Shown piece by piece: positions 1 to 39,002 of a stretch of 39,002 bases of DNA. The first letter of the stretch is position 1; each line of letters begins with the position of its first letter. A program made the position numbers and the translations under genes. The stretch is taken from assembly GCA_025355325.1 (NCBI GenBank), contig JANXZX010000014.1:1-39002 (forward strand), written 5' to 3'. The notes under the pieces are model-generated. The model did no database searches. It was not told the origin of the DNA and worked only from the letters and a program-made list of their open reading frames with translations. This DNA is from Geobacteraceae bacterium (GTDB lineage: Bacteria; Desulfobacterota; Desulfuromonadia; Geobacterales; Pseudopelobacteraceae).

Positions 1-254
1 CCAGAGAACTGAGAAAACAAAAACGACAGCAAGCTTATTCTGAAATCAGGCATTCAGGGGAAACTTACTTACCATTAGATCAAGCGGCCTGAAAGTCCAA
101 TTCCGACTGAGGCGTTACACCTCCGGTTCTAGCTGGTTGGTATATCGGCAGTTTGCCGGTTGTTGTGGAGCAAGGTGGACGAACTTATCTATTTATATAT
201 TGGGCGAACTAGATAAATAAATAAATAACAGCGTCCCTTTCATCAGTTCCTGTC
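1..254. other. Non-coding stretch, nothing recognised
   Basis: I see no convincing reading frame, tRNA or terminator here. The stretch includes a short AT-rich tract with TAAA/TAAT repeats around 205-232. It leads directly into the GTGTCACC repeat that begins at about 255. Confidence 0.4.
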
Positions 255-323
255 GTGTCACCGGGTCACCAGGGTCAAGTCTTGAAATATGGGTGTCACC
301 GTGTCACCGGGGGTCAATTCGTG
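255..323. repeat. GTGTCACC / GGGTCAA repeat cluster
   Basis: The 8-mer GTGTCACC occurs three times, at 255-262, 293-300 and 301-308. It is followed by GGGTCAAGTCTTGAAATAT-like and GGGTCAATTCGTGA-like segments. Blocks of this kind are typical of the flanks of IS200/IS605-like or REP-associated tyrosine transposases in Geobacter-type genomes (from memory, not searched). No transposase is present, so this is at most a terminal remnant. It coincides with the break in the IHF-beta fragment, so it probably marks an old insertion or deletion endpoint. Confidence 0.5.
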
Positions 324-369
324 ATTTCTGTTTTGCTGCCAGCGCGTCAATTAAATCTGACCGGTTCAT
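304..369 (-). pseudogene. N-terminal fragment of IHF beta / HU-family DNA-binding protein
   Basis: This 21-codon frame starts at ATG 369 behind a good ribosome site (GAGAAGGA). It reads MNRSDLIDALAAKQK and then runs into repeat-derived residues and a stop. The first 15 residues match the N-terminal helix of integration host factor beta and HU proteins, which are normally about 90-100 residues long and bend DNA as dimers. Everything after helix 1 is missing, including the beta-arm that contacts DNA. The break coincides with the GTGTCACC repeat block, so I read it as a gene cut by an insertion or deletion. Start codon, ribosome site and N-terminal match are visible; the cause of truncation is inferred. 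Confidence 0.65.
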
Positions 370-412
370 TCGTCCTTCTCTATGAGTCAGCTTTTGTCTT
401 TTATTTCGAAAA

Positions 413-808
413 CTACCGTTTACGCTGCCCAAACAGACCAAAGGCTAAGATTGAGGATAAAAGCAGTGTTTTTGAAAGTCTAGGTTCTGGATCATTAACT
501 TTGCGAATTTCAAGATTACCCAGGACTCTATTGGCCCATTCAGTATGCCTCGCAACTTCTGTATCATTGTTCAGCGTCACGTATATATTATTACTGGTTG
601 ATGAGCCCTGCGCAGTACCATAGAGGCTTATGGACTTAATAATATTTTCAAACAGTTCAAAAATTTGTTCTAACGGTTTTTTATATACCGCCAGGGTTAA
701 TCCATGACCTTCTTCGTAACCATCGGGAAAACTCCGGTTGCAAAGTTCAGTGTATCCTGCAAGATAGGCAATGCATATCTCAAATCTTCCATACTGTTTA
801 TCATTGTC
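413..808 (-). pseudogene. Downstream frame of a disrupted small protein, with hydrophobic C-terminal tail
   Basis: This 131-codon open frame has no ATG start but reads like real protein, with segments such as YGRFEICIAYLAGY and KKPLEQIFELFENIIKSISLYG. It ends in a Pro-Glu-Pro motif, then a short hydrophobic stretch (LLLSSILAFGLFG), then QRKR. That outline resembles a PEP-CTERM-like or simple C-terminal membrane anchor. It overlaps the 3' part of the 697..1074 frame on the same strand. The simplest reading is one protein of about 220 residues split by a frameshift near 790-808. A separate gene with a CTG or other rare start is also possible. I do not recognise the family. Confidence 0.45.
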
Positions 809-1074
809 TCAGGAGTTACTAAGGACTCAGCAATTACATTTGTAGCAAGAACATTTATACTTGCCACCAGCTGGCTCATATGGGTGTCGTTCATCAACAT
901 ATGAACTTGGCCAATATTATCTAACTTCTGACCATTGCAATTTGGACTAAGAGATAATGTCTCTCTTATCTTTCTTATGAGAGGAGCTAATTCGATTTGA
1001 AATTGTTTCAAATGTTCTGGAATCGTATTCGAACTTTGCATAGTTCTCTCTGACTTGAAGATAATTCGCGCCAT
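697..1074 (-). CDS. Hypothetical helical protein, probably the N-terminal part of a frameshifted gene
   Basis: This frame encodes 125 residues from ATG 1074, which has AGGATAAAG directly before it. A longer version from TTG 1101 is less likely. The protein is mostly amphipathic helix (for example HMSQLVASINVLATNVIAESL), with no signal peptide, membrane segment or motif I can name. Its last 37 codons overlap another open frame (413..808) that continues well past this stop, so the ancestral protein was probably longer. Downstream on the same strand lie that frame and the IHF-beta stump. Function unknown. Confidence 0.45.
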   Translation of the reverse strand: MARIIFKSERTMQSSNTIPEHLKQFQIELAPLIRKIRETLSLSPNCNGQKLDNIGQVHMLMNDTHMSQLVASINVLATNVIAESLVTPETMINSMEDLRYALPILQDTLNFATGVFPMVTKKVMD

Positions 1075-1162
1075 CTTTATCCTATCACAGGAATGCGACA
1101 ATATAAGTCATACGGGACGTAAAACAGTTTTAGACGCCTCCTTTGGGCGGCTTTGTCGCTGA

Positions 1163-1930
1163 TTATGCTTTGTTCTTACGGTATGACTTTGTGCACGTAA
1201 CGGATTTGGAACCTTGTAGCTCTTTATAGCGATTAGATTCAAGAGCCACTAATGCGAGCTTTCCTTCTGGATTTCTATGTATGCCCCATCCAAATGATTG
1301 GACTAAAGGAGAACGCTTAATATTGTAGGAATCAATCTTGAGGTGAGGTCTGTTTCGCTGAACTACATGAACTTGTTCGAACAGTTCTCTTTCTGTATAT
1401 TTGTATGGATCTGCAATAAGAAGTTCATACTCATATCGCGGTATTGTCTTATGGGGGCCATCTGGTGGCTCTTGAGCGTATTTCCCTTGATAATCTTCGG
1501 CTACTTCAATCAGTTCCTCTTGTATCATTCTTGGCCTGTTCTTTCTTGGGAGTGAAATCGTTACCGGGTTTAGTTCTCTGGGGGTGACGGTGTCGTCTGA
1601 TAAGGCTACATCTCGTTCGCAGGCGAACGGTGCAACGACGCTTGAGGCAATAGATATTGCGTTTTTTAATGGGATTGCAAAGAATTCTCTGTCTTTGCGT
1701 GACCTGGCATGCGCAAGTTGGTGATGAATAAGCTTTTCGACTTGATCGCAGTCTGTAACCAATGCGTCCCATGCCACGGCATAAGGTGCCGGCACACCAG
1801 ATCCGGATGATAACTCCCGTGCTCGCACTTCGGGCTCTTTTATGGTCTTTCCAACTTTTACAAAGCCAGTGAATGCAGGATTGATTAAAATATAAACGAA
1901 CCCTTTTTTCTCACAATTTTCCTGAATCAT
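1163..1930 (-). CDS. GIY-YIG (T5orf172/MUG113-like) domain fused to DUF6157-like domain
   Basis: This 255-residue protein has two recognisable parts. Residues about 10-95 match the T5orf172/MUG113 branch of the GIY-YIG superfamily: GFVYILINPA replaces the GIY-YIG strands, followed by VKVGKT, RARELSSGSGVP, then a helix with VEKLIHHQLAHAR and REFF. Residues about 165-245 resemble DUF6157 (YKYTERELFEQVHVV, then SPLVQSFGWGIHRNPEGKLALVALES). A basic linker with PRKNRPR joins them. GIY-YIG proteins are usually DNA endonucleases, but many T5orf172 members are thought only to bind DNA; DUF6157 has no known function. The start ATG follows GGAAGGGTGG. It lies 26 bases after the UDG-like gene on the same strand, so the two are probably cotranscribed. 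The domain assignments are from memory of the families. Confidence 0.7.
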   Translation of the reverse strand: MIQENCEKKGFVYILINPAFTGFVKVGKTIKEPEVRARELSSGSGVPAPYAVAWDALVTDCDQVEKLIHHQLAHARSRKDREFFAIPLKNAISIASSVVAPFACERDVALSDDTVTPRELNPVTISLPRKNRPRMIQEELIEVAEDYQGKYAQEPPDGPHKTIPRYEYELLIADPYKYTERELFEQVHVVQRNRPHLKIDSYNIKRSPLVQSFGWGIHRNPEGKLALVALESNRYKELQGSKSVTCTKSYRKNKA

Positions 1931-1956
1931 CCTTTTCCACCCTTCCGTTTATCTCC

Positions 1957-2622
1957 TTAGAGATACGATTTGATGCTAAGCCAGTCAGATTCCTGACATT
2001 TAAGTGACCGGTTGACAAGCCCGAGACCACCACAGTGAAATACAGGGAAGACAAGTCTCCCGTCAGTTGACTTCATAGGGCTGTTATCGAGTGACCTTCT
2101 TAGAGTCCGGTGCCCATCCATTCCAAGCGCTAAGCATGTACCTCTATAGGCTTCTTTCCCCATCGCTATAATTATTTGTGGATCGACTATGTCGATGAGC
2201 TGCCGGAGGAATACTAAGGCGTTCTCCTTCTGCGTTTTTAGGGAGATAACGTTGCCTCCCTTCGCAGATGAATCTATGATACCAAAAACCGAATTTGTGA
2301 AGAAAACAGGAGCGGAGCGGTTGGGTTTGTCTGGGGTGCCTATATCAATTCCAAGTGTTGCAAACAGACGAATCAGATTCAAATTTGTGGTGCTTTGGGG
2401 ATCGCAGCCGCCTTGAAAGCGTAGAAAAAAGGCTTTTCCACCAAAATCTTTTCCGATCAGCATGACTTTTGCGTCCAGGTTACCCATCCACCTCGCCCAC
2501 ATCTCCACATGATTACAGTCGTACTTTCCTTCTTCTATCTCAGATGGATTCAGTAGCTGCTCGAATTGAAACGACTTCCGTTTCTCGGCAAGTTGCCGGT
2601 AGGCTGTCTCTTTTGGGTTCAT
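1957..2622 (-). CDS. Uracil-DNA glycosylase superfamily-like protein
   Basis: This 221-residue protein starts at ATG 2622, preceded by GAAGGA at good spacing; a GTG start 24 bases upstream is possible. The core has the UDG-fold order. A first strand and loop VMLIGKDFGG (about residue 53) sits where family 4/5 enzymes have the GEAPG/GQDPG water-activating loop. A middle block has FFTNSVFGI, and a late block reads VFPVFHCGGLGLVNR, where UDGs carry a His-containing loop that grips the minor groove. Known UDGs remove uracil or related lesions from DNA. Here both loops are divergent, so the substrate cannot be called. It is the upstream partner of the GIY-YIG/DUF6157 gene, which hints at a joint nucleic-acid role (inference). 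Confidence 0.55.
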   Translation of the reverse strand: MNPKETAYRQLAEKRKSFQFEQLLNPSEIEEGKYDCNHVEMWARWMGNLDAKVMLIGKDFGGKAFFLRFQGGCDPQSTTNLNLIRLFATLGIDIGTPDKPNRSAPVFFTNSVFGIIDSSAKGGNVISLKTQKENALVFLRQLIDIVDPQIIIAMGKEAYRGTCLALGMDGHRTLRRSLDNSPMKSTDGRLVFPVFHCGGLGLVNRSLKCQESDWLSIKSYL

Positions 2623-2894
2623 GAATCTGATTCCTTCTATGTTCACCGGTTTGGGAGATCACCAGCGGATTTAGGCCGGAACTTCATCCTAGTTGTGGCC
2701 TCAGATATTAGTCCAATATTATGTCAAGGGCTGATCTTTCTGTGTGATATTAAGCCTAAGAACACACTTTTCGGGATTGTATGGGAACCAAAGTGCTGTT
2801 GTTTTGGGGGATTTAAAGGGGACATGCAACTTTTCCGAGCCTGCTCTCAAAAAGCAGCCTATCCCCATTTCCCAATCTGGGTGAGAACCTGACA

Positions 2895-3416
2895 CTATTG
2901 CTTACTCCCCTCGGAAATGACTTTTATCATTGTGCAAATTTTCGCTTGCATTTTGACAGGGTCCGTCTCGTAGTCTACCATTTTGTACATTCTTGCGCGT
3001 TCGCCAAAGCCAAACCTCTGATAGATTGCTTTCTCTTCTTCGGGCAATTGTTCCAGTATGGAATGTATCTTTGCGAGGTGTTCCGCCTGCTCATGTTGAT
3101 TTCTGGGCCTGGCCTCGGCTTCGACCGGCGTGACTGTCCCGGGTTTCCGGGATTGATACAACTTTGTGGCCTGCCGGAGGTCTTGTGCCAATTCAGCGAA
3201 ATACTCGGCTGCGGCCCTCATTTTGTCGATGCTCGCGGCCTCGTCCCAGGTATCAAGCGGAATAATGCCAGTGAAACCTGATTCTGATATTGTGAGGAAT
3301 TCACTGTTTACGTTGAGCTTAACCCGATTGTCGATCACCTCGACGAGTCCGCAGACAAATTCCCGATTGCTGACGTAGTTATGGTTTTTCACTGCCTCGT
3401 AATCTGCCTTTACCAT
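2895..3416 (-). CDS. Hypothetical protein
   Basis: This frame encodes 173 residues from an ATG preceded by GAAGAGGA. The N-terminal half looks like small beta strands (FVCGLVEVIDNRVKLNVNSEFLTI), followed by a helix (AAAEYFAELAQDLRQATKLYQ) and a charged linker. A second helical section contains ILEQLPEEEKAIYQRFGFGERARMY. There is no signal peptide or membrane segment. I do not recognise the family. It lies between the UDG-like gene and the first HigBA module, on the same strand. The 270 bases separating it from the UDG-like gene hold nothing I can identify. Confidence 0.55.
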   Translation of the reverse strand: MVKADYEAVKNHNYVSNREFVCGLVEVIDNRVKLNVNSEFLTISESGFTGIIPLDTWDEAASIDKMRAAAEYFAELAQDLRQATKLYQSRKPGTVTPVEAEARPRNQHEQAEHLAKIHSILEQLPEEEKAIYQRFGFGERARMYKMVDYETDPVKMQAKICTMIKVISEGSKQ

Positions 3417-3524
3417 GGTTGGTCCTCTTCATTCAGTTGTCGCGGAATTATTCGGGCGAATTCCGGATGCAGTATATAAAACTACCTTTTCTTCAATCTT
3501 CCTGCCTGTTTCAAATTACCCTCC

Positions 3525-3809
3525 CTACGCCGCCAGATCGAGCGGCCGGACCTGCTTTACCCGCTCTGCCAGCGACTTTTCTGCCAACTTCAAATCATAG
3601 CCGGCCTGAAGATTCATCCAGAACAGCGGTGTCTGGCCGAATGCCTTTCCGAACAACACGGCCAGCTCCGCAGTAACAGGTCTTTTCCCCTTCACTACAT
3701 GAGAAATACGCATAGCGGACACACCGATCAGAATCGCAAAGGCATTCTGGGACAGGCCAAGTTCATCAAGTATTTCTTTCAGGTGTTCACCTGGATGTAT
3801 CGGATACAT
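3525..3809 (-). CDS. higA: HigA/VapI-type antitoxin, XRE helix-turn-helix
   Basis: This 94-residue protein has the hallmark opening of HigA-type antitoxins, HPGEHLKEILDELGLSQNAFA. An XRE helix-turn-helix follows at about residues 18-65 (IGVSAMRISHVVKGKRPVTAE), then the family's LFGKAFGQTPLFWMNLQAGYDL block. It neutralises the HigB ribonuclease encoded just upstream and represses their shared promoter (family knowledge). The ATG has GAGGAG at ideal spacing and lies 11 bases after the toxin stop. The toxin-first order is typical of higBA. The palindrome at 4112-4128 is a likely binding site. Confidence 0.9.
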   Translation of the reverse strand: MYPIHPGEHLKEILDELGLSQNAFAILIGVSAMRISHVVKGKRPVTAELAVLFGKAFGQTPLFWMNLQAGYDLKLAEKSLAERVKQVRPLDLAA

Positions 3810-3820
3810 AATCTTCTCCT

Positions 3821-4102
3821 CTAATGGTAATCGACAATTTCAACGTCATGAGCGACCCCGTTGCTGAAACCGAAGCACACCCGCCACTGGTCATTAATTC
3901 TGATACTCCACTGCCCCTCCCGGTTGCCTGACAACCGCTCCAGATGGTGAGACGGCGGAAACTTCACATCCTCAACCGTAACCGCTGAATTTATCCGGTC
4001 AAGCCGCATCAAAGCCCGTTTCTGAATATCTGGGGGCAAAAGACGTGAACGCTCGCCCCTGAAAATTTTCTCTGTCTCTTTGTTTGCAAATGAAGTGATT
4101 AT
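3821..4102 (-). CDS. higB: HigB-type toxin (RelE superfamily), canonical start codon missing
   Basis: From the codon at 4102 the frame encodes 93 residues, the usual HigB length, opening ITSFANKETEKIFRGERSRLLPPDIQ and matching the family throughout. Conserved core segments include RALMRLDRINSA, HHLERLSGNREGQWSIRINDQWRVCF and a C-terminal VEIVDYH. HigB toxins cut ribosome-bound mRNA. The expected ATG at the start of the family match is ATA here. The only common start inside the frame is TTG at 4039, which would give 72 residues lacking the first strand and helix. The toxin may therefore be weakly expressed, truncated or inactive. The upstream promoter would place the transcript start almost on the ATA codon, so a leaderless message is another possibility. 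Confidence 0.75.
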   Translation of the reverse strand: MITSFANKETEKIFRGERSRLLPPDIQKRALMRLDRINSAVTVEDVKFPPSHHLERLSGNREGQWSIRINDQWRVCFGFSNGVAHDVEIVDYH

Positions 4103-4108
4103 ATTGCT

Positions 4109-4137
4109 ACCATAAACAATATGTTTATATGAGTCAA
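4109..4137 (-). promoter_or_regulatory. higBA promoter with palindromic operator
   Basis: On the minus strand a TTGACT box (4132-4137) and a TATGGT box (4109-4114) are separated by 17 bases. Between them, slightly overlapping the -10 box, lies the perfect palindrome ATAAACA-N3-TGTTTAT (4112-4128). A dyad in the spacer is the usual arrangement for autorepression by a HigA protein. A TATAAT sequence at 4098-4103 is an alternative -10 but lacks a good -35 partner. Confidence 0.6.
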
Positions 4138-4179
4138 CCGGGAAATATCCAAACTAAAACAATATACTCATCTGCAGGA

Positions 4180-4356
4180 ATAATGCATTCGTATGGCGAA
4201 AGCATCTACATATCAATTTCAAAATCCCGCATTCTTACTTGATACCAAACAAACCCTTGATCCCTTTTTACCTGCCCCCAGAATCCCTTTACCTACCGTG
4301 GAAACTGTTGAAATACCCATTTTAGATAAGAGCGCCGTTGCTATTTGATCAACCAG
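4180..4356. repeat. Diverged duplicate of the 3' end of the AsmA-like gene (pseudogene fragment)
   Basis: This segment aligns almost end to end with 5221-5395, which is the 3' end plus flank of the AsmA-like gene, with scattered substitutions. On the minus strand it encodes about the last 45 codons of that protein (LLSKMGISTVSTVGKGILGAGKK). It has five T bases where the intact copy has six in the run near 4264-4268, so it is frameshifted. Together the two copies bracket the HigBA-type module at 4498-5171 as direct repeats about 1.04 kb apart. Confidence 0.85.
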
Positions 4357-4466
4357 AGGGAGAACCTGGGGGCAAGCTTCTAAGATACCAACTTAAAATA
4401 AGGACCTATCAACATGGAAGACCCCAGTGACTTTACAAATAATTTGCTTGATTTGCACCCCAACAA

Positions 4467-4484
4467 TGTATAAAATTTTATACA
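4467..4484. promoter_or_regulatory. Perfect 18-bp palindrome, putative antitoxin operator
   Basis: TGTATAAAATTTTATACA is a perfect dyad just upstream of the toxin start at 4498 and contains TATAAA, a likely -10 region. A TTGATT sequence upstream could serve as -35. The half-site TGTATAAAA recurs just after the antitoxin gene at 5199-5207. The position and symmetry fit repression by the antitoxin encoded at 4839. Confidence 0.65.
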
Positions 4485-4497
4485 CACAGAGGTGTCA

Positions 4498-4842
4498 ATG
4501 GAACCAAAAAAAGAAATTCGCTGGATGGGAACAGCTTATCAGGATATTCTTGAATTTCCTGCTGAACCACGGAAAGAGGCTGGCTTTCAACTGGGTAAGT
4601 TACAGGCAGGGCTTGATCCGGACAACTGGAAGCCGTTCGATGAGGTCGGTTCAGGAACAAAAGAAATCCGGATTCGCGAGACTACCGGAATTTATCGTGT
4701 GATGTATGTGGCTAAGTTTGAAGAGGCAATCTATGTGTTGCATTGTTTTCAGAAGAAAACAGAAACGACTGCAAAACACGATAAGGATATTGCAGAAGCC
4801 CGTTACCGAGCCATTGTGAGAGAAAGAAGGGACAAAAAATGA
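4498..4842 (+). CDS. Phage Gp49-like / HigB-type toxin (RelE superfamily)
   Basis: This 114-residue protein matches the Gp49-like branch of the RelE superfamily, usually annotated as a type II toxin. Core features are EIRWMGTAYQDILEFP, a central GFQLGKLQAG helix, then SGTKEIRIRETTGIYRVMYVA and the C-terminal IYVLHCFQKKT block that carries the mRNA-interferase fold. ATG 4498 has AGAGG five bases upstream; the GTG six bases earlier is less well placed. It overlaps the next gene by ATGA, so toxin and antitoxin are translationally coupled. This module is only distantly related to the one at 3525-4102 and points the opposite way. Confidence 0.88.
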   Translation: MEPKKEIRWMGTAYQDILEFPAEPRKEAGFQLGKLQAGLDPDNWKPFDEVGSGTKEIRIRETTGIYRVMYVAKFEEAIYVLHCFQKKTETTAKHDKDIAEARYRAIVRERRDKK

Positions 4843-5171
4843 CCATCAACACTAAAATCCAGCACGTAACCAAGCCCGGTGCAAATATATTTCTAGAACT
4901 TGGCTTCGAACCGACAGAAGCTGCTCGCTTTCAAGCGGAGTCGCAGCAACGCATCAACGACACCAAGATGCTCAAAGAACAGCTCATGGAAGAATTGTCC
5001 AAGTGGATCGCAGAAAACCACCTCAAGCAGGCCGAGGCATCCGAGATTCTGAAAGTTTCTCGTCCGCGCGTTTCAGACGTGGTGAACAAAAAAATAAGCA
5101 AGTTTACTATCGACGCTTTGGTAGATATGTTGAGCCGAATCGGCAAGCCGGTTCGAATTGCAATTTCATAA
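4839..5171 (+). CDS. XRE-family antitoxin (HigA2-like, HTH_37)
   Basis: This 110-residue partner of the upstream toxin has an N-terminal extension with NIFLELGFEPTEAARF. A helix-turn-helix follows at about residues 58-95 (NHLKQAEASEILKVSRPRVSDVVNKKI), then DALVDMLSRIGKPVRIAI. This is the standard layout of the antitoxins paired with Gp49-like toxins. It should bind and neutralise the toxin and repress the operon through the palindrome at 4467-4484. Its start overlaps the toxin stop by four bases. The module ends about 50 bases before the second copy of the AsmA-like repeat. Confidence 0.88.
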   Translation: MTINTKIQHVTKPGANIFLELGFEPTEAARFQAESQQRINDTKMLKEQLMEELSKWIAENHLKQAEASEILKVSRPRVSDVVNKKISKFTIDALVDMLSRIGKPVRIAIS

Positions 5172-5220
5172 CTCAGATTGTACTGCAATTGAAAAAATGT
5201 ATAAAAATGGTGAGTCGATA

Positions 5221-5395
5221 ATTGTTGCATCCGTATGGCAAAAGCAGCTGCATATCCATTGCAAAATCCCGCTTATTTGATACCAAACAAACCCTTGATC
5301 CCTTTTTTACCCGCCCCCAGAATCCCTTTACCCACCGTGGTAACCGTTGAAATACCCAATTTAGACGAGAGCGCCGTTGCTACCTGATCAACCAG
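5221..5395. repeat. Second copy of direct repeat (3' end of the AsmA-like gene)
   Basis: This is the functional copy of the repeat at 4180-4356. It covers the last 41 codons of the AsmA-like gene and about 52 bases beyond its stop. Shared landmarks include CGTATGGC near the outer end, AATCCCGC, and GATCAACCAG at the inner end. Divergence is spread evenly, so the duplication is not recent. Confidence 0.85.
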
Positions 5396-6385
5396 TGACT
5401 GGTGGACGGAAAATTTTGGATTGTCGAGACTTCCGTTAACGGAGAAAGGAACTGCCAGATCATCCTTGTTATCCGACATGAAGGCTACCAGAGCCATAGC
5501 CGGAACCCCCATAACCATTCCTTTGGCTCCTGAATGATCGAAAGTCAAACCACTCAGATGGAGTGAACCGGGGGCATTCAAGACCCGGTTCTTGATAGTG
5601 GCTGAGCAATCCGCTGACAGCTTGCCGGCCGTAACGTTCAAATCATCTTTTTTCAGAAAATACGGACGATAGGGGGTGATATTCAAACCTTTCAAATCAA
5701 GCTTGAGATGTCCGTTGAGGCCCTTTGGCGCAATATCACCGGCGACCAGCAGATGTCCGCCCCCCTTGCCGGTAACTTCAAGCCGCACCGGCATTGCCTG
5801 TTCCGAAACCGGAATGGTGAGAGCACCGGCCGAGAAGGAAATATTAGTCAGCCCCGTCACATGATAGTGCTCTTTGGGATTGCTCACGCCGATTCCGCCT
5901 TTACGGGCGACCTGCCAGTCCAGAAGATCGATGCTTCCGTTGTGTATGCGCAGAGAGCCGAGAAGCAGCGGCAGAGCCGATGATGAAGATCCGTCAGGTG
6001 CAGCCGGTCCGGGAGGAAGAATCCTGGCAAATGAACCGTTCGGAGTAATTTCAAGCAACAGATATGGCTTTTCGACTACGATTTCGCTGATCTCCAGACG
6101 GCCGCGAAATAGTGACAGAAGGCTGGGACGAATGACGAGGCTGTCAACGGAGAAACGGCTGGCAAATGGACCAGCCCCATGACGGGCAAGCCGGACCTGA
6201 GTAAGCTCAACCCGGTTCCAGCGGGCGGTAACTTTTCCGACACTGATATCCGGCCCGGCAAAATCCTTTAACCGCGCCTGAACCAGATTCGTTAAATGTG
6301 CATAGCACCACCAGACGCCTGCACCAGAGAAGATAATCAGAACCAGCAGTGCCAAAGAGAAATATTTGAGTTTAGATAATTTCAT
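5273..6385 (-). CDS. AsmA-like / DUF748-type inner-membrane-anchored periplasmic protein
   Basis: This 370-residue protein has one N-terminal membrane anchor (about residues 8-30, SLALLVLIIFSGAGVWWCYA) and a beta-rich periplasmic body. The opening LVQARLKDFAGPDISVGKVTARWNRVELTQVRL and later LVIRPSLLSLFRGRLEISEIVVEKPYLLLE follow the AsmA/DUF748 pattern of repeated short strands. A second block (LNGHLKLDLKGLNITPYRPYF) matches the DUF748 middle section. Relatives belong to the group of bridge-like proteins linked to outer-membrane assembly and lipid transfer; the exact role here is not known. The C-terminus is Gly/Lys rich (GKGILGAGKKGIKGLFGIK). A truncated copy of the 3' end is found at 4180-4356. 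It diverges from the efflux operon. Confidence 0.75.
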   Translation of the reverse strand: MKLSKLKYFSLALLVLIIFSGAGVWWCYAHLTNLVQARLKDFAGPDISVGKVTARWNRVELTQVRLARHGAGPFASRFSVDSLVIRPSLLSLFRGRLEISEIVVEKPYLLLEITPNGSFARILPPGPAAPDGSSSSALPLLLGSLRIHNGSIDLLDWQVARKGGIGVSNPKEHYHVTGLTNISFSAGALTIPVSEQAMPVRLEVTGKGGGHLLVAGDIAPKGLNGHLKLDLKGLNITPYRPYFLKKDDLNVTAGKLSADCSATIKNRVLNAPGSLHLSGLTFDHSGAKGMVMGVPAMALVAFMSDNKDDLAVPFSVNGSLDNPKFSVHQSLVDQVATALSSKLGISTVTTVGKGILGAGKKGIKGLFGIK

Positions 6386-6631
6386 AATTCGTACGTCAAA
6401 CCCCTCATTTTTTTTGCTGTAAGCTTATTCGAACCAGCCGTGTGTGAGACATTTATATGTCTGTGATGATGGTCATATTTAACCAGATTGTCTAACATAA
6501 TTTCCATATTGATATTCAAGGTAAAGTGCAGCCATGTAACTCCTGTGGTATACTTCTTCGACTAACTGCAAAACTCCGCAGGTATCACTATTGATTCAGT
6601 GTACCCGGCTTTATGAACTTCACTTTATAAT

Positions 6632-6659
6632 TTGACATATTCAGTTTTTCATATATAAT
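6632..6659 (+). promoter_or_regulatory. Sigma-70-type promoter of the RND efflux operon
   Basis: A perfect TTGACA (6632-6637) and a perfect TATAAT (6654-6659) are separated by 16 bases. They lie 27 bases upstream of the first efflux gene, whose ATG follows GCGGAGG. The remaining 6386-6631 intergenic sequence holds no gene or operator that I recognise, and no regulator is encoded nearby. Confidence 0.8.
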
Positions 6660-6686
6660 GACTTTTATATTATTAGCGGAGGATAT

Positions 6687-8027
6687 ATGGTGCGCTTATT
6701 CATAACTTACGCGGTTTTGCTGTTTTCGGTGGCGACTGCCAATGCCGAGACTTTAAAACTGTCGCTCAAAGATGCCATGAGCATGGCCCTTGAGAACAAC
6801 AACCGGATCAAGGCTGCCCGTTTTACATCCGAGGCTGCTGATCAGGGGATCAAGAGTGCAAGTTCCCGCTATTTTCCGCTTATTGCCTTTGAAGAAGCTC
6901 TGGTTGCATCCAACTCCCCCACCAGTACGTTCATGATGAAGCTGGATGAGGGCCGTTTCACCAACAATGATTTTCAGATCAGCAATCTCAACAGCCCTGC
7001 TGCAGCGCATGATTTCAAAACCGCTCTGACGATTCAGCAGCCACTGTTCGTTCCTTCCCTCTCTCCGCTGAAGGAACTCGCGGTCAAGGACGCGCAGAAA
7101 TCAGGTTTGGAACTGGAAGCGGCCCGGGAAGGTATCGCTTTCCAGGTTTTCCAAACCTACCTTGAAGTCCAAAAGGCTGATGCCCGACTGAAGGCCGCTG
7201 ACAAGGCTGTAGCCGACGCACGGGAAAACATGCGGCTGGCGACGGTCAGAACGGCATCCGGAGTCGGCCTCAAATCGGATGAACTTCGCTCCCGTACCCA
7301 TTTTTCAACCATTGAACAACAGCATATCTCGACCGGCAACAGTCTGACGCTTGCCAGGATGAGACTGGCGCTGCTGATCGGCCTGCCGGATGACAGTACG
7401 CTTGAGATCACCGGTTTCTCTGACCCTGTCGCGGTTCCTGCCATGAGCGACCGGGCGATCAACACCGCCCTTGAAAATCGAACCGAAGTCAAACTGGCTC
7501 ATACCGACCTTGAAAAATCCGCTGCAGCTCGAAAACTGGCGCGAAGCGAATATCTGCCGACAGTTGGAGCTTTTGCCTCATATCAGTTGAACGCCAAAGA
7601 TGCGCCTTTCACTGCCGACAACGATGCCTGGAGCGCCGGTGTTTCGCTCAAATGGAATCTGTTTGACGGGTTCCGTCGCTATAGTGAGCAAAAGCGGGCG
7701 CTTTCAAACCAGTCCGCCGCGCGCGAAATGCTTGAATCTTCCACCAGAGATGTCAAATACCAGCTGAAAGAAAGTTACATCCGGCGCGATGAAGCTGACA
7801 AGCGCCGTGAGGTTGCCGGGCATTCCGTACAGGATGCCGAAGAAACCGTCAGGCTTCTGGCTAAACGCTATGAGAATTCGCTGGCAACGATGGTTGAGCT
7901 GCTTGATGCCCAGACGGCCCTTAATCAGGCCAGGAGCGATCTGGTGGAAGCCGAGGCAGAATATGCCGTAGCAGGCGGGCGGGTGCATTATATGACGGGA
8001 ACATTTGTGAAGGAGATGCTGAAATGA
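6687..8027 (+). CDS. TolC-family outer-membrane efflux channel
   Basis: This 446-residue protein has a Sec signal peptide (about residues 1-20, ending ATANAE) and two related halves of long helices typical of OEP/TolC proteins. The first half begins LSLKDAMSMALENNNRIKAARF and includes PLFVPSLSPLKEL. The second half has ALENRTEVKLAHTDLEKSAAARKLARSEYLPTVGAF and WSAGVSLKWNLFDGFRRYSEQ. TolC trimers form the outer-membrane barrel and periplasmic tunnel of tripartite pumps. It overlaps the adaptor gene by four bases, and the permease follows, so all three parts are made together. Confidence 0.93.
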   Translation: MVRLFITYAVLLFSVATANAETLKLSLKDAMSMALENNNRIKAARFTSEAADQGIKSASSRYFPLIAFEEALVASNSPTSTFMMKLDEGRFTNNDFQISNLNSPAAAHDFKTALTIQQPLFVPSLSPLKELAVKDAQKSGLELEAAREGIAFQVFQTYLEVQKADARLKAADKAVADARENMRLATVRTASGVGLKSDELRSRTHFSTIEQQHISTGNSLTLARMRLALLIGLPDDSTLEITGFSDPVAVPAMSDRAINTALENRTEVKLAHTDLEKSAAARKLARSEYLPTVGAFASYQLNAKDAPFTADNDAWSAGVSLKWNLFDGFRRYSEQKRALSNQSAAREMLESSTRDVKYQLKESYIRRDEADKRREVAGHSVQDAEETVRLLAKRYENSLATMVELLDAQTALNQARSDLVEAEAEYAVAGGRVHYMTGTFVKEMLK

Positions 8028-9139
8028 GGAATTCCGGACTTTTTGTAACAATCTCGCTGGCAGTGGTACTTTCGGCTGTCGGCTGTTCAAAGAAAGAAGC
8101 TGCGGATAAAGCGGTGCAGGCACCGGCAGTGATTGTCAAGGGCGTATCCCTGGAAACAGTGAAGAGCGCAGCCGTCCCTGAGATGCTGGAGGTAGTCGGG
8201 AGTGTGCGGGCACGCACCAGCGCGGTAGTTTCAACCCGTATTCCCGGCAGCATCAACGTTCTTCGCGTTCGCGAAGGCGACCGGGTGCGCAAGGGACAAG
8301 TGCTGGCACAGTTGGATGCCCAGGAAAATCAGGCCACGGCAGCCGTGGCAACCGCTGCAATTGACGAAGCCCGCCGCGGGCTGGAAGAGGCCGTTTCCCG
8401 AAAAAAGCTGGCAGACGCAACCTTTGACCGCTATCAGAATCTCTTCAAAGAGCAGGCGATCAGCCGCCAGGAATTCGACATCAAACAGACCGAAAAAGAT
8501 CTTGCTGCGGGGGGAGTCGCCCGAGCCGAATCAAGGCTGAAGCAGGCCCAGGAGGGAGCGAAAGCCTCCTCCACCATGTCCGACTATACCCGCATCATCG
8601 CCCCGATTTCGGGAATAATCGCCAGCAAACAGGCCGATCTGGGGGCGACTGTGTTCCCCGGCCAACCGCTTATGACCATCGAGGATGACGGAAGCTATCA
8701 ACTGGAGCTGGCCATCCCGGAAAACATCGCAACCAAGGTAAAACCGGGTACGGCGGTTCAGGTTTCTCTCGATGCCGCTGGCAGCAGTTTTGCGGCAAAA
8801 ATCTCCGAAGTCGTGCCGACCGCTGACCCGGCAAGCCGGACGTATATAGCCAAAATCACCCTGAATCAGAAAGGTTTGAAATCCGGCCAGTTCGGTCGTG
8901 GTATGATCAGCATCGGGTCGTCGGTAACCGGCATTACCGTGCCGAAAAGTGCCGTTGTCGAACATGGTGCTTTAACATCTGTCTGGGCTCTGGACAAAGA
9001 CAACTTCGCCCGCATGAGGATTGTCAAGACCGGCAGACAAGCGGGTGAGCGAATGGAGATCCTTTCCGGCCTATCGGATGGTGATCGTATCGTTGCCGCC
9101 GGAGTCGAGAAGATCTCCGAAGGGGCACGGGTGGAATAA
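8024..9139 (+). CDS. RND efflux periplasmic adaptor (HlyD/MFP family), lipoprotein
   Basis: This 371-residue protein has a lipoprotein signal with lipobox SAVGC (Cys at about residue 21), so it should be lipid-anchored. The order is the classic adaptor layout. First comes a lipoyl half (GSVRARTSAVVSTRIPGSINVLRVREGDRVRKGQVLAQLD), then a helical hairpin (about residues 95-175, SRKKLADATFDRYQNLFKEQAISRQEF). The second lipoyl half follows (IIAPISGIIASKQADLGATVFPGQPLMTI), then beta-barrel and membrane-proximal domains. It connects the RND permease to the TolC channel. Start overlaps the preceding stop as ATGA. Confidence 0.93.
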   Translation: MRNSGLFVTISLAVVLSAVGCSKKEAADKAVQAPAVIVKGVSLETVKSAAVPEMLEVVGSVRARTSAVVSTRIPGSINVLRVREGDRVRKGQVLAQLDAQENQATAAVATAAIDEARRGLEEAVSRKKLADATFDRYQNLFKEQAISRQEFDIKQTEKDLAAGGVARAESRLKQAQEGAKASSTMSDYTRIIAPISGIIASKQADLGATVFPGQPLMTIEDDGSYQLELAIPENIATKVKPGTAVQVSLDAAGSSFAAKISEVVPTADPASRTYIAKITLNQKGLKSGQFGRGMISIGSSVTGITVPKSAVVEHGALTSVWALDKDNFARMRIVKTGRQAGERMEILSGLSDGDRIVAAGVEKISEGARVE

Positions 9140-9142
9140 CCT

Positions 9143-12100
9143 ATGGAAAAACTCGGTTTCGCCGGGAAAATTGCCCGCGCCTTTATCAATTCAAAACTTA
9201 CCCCTCTGATCGTCGGAGCATCTCTCCTGCTCGGCCTCTTTGCCGTCAAGATGACTCCACGCGAAGAAGAACCGCAGATTGTCGTGCCGATGGTGGATAT
9301 TTACCTGCCGATGCCCGGCTCATCGCCGCAGGAAGTCCAGGAGCGGGTGGTCAAGCCCTTCGAGGCCAAACTGTGGGAAATCAAGGGGGTCGAATACCTT
9401 TATTCCATGAGTCGTCCCGGTATGGGCATCATTACCGTCCGCTTTCTGGTCGGGCAGCCGATGGAAGAATCGTTGGTCAAGCTCTACAACAAGGTCATGA
9501 GCAACCGCACCCTGCTCCCTCCCGGCGCCGCCGAACCGCTGGTGGCACCTAAGTCGATCGACGATGTGCCGATCCTGGCCCTGACGCTCTGGTCGGAGCG
9601 CTACGATCACGGCACCCTCAGAACGCTGGCACGCGAGGTCGCCGACGAACTGAAAAAGAGCGAGAATACCGCTGAAACAACCATAACCGGTGGACTGTCC
9701 CGGCAGGTACGGGTGACGCTGGATGCCCCCCGTCTGGCCGGATACGGGCTTTCGCCGCTGCAGGTGGCTGCCGTTCTGCAAAAAGGTAATGCTTCACTCC
9801 CCTCGGGCAGTTTCGCCAGCGGCAACAAGGAAATGCTTGTTGATACTGGCGGCTTCCTGAGTTCCGCCGATGCCGTCAAGCGACTGGTGATTAGCGTCAG
9901 CGGCGGCAAACCGGTCTATCTTTCGGATGTGGCGCGTGTTGAAGATTCCGTCAGCGAGCCGGTGGATTATGTCTTTATGGGCATCGGCCCGGCGGGGCAC
10001 GGGACGCCCCACCAGCTCAACCGGAAGGCCGATTACCCGGCTGTCACGATCTCCGTTGCCAAACGCAAGGGGGCCAACGCTACCTGGGTGGCCGAGGATC
10101 TCGTAAAGAAGGTTGAGTCGCTGAAAGGCAAAACCATACCCTCCGATGTCCAGGTGTCGATCACCCGCAATTACGGTGAAACCGCCCGTGAGAAAAACAA
10201 CGAACTGCTCTTTCACATGTTCCTGGCAGCCATCTCGGTGACGATCCTGATCGCCCTGTTCATGGGCTGGCGCGCCGGGGCGGTGGCGGCCATCGCCATT
10301 CCGGTCACGCTGGCGCTGACGATGCTGATCTTCTACCTGATCGGCTACACGTTGAACCGCATCACGCTGTTTGCCCTGATTTTCTCCATCGGAATTCTGG
10401 TGGATGACGCCATTGTGGTGGTTGAGAACATCCACCGCTACTTTACGACGACGATCATGAAACCGCTCGATGCCGCCATCAAGGCGGTGGACGAGATCGG
10501 CAATCCGACGGTGCTGGCAACTTTTGCCGTTATCGCATCCATTCTGCCGATGGGTTTCGTCGGTGGTCTTATGGGTCCTTACATGCGACCGATTCCGGTC
10601 GGTGCCAGTATGGCCATGCTCTTTTCCATGCTAATTGCATTCATCGTCACCCCCTATTTTGCCTTCCGCTTCATGAAGGGTGAATCGCATCATAACTCGA
10701 ACGAAGCACCGGAAGATTCAAAACTGACAGCATTCTATCGCCTCTGGATGGGGCGCCTGATCCACGAAAAGAAGCTTCGTTACGGGTTCCTGGCGAGTGT
10801 TGTAGTACTGCTGCTGCTTTCCTGTTCACTGATCTATTTTAAAGCGGTGACGGTCAAAATGCTGCCGTTCGATAACAAAAACGAACTGCAGGTAATCATT
10901 GACGCCCCGGACGGCACTCCGCTGGAGCAGACCGCCCGCATCACCCGTGAAATGGGCGACGCGCTGCGTACCGTGCCGGAAGTTACCGATTTCCAGGCAT
11001 ACATCGGCACCAGCGCCCCGTTTAATTTCAACGGCCTGGTGCGGCATTACTATCTGCGCAAAGGTGCCGCCCTGGCGGACATTCAGGTTAATCTGCTGCC
11101 CAAGGATGAGCGTAAGGATCAGTCCCACGCCATCGCAAAGCGGATCAGACCACTGGTAAAAGCCATTGCCGACAAATACGGCGCCAGGGTCAAGGTGGCC
11201 GAAATCCCGCCCGGCCCTCCGGTTTTAGCTACGCTGGTCGCTGAAATCTATGGACCGGATGACGCTTCACGGGCCGGCGTTGCCGCCAAGGTCAAGGCGA
11301 TTCTGGCCAAAACCGCCGGTGTGGTTGATGTGGACTGGTACCGCGAAGACAACCAGACCAAGATGACCTTTGCCGTTGATCAGGAGAAAGCGGCTCTTTC
11401 CGGCATCGCCGTGGAGGACGTCGCCCGCACCCTGCGCATCGCCCTGGAAGGGGAAAACAGCGGACTGCTGCATCTGCCGAAGGAAAAAGAGGCGGTGGCA
11501 ATCAATCTGCGCCTTCCGGCAGGTCAGCGCAGTTCCGTTTCAGCTCTATCCTCCGTGTACGTTACCGGACCGAAGGGAAATGTACCGCTCTCCCAACTGG
11601 TGCGGGTCAGCACAGGGAATGAGGAGAAAACCCTGTACCGCAAGAATCTCAAGAACGTAGTCTACGTAACGGCTGATGTGGCTGGTCAGATCGAAGCGCC
11701 GGTCTACGCAATTTTGAAAATGCAGAAAGAGATAGATGCAATAGCGACACCGGACGGGCAGAAAATTGAAGTATTGGCATCCCGTCAACCCTGGAGCGAA
11801 GAACATATCGGCATGAAATGGGATGGCGAATGGCACATCACTTATGAGGTATTCCGTGACCTCGGCATCGCATTCGGCGCAGTCATGGTCCTGATCTACA
11901 TCCTGGTGGTGGCCTGGTTTAAAGACTTTACCACCCCTCTTGTCATCATGGCCCCCATTCCATTGACACTGATCGGCATTCTGCCGGGCCATGCACTGTT
12001 CGGCGCGTTTTTTACCGCCACATCGATGATCGGATTTATTGCTCTGGCGGGGATTATTGTGCGAAACTCAATCATCCTGATCGATTTTGCCGAGATGAAA

Positions 12101-12364
12101 CGCAAAGAGGGCATGGCCCTGGACGAGGCGATCATTGAAGCGGGCGCGGTTCGTTTCCGCCCCATGCTGCTGACCGGCGCAGCGGTAGTCGTGGGTAGTT
12201 TCGTAATCGTCTTCGATCCGATTTTCCAGGGCCTGGCGATTGCCATGATGTGCGGTGAAATCGCTTCAACCACCCTGTCACGCGTGACCATACCGATTCT
12301 TTATTATCTGGTTCAAAACTGGAAAGAACGACACCATATGAAAGTAAATGCAGAGGAGTTATAA
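9143..12364 (+). CDS. RND efflux permease (AcrB/HAE family)
   Basis: This 1073-residue inner-membrane protein is the pump of the system and exports substrates using the proton gradient. It shows the two-repeat RND layout. A first membrane helix ([19 protein letters not shown]) precedes a large periplasmic loop, then a helix cluster from about residue 358. The next periplasmic loop is followed by a second cluster from about residue 910. The helix-4 proton-relay motif [17 protein letters not shown] is intact, with the adjacent Asp pair at about residue 420. The protein has [28 protein letters not shown] near the start, typical of a subgroup distinct from E. coli AcrB. The substrate cannot be told. 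The gap after the adaptor is three bases. Confidence 0.94.
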
Positions 12365-12795
12365 TGTTCTGGAACAAAAACAGAAGTGTACCACCGGAAG
12401 GATTGGAGTTGAGCAAACAGTGCCAGGCAGAAGCCGAGCAATTGTACCGTTCGGGTAAGTATCATTGTGCTGAAGCGGTGATGGAAACAATACGCCGACG
12501 TTTTGCCGCACAGCTCCCCGAATCGATAGTCGGCGCCGTATCAGGTTTTGGTGGAGGTTCAAATTCAGGGTGCATCTGCGGAGCTGTTTCCGGAGGTACC
12601 GTTGCACTTGGGATTATTCTGGAAGATAAAAAAGAGACTTCCCATTTGACAAAAGAGCTGCACACATGGTTCAAAGAGAAGTACGGCGTTACCTGCTGCA
12701 AAACCATCCGACAGACGCATAAGGGCGCCTGCCCGGTGCTCACCGGTGAGGTAGCGGGAAAAGTAGCGGAGATGCTTGCAAGCAAATCCAACTGA
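12364..12795 (+). CDS. C_GCAxxG_C_C family protein
   Basis: This 143-residue soluble protein belongs to the C_GCAxxG_C_C family, named for spaced conserved cysteines. Here they appear in YHCAEAVM (about residue 37), in GGGSNSGCICGAVSGGTVALG (about 59-80), in TCCKTIRQ, and in GACPVL. The family is common in anaerobes near redox and metal-handling genes and is thought to bind metal or act in thiol redox chemistry; no activity is established. The ATG shares its first base with the permease stop TAA and has GAGGAG upstream, so it is cotranslated with the efflux operon. That linkage suggests a role in handling the exported substrate (inference). Confidence 0.88.
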   Translation: MFWNKNRSVPPEGLELSKQCQAEAEQLYRSGKYHCAEAVMETIRRRFAAQLPESIVGAVSGFGGGSNSGCICGAVSGGTVALGIILEDKKETSHLTKELHTWFKEKYGVTCCKTIRQTHKGACPVLTGEVAGKVAEMLASKSN

Positions 12796-12831
12796 ATCCC
12801 ATTTTTGTAAAGGGGGGGGCGGATTCAATAA

Positions 12832-12950
12832 CAACCTCCCCTCCCCCTGCGGGAGGGGATTGAGGGGTGGGGGAAGCTGATTGTAACACATCAATATTAC
12901 AACGGCTTCCCCCACCCCCTAGCCCCCTCCCGCAAGGGGAGGGGGGATAT
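12832..12950. repeat. Large GC-rich inverted repeat
   Basis: Two long arms, CCTCCCCTCCCCCTGCGGGA... and its approximate reverse complement, flank an AT-richer centre near 12880-12902. Each arm also has an internal small hairpin (CTGCGGGAG and CCCGCAAGGGG). The structure matches the widespread palindromic CTCCCC repeats found between genes in many proteobacteria. It sits between the C_GCAxxG_C_C gene and the DUF2892 gene and may weaken read-through between them. Confidence 0.8.
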
Positions 12951-13019
12951 AAAAACATCAAAGTAGTGATTTACAACAAATTTGTAGCAGGACTTTTTAA
13001 AACAAAGAGGAGTAAAACA

Positions 13020-13244
13020 ATGAAAGAAGAATTCTATATTGAGCGCGTCGTGCGCATTGTGGCAGGTTCGTTTGTGATGATATCGCTGCTGCTGGCACAT
13101 TTCCATTCACCCAACTGGCTCTGGTTCACCGGCTTCGTCGGCCTGAACCTGTTCCAGTCCGGATTTACCCAGTTTTGCCCGATGTTCAATATTCTTGCAA
13201 AAATGGGTGTGCCGCGCTTCCCGAAGAGCGACTGCTGTAAATGA
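13020..13244 (+). CDS. DUF2892 (YgaP-like) small inner-membrane protein
   Basis: This 74-residue protein is close in length to the DUF2892 family. It opens [20 protein letters not shown], has two membrane helices, and then the conserved [29 protein letters not shown]. The Cys in the FCPM motif and a C-terminal DCCK give three cysteines. In YgaP the same domain anchors a rhodanese. Here a separate rhodanese lies two genes downstream, which supports a shared role in sulfane-sulfur metabolism (inference). ATG 13020 follows AGAGGAG. It overlaps the next gene by four bases. A longer in-frame version from 12867 would translate the GC-rich repeat and is rejected. Confidence 0.85.
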
Positions 13245-14074
13245 ACTTCCGTATCACCGTCCTGTGCGAAAACTCAGTCGGTCCACTCTCCGGCACACTT
13301 GGTGAGCATGGTTTTTCTGCGCTCATTGAGCCGAATGGCGGTAAGCCGCTGCTGTTCGATACCGGCCAGGGGTTGACCTTGCTGAACAATGCGCGGCGCA
13401 TGAACAAGGATCTGGCAAACGTCGAACAAGTGGTGATTTCACATGGGCACTACGACCACGCCGGCGGTTTGAAGCCGCTGCTTGATGAGTGCGGTCCAAA
13501 GCGGGTCTACAGTCACCCGGCAGCCTTCAGCCCCCGGTTTCGGGTAAAGGATACCGGAGAATGTTACCCGATAGGAATTCCTTCCAGCAGGGAAGAACTG
13601 GAAACTGCCGGAGCTTCGTTCGATCTTTCAAAGGATTTCCGGGAGATTGCCGCCGGTGTATATCTGACTGGTCAAGTACCGCGGGTAACCGGTTTTGAAA
13701 CAGGAGATCAGGGCCTGTACTGCGACTGCACGGGTCAGGATATTGATACAACGCCGGATGATCAGTCGCTGATACTGGAAACGGAAAAAGGTCTTGTCCT
13801 TCTCCTGGGCTGTTGCCATGCCGGCCTGATAAACACTATTGAGCATGTTGCGTATATGACCGGCAGACGCGATATCTATGCCGTAATCGGCGGCACCCAC
13901 CTCGGCTTTTGCAGCCCGGAACAAATCAACCTGACCATCGCTGCTCTGAAAACTTTGGGCGTGAAGAAACTGGCTGCCAGCCACTGCACCGGTTTTGCCG
14001 CATCAGCCCGGCTGTCGCGGGAACTGCCGAAGGAATTTCAGATGGCGATGGTTGGCTATTCGCTGGAAGTGTAA
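13241..14074 (+). CDS. Metallo-beta-lactamase-fold hydrolase
   Basis: This 277-residue protein has the dinuclear metal-binding motif [11 protein letters not shown] (about residue 67), then [16 protein letters not shown] (about residue 188) supplying a further His and IGGTHLGF. The overall pattern matches the subgroup annotated as MBL-fold hydrolases related to methanopterin-pathway RFA-P synthase beta subunits, whose true substrates are mostly unknown. It could act on thiol or sulfur compounds given the DUF2892 and rhodanese neighbours, but nothing in the sequence proves that. The start overlaps the preceding stop as ATGA. Confidence 0.88.
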
Positions 14075-14100
14075 CAACAATTCATACAAGGGAGTCGTAC

Positions 14101-14478
14101 GTGTTAAAGAAAGTTGCAGTTGTACTGGTAATGGCAGCAACAATGACGGCACAGGCCTGGGCTGCCGGGAAAGACATTTCTTCCCGGGACGCCAAAACCA
14201 TGCTTGATGCAAATAAAAATATATTCCTGCTGGACGTTCGCACCCCCCAGGAATACAGCCAGGGCAAGTTGGCCGGTTCGATCCTGATTCCAATCAACGA
14301 AGTTGAACAGCGCATCCGGGAAGTGCCAAAGAATAAGCCCGTAGTGGTCTATTGTGCCGTCGGTGCCCGTTCAAAACCTGTGGCTGACTTCCTCTCCCAA
14401 CAGGGATACAAGGATGTGTTCAATATGAAAGACGGCATTGTCGGGTGGTACCGGAACGGATTCCCGATTCAGCGATAA
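14101..14478 (+). CDS. Periplasmic rhodanese-like sulfurtransferase
   Basis: This 125-residue protein starts at GTG 14101 behind GGGAG. It has a Sec signal peptide ending near AQAWAAG and a single rhodanese domain. The N-terminal part contains FLLDVRTPQEYSQGKLAGSILIP, and the active loop is VYCAVGARS with the catalytic Cys at about residue 85. The C-terminal part ends GGWY-like (DGIVGWYRNGFPI). Single-domain rhodaneses carry sulfane sulfur as a persulfide. It follows the metallo-hydrolase and DUF2892 genes and is probably their operon partner. A longer frame from 13909 overlaps the preceding gene and is rejected. Confidence 0.9.
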   Translation: MLKKVAVVLVMAATMTAQAWAAGKDISSRDAKTMLDANKNIFLLDVRTPQEYSQGKLAGSILIPINEVEQRIREVPKNKPVVVYCAVGARSKPVADFLSQQGYKDVFNMKDGIVGWYRNGFPIQR

Positions 14479-14502
14479 CAGTTTAGCATCAGTATAATTG
14501 CG

Positions 14503-14548
14503 AAAAAAAGCCCTGCCTACCGAAGAAACTTGGTGGACAGGGCTTTTT
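14503..14548. terminator. Bidirectional intrinsic terminator
   Basis: Arms AAAAAGCCCTG and CAGGGCTTTTT pair perfectly, with A and T runs on either side. It sits between the convergent rhodanese and ccsB genes and can serve both. Confidence 0.85.
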
Positions 14549-14583
14549 ATATCATTTAAGCGAGAACGCTTCGCTTACATCAT

Positions 14584-15432
14584 TTATTTACCATAGCTGT
14601 GCAAACCGGAGAGGAACAGATTGACTCCCAGATAGCAGAAGATCGTGGCGGCAAAGCCGATAACCGACAGCCAGGCGGCACGCTTGCCGACCCACCCTTT
14701 GGTGATACGGGCATGCAGAAAGGCAGCGTAGACAAACCAGACAATCAGCGACCATGTTTCTTTAGGGTCCCAGCTCCAGTAGGTGCCCCAGGCATAGTTG
14801 GCCCAGGCGGCTCCGGTAATAATGCCGAGTGTCAGAAGTGGAAAACCGATCATGATTGCTCGATAGTTGAGATCATCCAGCACTTTCAATGGAGGAAACA
14901 TCGACATCAGTCCACCGGCAGTGGCCGACGAATCGGTACCTTCTGCAGCAGTTTTGATCAGGTACATGATTGAAATTCCGCAGGCAACAGCAAATGCTGC
15001 ATAGCCGAGGAAGCAAGTGATAACATGATACAGCAGCCAGTTACTTTGCAGTGCCGGCACAAGCGGCTCAATGCCGGTATTCATGCCAAGCTGTGCCCAC
15101 GCCATACCGAGCAGCGCAAACGGGAGGACGAATGCTCCGATGATCCGGTATTTATAGCGAAGATCAATGTAGGCAAACAGCAGTACAATCGTCCAGGAAA
15201 AGAAAACAATCGATTCATACAGGTTGGACATCGGAGCATGCCCGACACCCATGTCGTAGGACTCTTTCCAGCGCAGACCTACGGCTACCGTCTGCACGGC
15301 GAGACCAAAATAGGCAACATAACTACCAACCAGGCCGAGTGATTTATTCTTGCTGGCAAGGAACGCAAAGAAAACGACCGTCGAAATAAGGTATGTGAAT
15401 GTTGTAACGTTAAAAAGCATGGAGCTGGTCAT
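14584..15432 (-). CDS. ccsB: System II cytochrome c biogenesis protein CcsB (ResC/CcsA type)
   Basis: This 282-residue polytopic membrane protein has about eight helices and the family's haem-handling tryptophan-rich motif WGTYWSWDPKETWSLIVWFVYAAFLH (about residues 215-240). Conserved His residues occur near GHAPMSNLYES and YHVITCF. With ResB it forms the complex that moves haem across the membrane and attaches it to periplasmic apocytochromes c. It lies 17 bases downstream of resB on the same strand. Naming of the two partners differs between databases (CcsB here equals ResC). Confidence 0.92.
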   Translation of the reverse strand: MTSSMLFNVTTFTYLISTVVFFAFLASKNKSLGLVGSYVAYFGLAVQTVAVGLRWKESYDMGVGHAPMSNLYESIVFFSWTIVLLFAYIDLRYKYRIIGAFVLPFALLGMAWAQLGMNTGIEPLVPALQSNWLLYHVITCFLGYAAFAVACGISIMYLIKTAAEGTDSSATAGGLMSMFPPLKVLDDLNYRAIMIGFPLLTLGIITGAAWANYAWGTYWSWDPKETWSLIVWFVYAAFLHARITKGWVGKRAAWLSVIGFAATIFCYLGVNLFLSGLHSYGK

Positions 15433-15448
15433 AAAGAGGGAACCTCCG

Positions 15449-16813
15449 TTAGATTTTTATTTCAGTGAACTTTTCTGAAAGATCTTCGAACTGCATTTGA
15501 AATGCTGCCTGATTTTTACTGGCATTGCCATACATACGGGCATGCCCTTTTGATACAACCACCCAGACCCGCTTGTGCGACATGAAGAACGCGATGAAAA
15601 TACCGATCACCATCAGCGCACATCCCAACCAGACAACCCAGACACCGGGATCTTTCGCTACCTGTAGACCGGTAAACTGCTTGGCGTTGGTTCCATCATA
15701 GCCAAAGATCAGATCGTCACCCCTCTGGGCGTTGACTTCGGGATAATTTTTAAACACGATGTACGTTTGTGGTTTTGCGCCCTTTCGGGTAACTTCAATG
15801 CGAGCAGCGGGACCGGAGAACCCTGGAGCAAACTGCCGTACCTCCTGCGTTGCCTCCAATACCCTGAAAGTCGTGCCATCCTTAAGGGTGCCAAGAGCGC
15901 CTTCGGCAACAGTAAACTTTTCCGGTGCCCCCCCTTTTCGCGGGGTTACGGAAATGAAATGTTCGCTCCCCTCACTGGCCGGGCCGTAACTGGACTGATA
16001 GAACGTGATTCCCTTGTAAGACATAGGTTCATTGACGATAACCTTTACCTGCGAATATCCGGGAACCGGTTTACCGTTTTCCAGCACCGTCAATATGCTT
16101 TTGAATTCCTTGGGAGCACCGGTAGGATAAAACTCGACACTGAATTTTTCGCAGAGGACATCAAAACCAAGTGGAATCCGTTGGCCGTTTCTCCCATCAA
16201 AGGAATTGACGCTGGTTCCTTCAACAATGTTGACGTACCCTTTATAGCCGGCCAGAGAACCGATAATTGCCCCTATAAAAACCACCAGAATGCTCAGGTG
16301 GACTACATACACACCCAATCGGCACCAGGCTGTTTTCTGTGCAAAAAGATGATACTCGCCATTATGCTCCGTAACCACCGGCGCAGAAAATTCTTTCCCC
16401 AGAAATTCTGAGAGGCGCTCCTTACCCTTTTCAACAGGCCCTGAAAACGCCAGTTCTTTCTTTAACGAAAAGGAATTGCGCTGTCCCTCACCCAGAACGA
16501 GAGTCGGGTCGCTGATAAATTTAAAGACATGCGGCAGCCGCTTGATCGAGCAACAGACCAGATTCAGGCTGAACACGTACAGCAGGGCAATGAACCACCA
16601 GGAGTGGTACATGTCAAAAAACCCGAGTTTGGTATAAATCTGTAGCTTGGCCTGGCTGATCGAGGCGACATATTGAGGATTCAGGGCGCCCTGAGGCAGA
16701 ATCGTCCCGATTATAGAGGTCAGGGCCAATGAAATAAGCAGCCCCAGGGTGAGCTTAAGAGAGCAGAAAAAATCCCATACGGTGTCGATAAAGCTTCGTT
16801 CTGTAGTTGCCAA
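15449..16813 (-). CDS. resB: ResB-like cytochrome c biogenesis protein
   Basis: This 454-residue protein has the ResB layout. Two membrane helices lie near the N-terminus (FFCSLKLTLGLLISLALTSIIGTILPQG and WWFIALLYVFSLNLVCCSIKRLP), a third at about residue 165 (VYVVHLSILVVFIGAIIGSLAGYKGYV), a large periplasmic domain follows, and a final helix lies near residue 395 (WVVWLGCALMVIGIFIAFF). VHLS carries the conserved His. It works with CcsB in haem delivery. The start is TTG 16813 with GGAG seven bases upstream. A leftward two-gene operon with ccsB is clear. Confidence 0.92.
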   Translation of the reverse strand: MATTERSFIDTVWDFFCSLKLTLGLLISLALTSIIGTILPQGALNPQYVASISQAKLQIYTKLGFFDMYHSWWFIALLYVFSLNLVCCSIKRLPHVFKFISDPTLVLGEGQRNSFSLKKELAFSGPVEKGKERLSEFLGKEFSAPVVTEHNGEYHLFAQKTAWCRLGVYVVHLSILVVFIGAIIGSLAGYKGYVNIVEGTSVNSFDGRNGQRIPLGFDVLCEKFSVEFYPTGAPKEFKSILTVLENGKPVPGYSQVKVIVNEPMSYKGITFYQSSYGPASEGSEHFISVTPRKGGAPEKFTVAEGALGTLKDGTTFRVLEATQEVRQFAPGFSGPAARIEVTRKGAKPQTYIVFKNYPEVNAQRGDDLIFGYDGTNAKQFTGLQVAKDPGVWVVWLGCALMVIGIFIAFFMSHKRVWVVVSKGHARMYGNASKNQAAFQMQFEDLSEKFTEIKI

Positions 16814-17054
16814 TGGTATCTCCAGACTGGTGTAATTCCTTGGTATTTTTTTAGTCAGTACAGTGCTGCATCAATTCATTAACTTTTGGATAGTACCCCA
16901 ATTTTATCAAAAATTGTACTGTTTTTTTGTTCTTTATTTTTTTACTGGTATACAAATTCATCCTGCAATTTTATGCAATGATCACTTTCATTTTTATAAG
17001 CATCGTGTATACTTGAGGGTGTAATAAATACTTCTGAATTTCGCGGGGGCGCCT

Positions 17055-17261
17055 ATGCCTGTTGTTCTTGAAGCTATACTCGTTTCTGCAGGTATGCTGC
17101 TTATATTCGGCCTGGCTTTTCTGGCAATCTTTCTGCTGGCTATTACGATGGCTCCAATTGAGCGCGGCCTGTCCAAAATTATCTGGGATGCAACTGCTCC
17201 CAAGAGACCTCAACCGGTTCTCCCCAAAGGATCTTTCCGCGATTTCAGCAAGAAACATTGA
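17055..17261 (+). CDS. Small hypothetical membrane protein
   Basis: This 68-residue frame starts at ATG 17055 after GGGGGCGCCT. It has one strongly hydrophobic helix (about residues 3-32, AILVSAGMLLIFGLAFLAIFLLAIT) and a basic C-terminal tail with PKRPQPV and KKH. I do not recognise the family. It stands alone between resB, which points away, and the SAM-riboswitch operon. Coding potential is supported only by the hydrophobic pattern and start context. Confidence 0.45.
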   Translation: MPVVLEAILVSAGMLLIFGLAFLAIFLLAITMAPIERGLSKIIWDATAPKRPQPVLPKGSFRDFSKKH

Positions 17262-17331
17262 AGCATTTCGGCCGGATACTGCGAAACGTATCCTGATTCC
17301 GGTATATCAAGGGGTAATGATAAATTTATTA

Positions 17332-17361
17332 TTGACATAATTACCGTACAACTGATATTTT
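17332..17361 (+). promoter_or_regulatory. Promoter of the SAM-riboswitch operon
   Basis: TTGACA at 17332-17337 and TATTTT at 17356-17361 are separated by 18 bases. They lie about 40 bases upstream of the riboswitch, so the transcript would contain the whole aptamer. Confidence 0.6.
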
Positions 17362-17401
17362 TAAATCAAGTTTTCACACAAATTAACTCAACATACATAT
17401 T

Positions 17402-17504
17402 CTTATCGAGAGCGACTGAGGGACTGGCCCTGTGACGTCGCGGCAACCAGCCTTTGGGCAAGGTGCCAATTCCAGCGAAATCGCATGCGGTTTCGGGAGA
17501 TAAG
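17402..17504 (+). promoter_or_regulatory. SAM-I (S-box) riboswitch aptamer
   Basis: The S-box consensus is present in order: CTTATCGAGAG, then GGGACTGGCCC, GGCAACC, AAGGTGCCAATTCC, and the closing GATAAG. P1 pairs CTTATC (17402-17407) with GATAAG (17499-17504). SAM binding stabilises P1 and lets the downstream terminator form, so the operon should be switched off when methionine/SAM is plentiful. Confidence 0.95.
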
Positions 17505-17560
17505 GAAGAGCGCCGCATTTATAGATCCTCTTCCGCACCCCGGAAGGGGATTTATTTTTT
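17504..17560 (+). terminator. Riboswitch expression platform: antiterminator and intrinsic terminator
   Basis: An 11-bp perfect stem (17525-17535 with 17541-17551) closes a CACCC loop and is followed by TTATTTTTT. The competing antiterminator pairs GGAAGAG (17504-17510), which follows directly on the aptamer's P1 3' arm, with CTCTTCC (17528-17534) inside the terminator's 5' arm. This is a standard transcriptional OFF switch. The ribosome site GGAGG of the first gene lies just after the U-tract. Confidence 0.9.
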
Positions 17561-17570
17561 GGAGGTCATC

Positions 17571-18707
17571 ATGAACATCGCAACTCAGGCAGTACAAATC
17601 GGACTCGAATGGGATACCCGTACCGGAGCGGTCACCGTACCGGTCTACCAGACCGCCACCTTCAGACACCCTGGACTCGGCCAAAGCACCGGCTATGACT
17701 ATAGTCGCTCATGCAACCCGACCCGCCAGGCACTTGAAGACGGCATCGCACGGCTGGATGGCGCGGCACGCGGTTTTGCCTATTCATCGGGGATGGCTGC
17801 AATCACCAATCTGCTGATGCTGTTTACATCCGGGGATCACCTGATCGTAACGGAAGACCTCTACGGCGGCACCTGCCGCCTGTTTGACAAAATTTTCACC
17901 CAATACGGCCTTACTTTCACATACGTCGATACCTGCGACATTGCCGCAGTAACTGCTGCCATACAACCATCAACCAAGGGCGTATTTGTGGAAACTCTCA
18001 CCAATCCGCTCCTTAAGTTTACTGATCTAACGGCCGTTTCCGCCATTTGCAAAGCAAACAACCTGCTGCTGATTGCCGACAACACGTTCCTGACCCCCTA
18101 TCTGCTCCGTCCGCTCGACCTGGGCGCAGATATTGCCGTCTACAGCGCAACCAAGTATCTGGCCGGACATAATGATACCGTCTCCGGTCTGGTTACCGTT
18201 AAAGACCCGCAGCTCGCTGAAAAAGTGTATTTTCACCAGAACTCTGTCGGTGCTGTGCTGGGGCCGCAGGATTCCTGGCTGACCATTCGGGGCATCAAGA
18301 CCCTCGGCATACGTATGGATCGCCAGCAGGAAAATGCCGGGCTAATCGCTGAATGGCTGGCTGCCCACCCCCGCATAACAAAAGTATATTATCCCGGTCT
18401 GGACAGTCATCCCGACCACGACCTGATGAAGCGTCAGTCACGCGGTTTTTGCGCTATGATATCTTTTGAAGTTGACAAGCACGAGCTGGTCGAACAAATT
18501 CTTCTAAAAACTAACCTGATCTCTTTTGCCGAAAGCCTCGGAGGAGTTGAAAGCCTGATGACCTTCCCCGAAGTGCAGACTCACGCCGACATCCCGCCTG
18601 AACTGCGGGCCAGACTCGGCATTAATAACGTCCTGCTGCGCCTTTCGGTCGGGATTGAAGATTGCGATGACCTGATCGAAGATCTGCGTCAGGCCCTGGA
18701 GGGATGA
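17571..18707 (+). CDS. Trans-sulfuration PLP enzyme (cystathionine gamma-synthase / O-acetylhomoserine thiolyase type)
   Basis: This 378-residue protein of the Cys/Met metabolism PLP family has YDYSRSCNPTRQALE and YSSGMAAITNLLML near the start. LIADNTFLTPYLLRPLDLGAD precedes the PLP lysine in YSATKYLAGHND (about residue 197). The C-terminal part contains FAESLGGVESLMTFP and LRLSVGIEDCDDL. The start ATG follows GGAGG just after the riboswitch terminator. Members make cystathionine or homocysteine from acylated homoserine, or split cystathionine; sequence alone rarely decides which. The first place in a SAM-riboswitch operon ahead of a paralogue matches Bacillus metI-metC, so a synthase role is the best guess. 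Confidence 0.85.
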   Translation: MNIATQAVQIGLEWDTRTGAVTVPVYQTATFRHPGLGQSTGYDYSRSCNPTRQALEDGIARLDGAARGFAYSSGMAAITNLLMLFTSGDHLIVTEDLYGGTCRLFDKIFTQYGLTFTYVDTCDIAAVTAAIQPSTKGVFVETLTNPLLKFTDLTAVSAICKANNLLLIADNTFLTPYLLRPLDLGADIAVYSATKYLAGHNDTVSGLVTVKDPQLAEKVYFHQNSVGAVLGPQDSWLTIRGIKTLGIRMDRQQENAGLIAEWLAAHPRITKVYYPGLDSHPDHDLMKRQSRGFCAMISFEVDKHELVEQILLKTNLISFAESLGGVESLMTFPEVQTHADIPPELRARLGINNVLLRLSVGIEDCDDLIEDLRQALEG

Positions 18708-18709
18708 TT

Positions 18710-19843
18710 ATGAAACGCGCTACACAACTGATTCACGGCGGCCCGACCGTTGATCTGCAAACCGGAGCACTCGGCGTACCGATCTACCAGATATCGACTT
18801 ATCGCCAGACCTCGGTCGATCATTTCAGCAAATATGACTATGCCCGCGGCGACAACCCGACCCGCGAAGCGCTCGAAGATACGATTGCGGTACTGGAAAA
18901 CGGGACGCGCTGCCTGGCCTTTGCCTCCGGCATGGCAGCTATTTCCACCACCCTGATGATCTTCTCCCCCGGCGACCATCTGGTCGTCTGTGATGATGTG
19001 TACGGCGGCGCCTACCGGGTCTTGTCAACCATCTTCAGCCGGATGGGTATAACGTCCACTTTTGTCGATGCAACGGATCTGACGGCTATTGAAGCTGCCA
19101 TCCGCCCGGAGACAAAAGGAATATATCTTGAAACGCCGTCCAACCCGCTTCTGAAGGTTACCGACCTGCGGGGCGCCGCAGCAATCGCCCGCCGCCACAG
19201 CATTATCACTCTGGTGGACAATACTTTTATGACCCCTTATCTGCAGCGTCCGCTGGATCTCGACTGCGATATCGTTCTGCACAGCGGCACCAAGTTCATC
19301 AACGGGCACAGCGATGTGCTCTGCGGCTTTGCCGTGGTCAAAGACAAAGAGTTGGGACAGCGCATCCGCTACATCCAGAACGCCTTCGGCACCGGACTCG
19401 GCCCTCAGGATTCGTTCCTGACGCTGCGCGGTGTCAAAACCCTCAAAGTCAGAATGGATCAGAGCCAGCACAACACACTCAAGATCGTCGAGTGGCTGAA
19501 ACAGCATCCCCGTGTTACCGCAGTTCATTATCCGGGACTTCCCGAACATCCCGGTTACGCTATCCACAACGCTCAGGCCGATGGGCCGGGAGCGGTATTT
19601 TCGTTTGAACTCGATTCCTATGAAGCAACCAAACGGCTCCTGGAGAATACGCATCTGGCAGCCTTTGCCGTCAGCCTGGGGGGTGTTGAAAGCATCATCT
19701 CCTATCCGGCAAAAATGTCACACGCCTCGGTGCCAAAGGAAGAACGTGAACGCAAAGGGATCACCGATACGCTGGTGCGGCTCTCGGTCGGCCTCGAAGA
19801 TCCGGACGATTTGATTGCCGACCTCCAGCAGGCGATCGGATAA
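18710..19843 (+). CDS. Trans-sulfuration PLP enzyme (cystathionine beta-lyase type)
   Basis: This protein is a paralogue of the preceding enzyme, about 377 residues. It has YDYARGDNPTREALE, FASGMAAISTTLMIF, VDNTFMTPYLQRPLDLDCD and the PLP lysine in HSGTKFINGHSD (about residue 195). It then has FAVSLGGVESIISYPAKMSHASVP and VRLSVGLEDPDDLI. In Bacillus the second gene of the equivalent operon is cystathionine beta-lyase, which releases homocysteine; that is the likely role here. ATG 18710 has GGAGGG six bases upstream. An ATG at 18704 overlapping the previous stop is the alternative. Confidence 0.85.
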   Translation: MKRATQLIHGGPTVDLQTGALGVPIYQISTYRQTSVDHFSKYDYARGDNPTREALEDTIAVLENGTRCLAFASGMAAISTTLMIFSPGDHLVVCDDVYGGAYRVLSTIFSRMGITSTFVDATDLTAIEAAIRPETKGIYLETPSNPLLKVTDLRGAAAIARRHSIITLVDNTFMTPYLQRPLDLDCDIVLHSGTKFINGHSDVLCGFAVVKDKELGQRIRYIQNAFGTGLGPQDSFLTLRGVKTLKVRMDQSQHNTLKIVEWLKQHPRVTAVHYPGLPEHPGYAIHNAQADGPGAVFSFELDSYEATKRLLENTHLAAFAVSLGGVESIISYPAKMSHASVPKEERERKGITDTLVRLSVGLEDPDDLIADLQQAIG

Positions 19844-19846
19844 TCC

Positions 19847-20650
19847 ATGAAAGTTCGAGTCAATGAAATAGCCGCCATTATTAAAGATGGGTTGACGCTG
19901 GGAGCAGTTGCGGAGCTTTTCAAACCAAACGCCGACGTCCTGATCCTGAACGGATTTCCGGCGCCGATTGTCTCCGCACTTCATGAAGGTGACGAAATTT
20001 ATCTGATCAGTCGTGGCGAAGTGCCTTCAGAGAAGGAGTTGGAAGCTCTGATGGCGGCCCGGCACACCCCCGGTGTACACGAGCGCCTGAAACAGTCAGC
20101 GGTCGGCATTGCCGGTGTCGGCGGCCTTGGTTCGGCAGTGGCTGTTGCACTGGCTCGGGTAGGAGTAGGAAGGCTGGTCATTGCTGACTTTGATGTTGTG
20201 GAACCGTCAAACCTCAATCGACAGCAGTACTTCGTTGACCAGATCGGACGGTATAAAGTTGATGCTTTAACTGAAAACCTGCAACGAATAAATCCATACA
20301 TAACCGTTGAAGCACACCGGGTGATGCTCAACCCCGAGAATATTCCGACCGTTTTTGCCGGCTGTCCGGTCGTTGTCGAGGCATTCGACCGCGCCGAAAT
20401 GAAGGCGATGCTGGTGAACAGGGTACTCGAAGCGATGCCCGAAACCTCCGTCATTGCCGCCTCCGGTATGGCCGGATACGGTTCGAACAACAGCATTACG
20501 ACGCGCAGGATTTCCCGGAAGTTGTTTCTGGTAGGTGACTGTGAGTCGGAAGCGAAGCCGGGCAACGGCCTGATGGCCCCTCGCGTAGGCATTGCCGCTG
20601 CTCACCAGGCCAATCAAGCTTTACGGATTATTCTGGGAGAAGATATATGA
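19847..20650 (+). CDS. ThiF/MoeB/HesA-family E1-like protein with N-terminal ubiquitin-like domain
   Basis: This 267-residue protein has two parts. Residues about 1-58 look like a ThiS/MoaD-type beta-grasp (MKVRVNEIAAIIKDG..., LILNGFPAPIVSAL, GDEIYLISRGE) but lack the terminal Gly-Gly needed to carry sulfur. From about residue 85 comes the E1 core: GIAGVGGLGSAVAVALARVGVG (ATP site), IADFDVVEPSNLNRQQYFVDQIGRYKVDAL, VVEAFDRAEMKAML and APRVGIAAAHQANQ. No zinc-binding CxxC pairs are seen. It resembles the family-2 ThiF proteins of anaerobes. Such enzymes adenylate small sulfur-carrier proteins. Its place between trans-sulfuration enzymes and mnmA suggests a role in sulfide incorporation or sulfur relay, not necessarily thiamine synthesis (inference). 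It overlaps mnmA by four bases. Confidence 0.85.
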   Translation: MKVRVNEIAAIIKDGLTLGAVAELFKPNADVLILNGFPAPIVSALHEGDEIYLISRGEVPSEKELEALMAARHTPGVHERLKQSAVGIAGVGGLGSAVAVALARVGVGRLVIADFDVVEPSNLNRQQYFVDQIGRYKVDALTENLQRINPYITVEAHRVMLNPENIPTVFAGCPVVVEAFDRAEMKAMLVNRVLEAMPETSVIAASGMAGYGSNNSITTRRISRKLFLVGDCESEAKPGNGLMAPRVGIAAAHQANQALRIILGEDI

Positions 20651-21702
20651 TAATTGCCGTAGCCATGAGCGGAGGAGTGGATTCATCGGTAACCGCAGCT
20701 CTGCTGAAACAACAGGGACATACGGTGATCGGCATCACCATGCGCCTTTTTGCGCCTCACAGCAGCGGCATCGGCTCAGCCGTCCACGATGCCGCAGTCG
20801 TTGCACGGCATCTTGATATTCCGCATCATGTGGCTGATTTTGCTCCGGATTTCAGTAGACTGATAATCGGCGACTTCATTGAGGAATACCGGGCCGGACA
20901 TACTCCGAACCCGTGTGTCCGCTGCAACCGCTACATAAAGTTCGGGTTGCTTCTCGACAAGGCCCGGGAACTCGGGGCCGACCTGCTGGCCACCGGTCAC
21001 TACGTCAAAAAAACAGTGGATCCTGACGGCGCCTGCCACTTGAGGACGGCCGACAATATTCGCAAGGATCAGTCATATTTCCTCTACACTCTGACCCAGC
21101 CGCAATTGCAGCAGGTAATTTTCCCGCTCGGCACAATCGAAAGCAAGGACGAAGTGCGCCGCCTGGCACGCGAATTCGCTCTTCCGGTGGCGGAAAAAAG
21201 TGACAGCCAGGAAGTCTGCTTCATTCCCAATGATGATTATGTGGCTTTTCTGGAATCAAGCGGATCGCTGGGAGCAAGCGATGGTGATATTGTCCATATG
21301 AACGGACAGACCGTCGGCCGTCATCACGGAACCCACCGCTACACCATTGGCCAGCGCAAAGGTCTGGGCATCGCCTGGAGCGAACCTCTGTATGTCACGG
21401 CAATTGATGCGGAACAAAATGTGGTTATCGTGGGAGAACAGCAGGGGGTGTTTGCCGCCGGTTTGCGGGCCGAAACCGTCAGCTGGATTGTCGCGCCGGA
21501 AGCGGAAGAGTTTGCTGCAACCTGCAAAATCCGCTATCGCCACCAGCCGGTCGGCTGCCTGGTTCGACTGGTGAAAGACAACGCCTGTGAAGTGCGCTTC
21601 GACAACCCGCAAAAGGCGGTTACGCCGGGGCAGGCACTGGTCTTCTACCGGGGAGATGAAGTGCTTGGCGGCGGGCGAATCGTCAGTCCTTTGGATCTAT
21701 AG
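20647..21702 (+). CDS. mnmA: tRNA-specific 2-thiouridylase MnmA
   Basis: This 351-residue enzyme makes the 2-thiouridine at the tRNA wobble position 34 using ATP and persulfide sulfur. The PP-loop SGGVDSSV is at residues 8-15. The first catalytic Cys is in NPCVRCNRYIKFG (about residue 93), then ATGHYVKK and KDQSYFLYTL. The second Cys lies in DSQEVCFIPNDDY (about residue 192), followed by the THRYTIGQRKGLGI block of the central domain and a beta-barrel C-terminus. All expected motifs are present. It is the last gene of the SAM-controlled operon, overlapping the E1-like gene, an unusual placement for mnmA. Confidence 0.96.
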   Translation: MIIAVAMSGGVDSSVTAALLKQQGHTVIGITMRLFAPHSSGIGSAVHDAAVVARHLDIPHHVADFAPDFSRLIIGDFIEEYRAGHTPNPCVRCNRYIKFGLLLDKARELGADLLATGHYVKKTVDPDGACHLRTADNIRKDQSYFLYTLTQPQLQQVIFPLGTIESKDEVRRLAREFALPVAEKSDSQEVCFIPNDDYVAFLESSGSLGASDGDIVHMNGQTVGRHHGTHRYTIGQRKGLGIAWSEPLYVTAIDAEQNVVIVGEQQGVFAAGLRAETVSWIVAPEAEEFAATCKIRYRHQPVGCLVRLVKDNACEVRFDNPQKAVTPGQALVFYRGDEVLGGGRIVSPLDL

Positions 21703-21731
21703 TATTAACCTAAAATCGGCAGTTAATGAAC

Positions 21732-21868
21732 CACGGAGCAACTGAGCAACAGAGGAATCAAACAGTTACATCAACAACAGGCATAACCAAAATGGTGAGT
21801 TATTATTTATGGTTTTAACCTGAATTCTTCTTTGTTTTTTGCTCAGTTGCTCAGTTGCTCTGTGTTTC
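21732..21868. repeat. Intergenic inverted repeat (GAGCAACTGAGCAA)
   Basis: GAGCAACTGAGCAA (21736-21749) is the exact reverse complement of TTGCTCAGTTGCTC, which occurs twice in overlap at 21839-21852 and 21847-21860. The centre is AT rich. It lies between convergent mnmA and the helical-repeat gene. The element resembles the one at 24613-24745 in layout, including an outer CCACG. It may act as a terminator for both genes. Confidence 0.75.
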
Positions 21869-21887
21869 AAATGCTTTTTTTGATTAA

Positions 21888-23474
21888 TCACGAAACATTT
21901 TTGCCAACTGAGACCGCATCCCAAGTTGCAGAACTCCTGGGATTTTTTATCTTGAACTGCAGGAACTGAGCTTCCTTTTTCAGATTATCGTTGCCGGTAA
22001 TCATATCCGACAACACACCAAGAGCATCGAATACCCGCTTTTCCGCATTCGCGTTAACGAACCCCTCCCCTTCAGCAATACTGAGAAGATACCCGAGCAG
22101 TTCTTTCTGTTCCTGCTCAACATGCACCCGCTTCGGATCGGCAATAAACAGCAGATAGCGGGATTTGTCACGCACCGCTTTGCCAAGGTTAGTCTCCTCC
22201 AGAAGCAGCTCGATCACCGTCGAAATGCTCCCCAGCTCGGCATAATTAAGGTTCTTGTTCTCAAGATAAAAGGCAAGAAACTCCAGGGCAGCCAGCCTGC
22301 TTGAGGCATCTTTCATTTTAAACAACAGTAGCTGTGCAGCCTGTAATTTCAGGGTATCCGGCTGATCCGGGGCAAGGAAACAGCGCAGCATCAGCGCCAG
22401 CTTTTCCCGACCGGCTTCGGACAGTGATTCGTCTTCTCCCTTGAAGCGGATCTGTTCAAGCAGTTCACGTTTGTTGGTATATTCACCGAAACGAATCTGG
22501 ATAATCAGAGCACGAACGTGCTGATCTTCCGTTTCATCCCATAAGGCATCGACAGCGCGCAGAATCCTGTTGCAGATAGTGCGAATCTTGTCATCTTTGG
22601 CTTGTTCCTCCTGATTCCAATAGTCAGGGTAGGTATCAAGAACAGAGTCGGTCTCGTTCGGATTCTTTGCTTTTTCCAGCACAGACCGGAAGTAATTGAG
22701 GATTTTGATCTGATAATTGCTGCCGCCGTCATTGAGCGGCCGCAGAAGGTCATCCAAAAACGTGTTGTTAAGCCCGAAGGCCCCACTGCACAGAAAATGG
22801 TACACCCCTTCCGCCTTTTCTATCTGCTTCTCTATATATTTGCGGCGCAAGACTTCACCCAGATTGGTGGCCTGGACTTTTTTAAAGAACACACTCAACA
22901 GATTGGATGCGTGATGTTTGATATTATTGTCTACCAGGTCGGAAACAACTATATCAAGACAGGCGTCAAAGATTTTTACCATTTCAGCTTCATCGTTGGA
23001 TGAATCGATATAATCCTCAACGGTTGCCAGGATGTTGGTCATATGTTCGCGATTACGACTGTTGAAAAGGGTGGAAAAGGTGTCACGCAGGCTGGTCGAA
23101 TCAACAATGCCAAAAAGAAACTTTACCGCCGCATTCCTGTTTGCACTCCCCTTGCCATCGGCAGATTTCAACAGCTTCAGAATACTTTCTGCCGGGTCGG
23201 TTACCCAGTCCGGTACGAGCTCTTCCATGAACCGCTCGGCTTTTCTTCTGACGACATGATCCAGGTCATAGAGAAAATAGCGAGCCACATCAATACGGAA
23301 GTCACGGCTTGCCGAGGACGTTGCGATGATTTCCATGGCCTTTGCCTTGTCTTTGGACGAAAGCTGGGCAATATCTTTTTTCGCCTTGGATGAATCATTG
23401 ATTTTTACATAGAAATTGACAATGTCCTTGACAGACAGCTCCGCTTCGATATTTACTTCAGGATCTTTTAACAT
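21888..23474 (-). CDS. HEAT-like helical-repeat hypothetical protein
   Basis: This protein has about 528 residues from ATG 23474, which has GGAAAGG eight bases upstream; an in-frame ATG at 23495 has poorer context. It is almost wholly alpha-helical with paired helices suggestive of HEAT or ARM-type repeats, for example RIDVARYFLYDLDHVVRRKAERFMEELV and RLAALEFLAFYLENKNLNYAELGSISTVIELLLEE. It has no signal peptide, membrane segment or catalytic motif that I can see. Such proteins usually act as scaffolds, so it is probably cytoplasmic. It is transcribed divergently from the MuiA-like gene. I do not recognise a named family. Confidence 0.7.
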   Translation of the reverse strand: MLKDPEVNIEAELSVKDIVNFYVKINDSSKAKKDIAQLSSKDKAKAMEIIATSSASRDFRIDVARYFLYDLDHVVRRKAERFMEELVPDWVTDPAESILKLLKSADGKGSANRNAAVKFLFGIVDSTSLRDTFSTLFNSRNREHMTNILATVEDYIDSSNDEAEMVKIFDACLDIVVSDLVDNNIKHHASNLLSVFFKKVQATNLGEVLRRKYIEKQIEKAEGVYHFLCSGAFGLNNTFLDDLLRPLNDGGSNYQIKILNYFRSVLEKAKNPNETDSVLDTYPDYWNQEEQAKDDKIRTICNRILRAVDALWDETEDQHVRALIIQIRFGEYTNKRELLEQIRFKGEDESLSEAGREKLALMLRCFLAPDQPDTLKLQAAQLLLFKMKDASSRLAALEFLAFYLENKNLNYAELGSISTVIELLLEETNLGKAVRDKSRYLLFIADPKRVHVEQEQKELLGYLLSIAEGEGFVNANAEKRVFDALGVLSDMITGNDNLKKEAQFLQFKIKNPRSSATWDAVSVGKNVS

Positions 23475-23588
23475 ATCAGGGACCTTTCCGAACATTTTCA
23501 GTGAGTATAGCCGTAAGAGTTATTATACGCAACACCATCTCTACCATATCTCTAAAAAGGGAACCAACTTCGGTTCATGGGAAACAAC

Positions 23589-24575
23589 ATGCGAAAACAT
23601 CTGACCTGCCTGAGTCTCATCGTATTCTGTGCAAGCTCCGCCTCTGCAGAAAGCATTATCACCTACTACCGGGACGGCGCCCTGCTTCAGCAGGATGCCG
23701 GTGCGATCAAAGGGGTTATCGACGCACCTCTTGCAGCCGGAATGCTTGAACAGACACTCACGATTACACCCGCCCGCGGCACCACTATCCTTGATGTGGA
23801 AACACATAAAATCGATGCGGGCGCCGCCGGCGACAAAGAGTTTGAGACACTGACCGAGCAGCGGCGACGACTGGAGGACCGTTTACTGGCACTGGAAACC
23901 CGTGAAACCATTTTCACCTCTGCGGCCAAATCACAAAGCGGCAAGGCACCGCGCAAAACCAAGGCGAATCCGGATCCGATGCAGGCAATCCGCCAGGGCA
24001 CCGATTTTGCGATTGCCCAGCTTGAGGCGGTCTATACCGCGCGACGCAAGACAACACAGGAAATTCAGAAAATAGATGCGCGCCTTGCAACAACGAAAAA
24101 AAATCTTCGTACAGCAGATAGTTCCATCCGCATTACCGTCACCCCGCACCGGGGCAGAGTAACGATCCGCTATGCAACGTCGGAACATGGCTGGCAGCCG
24201 CAGTACAATCTCCAGCTCGGGAATGACGGATTTGCCCGGCTACAGCTTTCTGCCCGGATAAACGGAAGCGGCCGTGGACACCAGGTGCGTGTTTCTTCCG
24301 GGACGCTTGCTGAAAGCGCACGAGCAGAAACAGTGTCAGCTCCGTCAGGCAGTGCAGTTCTGGCCAGCTACCGTATGCCGATAACCGACGAGCACTACAC
24401 GGAAGGTCTTTTCAATCGTTATTCCGGCATGATTACGAACAACAGCACGCAGTATCTTCCACCGGGAGCGTCGGGATTATTCAGAAACGGAGCCTATCTG
24501 GGATCATTCCGATTTGAAGGATTTTCGTCGGGGCGGAGCAGGACAATTTCTCTTAAGGGACTCGATAAAAACTGA
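23589..24575 (+). CDS. MuiA/DUF4139-like secreted protein, short form
   Basis: This protein has about 328 residues and a Sec signal peptide (RKHLTCLSLIVFCASSASA). The N-terminal part (SIITYYRDGALLQQDAGAIKGVIDAPL..., LTITPARGTTILDVE) matches the DUF4140 domain of the mucoidy-inhibitor MuiA group. A coiled coil follows at about residues 80-165, then YATSEHGWQPQYNLQL (the conserved Trp-Xaa-Pro start of DUF4139) and a late LPPGASGLFRNGAYLGSF. Known members are 500 or more residues, so the DUF4139 part is shortened. Function is unknown; periplasmic or surface location is likely. An ATG 12 bases upstream is an alternative start. Confidence 0.7.
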   Translation: MRKHLTCLSLIVFCASSASAESIITYYRDGALLQQDAGAIKGVIDAPLAAGMLEQTLTITPARGTTILDVETHKIDAGAAGDKEFETLTEQRRRLEDRLLALETRETIFTSAAKSQSGKAPRKTKANPDPMQAIRQGTDFAIAQLEAVYTARRKTTQEIQKIDARLATTKKNLRTADSSIRITVTPHRGRVTIRYATSEHGWQPQYNLQLGNDGFARLQLSARINGSGRGHQVRVSSGTLAESARAETVSAPSGSAVLASYRMPITDEHYTEGLFNRYSGMITNNSTQYLPPGASGLFRNGAYLGSFRFEGFSSGRSRTISLKGLDKN

Positions 24576-24612
24576 CTTACCTGGGTATGCATTTAATCAA
24601 AAACGGCAGCTG

Positions 24613-24745
24613 TAACCACGAAGACTCGAAGAACGCGAAGTAAAACAACGAGATATATTAAAATGCCTTCTCACCCAAAATGTGATTGCAGACTGTTTTA
24701 TAAATTTGCGAATTCTTAGTGAACTTCGCGTCTTCGTGGTTATTA
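24613..24745. repeat. Intergenic inverted repeat (AACCACGAAG)
   Basis: GTAACCACGAAGACTCGAAGAACGCGAAG near 24613-24642 is mirrored by GAACTTCGCGTCTTCGTGGTTATTA near 24720-24745. The outer arms pair strongly and the centre is AT rich. This is a common intergenic palindrome type. The 24576-24810 gap holds no gene. Confidence 0.75.
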
Positions 24746-24810
24746 ATTTATTTTTCGAGGTTTAAATATTCTTCAACCATGAAATCATTTAATCCACACA
24801 AGATCAACAA

Positions 24811-24845
24811 AAACGGTCGATCGGATTTAACCCGATCGACCGTTT
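24811..24845. terminator. Intrinsic terminator (bidirectional)
   Basis: AAACGGTCGATCGG (24811-24824) and CCGATCGACCGTTT (24832-24845) form a perfect 14-bp stem with a 7-base loop, flanked by A and T bases. It lies at the 3' end of the parvulin gene. Confidence 0.85.
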
Positions 24846-24869
24846 AACACTTGCACGAAGTTGAACCTT

Positions 24870-25892
24870 TTACTTCAGGAGAATCTCAATCTTGGCAGCT
24901 TTTTCAGAGTCTGCGATGTACTTCTGAATCGACTCGTTAACGCCCTGTCCCTTGAGAAACTCTTCAATCTTTGGTTTTACCTCTTTATAATCGGTAACTA
25001 CAGCCGGTTTTTTCTCCGTCAGCTTGATAATGTGATACCCGAACTGAGTCTCGACAACGTCACTCATTTCACCCGGTTTAAGGGCAAAAACCGCATTTTC
25101 AAACGGTGGCACCATCTGTCCTTTACCAAAAGAACCAAGATCGCCACCCTGCTTGCTGCTCGGACATGTCGAATTCCCTTTGGCCAATGTGGCAAAATCG
25201 GCACCGCCTGCCAACTCTTTCCGCAGTGATTCGGCTTTCTCACGCGCCTTTTTCTTGGCCTCCGGCGTCGCGGCGCTCTCTACTCCAATCAGGATATGGC
25301 TGGCCTTTACAGACTCGGCTTGTGAAAATTTGTCCGGATTCTTGTCGTAGAAGGCACGAACATCCGACTCGGAAACCGTTACTTTCGGTACAAAGGTTTT
25401 TTCAATAAAACGAGTGATTAATAGATCACGACGGGTATATTCCCGCAGTTCCTTCTCGTTCATTTCAAGATCCTTGATGGCCTTTTGAAACTCCTCTTCA
25501 GTCTTAAAGCGGGACTTCCCCTTAACAAGCTTTTCATCGATATCTTTTTCCAGATCCTTATACTCCTGCTTCGCAGCTCCCTGATACAGCAACTCAGCCG
25601 AAATTAGCTGTTTCACAGCCTGTTTGTCTACGGCTGCCTGCTGATCTGCCGGCACCGTCTGCCCGCGCAGCATGATTTTTTCTGCACGGCGCAGCTCGAC
25701 GGCATTAATATCAATGCCATTAACACGGGCAATAACCCCCTGAGGCGGTGCCGGAGCAGGAGCTGTTGAAACAACAGCGGCGGCGTTCTCTTTTTTTGTT
25801 TCGGTCTCGGCAGCGACAACAAAACTTCCACATGACACGAGTGCGGCAATCATAAAACCTTTGAACCATACTGATGAGTTAATATTCTGCAT
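24870..25892 (-). CDS. Periplasmic parvulin-type peptidyl-prolyl isomerase (SurA/PrsA-like)
   Basis: This 340-residue protein has a Sec signal peptide (about residues 1-27, ending VVAAE), a Pro/Ala-rich linker and a SurA_N-like helical domain (about residues 50-165, VIARVNGIDINAVELRRAEKIML). One parvulin domain lies at about residues 190-300: VKASHILIGV, then SSKQGGDLGSFGKGQMVPPFENAVFALKPGEMSDVVETQFGYHIIKL. It helps fold outer-membrane or secreted proteins by prolyl isomerisation. The ATG follows AAGGAGT. It is a single-gene unit ending in the strong terminator at 24811. Confidence 0.93.
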   Translation of the reverse strand: MQNINSSVWFKGFMIAALVSCGSFVVAAETETKKENAAAVVSTAPAPAPPQGVIARVNGIDINAVELRRAEKIMLRGQTVPADQQAAVDKQAVKQLISAELLYQGAAKQEYKDLEKDIDEKLVKGKSRFKTEEEFQKAIKDLEMNEKELREYTRRDLLITRFIEKTFVPKVTVSESDVRAFYDKNPDKFSQAESVKASHILIGVESAATPEAKKKAREKAESLRKELAGGADFATLAKGNSTCPSSKQGGDLGSFGKGQMVPPFENAVFALKPGEMSDVVETQFGYHIIKLTEKKPAVVTDYKEVKPKIEEFLKGQGVNESIQKYIADSEKAAKIEILLK

Positions 25893-25968
25893 TGTTCCGG
25901 GACTCCTTTTTTAGATTATTTTTAGTAATGTAGCACATTATGTTCGACCTTGAAAGCCAAACATATTT

Positions 25969-25997
25969 TTGACTTTTATTTTTCTTTCATATACATT
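25969..25997 (+). promoter_or_regulatory. Promoter of the CheY/CheX pair
   Basis: TTGACT (25969-25974) and TACATT (25992-25997) are separated by 17 bases, about 80 bases upstream of the response-regulator ATG, which has AGGAGG. Confidence 0.5.
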
Positions 25998-26075
25998 CAC
26001 CGGTGGTTTCTACGCCGAAAACCTTTGCGTAGAACAGTCTGACAGCAGCTTAGTTCCTCAGGAGGAAACGTCTAA

Positions 26076-26435
26076 ATGATAAAGGTTCTTGTAGTTGATG
26101 ACAGTCTCTCGGTTGCCCGACAGCTTGAGAAGATAATCAGCGAATCTGGTGATTTTACCTGCGTCGGACACGCCAAAAACGGTGCCGAGGCAATAAAAAT
26201 GAATCATACGGAAGATCCGGAAGTTATCTGTATGGATATGAACATGCCCGGCATGGACGGCCTGACTGCCCTGCGCACACTCTCGGTCATGGATAAGGAC
26301 GTAAAAGTGGTCATGGTAACATCGCTCGGCGGTGTAGGTGATAAATTTACCGAAGCGATCAAGCTTGGCGCAAAAAACGTCATATCCAAACCGTTTGATG
26401 CCGATACCGTCTTGCGGATTCTGCGCGAGCTTTAG
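26076..26435 (+). CDS. CheY-like single-domain response regulator
   Basis: This 119-residue protein consists of a single receiver domain. Acidic pocket residues are in VVDDSLSVARQL (DD at 8-9). The phosphoacceptor Asp lies in ICMDMNMPGMDGL (about residue 53), with Thr in VMVTSLGGVGDKF and Lys in VISKPFDADTV. There is no output domain, so it must act through protein contact, as CheY does. The next gene, 33 bases on, encodes a CheX-type protein, and CheX proteins dephosphorylate CheY. The two therefore form a likely signal and signal-terminator pair. Confidence 0.93.
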   Translation: MIKVLVVDDSLSVARQLEKIISESGDFTCVGHAKNGAEAIKMNHTEDPEVICMDMNMPGMDGLTALRTLSVMDKDVKVVMVTSLGGVGDKFTEAIKLGAKNVISKPFDADTVLRILREL

Positions 26436-26468
26436 TTTTTTCATTACTTGTATTTTTAAGGGGCGGAT

Positions 26469-27335
26469 ATGGCTGTTAAATTTTTTGGACAATTTCTGGT
26501 TGAGCAGGGAGCTGTTACCAGCAGTGCACTGCTTGATGCCATAGAACTGCAGGATAAAAAAAATGTAAAGCTTGGCGAGATGGCCTTAGCCATGGGGTTG
26601 ATCACCCCGGAAGAAATTCAGCGTGCCCACAACGCCCAAATGTCCCATGACATAAAAATGGGTGACCTGTTGGTCAAAATGGGTTTTTTAACACCTGATC
26701 AGCTGAGCGATCTCCTCACCCGCCAGAAGAACACTCACCTGTACATCGGTGAAGCACTGGTACAGATAGGCTCACTGACGCAGGACCAGCTCCAAAAGCA
26801 CCTTGACGACTTTAAAGCCGACCAGGCTCAGTATGTATCAAACGGCATCGAACTTCCGGTCAAGACAGCCAACGACAGCATCTGGGAAATGACCGCTGAT
26901 ATTACCTACAAAATGATTACCCGGGTACTTGACCTGCAGTACCGCCCCGGCAAATGTGCCGTGGCTACCGCCATCACACCGAACTTCATGATGGCAGCGA
27001 TGGATTTCAGCGGCGACGTCGAGGCCCGCTACCTTATTTCTGTTTCAGAAGGTTTGCAGAAATCAATTGCCAAAGTAATTCTGAGTGAAGACTCTGTGGA
27101 TAACGAACCGGCAGAAGTATTGGAAGATACGGTCATGGAGTTTGTGAACGTCGTCTGCGGAAACGTAGCGGCCAAAGCATCCCAGATGGGAATCCTTATG
27201 AATATCAACCCTCCGGTAACGCTCAGCCTGCCGTCATGCGGACTGAAAGCCCCCGACGGACACACGGTTCTCTGCTTCCCTATTCATATCGAAGACGGTG
27301 AAAAAATGGAAATATTCCTGCTGATCAAAAACTGA
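26469..27335 (+). CDS. CheX-type chemotaxis phosphatase with MshEN-like N-terminus
   Basis: This 288-residue protein has in its first 120 residues three repeats of the MshEN/GspE N-terminal kind (LVEQGAVTSSALLDAIELQ, LGEMALAMGLITPEEIQRAH, LVKMGFLTPDQLSDLL, LVQIGSLTQDQLQKHL). MshEN domains bind cyclic di-GMP in some proteins. Residues about 135-288 form a CheX-like domain; the conserved helix with Glu and Asn appears in EDTVMEFVNVVCGNVAAKASQMG. CheX removes phosphate from CheY. The pairing with the preceding receiver gene fits. A link to cyclic di-GMP is inference only. Start ATG follows AGGGGCGG. Confidence 0.85.
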   Translation: MAVKFFGQFLVEQGAVTSSALLDAIELQDKKNVKLGEMALAMGLITPEEIQRAHNAQMSHDIKMGDLLVKMGFLTPDQLSDLLTRQKNTHLYIGEALVQIGSLTQDQLQKHLDDFKADQAQYVSNGIELPVKTANDSIWEMTADITYKMITRVLDLQYRPGKCAVATAITPNFMMAAMDFSGDVEARYLISVSEGLQKSIAKVILSEDSVDNEPAEVLEDTVMEFVNVVCGNVAAKASQMGILMNINPPVTLSLPSCGLKAPDGHTVLCFPIHIEDGEKMEIFLLIKN

Positions 27336-27360
27336 TTTCTATTTTTCCCATACCCAACAA

Positions 27361-27400
27361 AAAAGGCATCCCCCACAAAGGAAGATGCCTTTTCTTTTAT
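27361..27400 (+). terminator. Intrinsic terminator after the CheY/CheX pair
   Basis: AAAAGGCATC (27361-27370) pairs with GATGCCTTTT (27384-27393), followed by CTTTTAT. It lies between convergent genes and can serve both. Confidence 0.85.
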
Positions 27401-27425
27401 ATATGGCTTTTATTATTTCCGATTA

Positions 27426-28130
27426 TTACCGCCACACCTCATCCGTATACTCCCCATCCATATCCCTGACAAACAACGGCGGTTCCACTACCGGCGCGGT
27501 GCGGCGCCCCTTGGCGAGTTCAGCCATAAACATGGTTGCCGGTGACGCAGCATTACTGTGAATCATCCGCACCCGCAGCACGGATAATTTCATCTGGGCA
27601 GCCAACGCCATGAATTCATGCAGACGCGACGGAAGCTGGATGAAGCAGATCTTCCCTGACGGTTTTACCAGATATTTCGCGGCAGCCATAAAATCGGCAA
27701 GCCCAGCAGTAGTTTCATGGCGGGCGGCATCGCGTCCGGCCTTGGGGCTGATTTTTCCTGTTCCCGGCTTTCGAAAGGGAGGATTGGAAGCTACGAGATC
27801 GAACGAAGAATCAGGATAGCTTTTTGATAGATTAATCACATCTTCGGCATGCACAGACACTCTTTCGTTAAGACCATTGTGCTGAATATTCTGCTCAACA
27901 AGCGCCGCCATTTCCGGATTATTTTCAACCGCCACCACCGAAGAATCAGGGTTGATACGAGCCAGCACCAGGGCAATAATTCCGCATCCGGCACCCAGAT
28001 CGGCTATTCTGCCACCGGAAGGAGGCTGACCACAGAAACGAGACAGTAGCAGAGGATCAAGCGAATAGCGGTAGCCGAGACGCGGCTGGAACAGTTGTAG
28101 GTCAAATCGTTTGAGATCATCTTGCGTCAA
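27426..28130 (-). CDS. tRNA1(Val) (adenine37-N6)-methyltransferase-like protein
   Basis: This 234-residue class I methyltransferase has FQPRLGYRYSLDPLLLSRF at the start, the motif typical of TrmN6/YfiC. The SAM-binding loop IADLGAGCGIIALVLA follows at about residue 42, then the acidic VAVENNPEMAALVEQN. The catalytic NPPF motif in DLVASNPPFRKPG is characteristic of enzymes that methylate an amino group on adenine. The likely job is N6-methylation of adenine 37 in tRNA1(Val). The frame begins at TTG 28130; no in-frame ATG lies near. It follows the polysaccharide cluster on the same strand but is probably unrelated to it. Confidence 0.85.
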   Translation of the reverse strand: MTQDDLKRFDLQLFQPRLGYRYSLDPLLLSRFCGQPPSGGRIADLGAGCGIIALVLARINPDSSVVAVENNPEMAALVEQNIQHNGLNERVSVHAEDVINLSKSYPDSSFDLVASNPPFRKPGTGKISPKAGRDAARHETTAGLADFMAAAKYLVKPSGKICFIQLPSRLHEFMALAAQMKLSVLRVRMIHSNAASPATMFMAELAKGRRTAPVVEPPLFVRDMDGEYTDEVWR

Positions 28131-28185
28131 AATATCACCATGTCAAGCTTTCGTCACGTAAGGCTACTCAATTTCAATAAGACAA

Positions 28186-28950
28186 TCATTTTTTGTGGTA
28201 ATCACCACGCGATAGATATTTTTCCAGCCAGATGTACAGACAGATAAACAGGTAACGACTACCCATCTCCTTGATTTTGAGTTTTGCCTCTCCTGTTGTG
28301 CGGTTTCGCCAGGTGATAGGAATCACCGTCCAACTGAAACCGCGAACAATTGCCTTTAAAGGAATCTCAACCGTAAGGTTGAAATGGGGGGCAATCAAGG
28401 GCCGACAACCGTCAATAACCTCGCGACGATACGCTTTGAAAGCATTGGTGGTATCGTTGAGCCTGATGCCAAAAAAAACCTGAAGAAACTTGTTGGCCAG
28501 ACGGTTTATGATCAACTTTATCCGGGGATAATCGACAGTCCCGCCGCCTTTAATGAAACGGCTGCCGAACACGCAGTCATACCCCTTGCCCAGTTCCTGC
28601 CAGTAGCGCACCGCATCCCTGGCATCGTCAGATTCATCAGCCATCATGATCACTACAGCATCACCGCTCATGTTGTCGAGCCCACAGATGATAGCTCTGC
28701 CAAAGCCGTGACGACCGGTATTCTGTACCGGTTTCAACTCCGATATCTGCTGTCGGAGGCTCTGTAAAAGCGGCCATGTTTCGTCACTGCTGCCGTCATC
28801 AACTACCACGATTTCGTGAGGAATGTTGTTTCGATGGAGCTCTTCGTGCAGTTGTTCAACCATCGAACAGATACATCCCTCTTCGTCACGGGCAGGGATC
28901 ACTACAGAGAGCAGCTCAAGTGTTTTTTTGCCTGACTCCGCTGCACTCAT
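28186..28950 (-). CDS. Family 2 glycosyltransferase (dolichyl-phosphate-mannose synthase type)
   Basis: This 254-residue protein starts at ATG 28950, which shares one base with the stop of the upstream epimerase. GT-A features are SVVIPARDEEGCI, the nucleotide-binding VVVDDGSSDETW (about residue 50) and the acidic metal site MMADESDD. FGSRFIKGGG and NDTTNAFKAYRREV then match the DPM1/GtrB-like subgroup. It has no C-terminal membrane pair, so it probably transfers a sugar to a lipid carrier at the inner face of the membrane. It is the last gene of the leftward polysaccharide cluster. A longer upstream frame overlaps the epimerase and is rejected. Confidence 0.9.
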   Translation of the reverse strand: MSAAESGKKTLELLSVVIPARDEEGCICSMVEQLHEELHRNNIPHEIVVVDDGSSDETWPLLQSLRQQISELKPVQNTGRHGFGRAIICGLDNMSGDAVVIMMADESDDARDAVRYWQELGKGYDCVFGSRFIKGGGTVDYPRIKLIINRLANKFLQVFFGIRLNDTTNAFKAYRREVIDGCRPLIAPHFNLTVEIPLKAIVRGFSWTVIPITWRNRTTGEAKLKIKEMGSRYLFICLYIWLEKYLSRGDYHKK

Positions 28951-30014
28951 TATAACCCCGACAATTCCAGCCAGGCCGGATGCTGCGCGGCATGAAGTGC
29001 TATTTCGTCGAGTATTTCGCAAAGTGTGGTTTGCGGCTCCCAACTCCAGGTTTTCCTCGCCAGCGAGGCATCCATGACCATCCAGGGTATGTCGAAGCGG
29101 CGCATCTCAAGGTTGGCAGCAACTGAATGTGTGCCAAACCGGTCATGACACCAACTGCTCACTTCAGCCAGTGACATGGCATTATTGACGCCGCCGCCGA
29201 AATTCATAACCCTCTGGTTACCGGAAGGAGCCTCCATCTGCTTGCGCAGCAGCGGAATCAGATCACGGGGATGCAGGCCATCTCTTACCTGATAGCCATT
29301 GCCACCAAATCCAATGTAGGTCAGTGGTTTGCGCCTCAACCAGGAATTTATCCAGAAGGCAAAGATCCCCTGGTCAGGGCGTCCAAACTGTCCGGCTCCG
29401 GCCAGAACACCACAGCGATTGATCCAAACCGGAAAACCAAAGGTATCGCCATATTCGAGAGCCAGCACTTCGGAAGCCAGTTTGGTACTGCCGTAGAGGG
29501 AAATAGGAGGAGTCGTGCTGAAGGATTCAGCAACGCCTGCAGCGGATAATCCTTCCGGAAAAATCTGGTCTTCCTTCAGGCTGAAAGCCTCCCCCAAAAC
29601 CTCGACTTCTGCTGTCGCCAGCGGCGCTATCGAATAAACACGACTGGTACTGATCAGGATAAATCCCGCATGATGACGCTTGCAGTACTCCAGAATATTA
29701 ACCGTACCCAGCAGGTTATGCTCGACCAACTGCCTGCTGCTGGTCTGACCGTCGATACCCGCCAGCACACTCGGGTTGGCCGCGGCGTCGATCACCCAAT
29801 CCACAGCCGGCAGTGCGTCAAAATCAGACGCCATGCGGATATCACCATGAAAGAGTTTGATCCCCTGCTTTTGCAACGAATTACGGTTATGTTCGCTGCC
29901 CGGTCGAATGAAGTTATCCAAACCAAACAGCTGCACCCCCGGCAGGGATTCCAGCAGCGAAGAAGCCAGGGAACTCCCCACAAAACCGCAGATACCGGTA
30001 ATCAGTATTTTCAT
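28950..30014 (-). CDS. NAD-dependent nucleotide-sugar epimerase/dehydratase
   Basis: This 354-residue extended SDR enzyme starts at ATG 30014, overlapping the upstream stop as ATGA. The intact Rossmann start is [32 protein letters not shown] matches the CDP-paratose/tyvelose epimerase subgroup, and the catalytic pair is in [13 protein letters not shown] (Tyr and Lys). [18 protein letters not shown] and [13 protein letters not shown] follow. It interconverts a nucleotide sugar; the exact sugar is not determinable. The upstream gene encodes a second epimerase of the same broad group with a missing N-terminus, so this may be the only fully active one. Confidence 0.88.
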
Positions 30015-31588
30015 GACACCAGCCGCTCCTGCCATGATTCCACAATCTCTTTCACTGTCTGTGTCAGCGACTTGGTAATATCCCATCCCGGATAATGGGT
30101 CTTCATCTTGGACAGGTCACTGTAATAACAGATATGGTCACCAATGCGGTTTTCATCAACATAGGTGTAGACCTGCTTCTTGCCGCTGAACTGCTCGGCC
30201 AGATCAAACGCTTCAAGTATCGAGCAGGAGTTCCCCTTGCCCCCGCCAAGATTGTAGACTTCGCCGCAACGGGGACTCTTGTAGAAGGCATGTATAAAAC
30301 GAGCAACATCTTCGGAGTGGATATTGTCGCGCACCTGCTTGCCTTTGTAACCGAATACCCGGTATTCGCGCCCTTCGAGGTTGCACTTAACCAAATAGCT
30401 GAGAAAACCGTGCAGTTCAACCCCGGCGTGATTCGGGCCGGTCAGACACCCCCCTCTCAGGCAGCAGGTCGGCATATTAAAGTACCGGCCATACTCCTGA
30501 ACCATAATATCGCCAGCAACCTTGGAGGCCCCGAATAGTGAGTGTTTGGACTGATCAATGGAGAAGGTTTCGGCAATACCGTTTTCATATGCAGGATCAT
30601 CATAATCCCAGCGCGTTGCCAGCTCTTTCAGCGGAATCGTGTTGGGCAGATCACCGTACACTTTGTTAGTGGAGAGATGAATGAAGGGCGATTCAGGACA
30701 TGCCTGACGGGCGGCTTCCAACAGATTGAGTGTGCCGACGGCATTGGTGTCGAAATCGTCGAACGGGATAGCAGCAGCCCGGTCATGGGAAGGTTGGGCG
30801 GCGGTATGGATAATGCCGTCCGGTTTCAGCTCTTTAACCAGGGCAAGAACACCCTGGCGATCACGGATACCCCATGGATGAAGCGTAGGGTAGTAATCCA
30901 CAAATATCATACTGACAGTAAACCCCGAAACACATGCCGATCCTAGTATCACGTTGCCATATATTTTTGCATTTGGGGTTACGTCAAACAAAGATTGACG
31001 CCCACCTCTGAAGATCAAATATGGGATTATTACCAGTGCGGGAATAACACCATTCATACCACATAAAGGTAATAGGACAGTTGTTACAGCCATAGCAAAT
31101 GCCGACAATCCAACTATAGAGGCTTCATACCTTAATTGATTGTAAACAATCGAACTTAGGAACAGGCACAGCAAAATAGTTGATGAGGCAAACTGGATAT
31201 GAAAGCCCCAAGCGTGATAACCCATCACAGTGCTAAGCAAAAGCATTGGAAAACATAATAGGAAAAACAGAGAATAGTTTCGGTATTTTTGTGAAACGCT
31301 CATCATAATTAAAGAGGTTAAGCCCATTAATACCGTAATAACAAGGATTGGAAACCTGAAATCAGGCCATGCCTTAAATGAGAACATATAGAACAACTTT
31401 GGAATTACAATTCGATGTTCATTATGTTGCGCCCATAGCCATTTTACCGAAACATGAGTATCGCCGGTGAGCATGGGTACAAAGTCCCATTCATCCGACC
31501 AGGGATAACGAATTCCTTGGGCAAAATCGAGGTAAAGACTAATAGCAATAAGCATAAAACAAAATATAAATGGGAAACGTTTAGTCAT
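30011..31588 (-). CDS. Chimera: polytopic membrane protein fused to an NAD-epimerase lacking its Rossmann start
   Basis: The single 525-residue frame joins two unlike halves. Residues 1 to about 230 form about seven membrane helices with [15 protein letters not shown] and [17 protein letters not shown], resembling membrane proteins of O-antigen clusters. From about residue 235 it is a CDP-tyvelose/paratose-type epimerase: [94 protein letters not shown]. The usual first 70 or so residues of that enzyme, including GxxGxxG, are absent. The first half uses AT-richer codons than the second. A recombination or deletion joining two genes at about 30,870-30,905 is the best explanation. Enzyme activity is doubtful. 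The frame overlaps the GT9 gene by eight bases. Confidence 0.85.
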
Positions 31589-32627
31589 CGTTTTTTATCA
31601 ACATTTTAGTATTCACTATGCCAAAGACCTCATCTACGGATATATCGGCTGCTGGCCCATTTGAGTAAATAATCTTGGCATTTTCCCCTGATTTATAGCT
31701 GCCGCTGTACGGCATATAATGCTTAAATATTCTGTATTCACCGAGAAGAATTACTCCGAAAGTGCCTACTGCATTAGCCATATGTGCCGGGCCACTGTCA
31801 ATCCCGATAAATAACTCCGCACGCCTGATAATTTCTGCGGTTTCAAGCAGAGACAATGTGCCGCACTGGTTAATATAATGGTCGGTCTGGAAATCAAGCA
31901 CCGACTGTAATCCAATTTCGACAACATGAAGGTCAAAGTAACGCATTATTTTTTGTGCAAGCTGCCGCCATTTCTCTTGTGACCAGTCTCGACACTGTTC
32001 ATTGGACGAGCAATGGGCAACGACGTAACGTTCCGGCAACCTGAGTAGATCGATACGCTGGATGACATCACGAGGAATATATATCTGCGGTTGATCCTCT
32101 ATGACAGAAATCCCCGCACTCTGGCAATAAGCCGCCAGCAAGCAGTCGTAATTGTAGTAGTTTTCAACGGTAATGTCAGTATTACCGGTGCTCTTCAGTA
32201 ACGGTGTACGACAAACCGGGCATTCACGATTCTGCGGGTGAAGATCAATAATTTCATCAAAAAGCCCGGATGCGGCAAGATAGATCCATTCGCTCAAGCA
32301 ATTGAGAACAAAGACCTCGTCAATTGCCGGGTTATGAATGACAAGTTCGCGATATGGCTTTTTAACCGTCCAGATTATGTACGCATCAGGATATCGGCTC
32401 CGCACGTACCGGGCAACCGGTTCACACGCCACAATGTCGCCAAAATGCTCAATGAGGTTAATGACAATGAACTTGCGTTCAGGCGTTTCCATTTTCACAT
32501 GGTGACGCCTCAGTAAGAGATGAACGTATGCTTTAAGAAACGACAGGAATGCCATCACCTTATGAAAATATGGCAGAATCCCTTTAACGTATTTCACTCT
32601 GTGCCAGTTAATTTTCAAAACGACCAC
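31581..32627 (-). CDS. Family 9 glycosyltransferase (heptosyltransferase-like)
   Basis: This 348-residue GT-B enzyme has [30 protein letters not shown] (about residue 53), then [27 protein letters not shown]. The diagnostic [17 protein letters not shown], the donor-binding block of GT9 enzymes, lies at about residue 277. A pair of cysteines in ECPVCRTP is unusual for the family. GT9 enzymes add heptose or related sugars to lipopolysaccharide. The start appears to be GTG 32627, two bases after the stop of the upstream methyltransferase. It overlaps the chimeric gene by eight bases. Confidence 0.88.
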
Positions 32628-32628
32628 A

Positions 32629-33294
32629 TTAGAGTTGCTTCCTGACTATGCACTGAATCTGCGCAAGAACACCGGGACGTGATGTTTGATCAACCGGATG
32701 GAAATGGCTTCGCACTATCTCCATTGACTGAAGCCGAATCGTAGTCAATTTATTCAACCATCGGTATCCTTTCAGCAGCAGGCGCGTCTCCATGGAAAGT
32801 TTTTCACCCCCCCTGCACTGGATGCTTCTGTCATAGCCATGATCCTGAAGGGCAACACTTACTAACTGCGATTGGGGCAATGATTGAACGAGCTCAAGAA
32901 TATTTATTGATACCGGTGACCAGCTCTGTGCTTTCGAGATAGTAAATGTAGTTTTATGATCCGCATTGAATCTGCTTGGAAAAACACCTTGTTCATAAAG
33001 ATCTTCATCGGGCACGATCAGAAAAAGGTGACCACCCGGTTTTACCAGTTGCCACCACTCCTGCACTGTATTCTTTGGGTTGTGCATATGCTCAAGACAG
33101 TGCGAAGAATAGACAAAATCAAAGGTATCGTTAACAAAACGCAGAATATCGTTCGCATCGCCATCTTCAATATCAAATTTCCGGGCGTTAGAACTAACCG
33201 GATCCGGACCGCAACCAATATCGATCCCTTTTCCCACAAGGATAGATTCTTCAAATGATGTCCAGATGCTCTTGGTTTTCGATGTTTCATCCAT
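32629..33294 (-). CDS. SAM-dependent methyltransferase (class I)
   Basis: This 221-residue protein has a SAM-binding loop GIDIGCGPDPV (about residue 24), the acidic FDIEDGDAN, then FDFVYSSHCLEHMHNPKNTVQEWWQLVKPGGHLFLIVPDEDLYEQGVFPS. The CLEHM/VKPGG spacing is that of methyltransferase-11 type enzymes found in polysaccharide clusters. It probably methylates a sugar of the surface polysaccharide or a lipid-linked intermediate. ATG 33294 follows AAAGG. Confidence 0.85.
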   Translation of the reverse strand: MDETSKTKSIWTSFEESILVGKGIDIGCGPDPVSSNARKFDIEDGDANDILRFVNDTFDFVYSSHCLEHMHNPKNTVQEWWQLVKPGGHLFLIVPDEDLYEQGVFPSRFNADHKTTFTISKAQSWSPVSINILELVQSLPQSQLVSVALQDHGYDRSIQCRGGEKLSMETRLLLKGYRWLNKLTTIRLQSMEIVRSHFHPVDQTSRPGVLAQIQCIVRKQL

Positions 33295-33328
33295 GGTAAT
33301 GACAGCCTTTCATCAATTTATGGAAATG

Positions 33329-34855
33329 CTACCTGAATTTATTAAGAGGGTTAAGCCGGGCGAGCGTTAATCGGTCAAACTGATCAAAATAACTCCCTTT
33401 CAACATTACAAAAGAGATAATTGCAAAATATGCTGCGGACATAAGAACTAATATGAAATACCCTCTCAAGGGCATTACAACATCCAGCATGGTTAGTACG
33501 GAGCAGAGAACTATCGATAAAATGATGGGCTTCGTATATATTTCTGCATACAAACGCCAGCGTAACCCCTGAATGTTTTTATGTACCATAAAAGTAAACG
33601 TGATTGTGGAAATCACGACAGTTGACAGAATTCCTATGATAACCCCGTAGTAGCCCATCTGCTGCACAAGAACAAAGCACAATACAAGATTAGCAATTCC
33701 GGTACCGATTGAATTCAGCATAGGTACATGGGGCTTGTTCATCCCATGCAAGATCATGTTTCCCGGCCCTGGCAGAAGGTTGATCATATAAGCCAGCATA
33801 AGAAGCTGCATGGTATAGGCGCTTGTTGTATATCCCTCGCCAAGCCACGTTCTGACAAACGGGTGCGCCAAGGCAATAATGAGAGCGGAAAACGGGATGG
33901 CCGCCACAGCCATATATTTCATTGACCTGTTATAAAGGCCGCGCAGTTTGTCGAATTCATCGGTCGCCTGCAGCGATGAAGCGGCAGGAACCATCGGCGT
34001 AAACACCGACGCAATGAATACCCTCGCCTGAGTTACTATGCGGTTGGCGACTTCATAATTGCTGACTGCGCCCAACCCCAGAAAATGGCTTATCAAAACA
34101 CGGTCAAGCTGATAGACAAGCAGATTTGAAATAGATGATAGCTGAACTTTCCAACTGAAACCAAATATCAGCTTCAAGGTCTCTCTGCTGAAATATCTGA
34201 AGGGATTCAAGCGCATTTGCGGGAACAGACGCCAGGCAACGACCGAGTTGGCAATAATGACGAAAATTGTGATGAGCGCATTATTGTAAATCAACCCTTC
34301 AAGGCCGAAACCCTGTGACAGAGCAATAAATGTTCCGCAGGCCATTATGATAGTCGATATGAATGAGATAAGGCTGCTGTATCCCATACGTTGAAAGCCG
34401 GTAATCAATGAACCAAAAACGCTCATTGTCATATTTACAAAAAAGAGGCTGATGGCAATAGTAAATACGTAGTTTGTCTTTTTTGAAAGTTCGGGTGGAA
34501 TACTCAGAATGGTTGTGATGATAAATGGCAATACAAGCAGGCCAATTACAAAACAGACCAGACTTATGCCTACATAGGTGACAAAAGCGGTATTGATGAG
34601 CCTGTTAAGCTGGTGGTGATCGTTTCTGGCCTTAAATTCAGCCACAAATTTTATTAAACTATCTGTTATTCCAAAATCACTTAATTGGGCATAGGATGAG
34701 ATCACTCCTACTAACGCCCATATTCCAAATTCTTCCTTCCCCACATGTTTTATAATGAATGGGGTAATAAAAATAATTATTGGAATAGTGAGTAACGTTC
34801 GAGAAAAATTGAAAATCGAGTTTTTTGCAATTCTTGAACCTACTTCTGAACTCAA
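33329..34855 (-). CDS. Wzx-like polysaccharide flippase
   Basis: This 508-residue protein has about 12-14 membrane helices along its whole length and no large soluble domain. The opening (SRTLLTIPIIIFITPFIIKHVGKEEFGIWALVGVISSYAQLSDFGITDSLIKFVAEF) matches the PST/MATE-like flippases that move lipid-linked O-antigen units across the inner membrane. The start is TTG 34855 with GGAG six bases upstream. It is the transport gene of the cluster. No Wzy polymerase or ligase is recognised within the window. Confidence 0.9.
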   Translation of the reverse strand: MSSEVGSRIAKNSIFNFSRTLLTIPIIIFITPFIIKHVGKEEFGIWALVGVISSYAQLSDFGITDSLIKFVAEFKARNDHHQLNRLINTAFVTYVGISLVCFVIGLLVLPFIITTILSIPPELSKKTNYVFTIAISLFFVNMTMSVFGSLITGFQRMGYSSLISFISTIIMACGTFIALSQGFGLEGLIYNNALITIFVIIANSVVAWRLFPQMRLNPFRYFSRETLKLIFGFSWKVQLSSISNLLVYQLDRVLISHFLGLGAVSNYEVANRIVTQARVFIASVFTPMVPAASSLQATDEFDKLRGLYNRSMKYMAVAAIPFSALIIALAHPFVRTWLGEGYTTSAYTMQLLMLAYMINLLPGPGNMILHGMNKPHVPMLNSIGTGIANLVLCFVLVQQMGYYGVIIGILSTVVISTITFTFMVHKNIQGLRWRLYAEIYTKPIILSIVLCSVLTMLDVVMPLRGYFILVLMSAAYFAIISFVMLKGSYFDQFDRLTLARLNPLNKFR

Positions 34856-34879
34856 ACTTTGCTCCTATCCTTCAGATGC

Positions 34880-35770
34880 CTATTTTGAATCTTTTGGTAA
34901 CACGTTATTGCACTGGTCAATCATAAGCTTCTTCACATATTCGATGTCTTTTTGAGTGAGCGAAGGCGGAAAATGAATCATAGGATTAACCATGGCATTA
35001 TATATCTTATCAATACCGCCAACAAGTTTGTTCCTGAGTTTATGACAACTGTTTAAATTGTACTTTTGAGTAAATTCAATGCCGGCAATCTTCTTTTTTG
35101 AAAAAAGATGAGTGTCGATATTGTTGGTGTAATAGTAGCAATTATATCTATCTGCAATAATCTTTAGAGACTTCGCAGAATAAAAAGATATGTGCTGACC
35201 ATTGTACTCACCAAGATACCACCAGTCCTTTAGTAGATCTGATGGGACAGTATCATTTATATATGTAGTAAACAGCAGGTTGTCGCTCAATGATAACATT
35301 CCGGATATTTCTTCAAGGGGATTCTCGAAATGTTCAATTGCCTCTATGCTTGTCATTAATTCAAAGCGTTCAGTTTTATCCGCTATATCTGACAAATCAA
35401 AGCCGATGGAATAGACGTTCCCGGCATATTTATCATATCGGAAGAAATTAAATCCCTTATCACGCATCATCCGGACAAACACACCGTTGCCGCCGCCATA
35501 ATCAAGAAAAGTCCCAAACGGATCAAACCACTTCATTATTATGCCTTCAGCAACCCTGCTGAAATTCATAGGTCTCATTATGAGACCGGTGTCGGTTGCA
35601 GAGAGCGGCGCCGAATAGGCTTCCTGAATCCAGTAAGGGTCTTCTGTTTGCATAAATCCGCAATTTGTACATCTATAATATGAGACGTTATACTTGAATA
35701 GTACGTTTTTTTTGAATACGAAGACTGACGAACCACCACATATTTTACATTCGACTTCAGTCAAACTCAT
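34880..35770 (-). CDS. SAM-dependent methyltransferase with N-terminal zinc-type Cys4 motif
   Basis: This 296-residue protein starts at ATG 35770, which has AGGG six bases upstream; ATG 35812 has no ribosome site. An N-terminal pair of CxxC motifs (CKICGG and CTNCGF) probably binds zinc. The methyltransferase core has TFLDYGGGNGVFVRMMRDKGF (about residue 86), FELMTSIEAIEHFENPLEE and a late NGQHISFYSAKSL. The layout resembles sugar C- or O-methyltransferases of nucleotide-sugar pathways. AT-rich codon use compared with flanking genes suggests the cluster core was acquired. Confidence 0.85.
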   Translation of the reverse strand: MSLTEVECKICGGSSVFVFKKNVLFKYNVSYYRCTNCGFMQTEDPYWIQEAYSAPLSATDTGLIMRPMNFSRVAEGIIMKWFDPFGTFLDYGGGNGVFVRMMRDKGFNFFRYDKYAGNVYSIGFDLSDIADKTERFELMTSIEAIEHFENPLEEISGMLSLSDNLLFTTYINDTVPSDLLKDWWYLGEYNGQHISFYSAKSLKIIADRYNCYYYTNNIDTHLFSKKKIAGIEFTQKYNLNSCHKLRNKLVGGIDKIYNAMVNPMIHFPPSLTQKDIEYVKKLMIDQCNNVLPKDSK

Positions 35771-35829
35771 AAATTGCCCTGTATCCCTTTGTAACTTAAA
35801 TCTTACATCCATAGCATAAAAACAGCCGT

Positions 35830-36320
35830 TTAGGGTTCCGCAACGCCTGCAGCAAAAATCCTGCTTCCTGCTACTCCTAAACCATGAAGTACCCGTTCGA
35901 GTTCATCCCGCCGTTTCAGCGAAGTAATCACCACCGGAGTGCCAATACTACTTAATCCCTCTACAACCGTCACTACAGGTACTCCGAAAAACAGCTCCCC
36001 CTGCCGTCCATCATCCATAACCGCTACCAGCTTAAGCCCGGTCTCTTGCAACGACAAATAGGCCACCTCAGCCACCTCGTCCACTCCGCAAAAAACAACC
36101 TCCCGCACTCCGGCACCCTCCAATCGGCGAAACAGCTCAAGGTAATCCTGCCGCGCCACAGTGTAGAGACTGGTAAAATAACTGAGGTGCTGATAGGCAA
36201 GCCGAATATTTTCAGCGATGCCTTGCGCGGGGTAAGCAAATATGCGTAACGGTTACTGGGGAAATCTTTAACCCACACGAACCCTTTTGATACTAGATTT
36301 TTTAGTTAGGAATTGACCAG
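35830..36320 (-). pseudogene. Degraded copy of the winged-helix/Rossmann regulator (duplicate of 38153-38797)
   Basis: This is a near copy of the intact regulator at 38153-38797, clearly alignable base by base. It is truncated at its 5' side within the second helix of the winged helix (at about 36320), has TAA in place of the Tyr codon just after, and carries two extra bases near 36225-36231 (LTPQGIAE became LTPRKAS). The 3' part still reads as 109 residues (QDYLELFRRLEGAGVREVVFCGVDEVAEVAYLSLQ... to VAEP). It cannot make a DNA-binding protein. The break point touches the truncated HEPN frame at 36306-36341. Confidence 0.88.
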
Positions 36321-36341
36321 AACCAGCTCTCGATCAAACAT
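36306..36341 (-). pseudogene. Truncated HEPN-domain partner of the MNT gene
   Basis: ATG 36341 overlaps the MNT stop by eight bases, the usual coupling in MNT-HEPN pairs. It reads MFDRELVLVNS and then stops. The first eight residues resemble the start of HEPN proteins (MxDxELVxE...). The rest of the roughly 130-residue domain, including the RxxxxH ribonuclease motif, is missing. From LVNS on, the sequence belongs to the winged-helix duplicate. The assignment rests on position and a very short match. Confidence 0.5.
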
Positions 36342-36624
36342 AGATAATATCCCTCTGTATCCGACTTTTCAGTAAGCTGTTCATATTGTCACGCAGGCGA
36401 ATAACATCGACTTTAGCGCCAAACTCATCTTCAATTGTCTGCTTTATGCCTATAAGATTGAACAGGTCCGGCATATCAAGCTCTACAGCTATATCAATAT
36501 CGCTATCTGTTAAAGATTCACCACGAGCATACGATCCAAAAAGGCTAATACGGATAACGCCATACTGTTCTTTCATTTCCTGTTTATGAGACGTTAGAAA
36601 GTCGATGATATCTTTATTAGTCAT
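36334..36624 (-). CDS. MNT-type nucleotidyltransferase (MntA-like antitoxin)
   Basis: This 96-residue protein starts at ATG 36624 with GGAG five bases upstream. It is a minimal nucleotidyltransferase: ISLFGSYARGESLTDSDIDIAVEL gives the GSxxRG...DxD catalytic pattern, with a third acidic position likely in KVDVIRL. MntA proteins AMPylate the HEPN ribonuclease toxin and so neutralise it. Here the HEPN partner is cut off after 11 codons, leaving an orphan antitoxin. It lies between two copies of the winged-helix regulator. Confidence 0.88.
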   Translation of the reverse strand: MTNKDIIDFLTSHKQEMKEQYGVIRISLFGSYARGESLTDSDIDIAVELDMPDLFNLIGIKQTIEDEFGAKVDVIRLRDNMNSLLKSRIQRDIIYV

Positions 36625-36767
36625 GTCGGCTCCTTTCATCTTTCAACAGATAATGGTGAAACAACTGAGAAGCTGACAGGCAAACCGACTCTTCTCAGCC
36701 ATGCCGTGCGGCGGGAGAAAATGTGGTTGCATTGCAGCCTTTCGACAGTGAAGACCGTTGACATAGG

Positions 36768-38156
36768 TTATCCCTCTCCCCCTTCAGAGGATTCCACACT
36801 ATAATATCCACCCGTCTTTCGAGCACCGATAAATTCTATTTTATTCTCATCTTTCAGTCTTTTAAGCAAGCGCTCCAAAGTCCTTGGAGAAATATTCAAA
36901 GCAGTAGCAATCTCAATTCCTTTAATCCCAGGATGCCCTTTTATACAACTCAACACGCCATTTATCCCGCCATTTATCCCGCCATTTATCCCGCCATTTA
37001 TCCCGCCATCAAGAGAATTCAGATTTTGTTTCATCTTCTGAAAAACGACGAGAAATCCATTCGGCAATTCCTGCATAGAAAACATAACGTTTGCTGCCTC
37101 AGCAACAACCCTTCTTATCCTAGTCAGACCACTACCATATTTTTCAATTATACCAGTAAGATAAAATGCTTCTGCTATTAATTTATTTCGAAGTTCCGAT
37201 TGGTAGGCATCACTGTTTAACACCTTAATCGTCAAATTTCCATACAGCCGGCCAGGGCTGTATATAGTAATACTGTCATCAAATATCTTTATCTGGATAT
37301 CGGAAGGATTCTGATAGTCTCGATGCACAATTGCATTGGCAAGCGCTTCACGAATGGCGACCTGCGGATACTCCCACACTTCTTCTCGTTCCAAACCTGA
37401 AATTCGAAATGAAATATTAATGTGTTTAGCAATCGACTGCATCGCTTTATGAAAGGCATCGGGAAGAGTTTCTGTGATTTGGATATCATCAATAATTGTA
37501 GTTGCATCGGCAAATCTGCCAATGTGAATGTTGCAGGGAAGTGGTTCACGCGAAAACAAAAGCATCGCTGCGTTTGTTGGAGTCAAGTTCCTGATGAGAC
37601 GCAATTTCTCCAGGGCATACAGAGCATTTTCATCAAGGTGGAACCGTTCAATTCTGTTAACTTTAGCAATAAACAGCTCCAACTTGTGCGTATCAATCTG
37701 TTCTAACCGGGCTCCCGCATATTCATAAGCATCCCAGGAAAGCTGGAATGTTTTCAGATATGCATCCGCAACCTCGTTCAAAGACATGCAATGATTCGCG
37801 CCATTGAAACGTCTAAAATATTTTCCTCGACAAGCTACCGGCTTAACAGGGAAGGATGGAATTAAAAAACATACCACTTTCTTGCCATTAATATCGACCT
37901 GTGTAATGTCGGGAATAATGGATGGGGTTGTCGCCATTTTAATTTGGTTTATCCAGTTTTGAATGGTTTCCTTACCAACTGTTACGCCTTTAACTACTCT
38001 GTTATCCTGTACTCCTACAAGCAGACTACCGCCTGTGGTATTAGCAAATGCTGACAGAGTCTCAATAGCCTCTCGGTCAAAAGAAGATTTGAATTCAATG
38101 CGATCTGATTCACCTTCACGTATCAGATTGTCTATGTCCTTCACAACATTATTCAA
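36768..38156 (-). CDS. AlbA_2 (Schlafen-like) ATP-binding regulator
   Basis: This 462-residue protein starts most likely at TTG 38156, which has GGAG five bases upstream and overlaps the regulator stop as TTGA. The N-terminal AlbA_2 domain has ESDRIEFKSSFD, then FANTTGGSLLVGVQDNRVVKGV. A central ATPase_c_4-type domain has AIREALANAIVHRDY, IKIFDDSITIYSPGRL and KYGSGLTRIRR. A tandem GGIN repeat (about residues 385-400) links to a C-terminal winged helix (GIEIATALNISPRTLERLLKRLKDENKI). Proteins of this build are usually annotated as ATP-dependent transcription regulators or helicase-like; some relatives occur in defence islands. Its role here is unknown. Confidence 0.88.
   Translation of the reverse strand: MNNVVKDIDNLIREGESDRIEFKSSFDREAIETLSAFANTTGGSLLVGVQDNRVVKGVTVGKETIQNWINQIKMATTPSIIPDITQVDINGKKVVCFLIPSFPVKPVACRGKYFRRFNGANHCMSLNEVADAYLKTFQLSWDAYEYAGARLEQIDTHKLELFIAKVNRIERFHLDENALYALEKLRLIRNLTPTNAAMLLFSREPLPCNIHIGRFADATTIIDDIQITETLPDAFHKAMQSIAKHINISFRISGLEREEVWEYPQVAIREALANAIVHRDYQNPSDIQIKIFDDSITIYSPGRLYGNLTIKVLNSDAYQSELRNKLIAEAFYLTGIIEKYGSGLTRIRRVVAEAANVMFSMQELPNGFLVVFQKMKQNLNSLDGGINGGINGGINGGINGVLSCIKGHPGIKGIEIATALNISPRTLERLLKRLKDENKIEFIGARKTGGYYSVESSEGGEG
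36956..37009. repeat. Tandem 12-bp repeat within the AlbA_2 gene (GGIN linker)
   Basis: Unit CGCCATTTATCC occurs four times in perfect succession from 36956 to 37003, plus a partial unit. It encodes GGIN repeats on the minus strand. Because 12 is a multiple of 3, changes in copy number alter linker length without a frameshift. Such tracts are common in this protein family. Confidence 0.9.
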
Positions 38157-38797
38157 AATATCTCCACACAATTACCAGCAACAAAAATCCTGCCACCTGC
38201 CACGCCCAACCTCAAAAGTTCCTGAACGAGCAATTCACGGCGCTTCAGCGAAGTAATCACCACCGGAGAACCAATACTACTTAATCCCTCGACAACCGTC
38301 ACAACAGGTACTCCGAAAAACACCCCTCCTTGCTTTTCATCATCCATAACCGCTACCAGCTTAAGCCCGGTCTCCTGTAATGACAAAAATGCCACCTCCG
38401 CAACCTCATCAACCCCGCAAAAAACAACCTCCTGTACTCCGGCATCCTCCAAACGGCGAAACAAATCGAGGTAATCCTGCCGTGCAACGGTGTAGAGACT
38501 GGTGAAGTAACTGAGATGCTGATAGGCAAGCCGACTTTTTTCAGCGATTCCTTGTGGGGTAAGCAGGTATGCGTAACGGTTACTGGGGAAGTCTTTAACC
38601 CGTACATAACCTTTTGAAACGAGGTTTTTAAGATAGGAATTAACCAGGCCGACGGCGATGCCGAGGCGACGGGAAAGCTCGCGTTGCGATAGCGGTTCTT
38701 CACCGGAGATCTCGGAGAGAAGCTGGAGGGAACGGGATGAATCAAGCGGTTTTTCGATAGCATCGTTCATATTTTGAACACTACCTGATGGCTTCAT
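38153..38797 (-). CDS. Winged-helix regulator with PglD_N-like Rossmann domain
   Basis: This 214-residue protein has an N-terminal winged helix (about residues 25-75: SLQLLSEISGEEPLSQRELSRRLGIAVGLVNSYLKNLVSKGYVRV, then wing SNRYAYLLTPQG). The C-terminal domain resembles the small Rossmann fold of PglD_N/CoA-binding proteins (QEVVFCGVDEVAEVAFLSLQETGLKLVAVMDDEKQGGVFFGVPVV). It probably senses a nucleotide or sugar metabolite and controls the cluster, as the first gene in its transcription direction. The C-terminus differs from the duplicate's (NCVEIF against VAEP) because the AlbA_2 gene now begins there. Two palindromes lie at its start. Confidence 0.85.
   Translation of the reverse strand: MKPSGSVQNMNDAIEKPLDSSRSLQLLSEISGEEPLSQRELSRRLGIAVGLVNSYLKNLVSKGYVRVKDFPSNRYAYLLTPQGIAEKSRLAYQHLSYFTSLYTVARQDYLDLFRRLEDAGVQEVVFCGVDEVAEVAFLSLQETGLKLVAVMDDEKQGGVFFGVPVVTVVEGLSSIGSPVVITSLKRRELLVQELLRLGVAGGRIFVAGNCVEIF
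38765..38779. promoter_or_regulatory. Palindrome GTTCA-N5-TGAAC in the regulator's 5' coding region
   Basis: GTTCATATTTTGAAC is a perfect dyad of two 5-base arms around TATTT. A second copy lies 49 bases away (centre to centre) at 38813-38829. This is probably an autoregulatory operator for the winged-helix protein. Confidence 0.55.
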
Positions 38798-38812
38798 ATT
38801 TTACAAGAGGAA

Positions 38813-38829
38813 TGTTCAAATAGTGAACA
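38813..38829. promoter_or_regulatory. Palindrome TGTTCA-N5-TGAACA upstream of the regulator
   Basis: TGTTCA (38813-38818) and TGAACA (38824-38829) are perfect arms with a 5-base spacer, 16 bases upstream of ATG 38797. It shares the GTTCA-N5-TGAAC core with the site at 38765. Confidence 0.6.
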
Positions 38830-38867
38830 ATCTTTTTGGTGCCTGATTTCTTCGATACAATAACCCT

Positions 38868-38992
38868 TTTTACAGGGATAAAGGGGATGGAGGGGATAAA
38901 ACCATGCCTTCGTGTTTAACACATAAGCTTCCATCTTTGTTCTGCACTTGATTCTACATATCCCCTGCATCCCCTGCATCCCTGTTAAATTG
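38868..38992. repeat. Intergenic palindrome with GGGGAT arms
   Basis: TTTTTACAGGGATAAAGGGGATGGAGGGGAT near 38868-38898 is mirrored by ATATCCCCTGCATCCCCTGCATCCCTGTTAAA near 38956-38990. It is a recognisable palindromic repeat of the kind seen between genes in Geobacter-type genomes. The 61-residue frame across it is not coding. Confidence 0.75.
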
Positions 38993-39002
38993 CCGTTGAG
39001 GT

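Follow-up and report, generated by a model that had tools for sequence, protein, structure and literature searches.

Chimeric genes that arise by in-frame deletion between neighbouring genes are of a general kind in bacterial genomes, and by chance one deletion in three keeps the reading frame. Two protein folds bear on the chimera described here: in the SDR fold NAD is held by a GxxGxxG unit, and in the GT-C fold an acidic motif lies in the first outer loop. The closest described enzymes are the CDP-tyvelose 2-epimerases (TyvE), for which the published account gives an N-terminal Rossmann domain that binds NAD, a catalytic Tyr164, a VAM segment and, in TaTyvE, a Thr124-Asn125-Lys126 (TNK) segment with the catalytic Thr (PMC13098431). 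A term search of a further paper from the TyvE-enzyme literature gave no match (PMC7851689), and limited literature searches, for natural fusions or remnants and for Geobacter clusters, returned no report that looked pertinent.

Here we compare with these systems a frame in which a membrane protein and a TyvE-like epimerase are fused. The window, that is, the whole stretch of DNA analysed, is the entire contig C6 (39,002 bases) of draft genome G000, which comprises 4.17 Mb in 241 contigs, with a completeness of 99.84% and a contamination estimate of 3.32%. Its features around the fused frame are collected in Table 1.

Table 1. Fused frame and neighbouring features, in window positions
Feature	Position	Strand	Details and basis
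Fused open reading frame	30011..31588	-	525 codons, ATG start, TGA stop; 100% self match, G000:C6
Front part, polytopic membrane protein N-terminus, codons 1 to about 240	30869..31588	-	homologues
Back part, TyvE-like SDR epimerase, codons 241-525	30014..30868	-	Pfam, G037 comparison
Probable deletion join, in or next to codon 240	30866..30874	.	G037 comparison
GT9 / heptosyltransferase-like gene, upstream of fused frame	31581..32627	-	orthologue 62% in G037 (same place), 72% in G050
Epimerase 2 (epi2), second SDR epimerase, intact, 354 codons from ATG	28950..30014	-	84% orthologue in G037
GT2-family glycosyltransferase, third gene of recurrent epi1-epi2-GT2 module; start codon provisional	28186..28980	-	
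Methyltransferase, collinear flank	32629..33294	-	67% G037, 80% G050
Wzx/MurJ-like flippase, collinear flank	33329..34855	-	78% G037, 81% G050
Methyltransferase-domain protein, collinear flank	34880..35812	-	64% G037

Results

Parent genes in a collinear relative

A first-pass annotation of the window had described an in-frame fusion of a membrane protein with an epimerase and had proposed that relatives be compared to find the parent genes. Both points were borne out, since the frame is a single open reading frame of 525 codons and both parents were located as separate genes in the relative G037. Their order and strand there are as in the fusion, and about 5.9 kb separates them; this interval carries five glycosyltransferase genes, which Pfam assigns, in order, to the WbsX-type, GT2, GT4, GT2 and GT4 glycosyltransferases. 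Upstream of these, contig C410 of G037 carries a 310-aa methyltransferase-domain protein (64% to the window), the flippase (78%), a methyltransferase (67%), the GT9 gene (62%) and the membrane-protein gene; downstream it continues with an intact epimerase (87%), the epimerase 2 orthologue (84%), which adjoins this intact epimerase 1, and the GT2 gene (79%). The gene order of the window is that of G037 minus the five glycosyltransferases. The fused frame shares its first 8 nt with the end of the GT9 gene, and its stop codon runs into the start codon of epimerase 2 in the form ATGA; G037 has ATGA at its GT9/membrane-gene, GT4/epimerase 1 and epimerase 1/epimerase 2 junctions.

On the membrane side of the join G037 reads TLYPWG, and on the epimerase side it reads DIRDRQG where the window continues IRDRQG; because of these protein readings on both sides we put the join in codon 240 (30869-30871) or next to it. 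The G037 stretches compared with the window at this point are MIFINHHQTLYPWGHPD on the membrane side and NFRHHELDIRDRQG on the epimerase side. The two join sites lie 5,885 bases apart in G037 and share GGACATCC / GGATATCC, with 7 of 8 positions alike. This likeness was noticed by eye and without a control, and is only a hint that the deletion may have run through short homology.

We consider it highly probable that the fused frame is the scar of one in-frame deletion in a surface-polysaccharide cluster of a bacterium that has its relatives among the Geobacteraceae.

Content of the site in a second relative

A match to the GT9 gene (E ≤1e-60) occurred in 4 of 147 genomes, namely the window's own, G037, G045, with a homologue at 47%, and G050; our comparison of the site covers G037 and G050. 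G050 belongs to another genus of the same family, and carries in order a MarR-type EPS regulator (77% to the window), the flippase (81%), the methyltransferase (80%) and the GT9 gene (72%). After the GT9 gene come a WbsX gene (57% to G037), a weak GT2 match (36%) and a GT4 gene (70% to G037); two or three glycosyltransferases of the G037 type are thus kept at the same site. Farther on stand homologues of the CheX-like and PPIase genes of the window (66 and 60%), and several interspersed frames match nothing in the window or in G037. The G050 site is without the membrane-protein gene and without epimerases.

The presence of WbsX and GT4 genes near GT9 in two genera suggests an ancestral origin of these genes, followed by their loss in the lineage of the window; glycosyltransferases at the GT9 site are thus probably ancestral. 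Both parents are cut at the join, and the fused state is therefore derived, whatever the ancestor held. In G021 a distant homologue of the membrane protein (32%) stands directly before the epimerase, and given this arrangement the lost piece could be shorter.

Several further features of the window lie away from the join. The stretch at 35813-36767, between the methyltransferase-domain gene and an AlbA/Schlafen-type gene, holds remnants resembling a MarR-type EPS regulator, among them a frame of 109 aa (35830-36159) that matches part of the G050 regulator at 70% identity; a short frame in the same stretch presumably encodes an MNT-like nucleotidyltransferase. The AlbA_2/Schlafen + HATPase_c_4 + winged-helix protein (36768-38171) adjoins a MarR-type EPS regulator at the contig end (38153-38797). 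A SAM riboswitch (RF00162, 91.3 bits) lies at 17400-17506, before a Cys/Met metabolism PLP enzyme. Taken from its first start (17454-18707), the frame of this enzyme begins inside the riboswitch, and the true start is probably further on.

Searches for the missing DNA and for other fusions

If the join were an assembly error, both parents would be intact in the real genome. The 6.0 kb G037 stretch, searched as DNA against the window's own draft genome, gave one 110-base match at 72%. As proteins in the same genome, WbsX reached 30% at best; the first GT4 reached 30%, with short pieces up to 35%; the second GT2 reached 32%, with short pieces up to 35%; and the second GT4 matched at 25% across most of the protein, with a piece of 77 residues at 36%. 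The first GT2 (L035 8178-9068) was sought by DNA only. These matches are other members of the glycosyltransferase families and not the missing genes; all are much lower than the 57-70% of the G050 genes. The nearest full-length epimerase, used as a query, matched the fused copy over residues 63-349 and, at 29-32%, paralogues; an intact epimerase was not found. That the intervening genes and the epimerase start were not found elsewhere in the draft speaks against a simple misassembly.

An assembly error is accordingly improbable in our view. It gains some weight from the division of the draft into 241 contigs, from the contamination estimate of 3.3% and from the fact that the join is seen in one genome only, which, together with an unobserved ancestor, also counts against a deletion. 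Against it, the join lies inside a 39-kb contig and the frame stays open; a repeat search of 28000-36800 found no repeat at the join, with a short repeat nearby at 30836-30853; and the missing pieces (one of the five genes sought by DNA only) were not found on other contigs of a draft rated 99.84% complete.

Homologues with the same two-part structure in many genomes, which would have made this an established fusion, were looked for and not found. There was no second fusion among 147 relatives (own genome included), none among 277 genomes of the class when the membrane half only was searched, and none in the best 80 of 175 epimerase loci; the three sets overlap. Long frames stand upstream at L073, L088, L124 and L125, but each of these four loci has the usual GSSGLIG or GSCGLIG start, and nothing recognisable as a membrane half. 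The whole fused protein matched 203 phage and 914 plasmid records, none of which covers at least 80% of it in one place. A phage or plasmid origin was rejected, as these collections gave no two-part match.

The membrane half

Codons 1 to about 240 of the fused frame contain six or seven hydrophobic stretches (5-23, 81-99, 105-123, 131-149, 155-194 and 212-230), of which 155-194 may be one or two spans. When it is read as two, the Lys/Arg residues at 3-4, 101-103, 153 and 194-208 fall on the same side, with the N-terminus inside and residue 240 outside; when it is read as one, residue 240 is inside. On our own reading of these stretches we favour two spans.

Neither the membrane half nor six homologues matched a Pfam family at E ≤5, the matches under curated cut-offs being weak and scattered. 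Codons 1-236 were matched in 9 of 147 genomes, own included (E ≤0.001), best in G037, with 54 and 66% identity in two pieces, and at 26-33% in the others; the class-wide search (E ≤1e-5) matched 7 of 277 genomes, again with our own among them. (The halves used as queries were cut at codon 236/237, positions 30881/30880, four codons off the join.) The distant homologues are longer polytopic membrane proteins with DEW and HNEHRI motifs. The fusion resembles them in an Asp-Glu after the first span, in HNEHRI and in HxWGF, but the frames of those examined run to 433-688 residues and only the front, about 240 residues, is kept in the fusion. The DEW motif sits in the loop after the first span, and the membrane half may resemble GT-C glycosyltransferases. 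A structure model of one longer homologue (L085), built from a two-row alignment, had a mean pLDDT of 40.8.

The membrane-protein gene of G037 (contig C410, L035 6178-6965) is itself broken independently, with an in-frame TAG at codon 30 and changes of frame, and its back half is missing ahead of the WbsX gene.

The epimerase half and its parent family

The description of the back part as a well-conserved epimerase that has lost its GxxGxxG segment was confirmed. The Pfam Epimerase profile (PF01370) matches residues 235-448 from position 44 of 240, with positions 1-43 missing, and compared with the G037 epimerase the fused copy is without the first 66 residues, GxxGxxG included. The N-terminal site reads [VI]TGS[SA]GL[IV]GS in 13 of 13 aligned intact homologues, and of the best 80 of 175 loci, 78 show a GxxGxxG pattern upstream. 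The two loci without it, L079 and L121, are cut by a contig end inside and after the motif; four of the 78 were read by eye, and the pattern of L125 proved misplaced, with the proper motif present. Because the GxxGxxG unit is gone, the means of holding NAD is lost, and the fused product should not bind NAD in the SDR manner.

Codons 237-525 were matched in 18 of 147 genomes, own included (E ≤1e-40). Sixteen relatives have an unfused epimerase, 71-90% identical across almost all of the retained length, in frames of 350-406 aa, versus an open frame of 527 aa for our own copy in this search; G024 gave a partial match at 74%. In the predicted structure of the fusion the epimerase half is mostly confident and the membrane half mostly below a pLDDT of 50. 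Through its epimerase half the prediction aligns best with 1ORR (Z 26.6, rmsd 2.8, 284 residues aligned, 27% identity). An untrimmed structural alignment placed residues from about 225 where the first strand has been lost; we do not trust this replacement, the pLDDT there being mostly below 50.

The first-pass annotation had assigned the epimerase to the CDP-tyvelose/paratose type. Its TyvE-like character stands, the solved sequences nearest to the intact parent being the CDP-tyvelose 2-epimerases 9RL0 (TaTyvE) and 1ORR (StTyvE), but the family is without the catalytic tyrosine of TyvE. In the best 80 of 175 relatives (L048-L127, some from genomes shared with the 147-genome search), the TNK segment is kept in 80 of 80 loci, and as T307 N308 K309 in the fusion, whereas the position of Tyr164 is Phe in 80 of 80. 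The SDR YxxxK pair correspondingly reads FxxxK in the fusion (F352, K356), and as Phe is found in all 80 loci it belongs to the family and was not brought about by the fusion. Where TyvE has VAM, PSH is aligned in the nearest intact homologue, and the N-terminal NAD-binding unit of TyvE is deleted in the fusion. Judged by these residues, the parent family is not plain TyvE.

The Phe-bearing loci, in this set of the best 80 of 175, come from many phyla. Of the 80 stretches, many of which are cut short by contig ends, 42 contain an SDR with at least 45% identity to epimerase 2, and in 34 of the 80 such an SDR starts no more than 2.2 kb downstream of the epimerase match. The epimerase 2-type SDRs have the catalytic Tyr in 42 of 42 and the Lys in 41 of 42. 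The Phe-bearing SDR and the Tyr-bearing epimerase 2-type SDR form a candidate non-catalytic/catalytic pair.

Decay, age and selection

Of the 16 relatives with a 71-90% copy, 13 entered the invariance test, G081, G021 and G017 having been missed by the motif filter. Aligned, the 13 intact copies agree in 143 out of 279 columns, and at each of these 143 the fused copy has the invariant residue. Ten of the 13 copies (three partners, seven outgroups) were used for relative-rate counts and seven for pairwise dN/dS; trees were built with FastTree. In 19 of the 21 comparisons unique changes were fewer in the fused copy; in the other two they were more numerous, neither result being significant; three of the 19 exceed a chi-square of 3.84, in the direction of slower change, and the comparisons are not independent. 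Against the seven relatives pS was 0.68-0.83, which places synonymous sites near saturation, so that the deletion cannot be dated by them. There is no visible decay, an outcome compatible both with a recent event and with a maintained protein, and the event may thus be recent. For the membrane part, compared with two undamaged pieces of the G037 gene, pN was 0.16 and 0.23 and pS 0.77 and 0.66, and with pN low relative to pS the gene was therefore constrained for much of its history.

These results bear on whether the chimera is maintained as a membrane-anchored protein with a new role, for example as a pseudoenzyme partner of epimerase 2 or as a coupling frame that supports it, within a widespread SDR pair whose first member is without the catalytic tyrosine and may be non-catalytic. 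We regard selection of this kind as very unlikely. The open frame, the 143 of 143 invariant columns kept, the lack of a rate increase relative to relatives and the translational overlaps kept at both ends agree with it, as does the lower pN than pS of the membrane part (G000 versus G037), a signal that may wholly predate the fusion. However, no second genome in the sets searched has the fusion, the NAD-binding start is lost, the membrane half is cut mid-protein, the epimerase half may end up in the periplasm, and the same membrane gene has been broken independently in G037. Between the two fates offered by the first-pass annotation, an inactive scar is the best reading, and a membrane-tethered protein with a new role is very unlikely, no positive evidence pointing to it.

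Base composition at the join

Base composition had been reported to change at the join, near 30,870-30,905, and it does so: the fused frame has a GC of 0.393 up to codon 240 and of 0.523 beyond it, with the join at the lower edge of that range. With the frame split at codon 236/237, GC in the window is 0.38-0.45 for the four genes before the join, 0.390 for the membrane part, 0.524 for the epimerase part and 0.538 for epimerase 2. The corresponding G037 values are 0.36-0.44 for the four upstream genes, 0.393 for the membrane gene, 0.485 for the epimerase and 0.527 for epimerase 2, and the five glycosyltransferases of G037 range from 0.421 to 0.536. Because the separate parents in G037 differ likewise, the step is inherited and therefore marks no edge of a replaced segment. 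That the join bounds a segment replaced by horizontal transfer, as the step from 0.39 to 0.52 had been taken to mean, is scarcely credible, since G037 has orthologues to either side in unchanged order and its separate parents have a like GC difference. What sets the window apart from G037 is the absence of the DNA between the parents.

Discussion

The course of events that we favour, a single in-frame deletion, would start from an ancestor with the order GT9, membrane-protein gene, several glycosyltransferases, epimerase 1, epimerase 2 and GT2. The deletion, of some 5.9 kb if the ancestor had the content of G037, would have taken out the back of the membrane gene, the glycosyltransferase genes and codons 1-66 of epimerase 1, leaving the remainder fused in frame. 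The product would have neither original function, because its SDR half is without the NAD-binding start and its membrane half without its back. With seven spans and the N-terminus inside, the epimerase part would face the periplasm. The scar could persist because the event is recent, or because overlapping, coupled translation from GT9 to epimerase 2 is kept, as a deletion that keeps the frame also keeps this chain of overlaps and one that shifts the frame would break it. The product is most likely a dead remnant.

The event is ordinary, and looks typical of a fast-changing polysaccharide cluster. It indicates that such a cluster can shed most of its glycosyltransferases in one step with downstream reading unbroken. 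When relatives are not compared, the fused frame is open to misannotation as a membrane-bound epimerase. The unfused epimerase family is a more interesting lead than the scar, and the question of the SDR pair is directly testable.

Set beside chimeras formed by in-frame deletion, the locus showed no difference and is alike in each of their features: the two genes belong to one cluster and lie on the same strand, one is truncated at its end and the other at its start, and the intervening DNA is gone.
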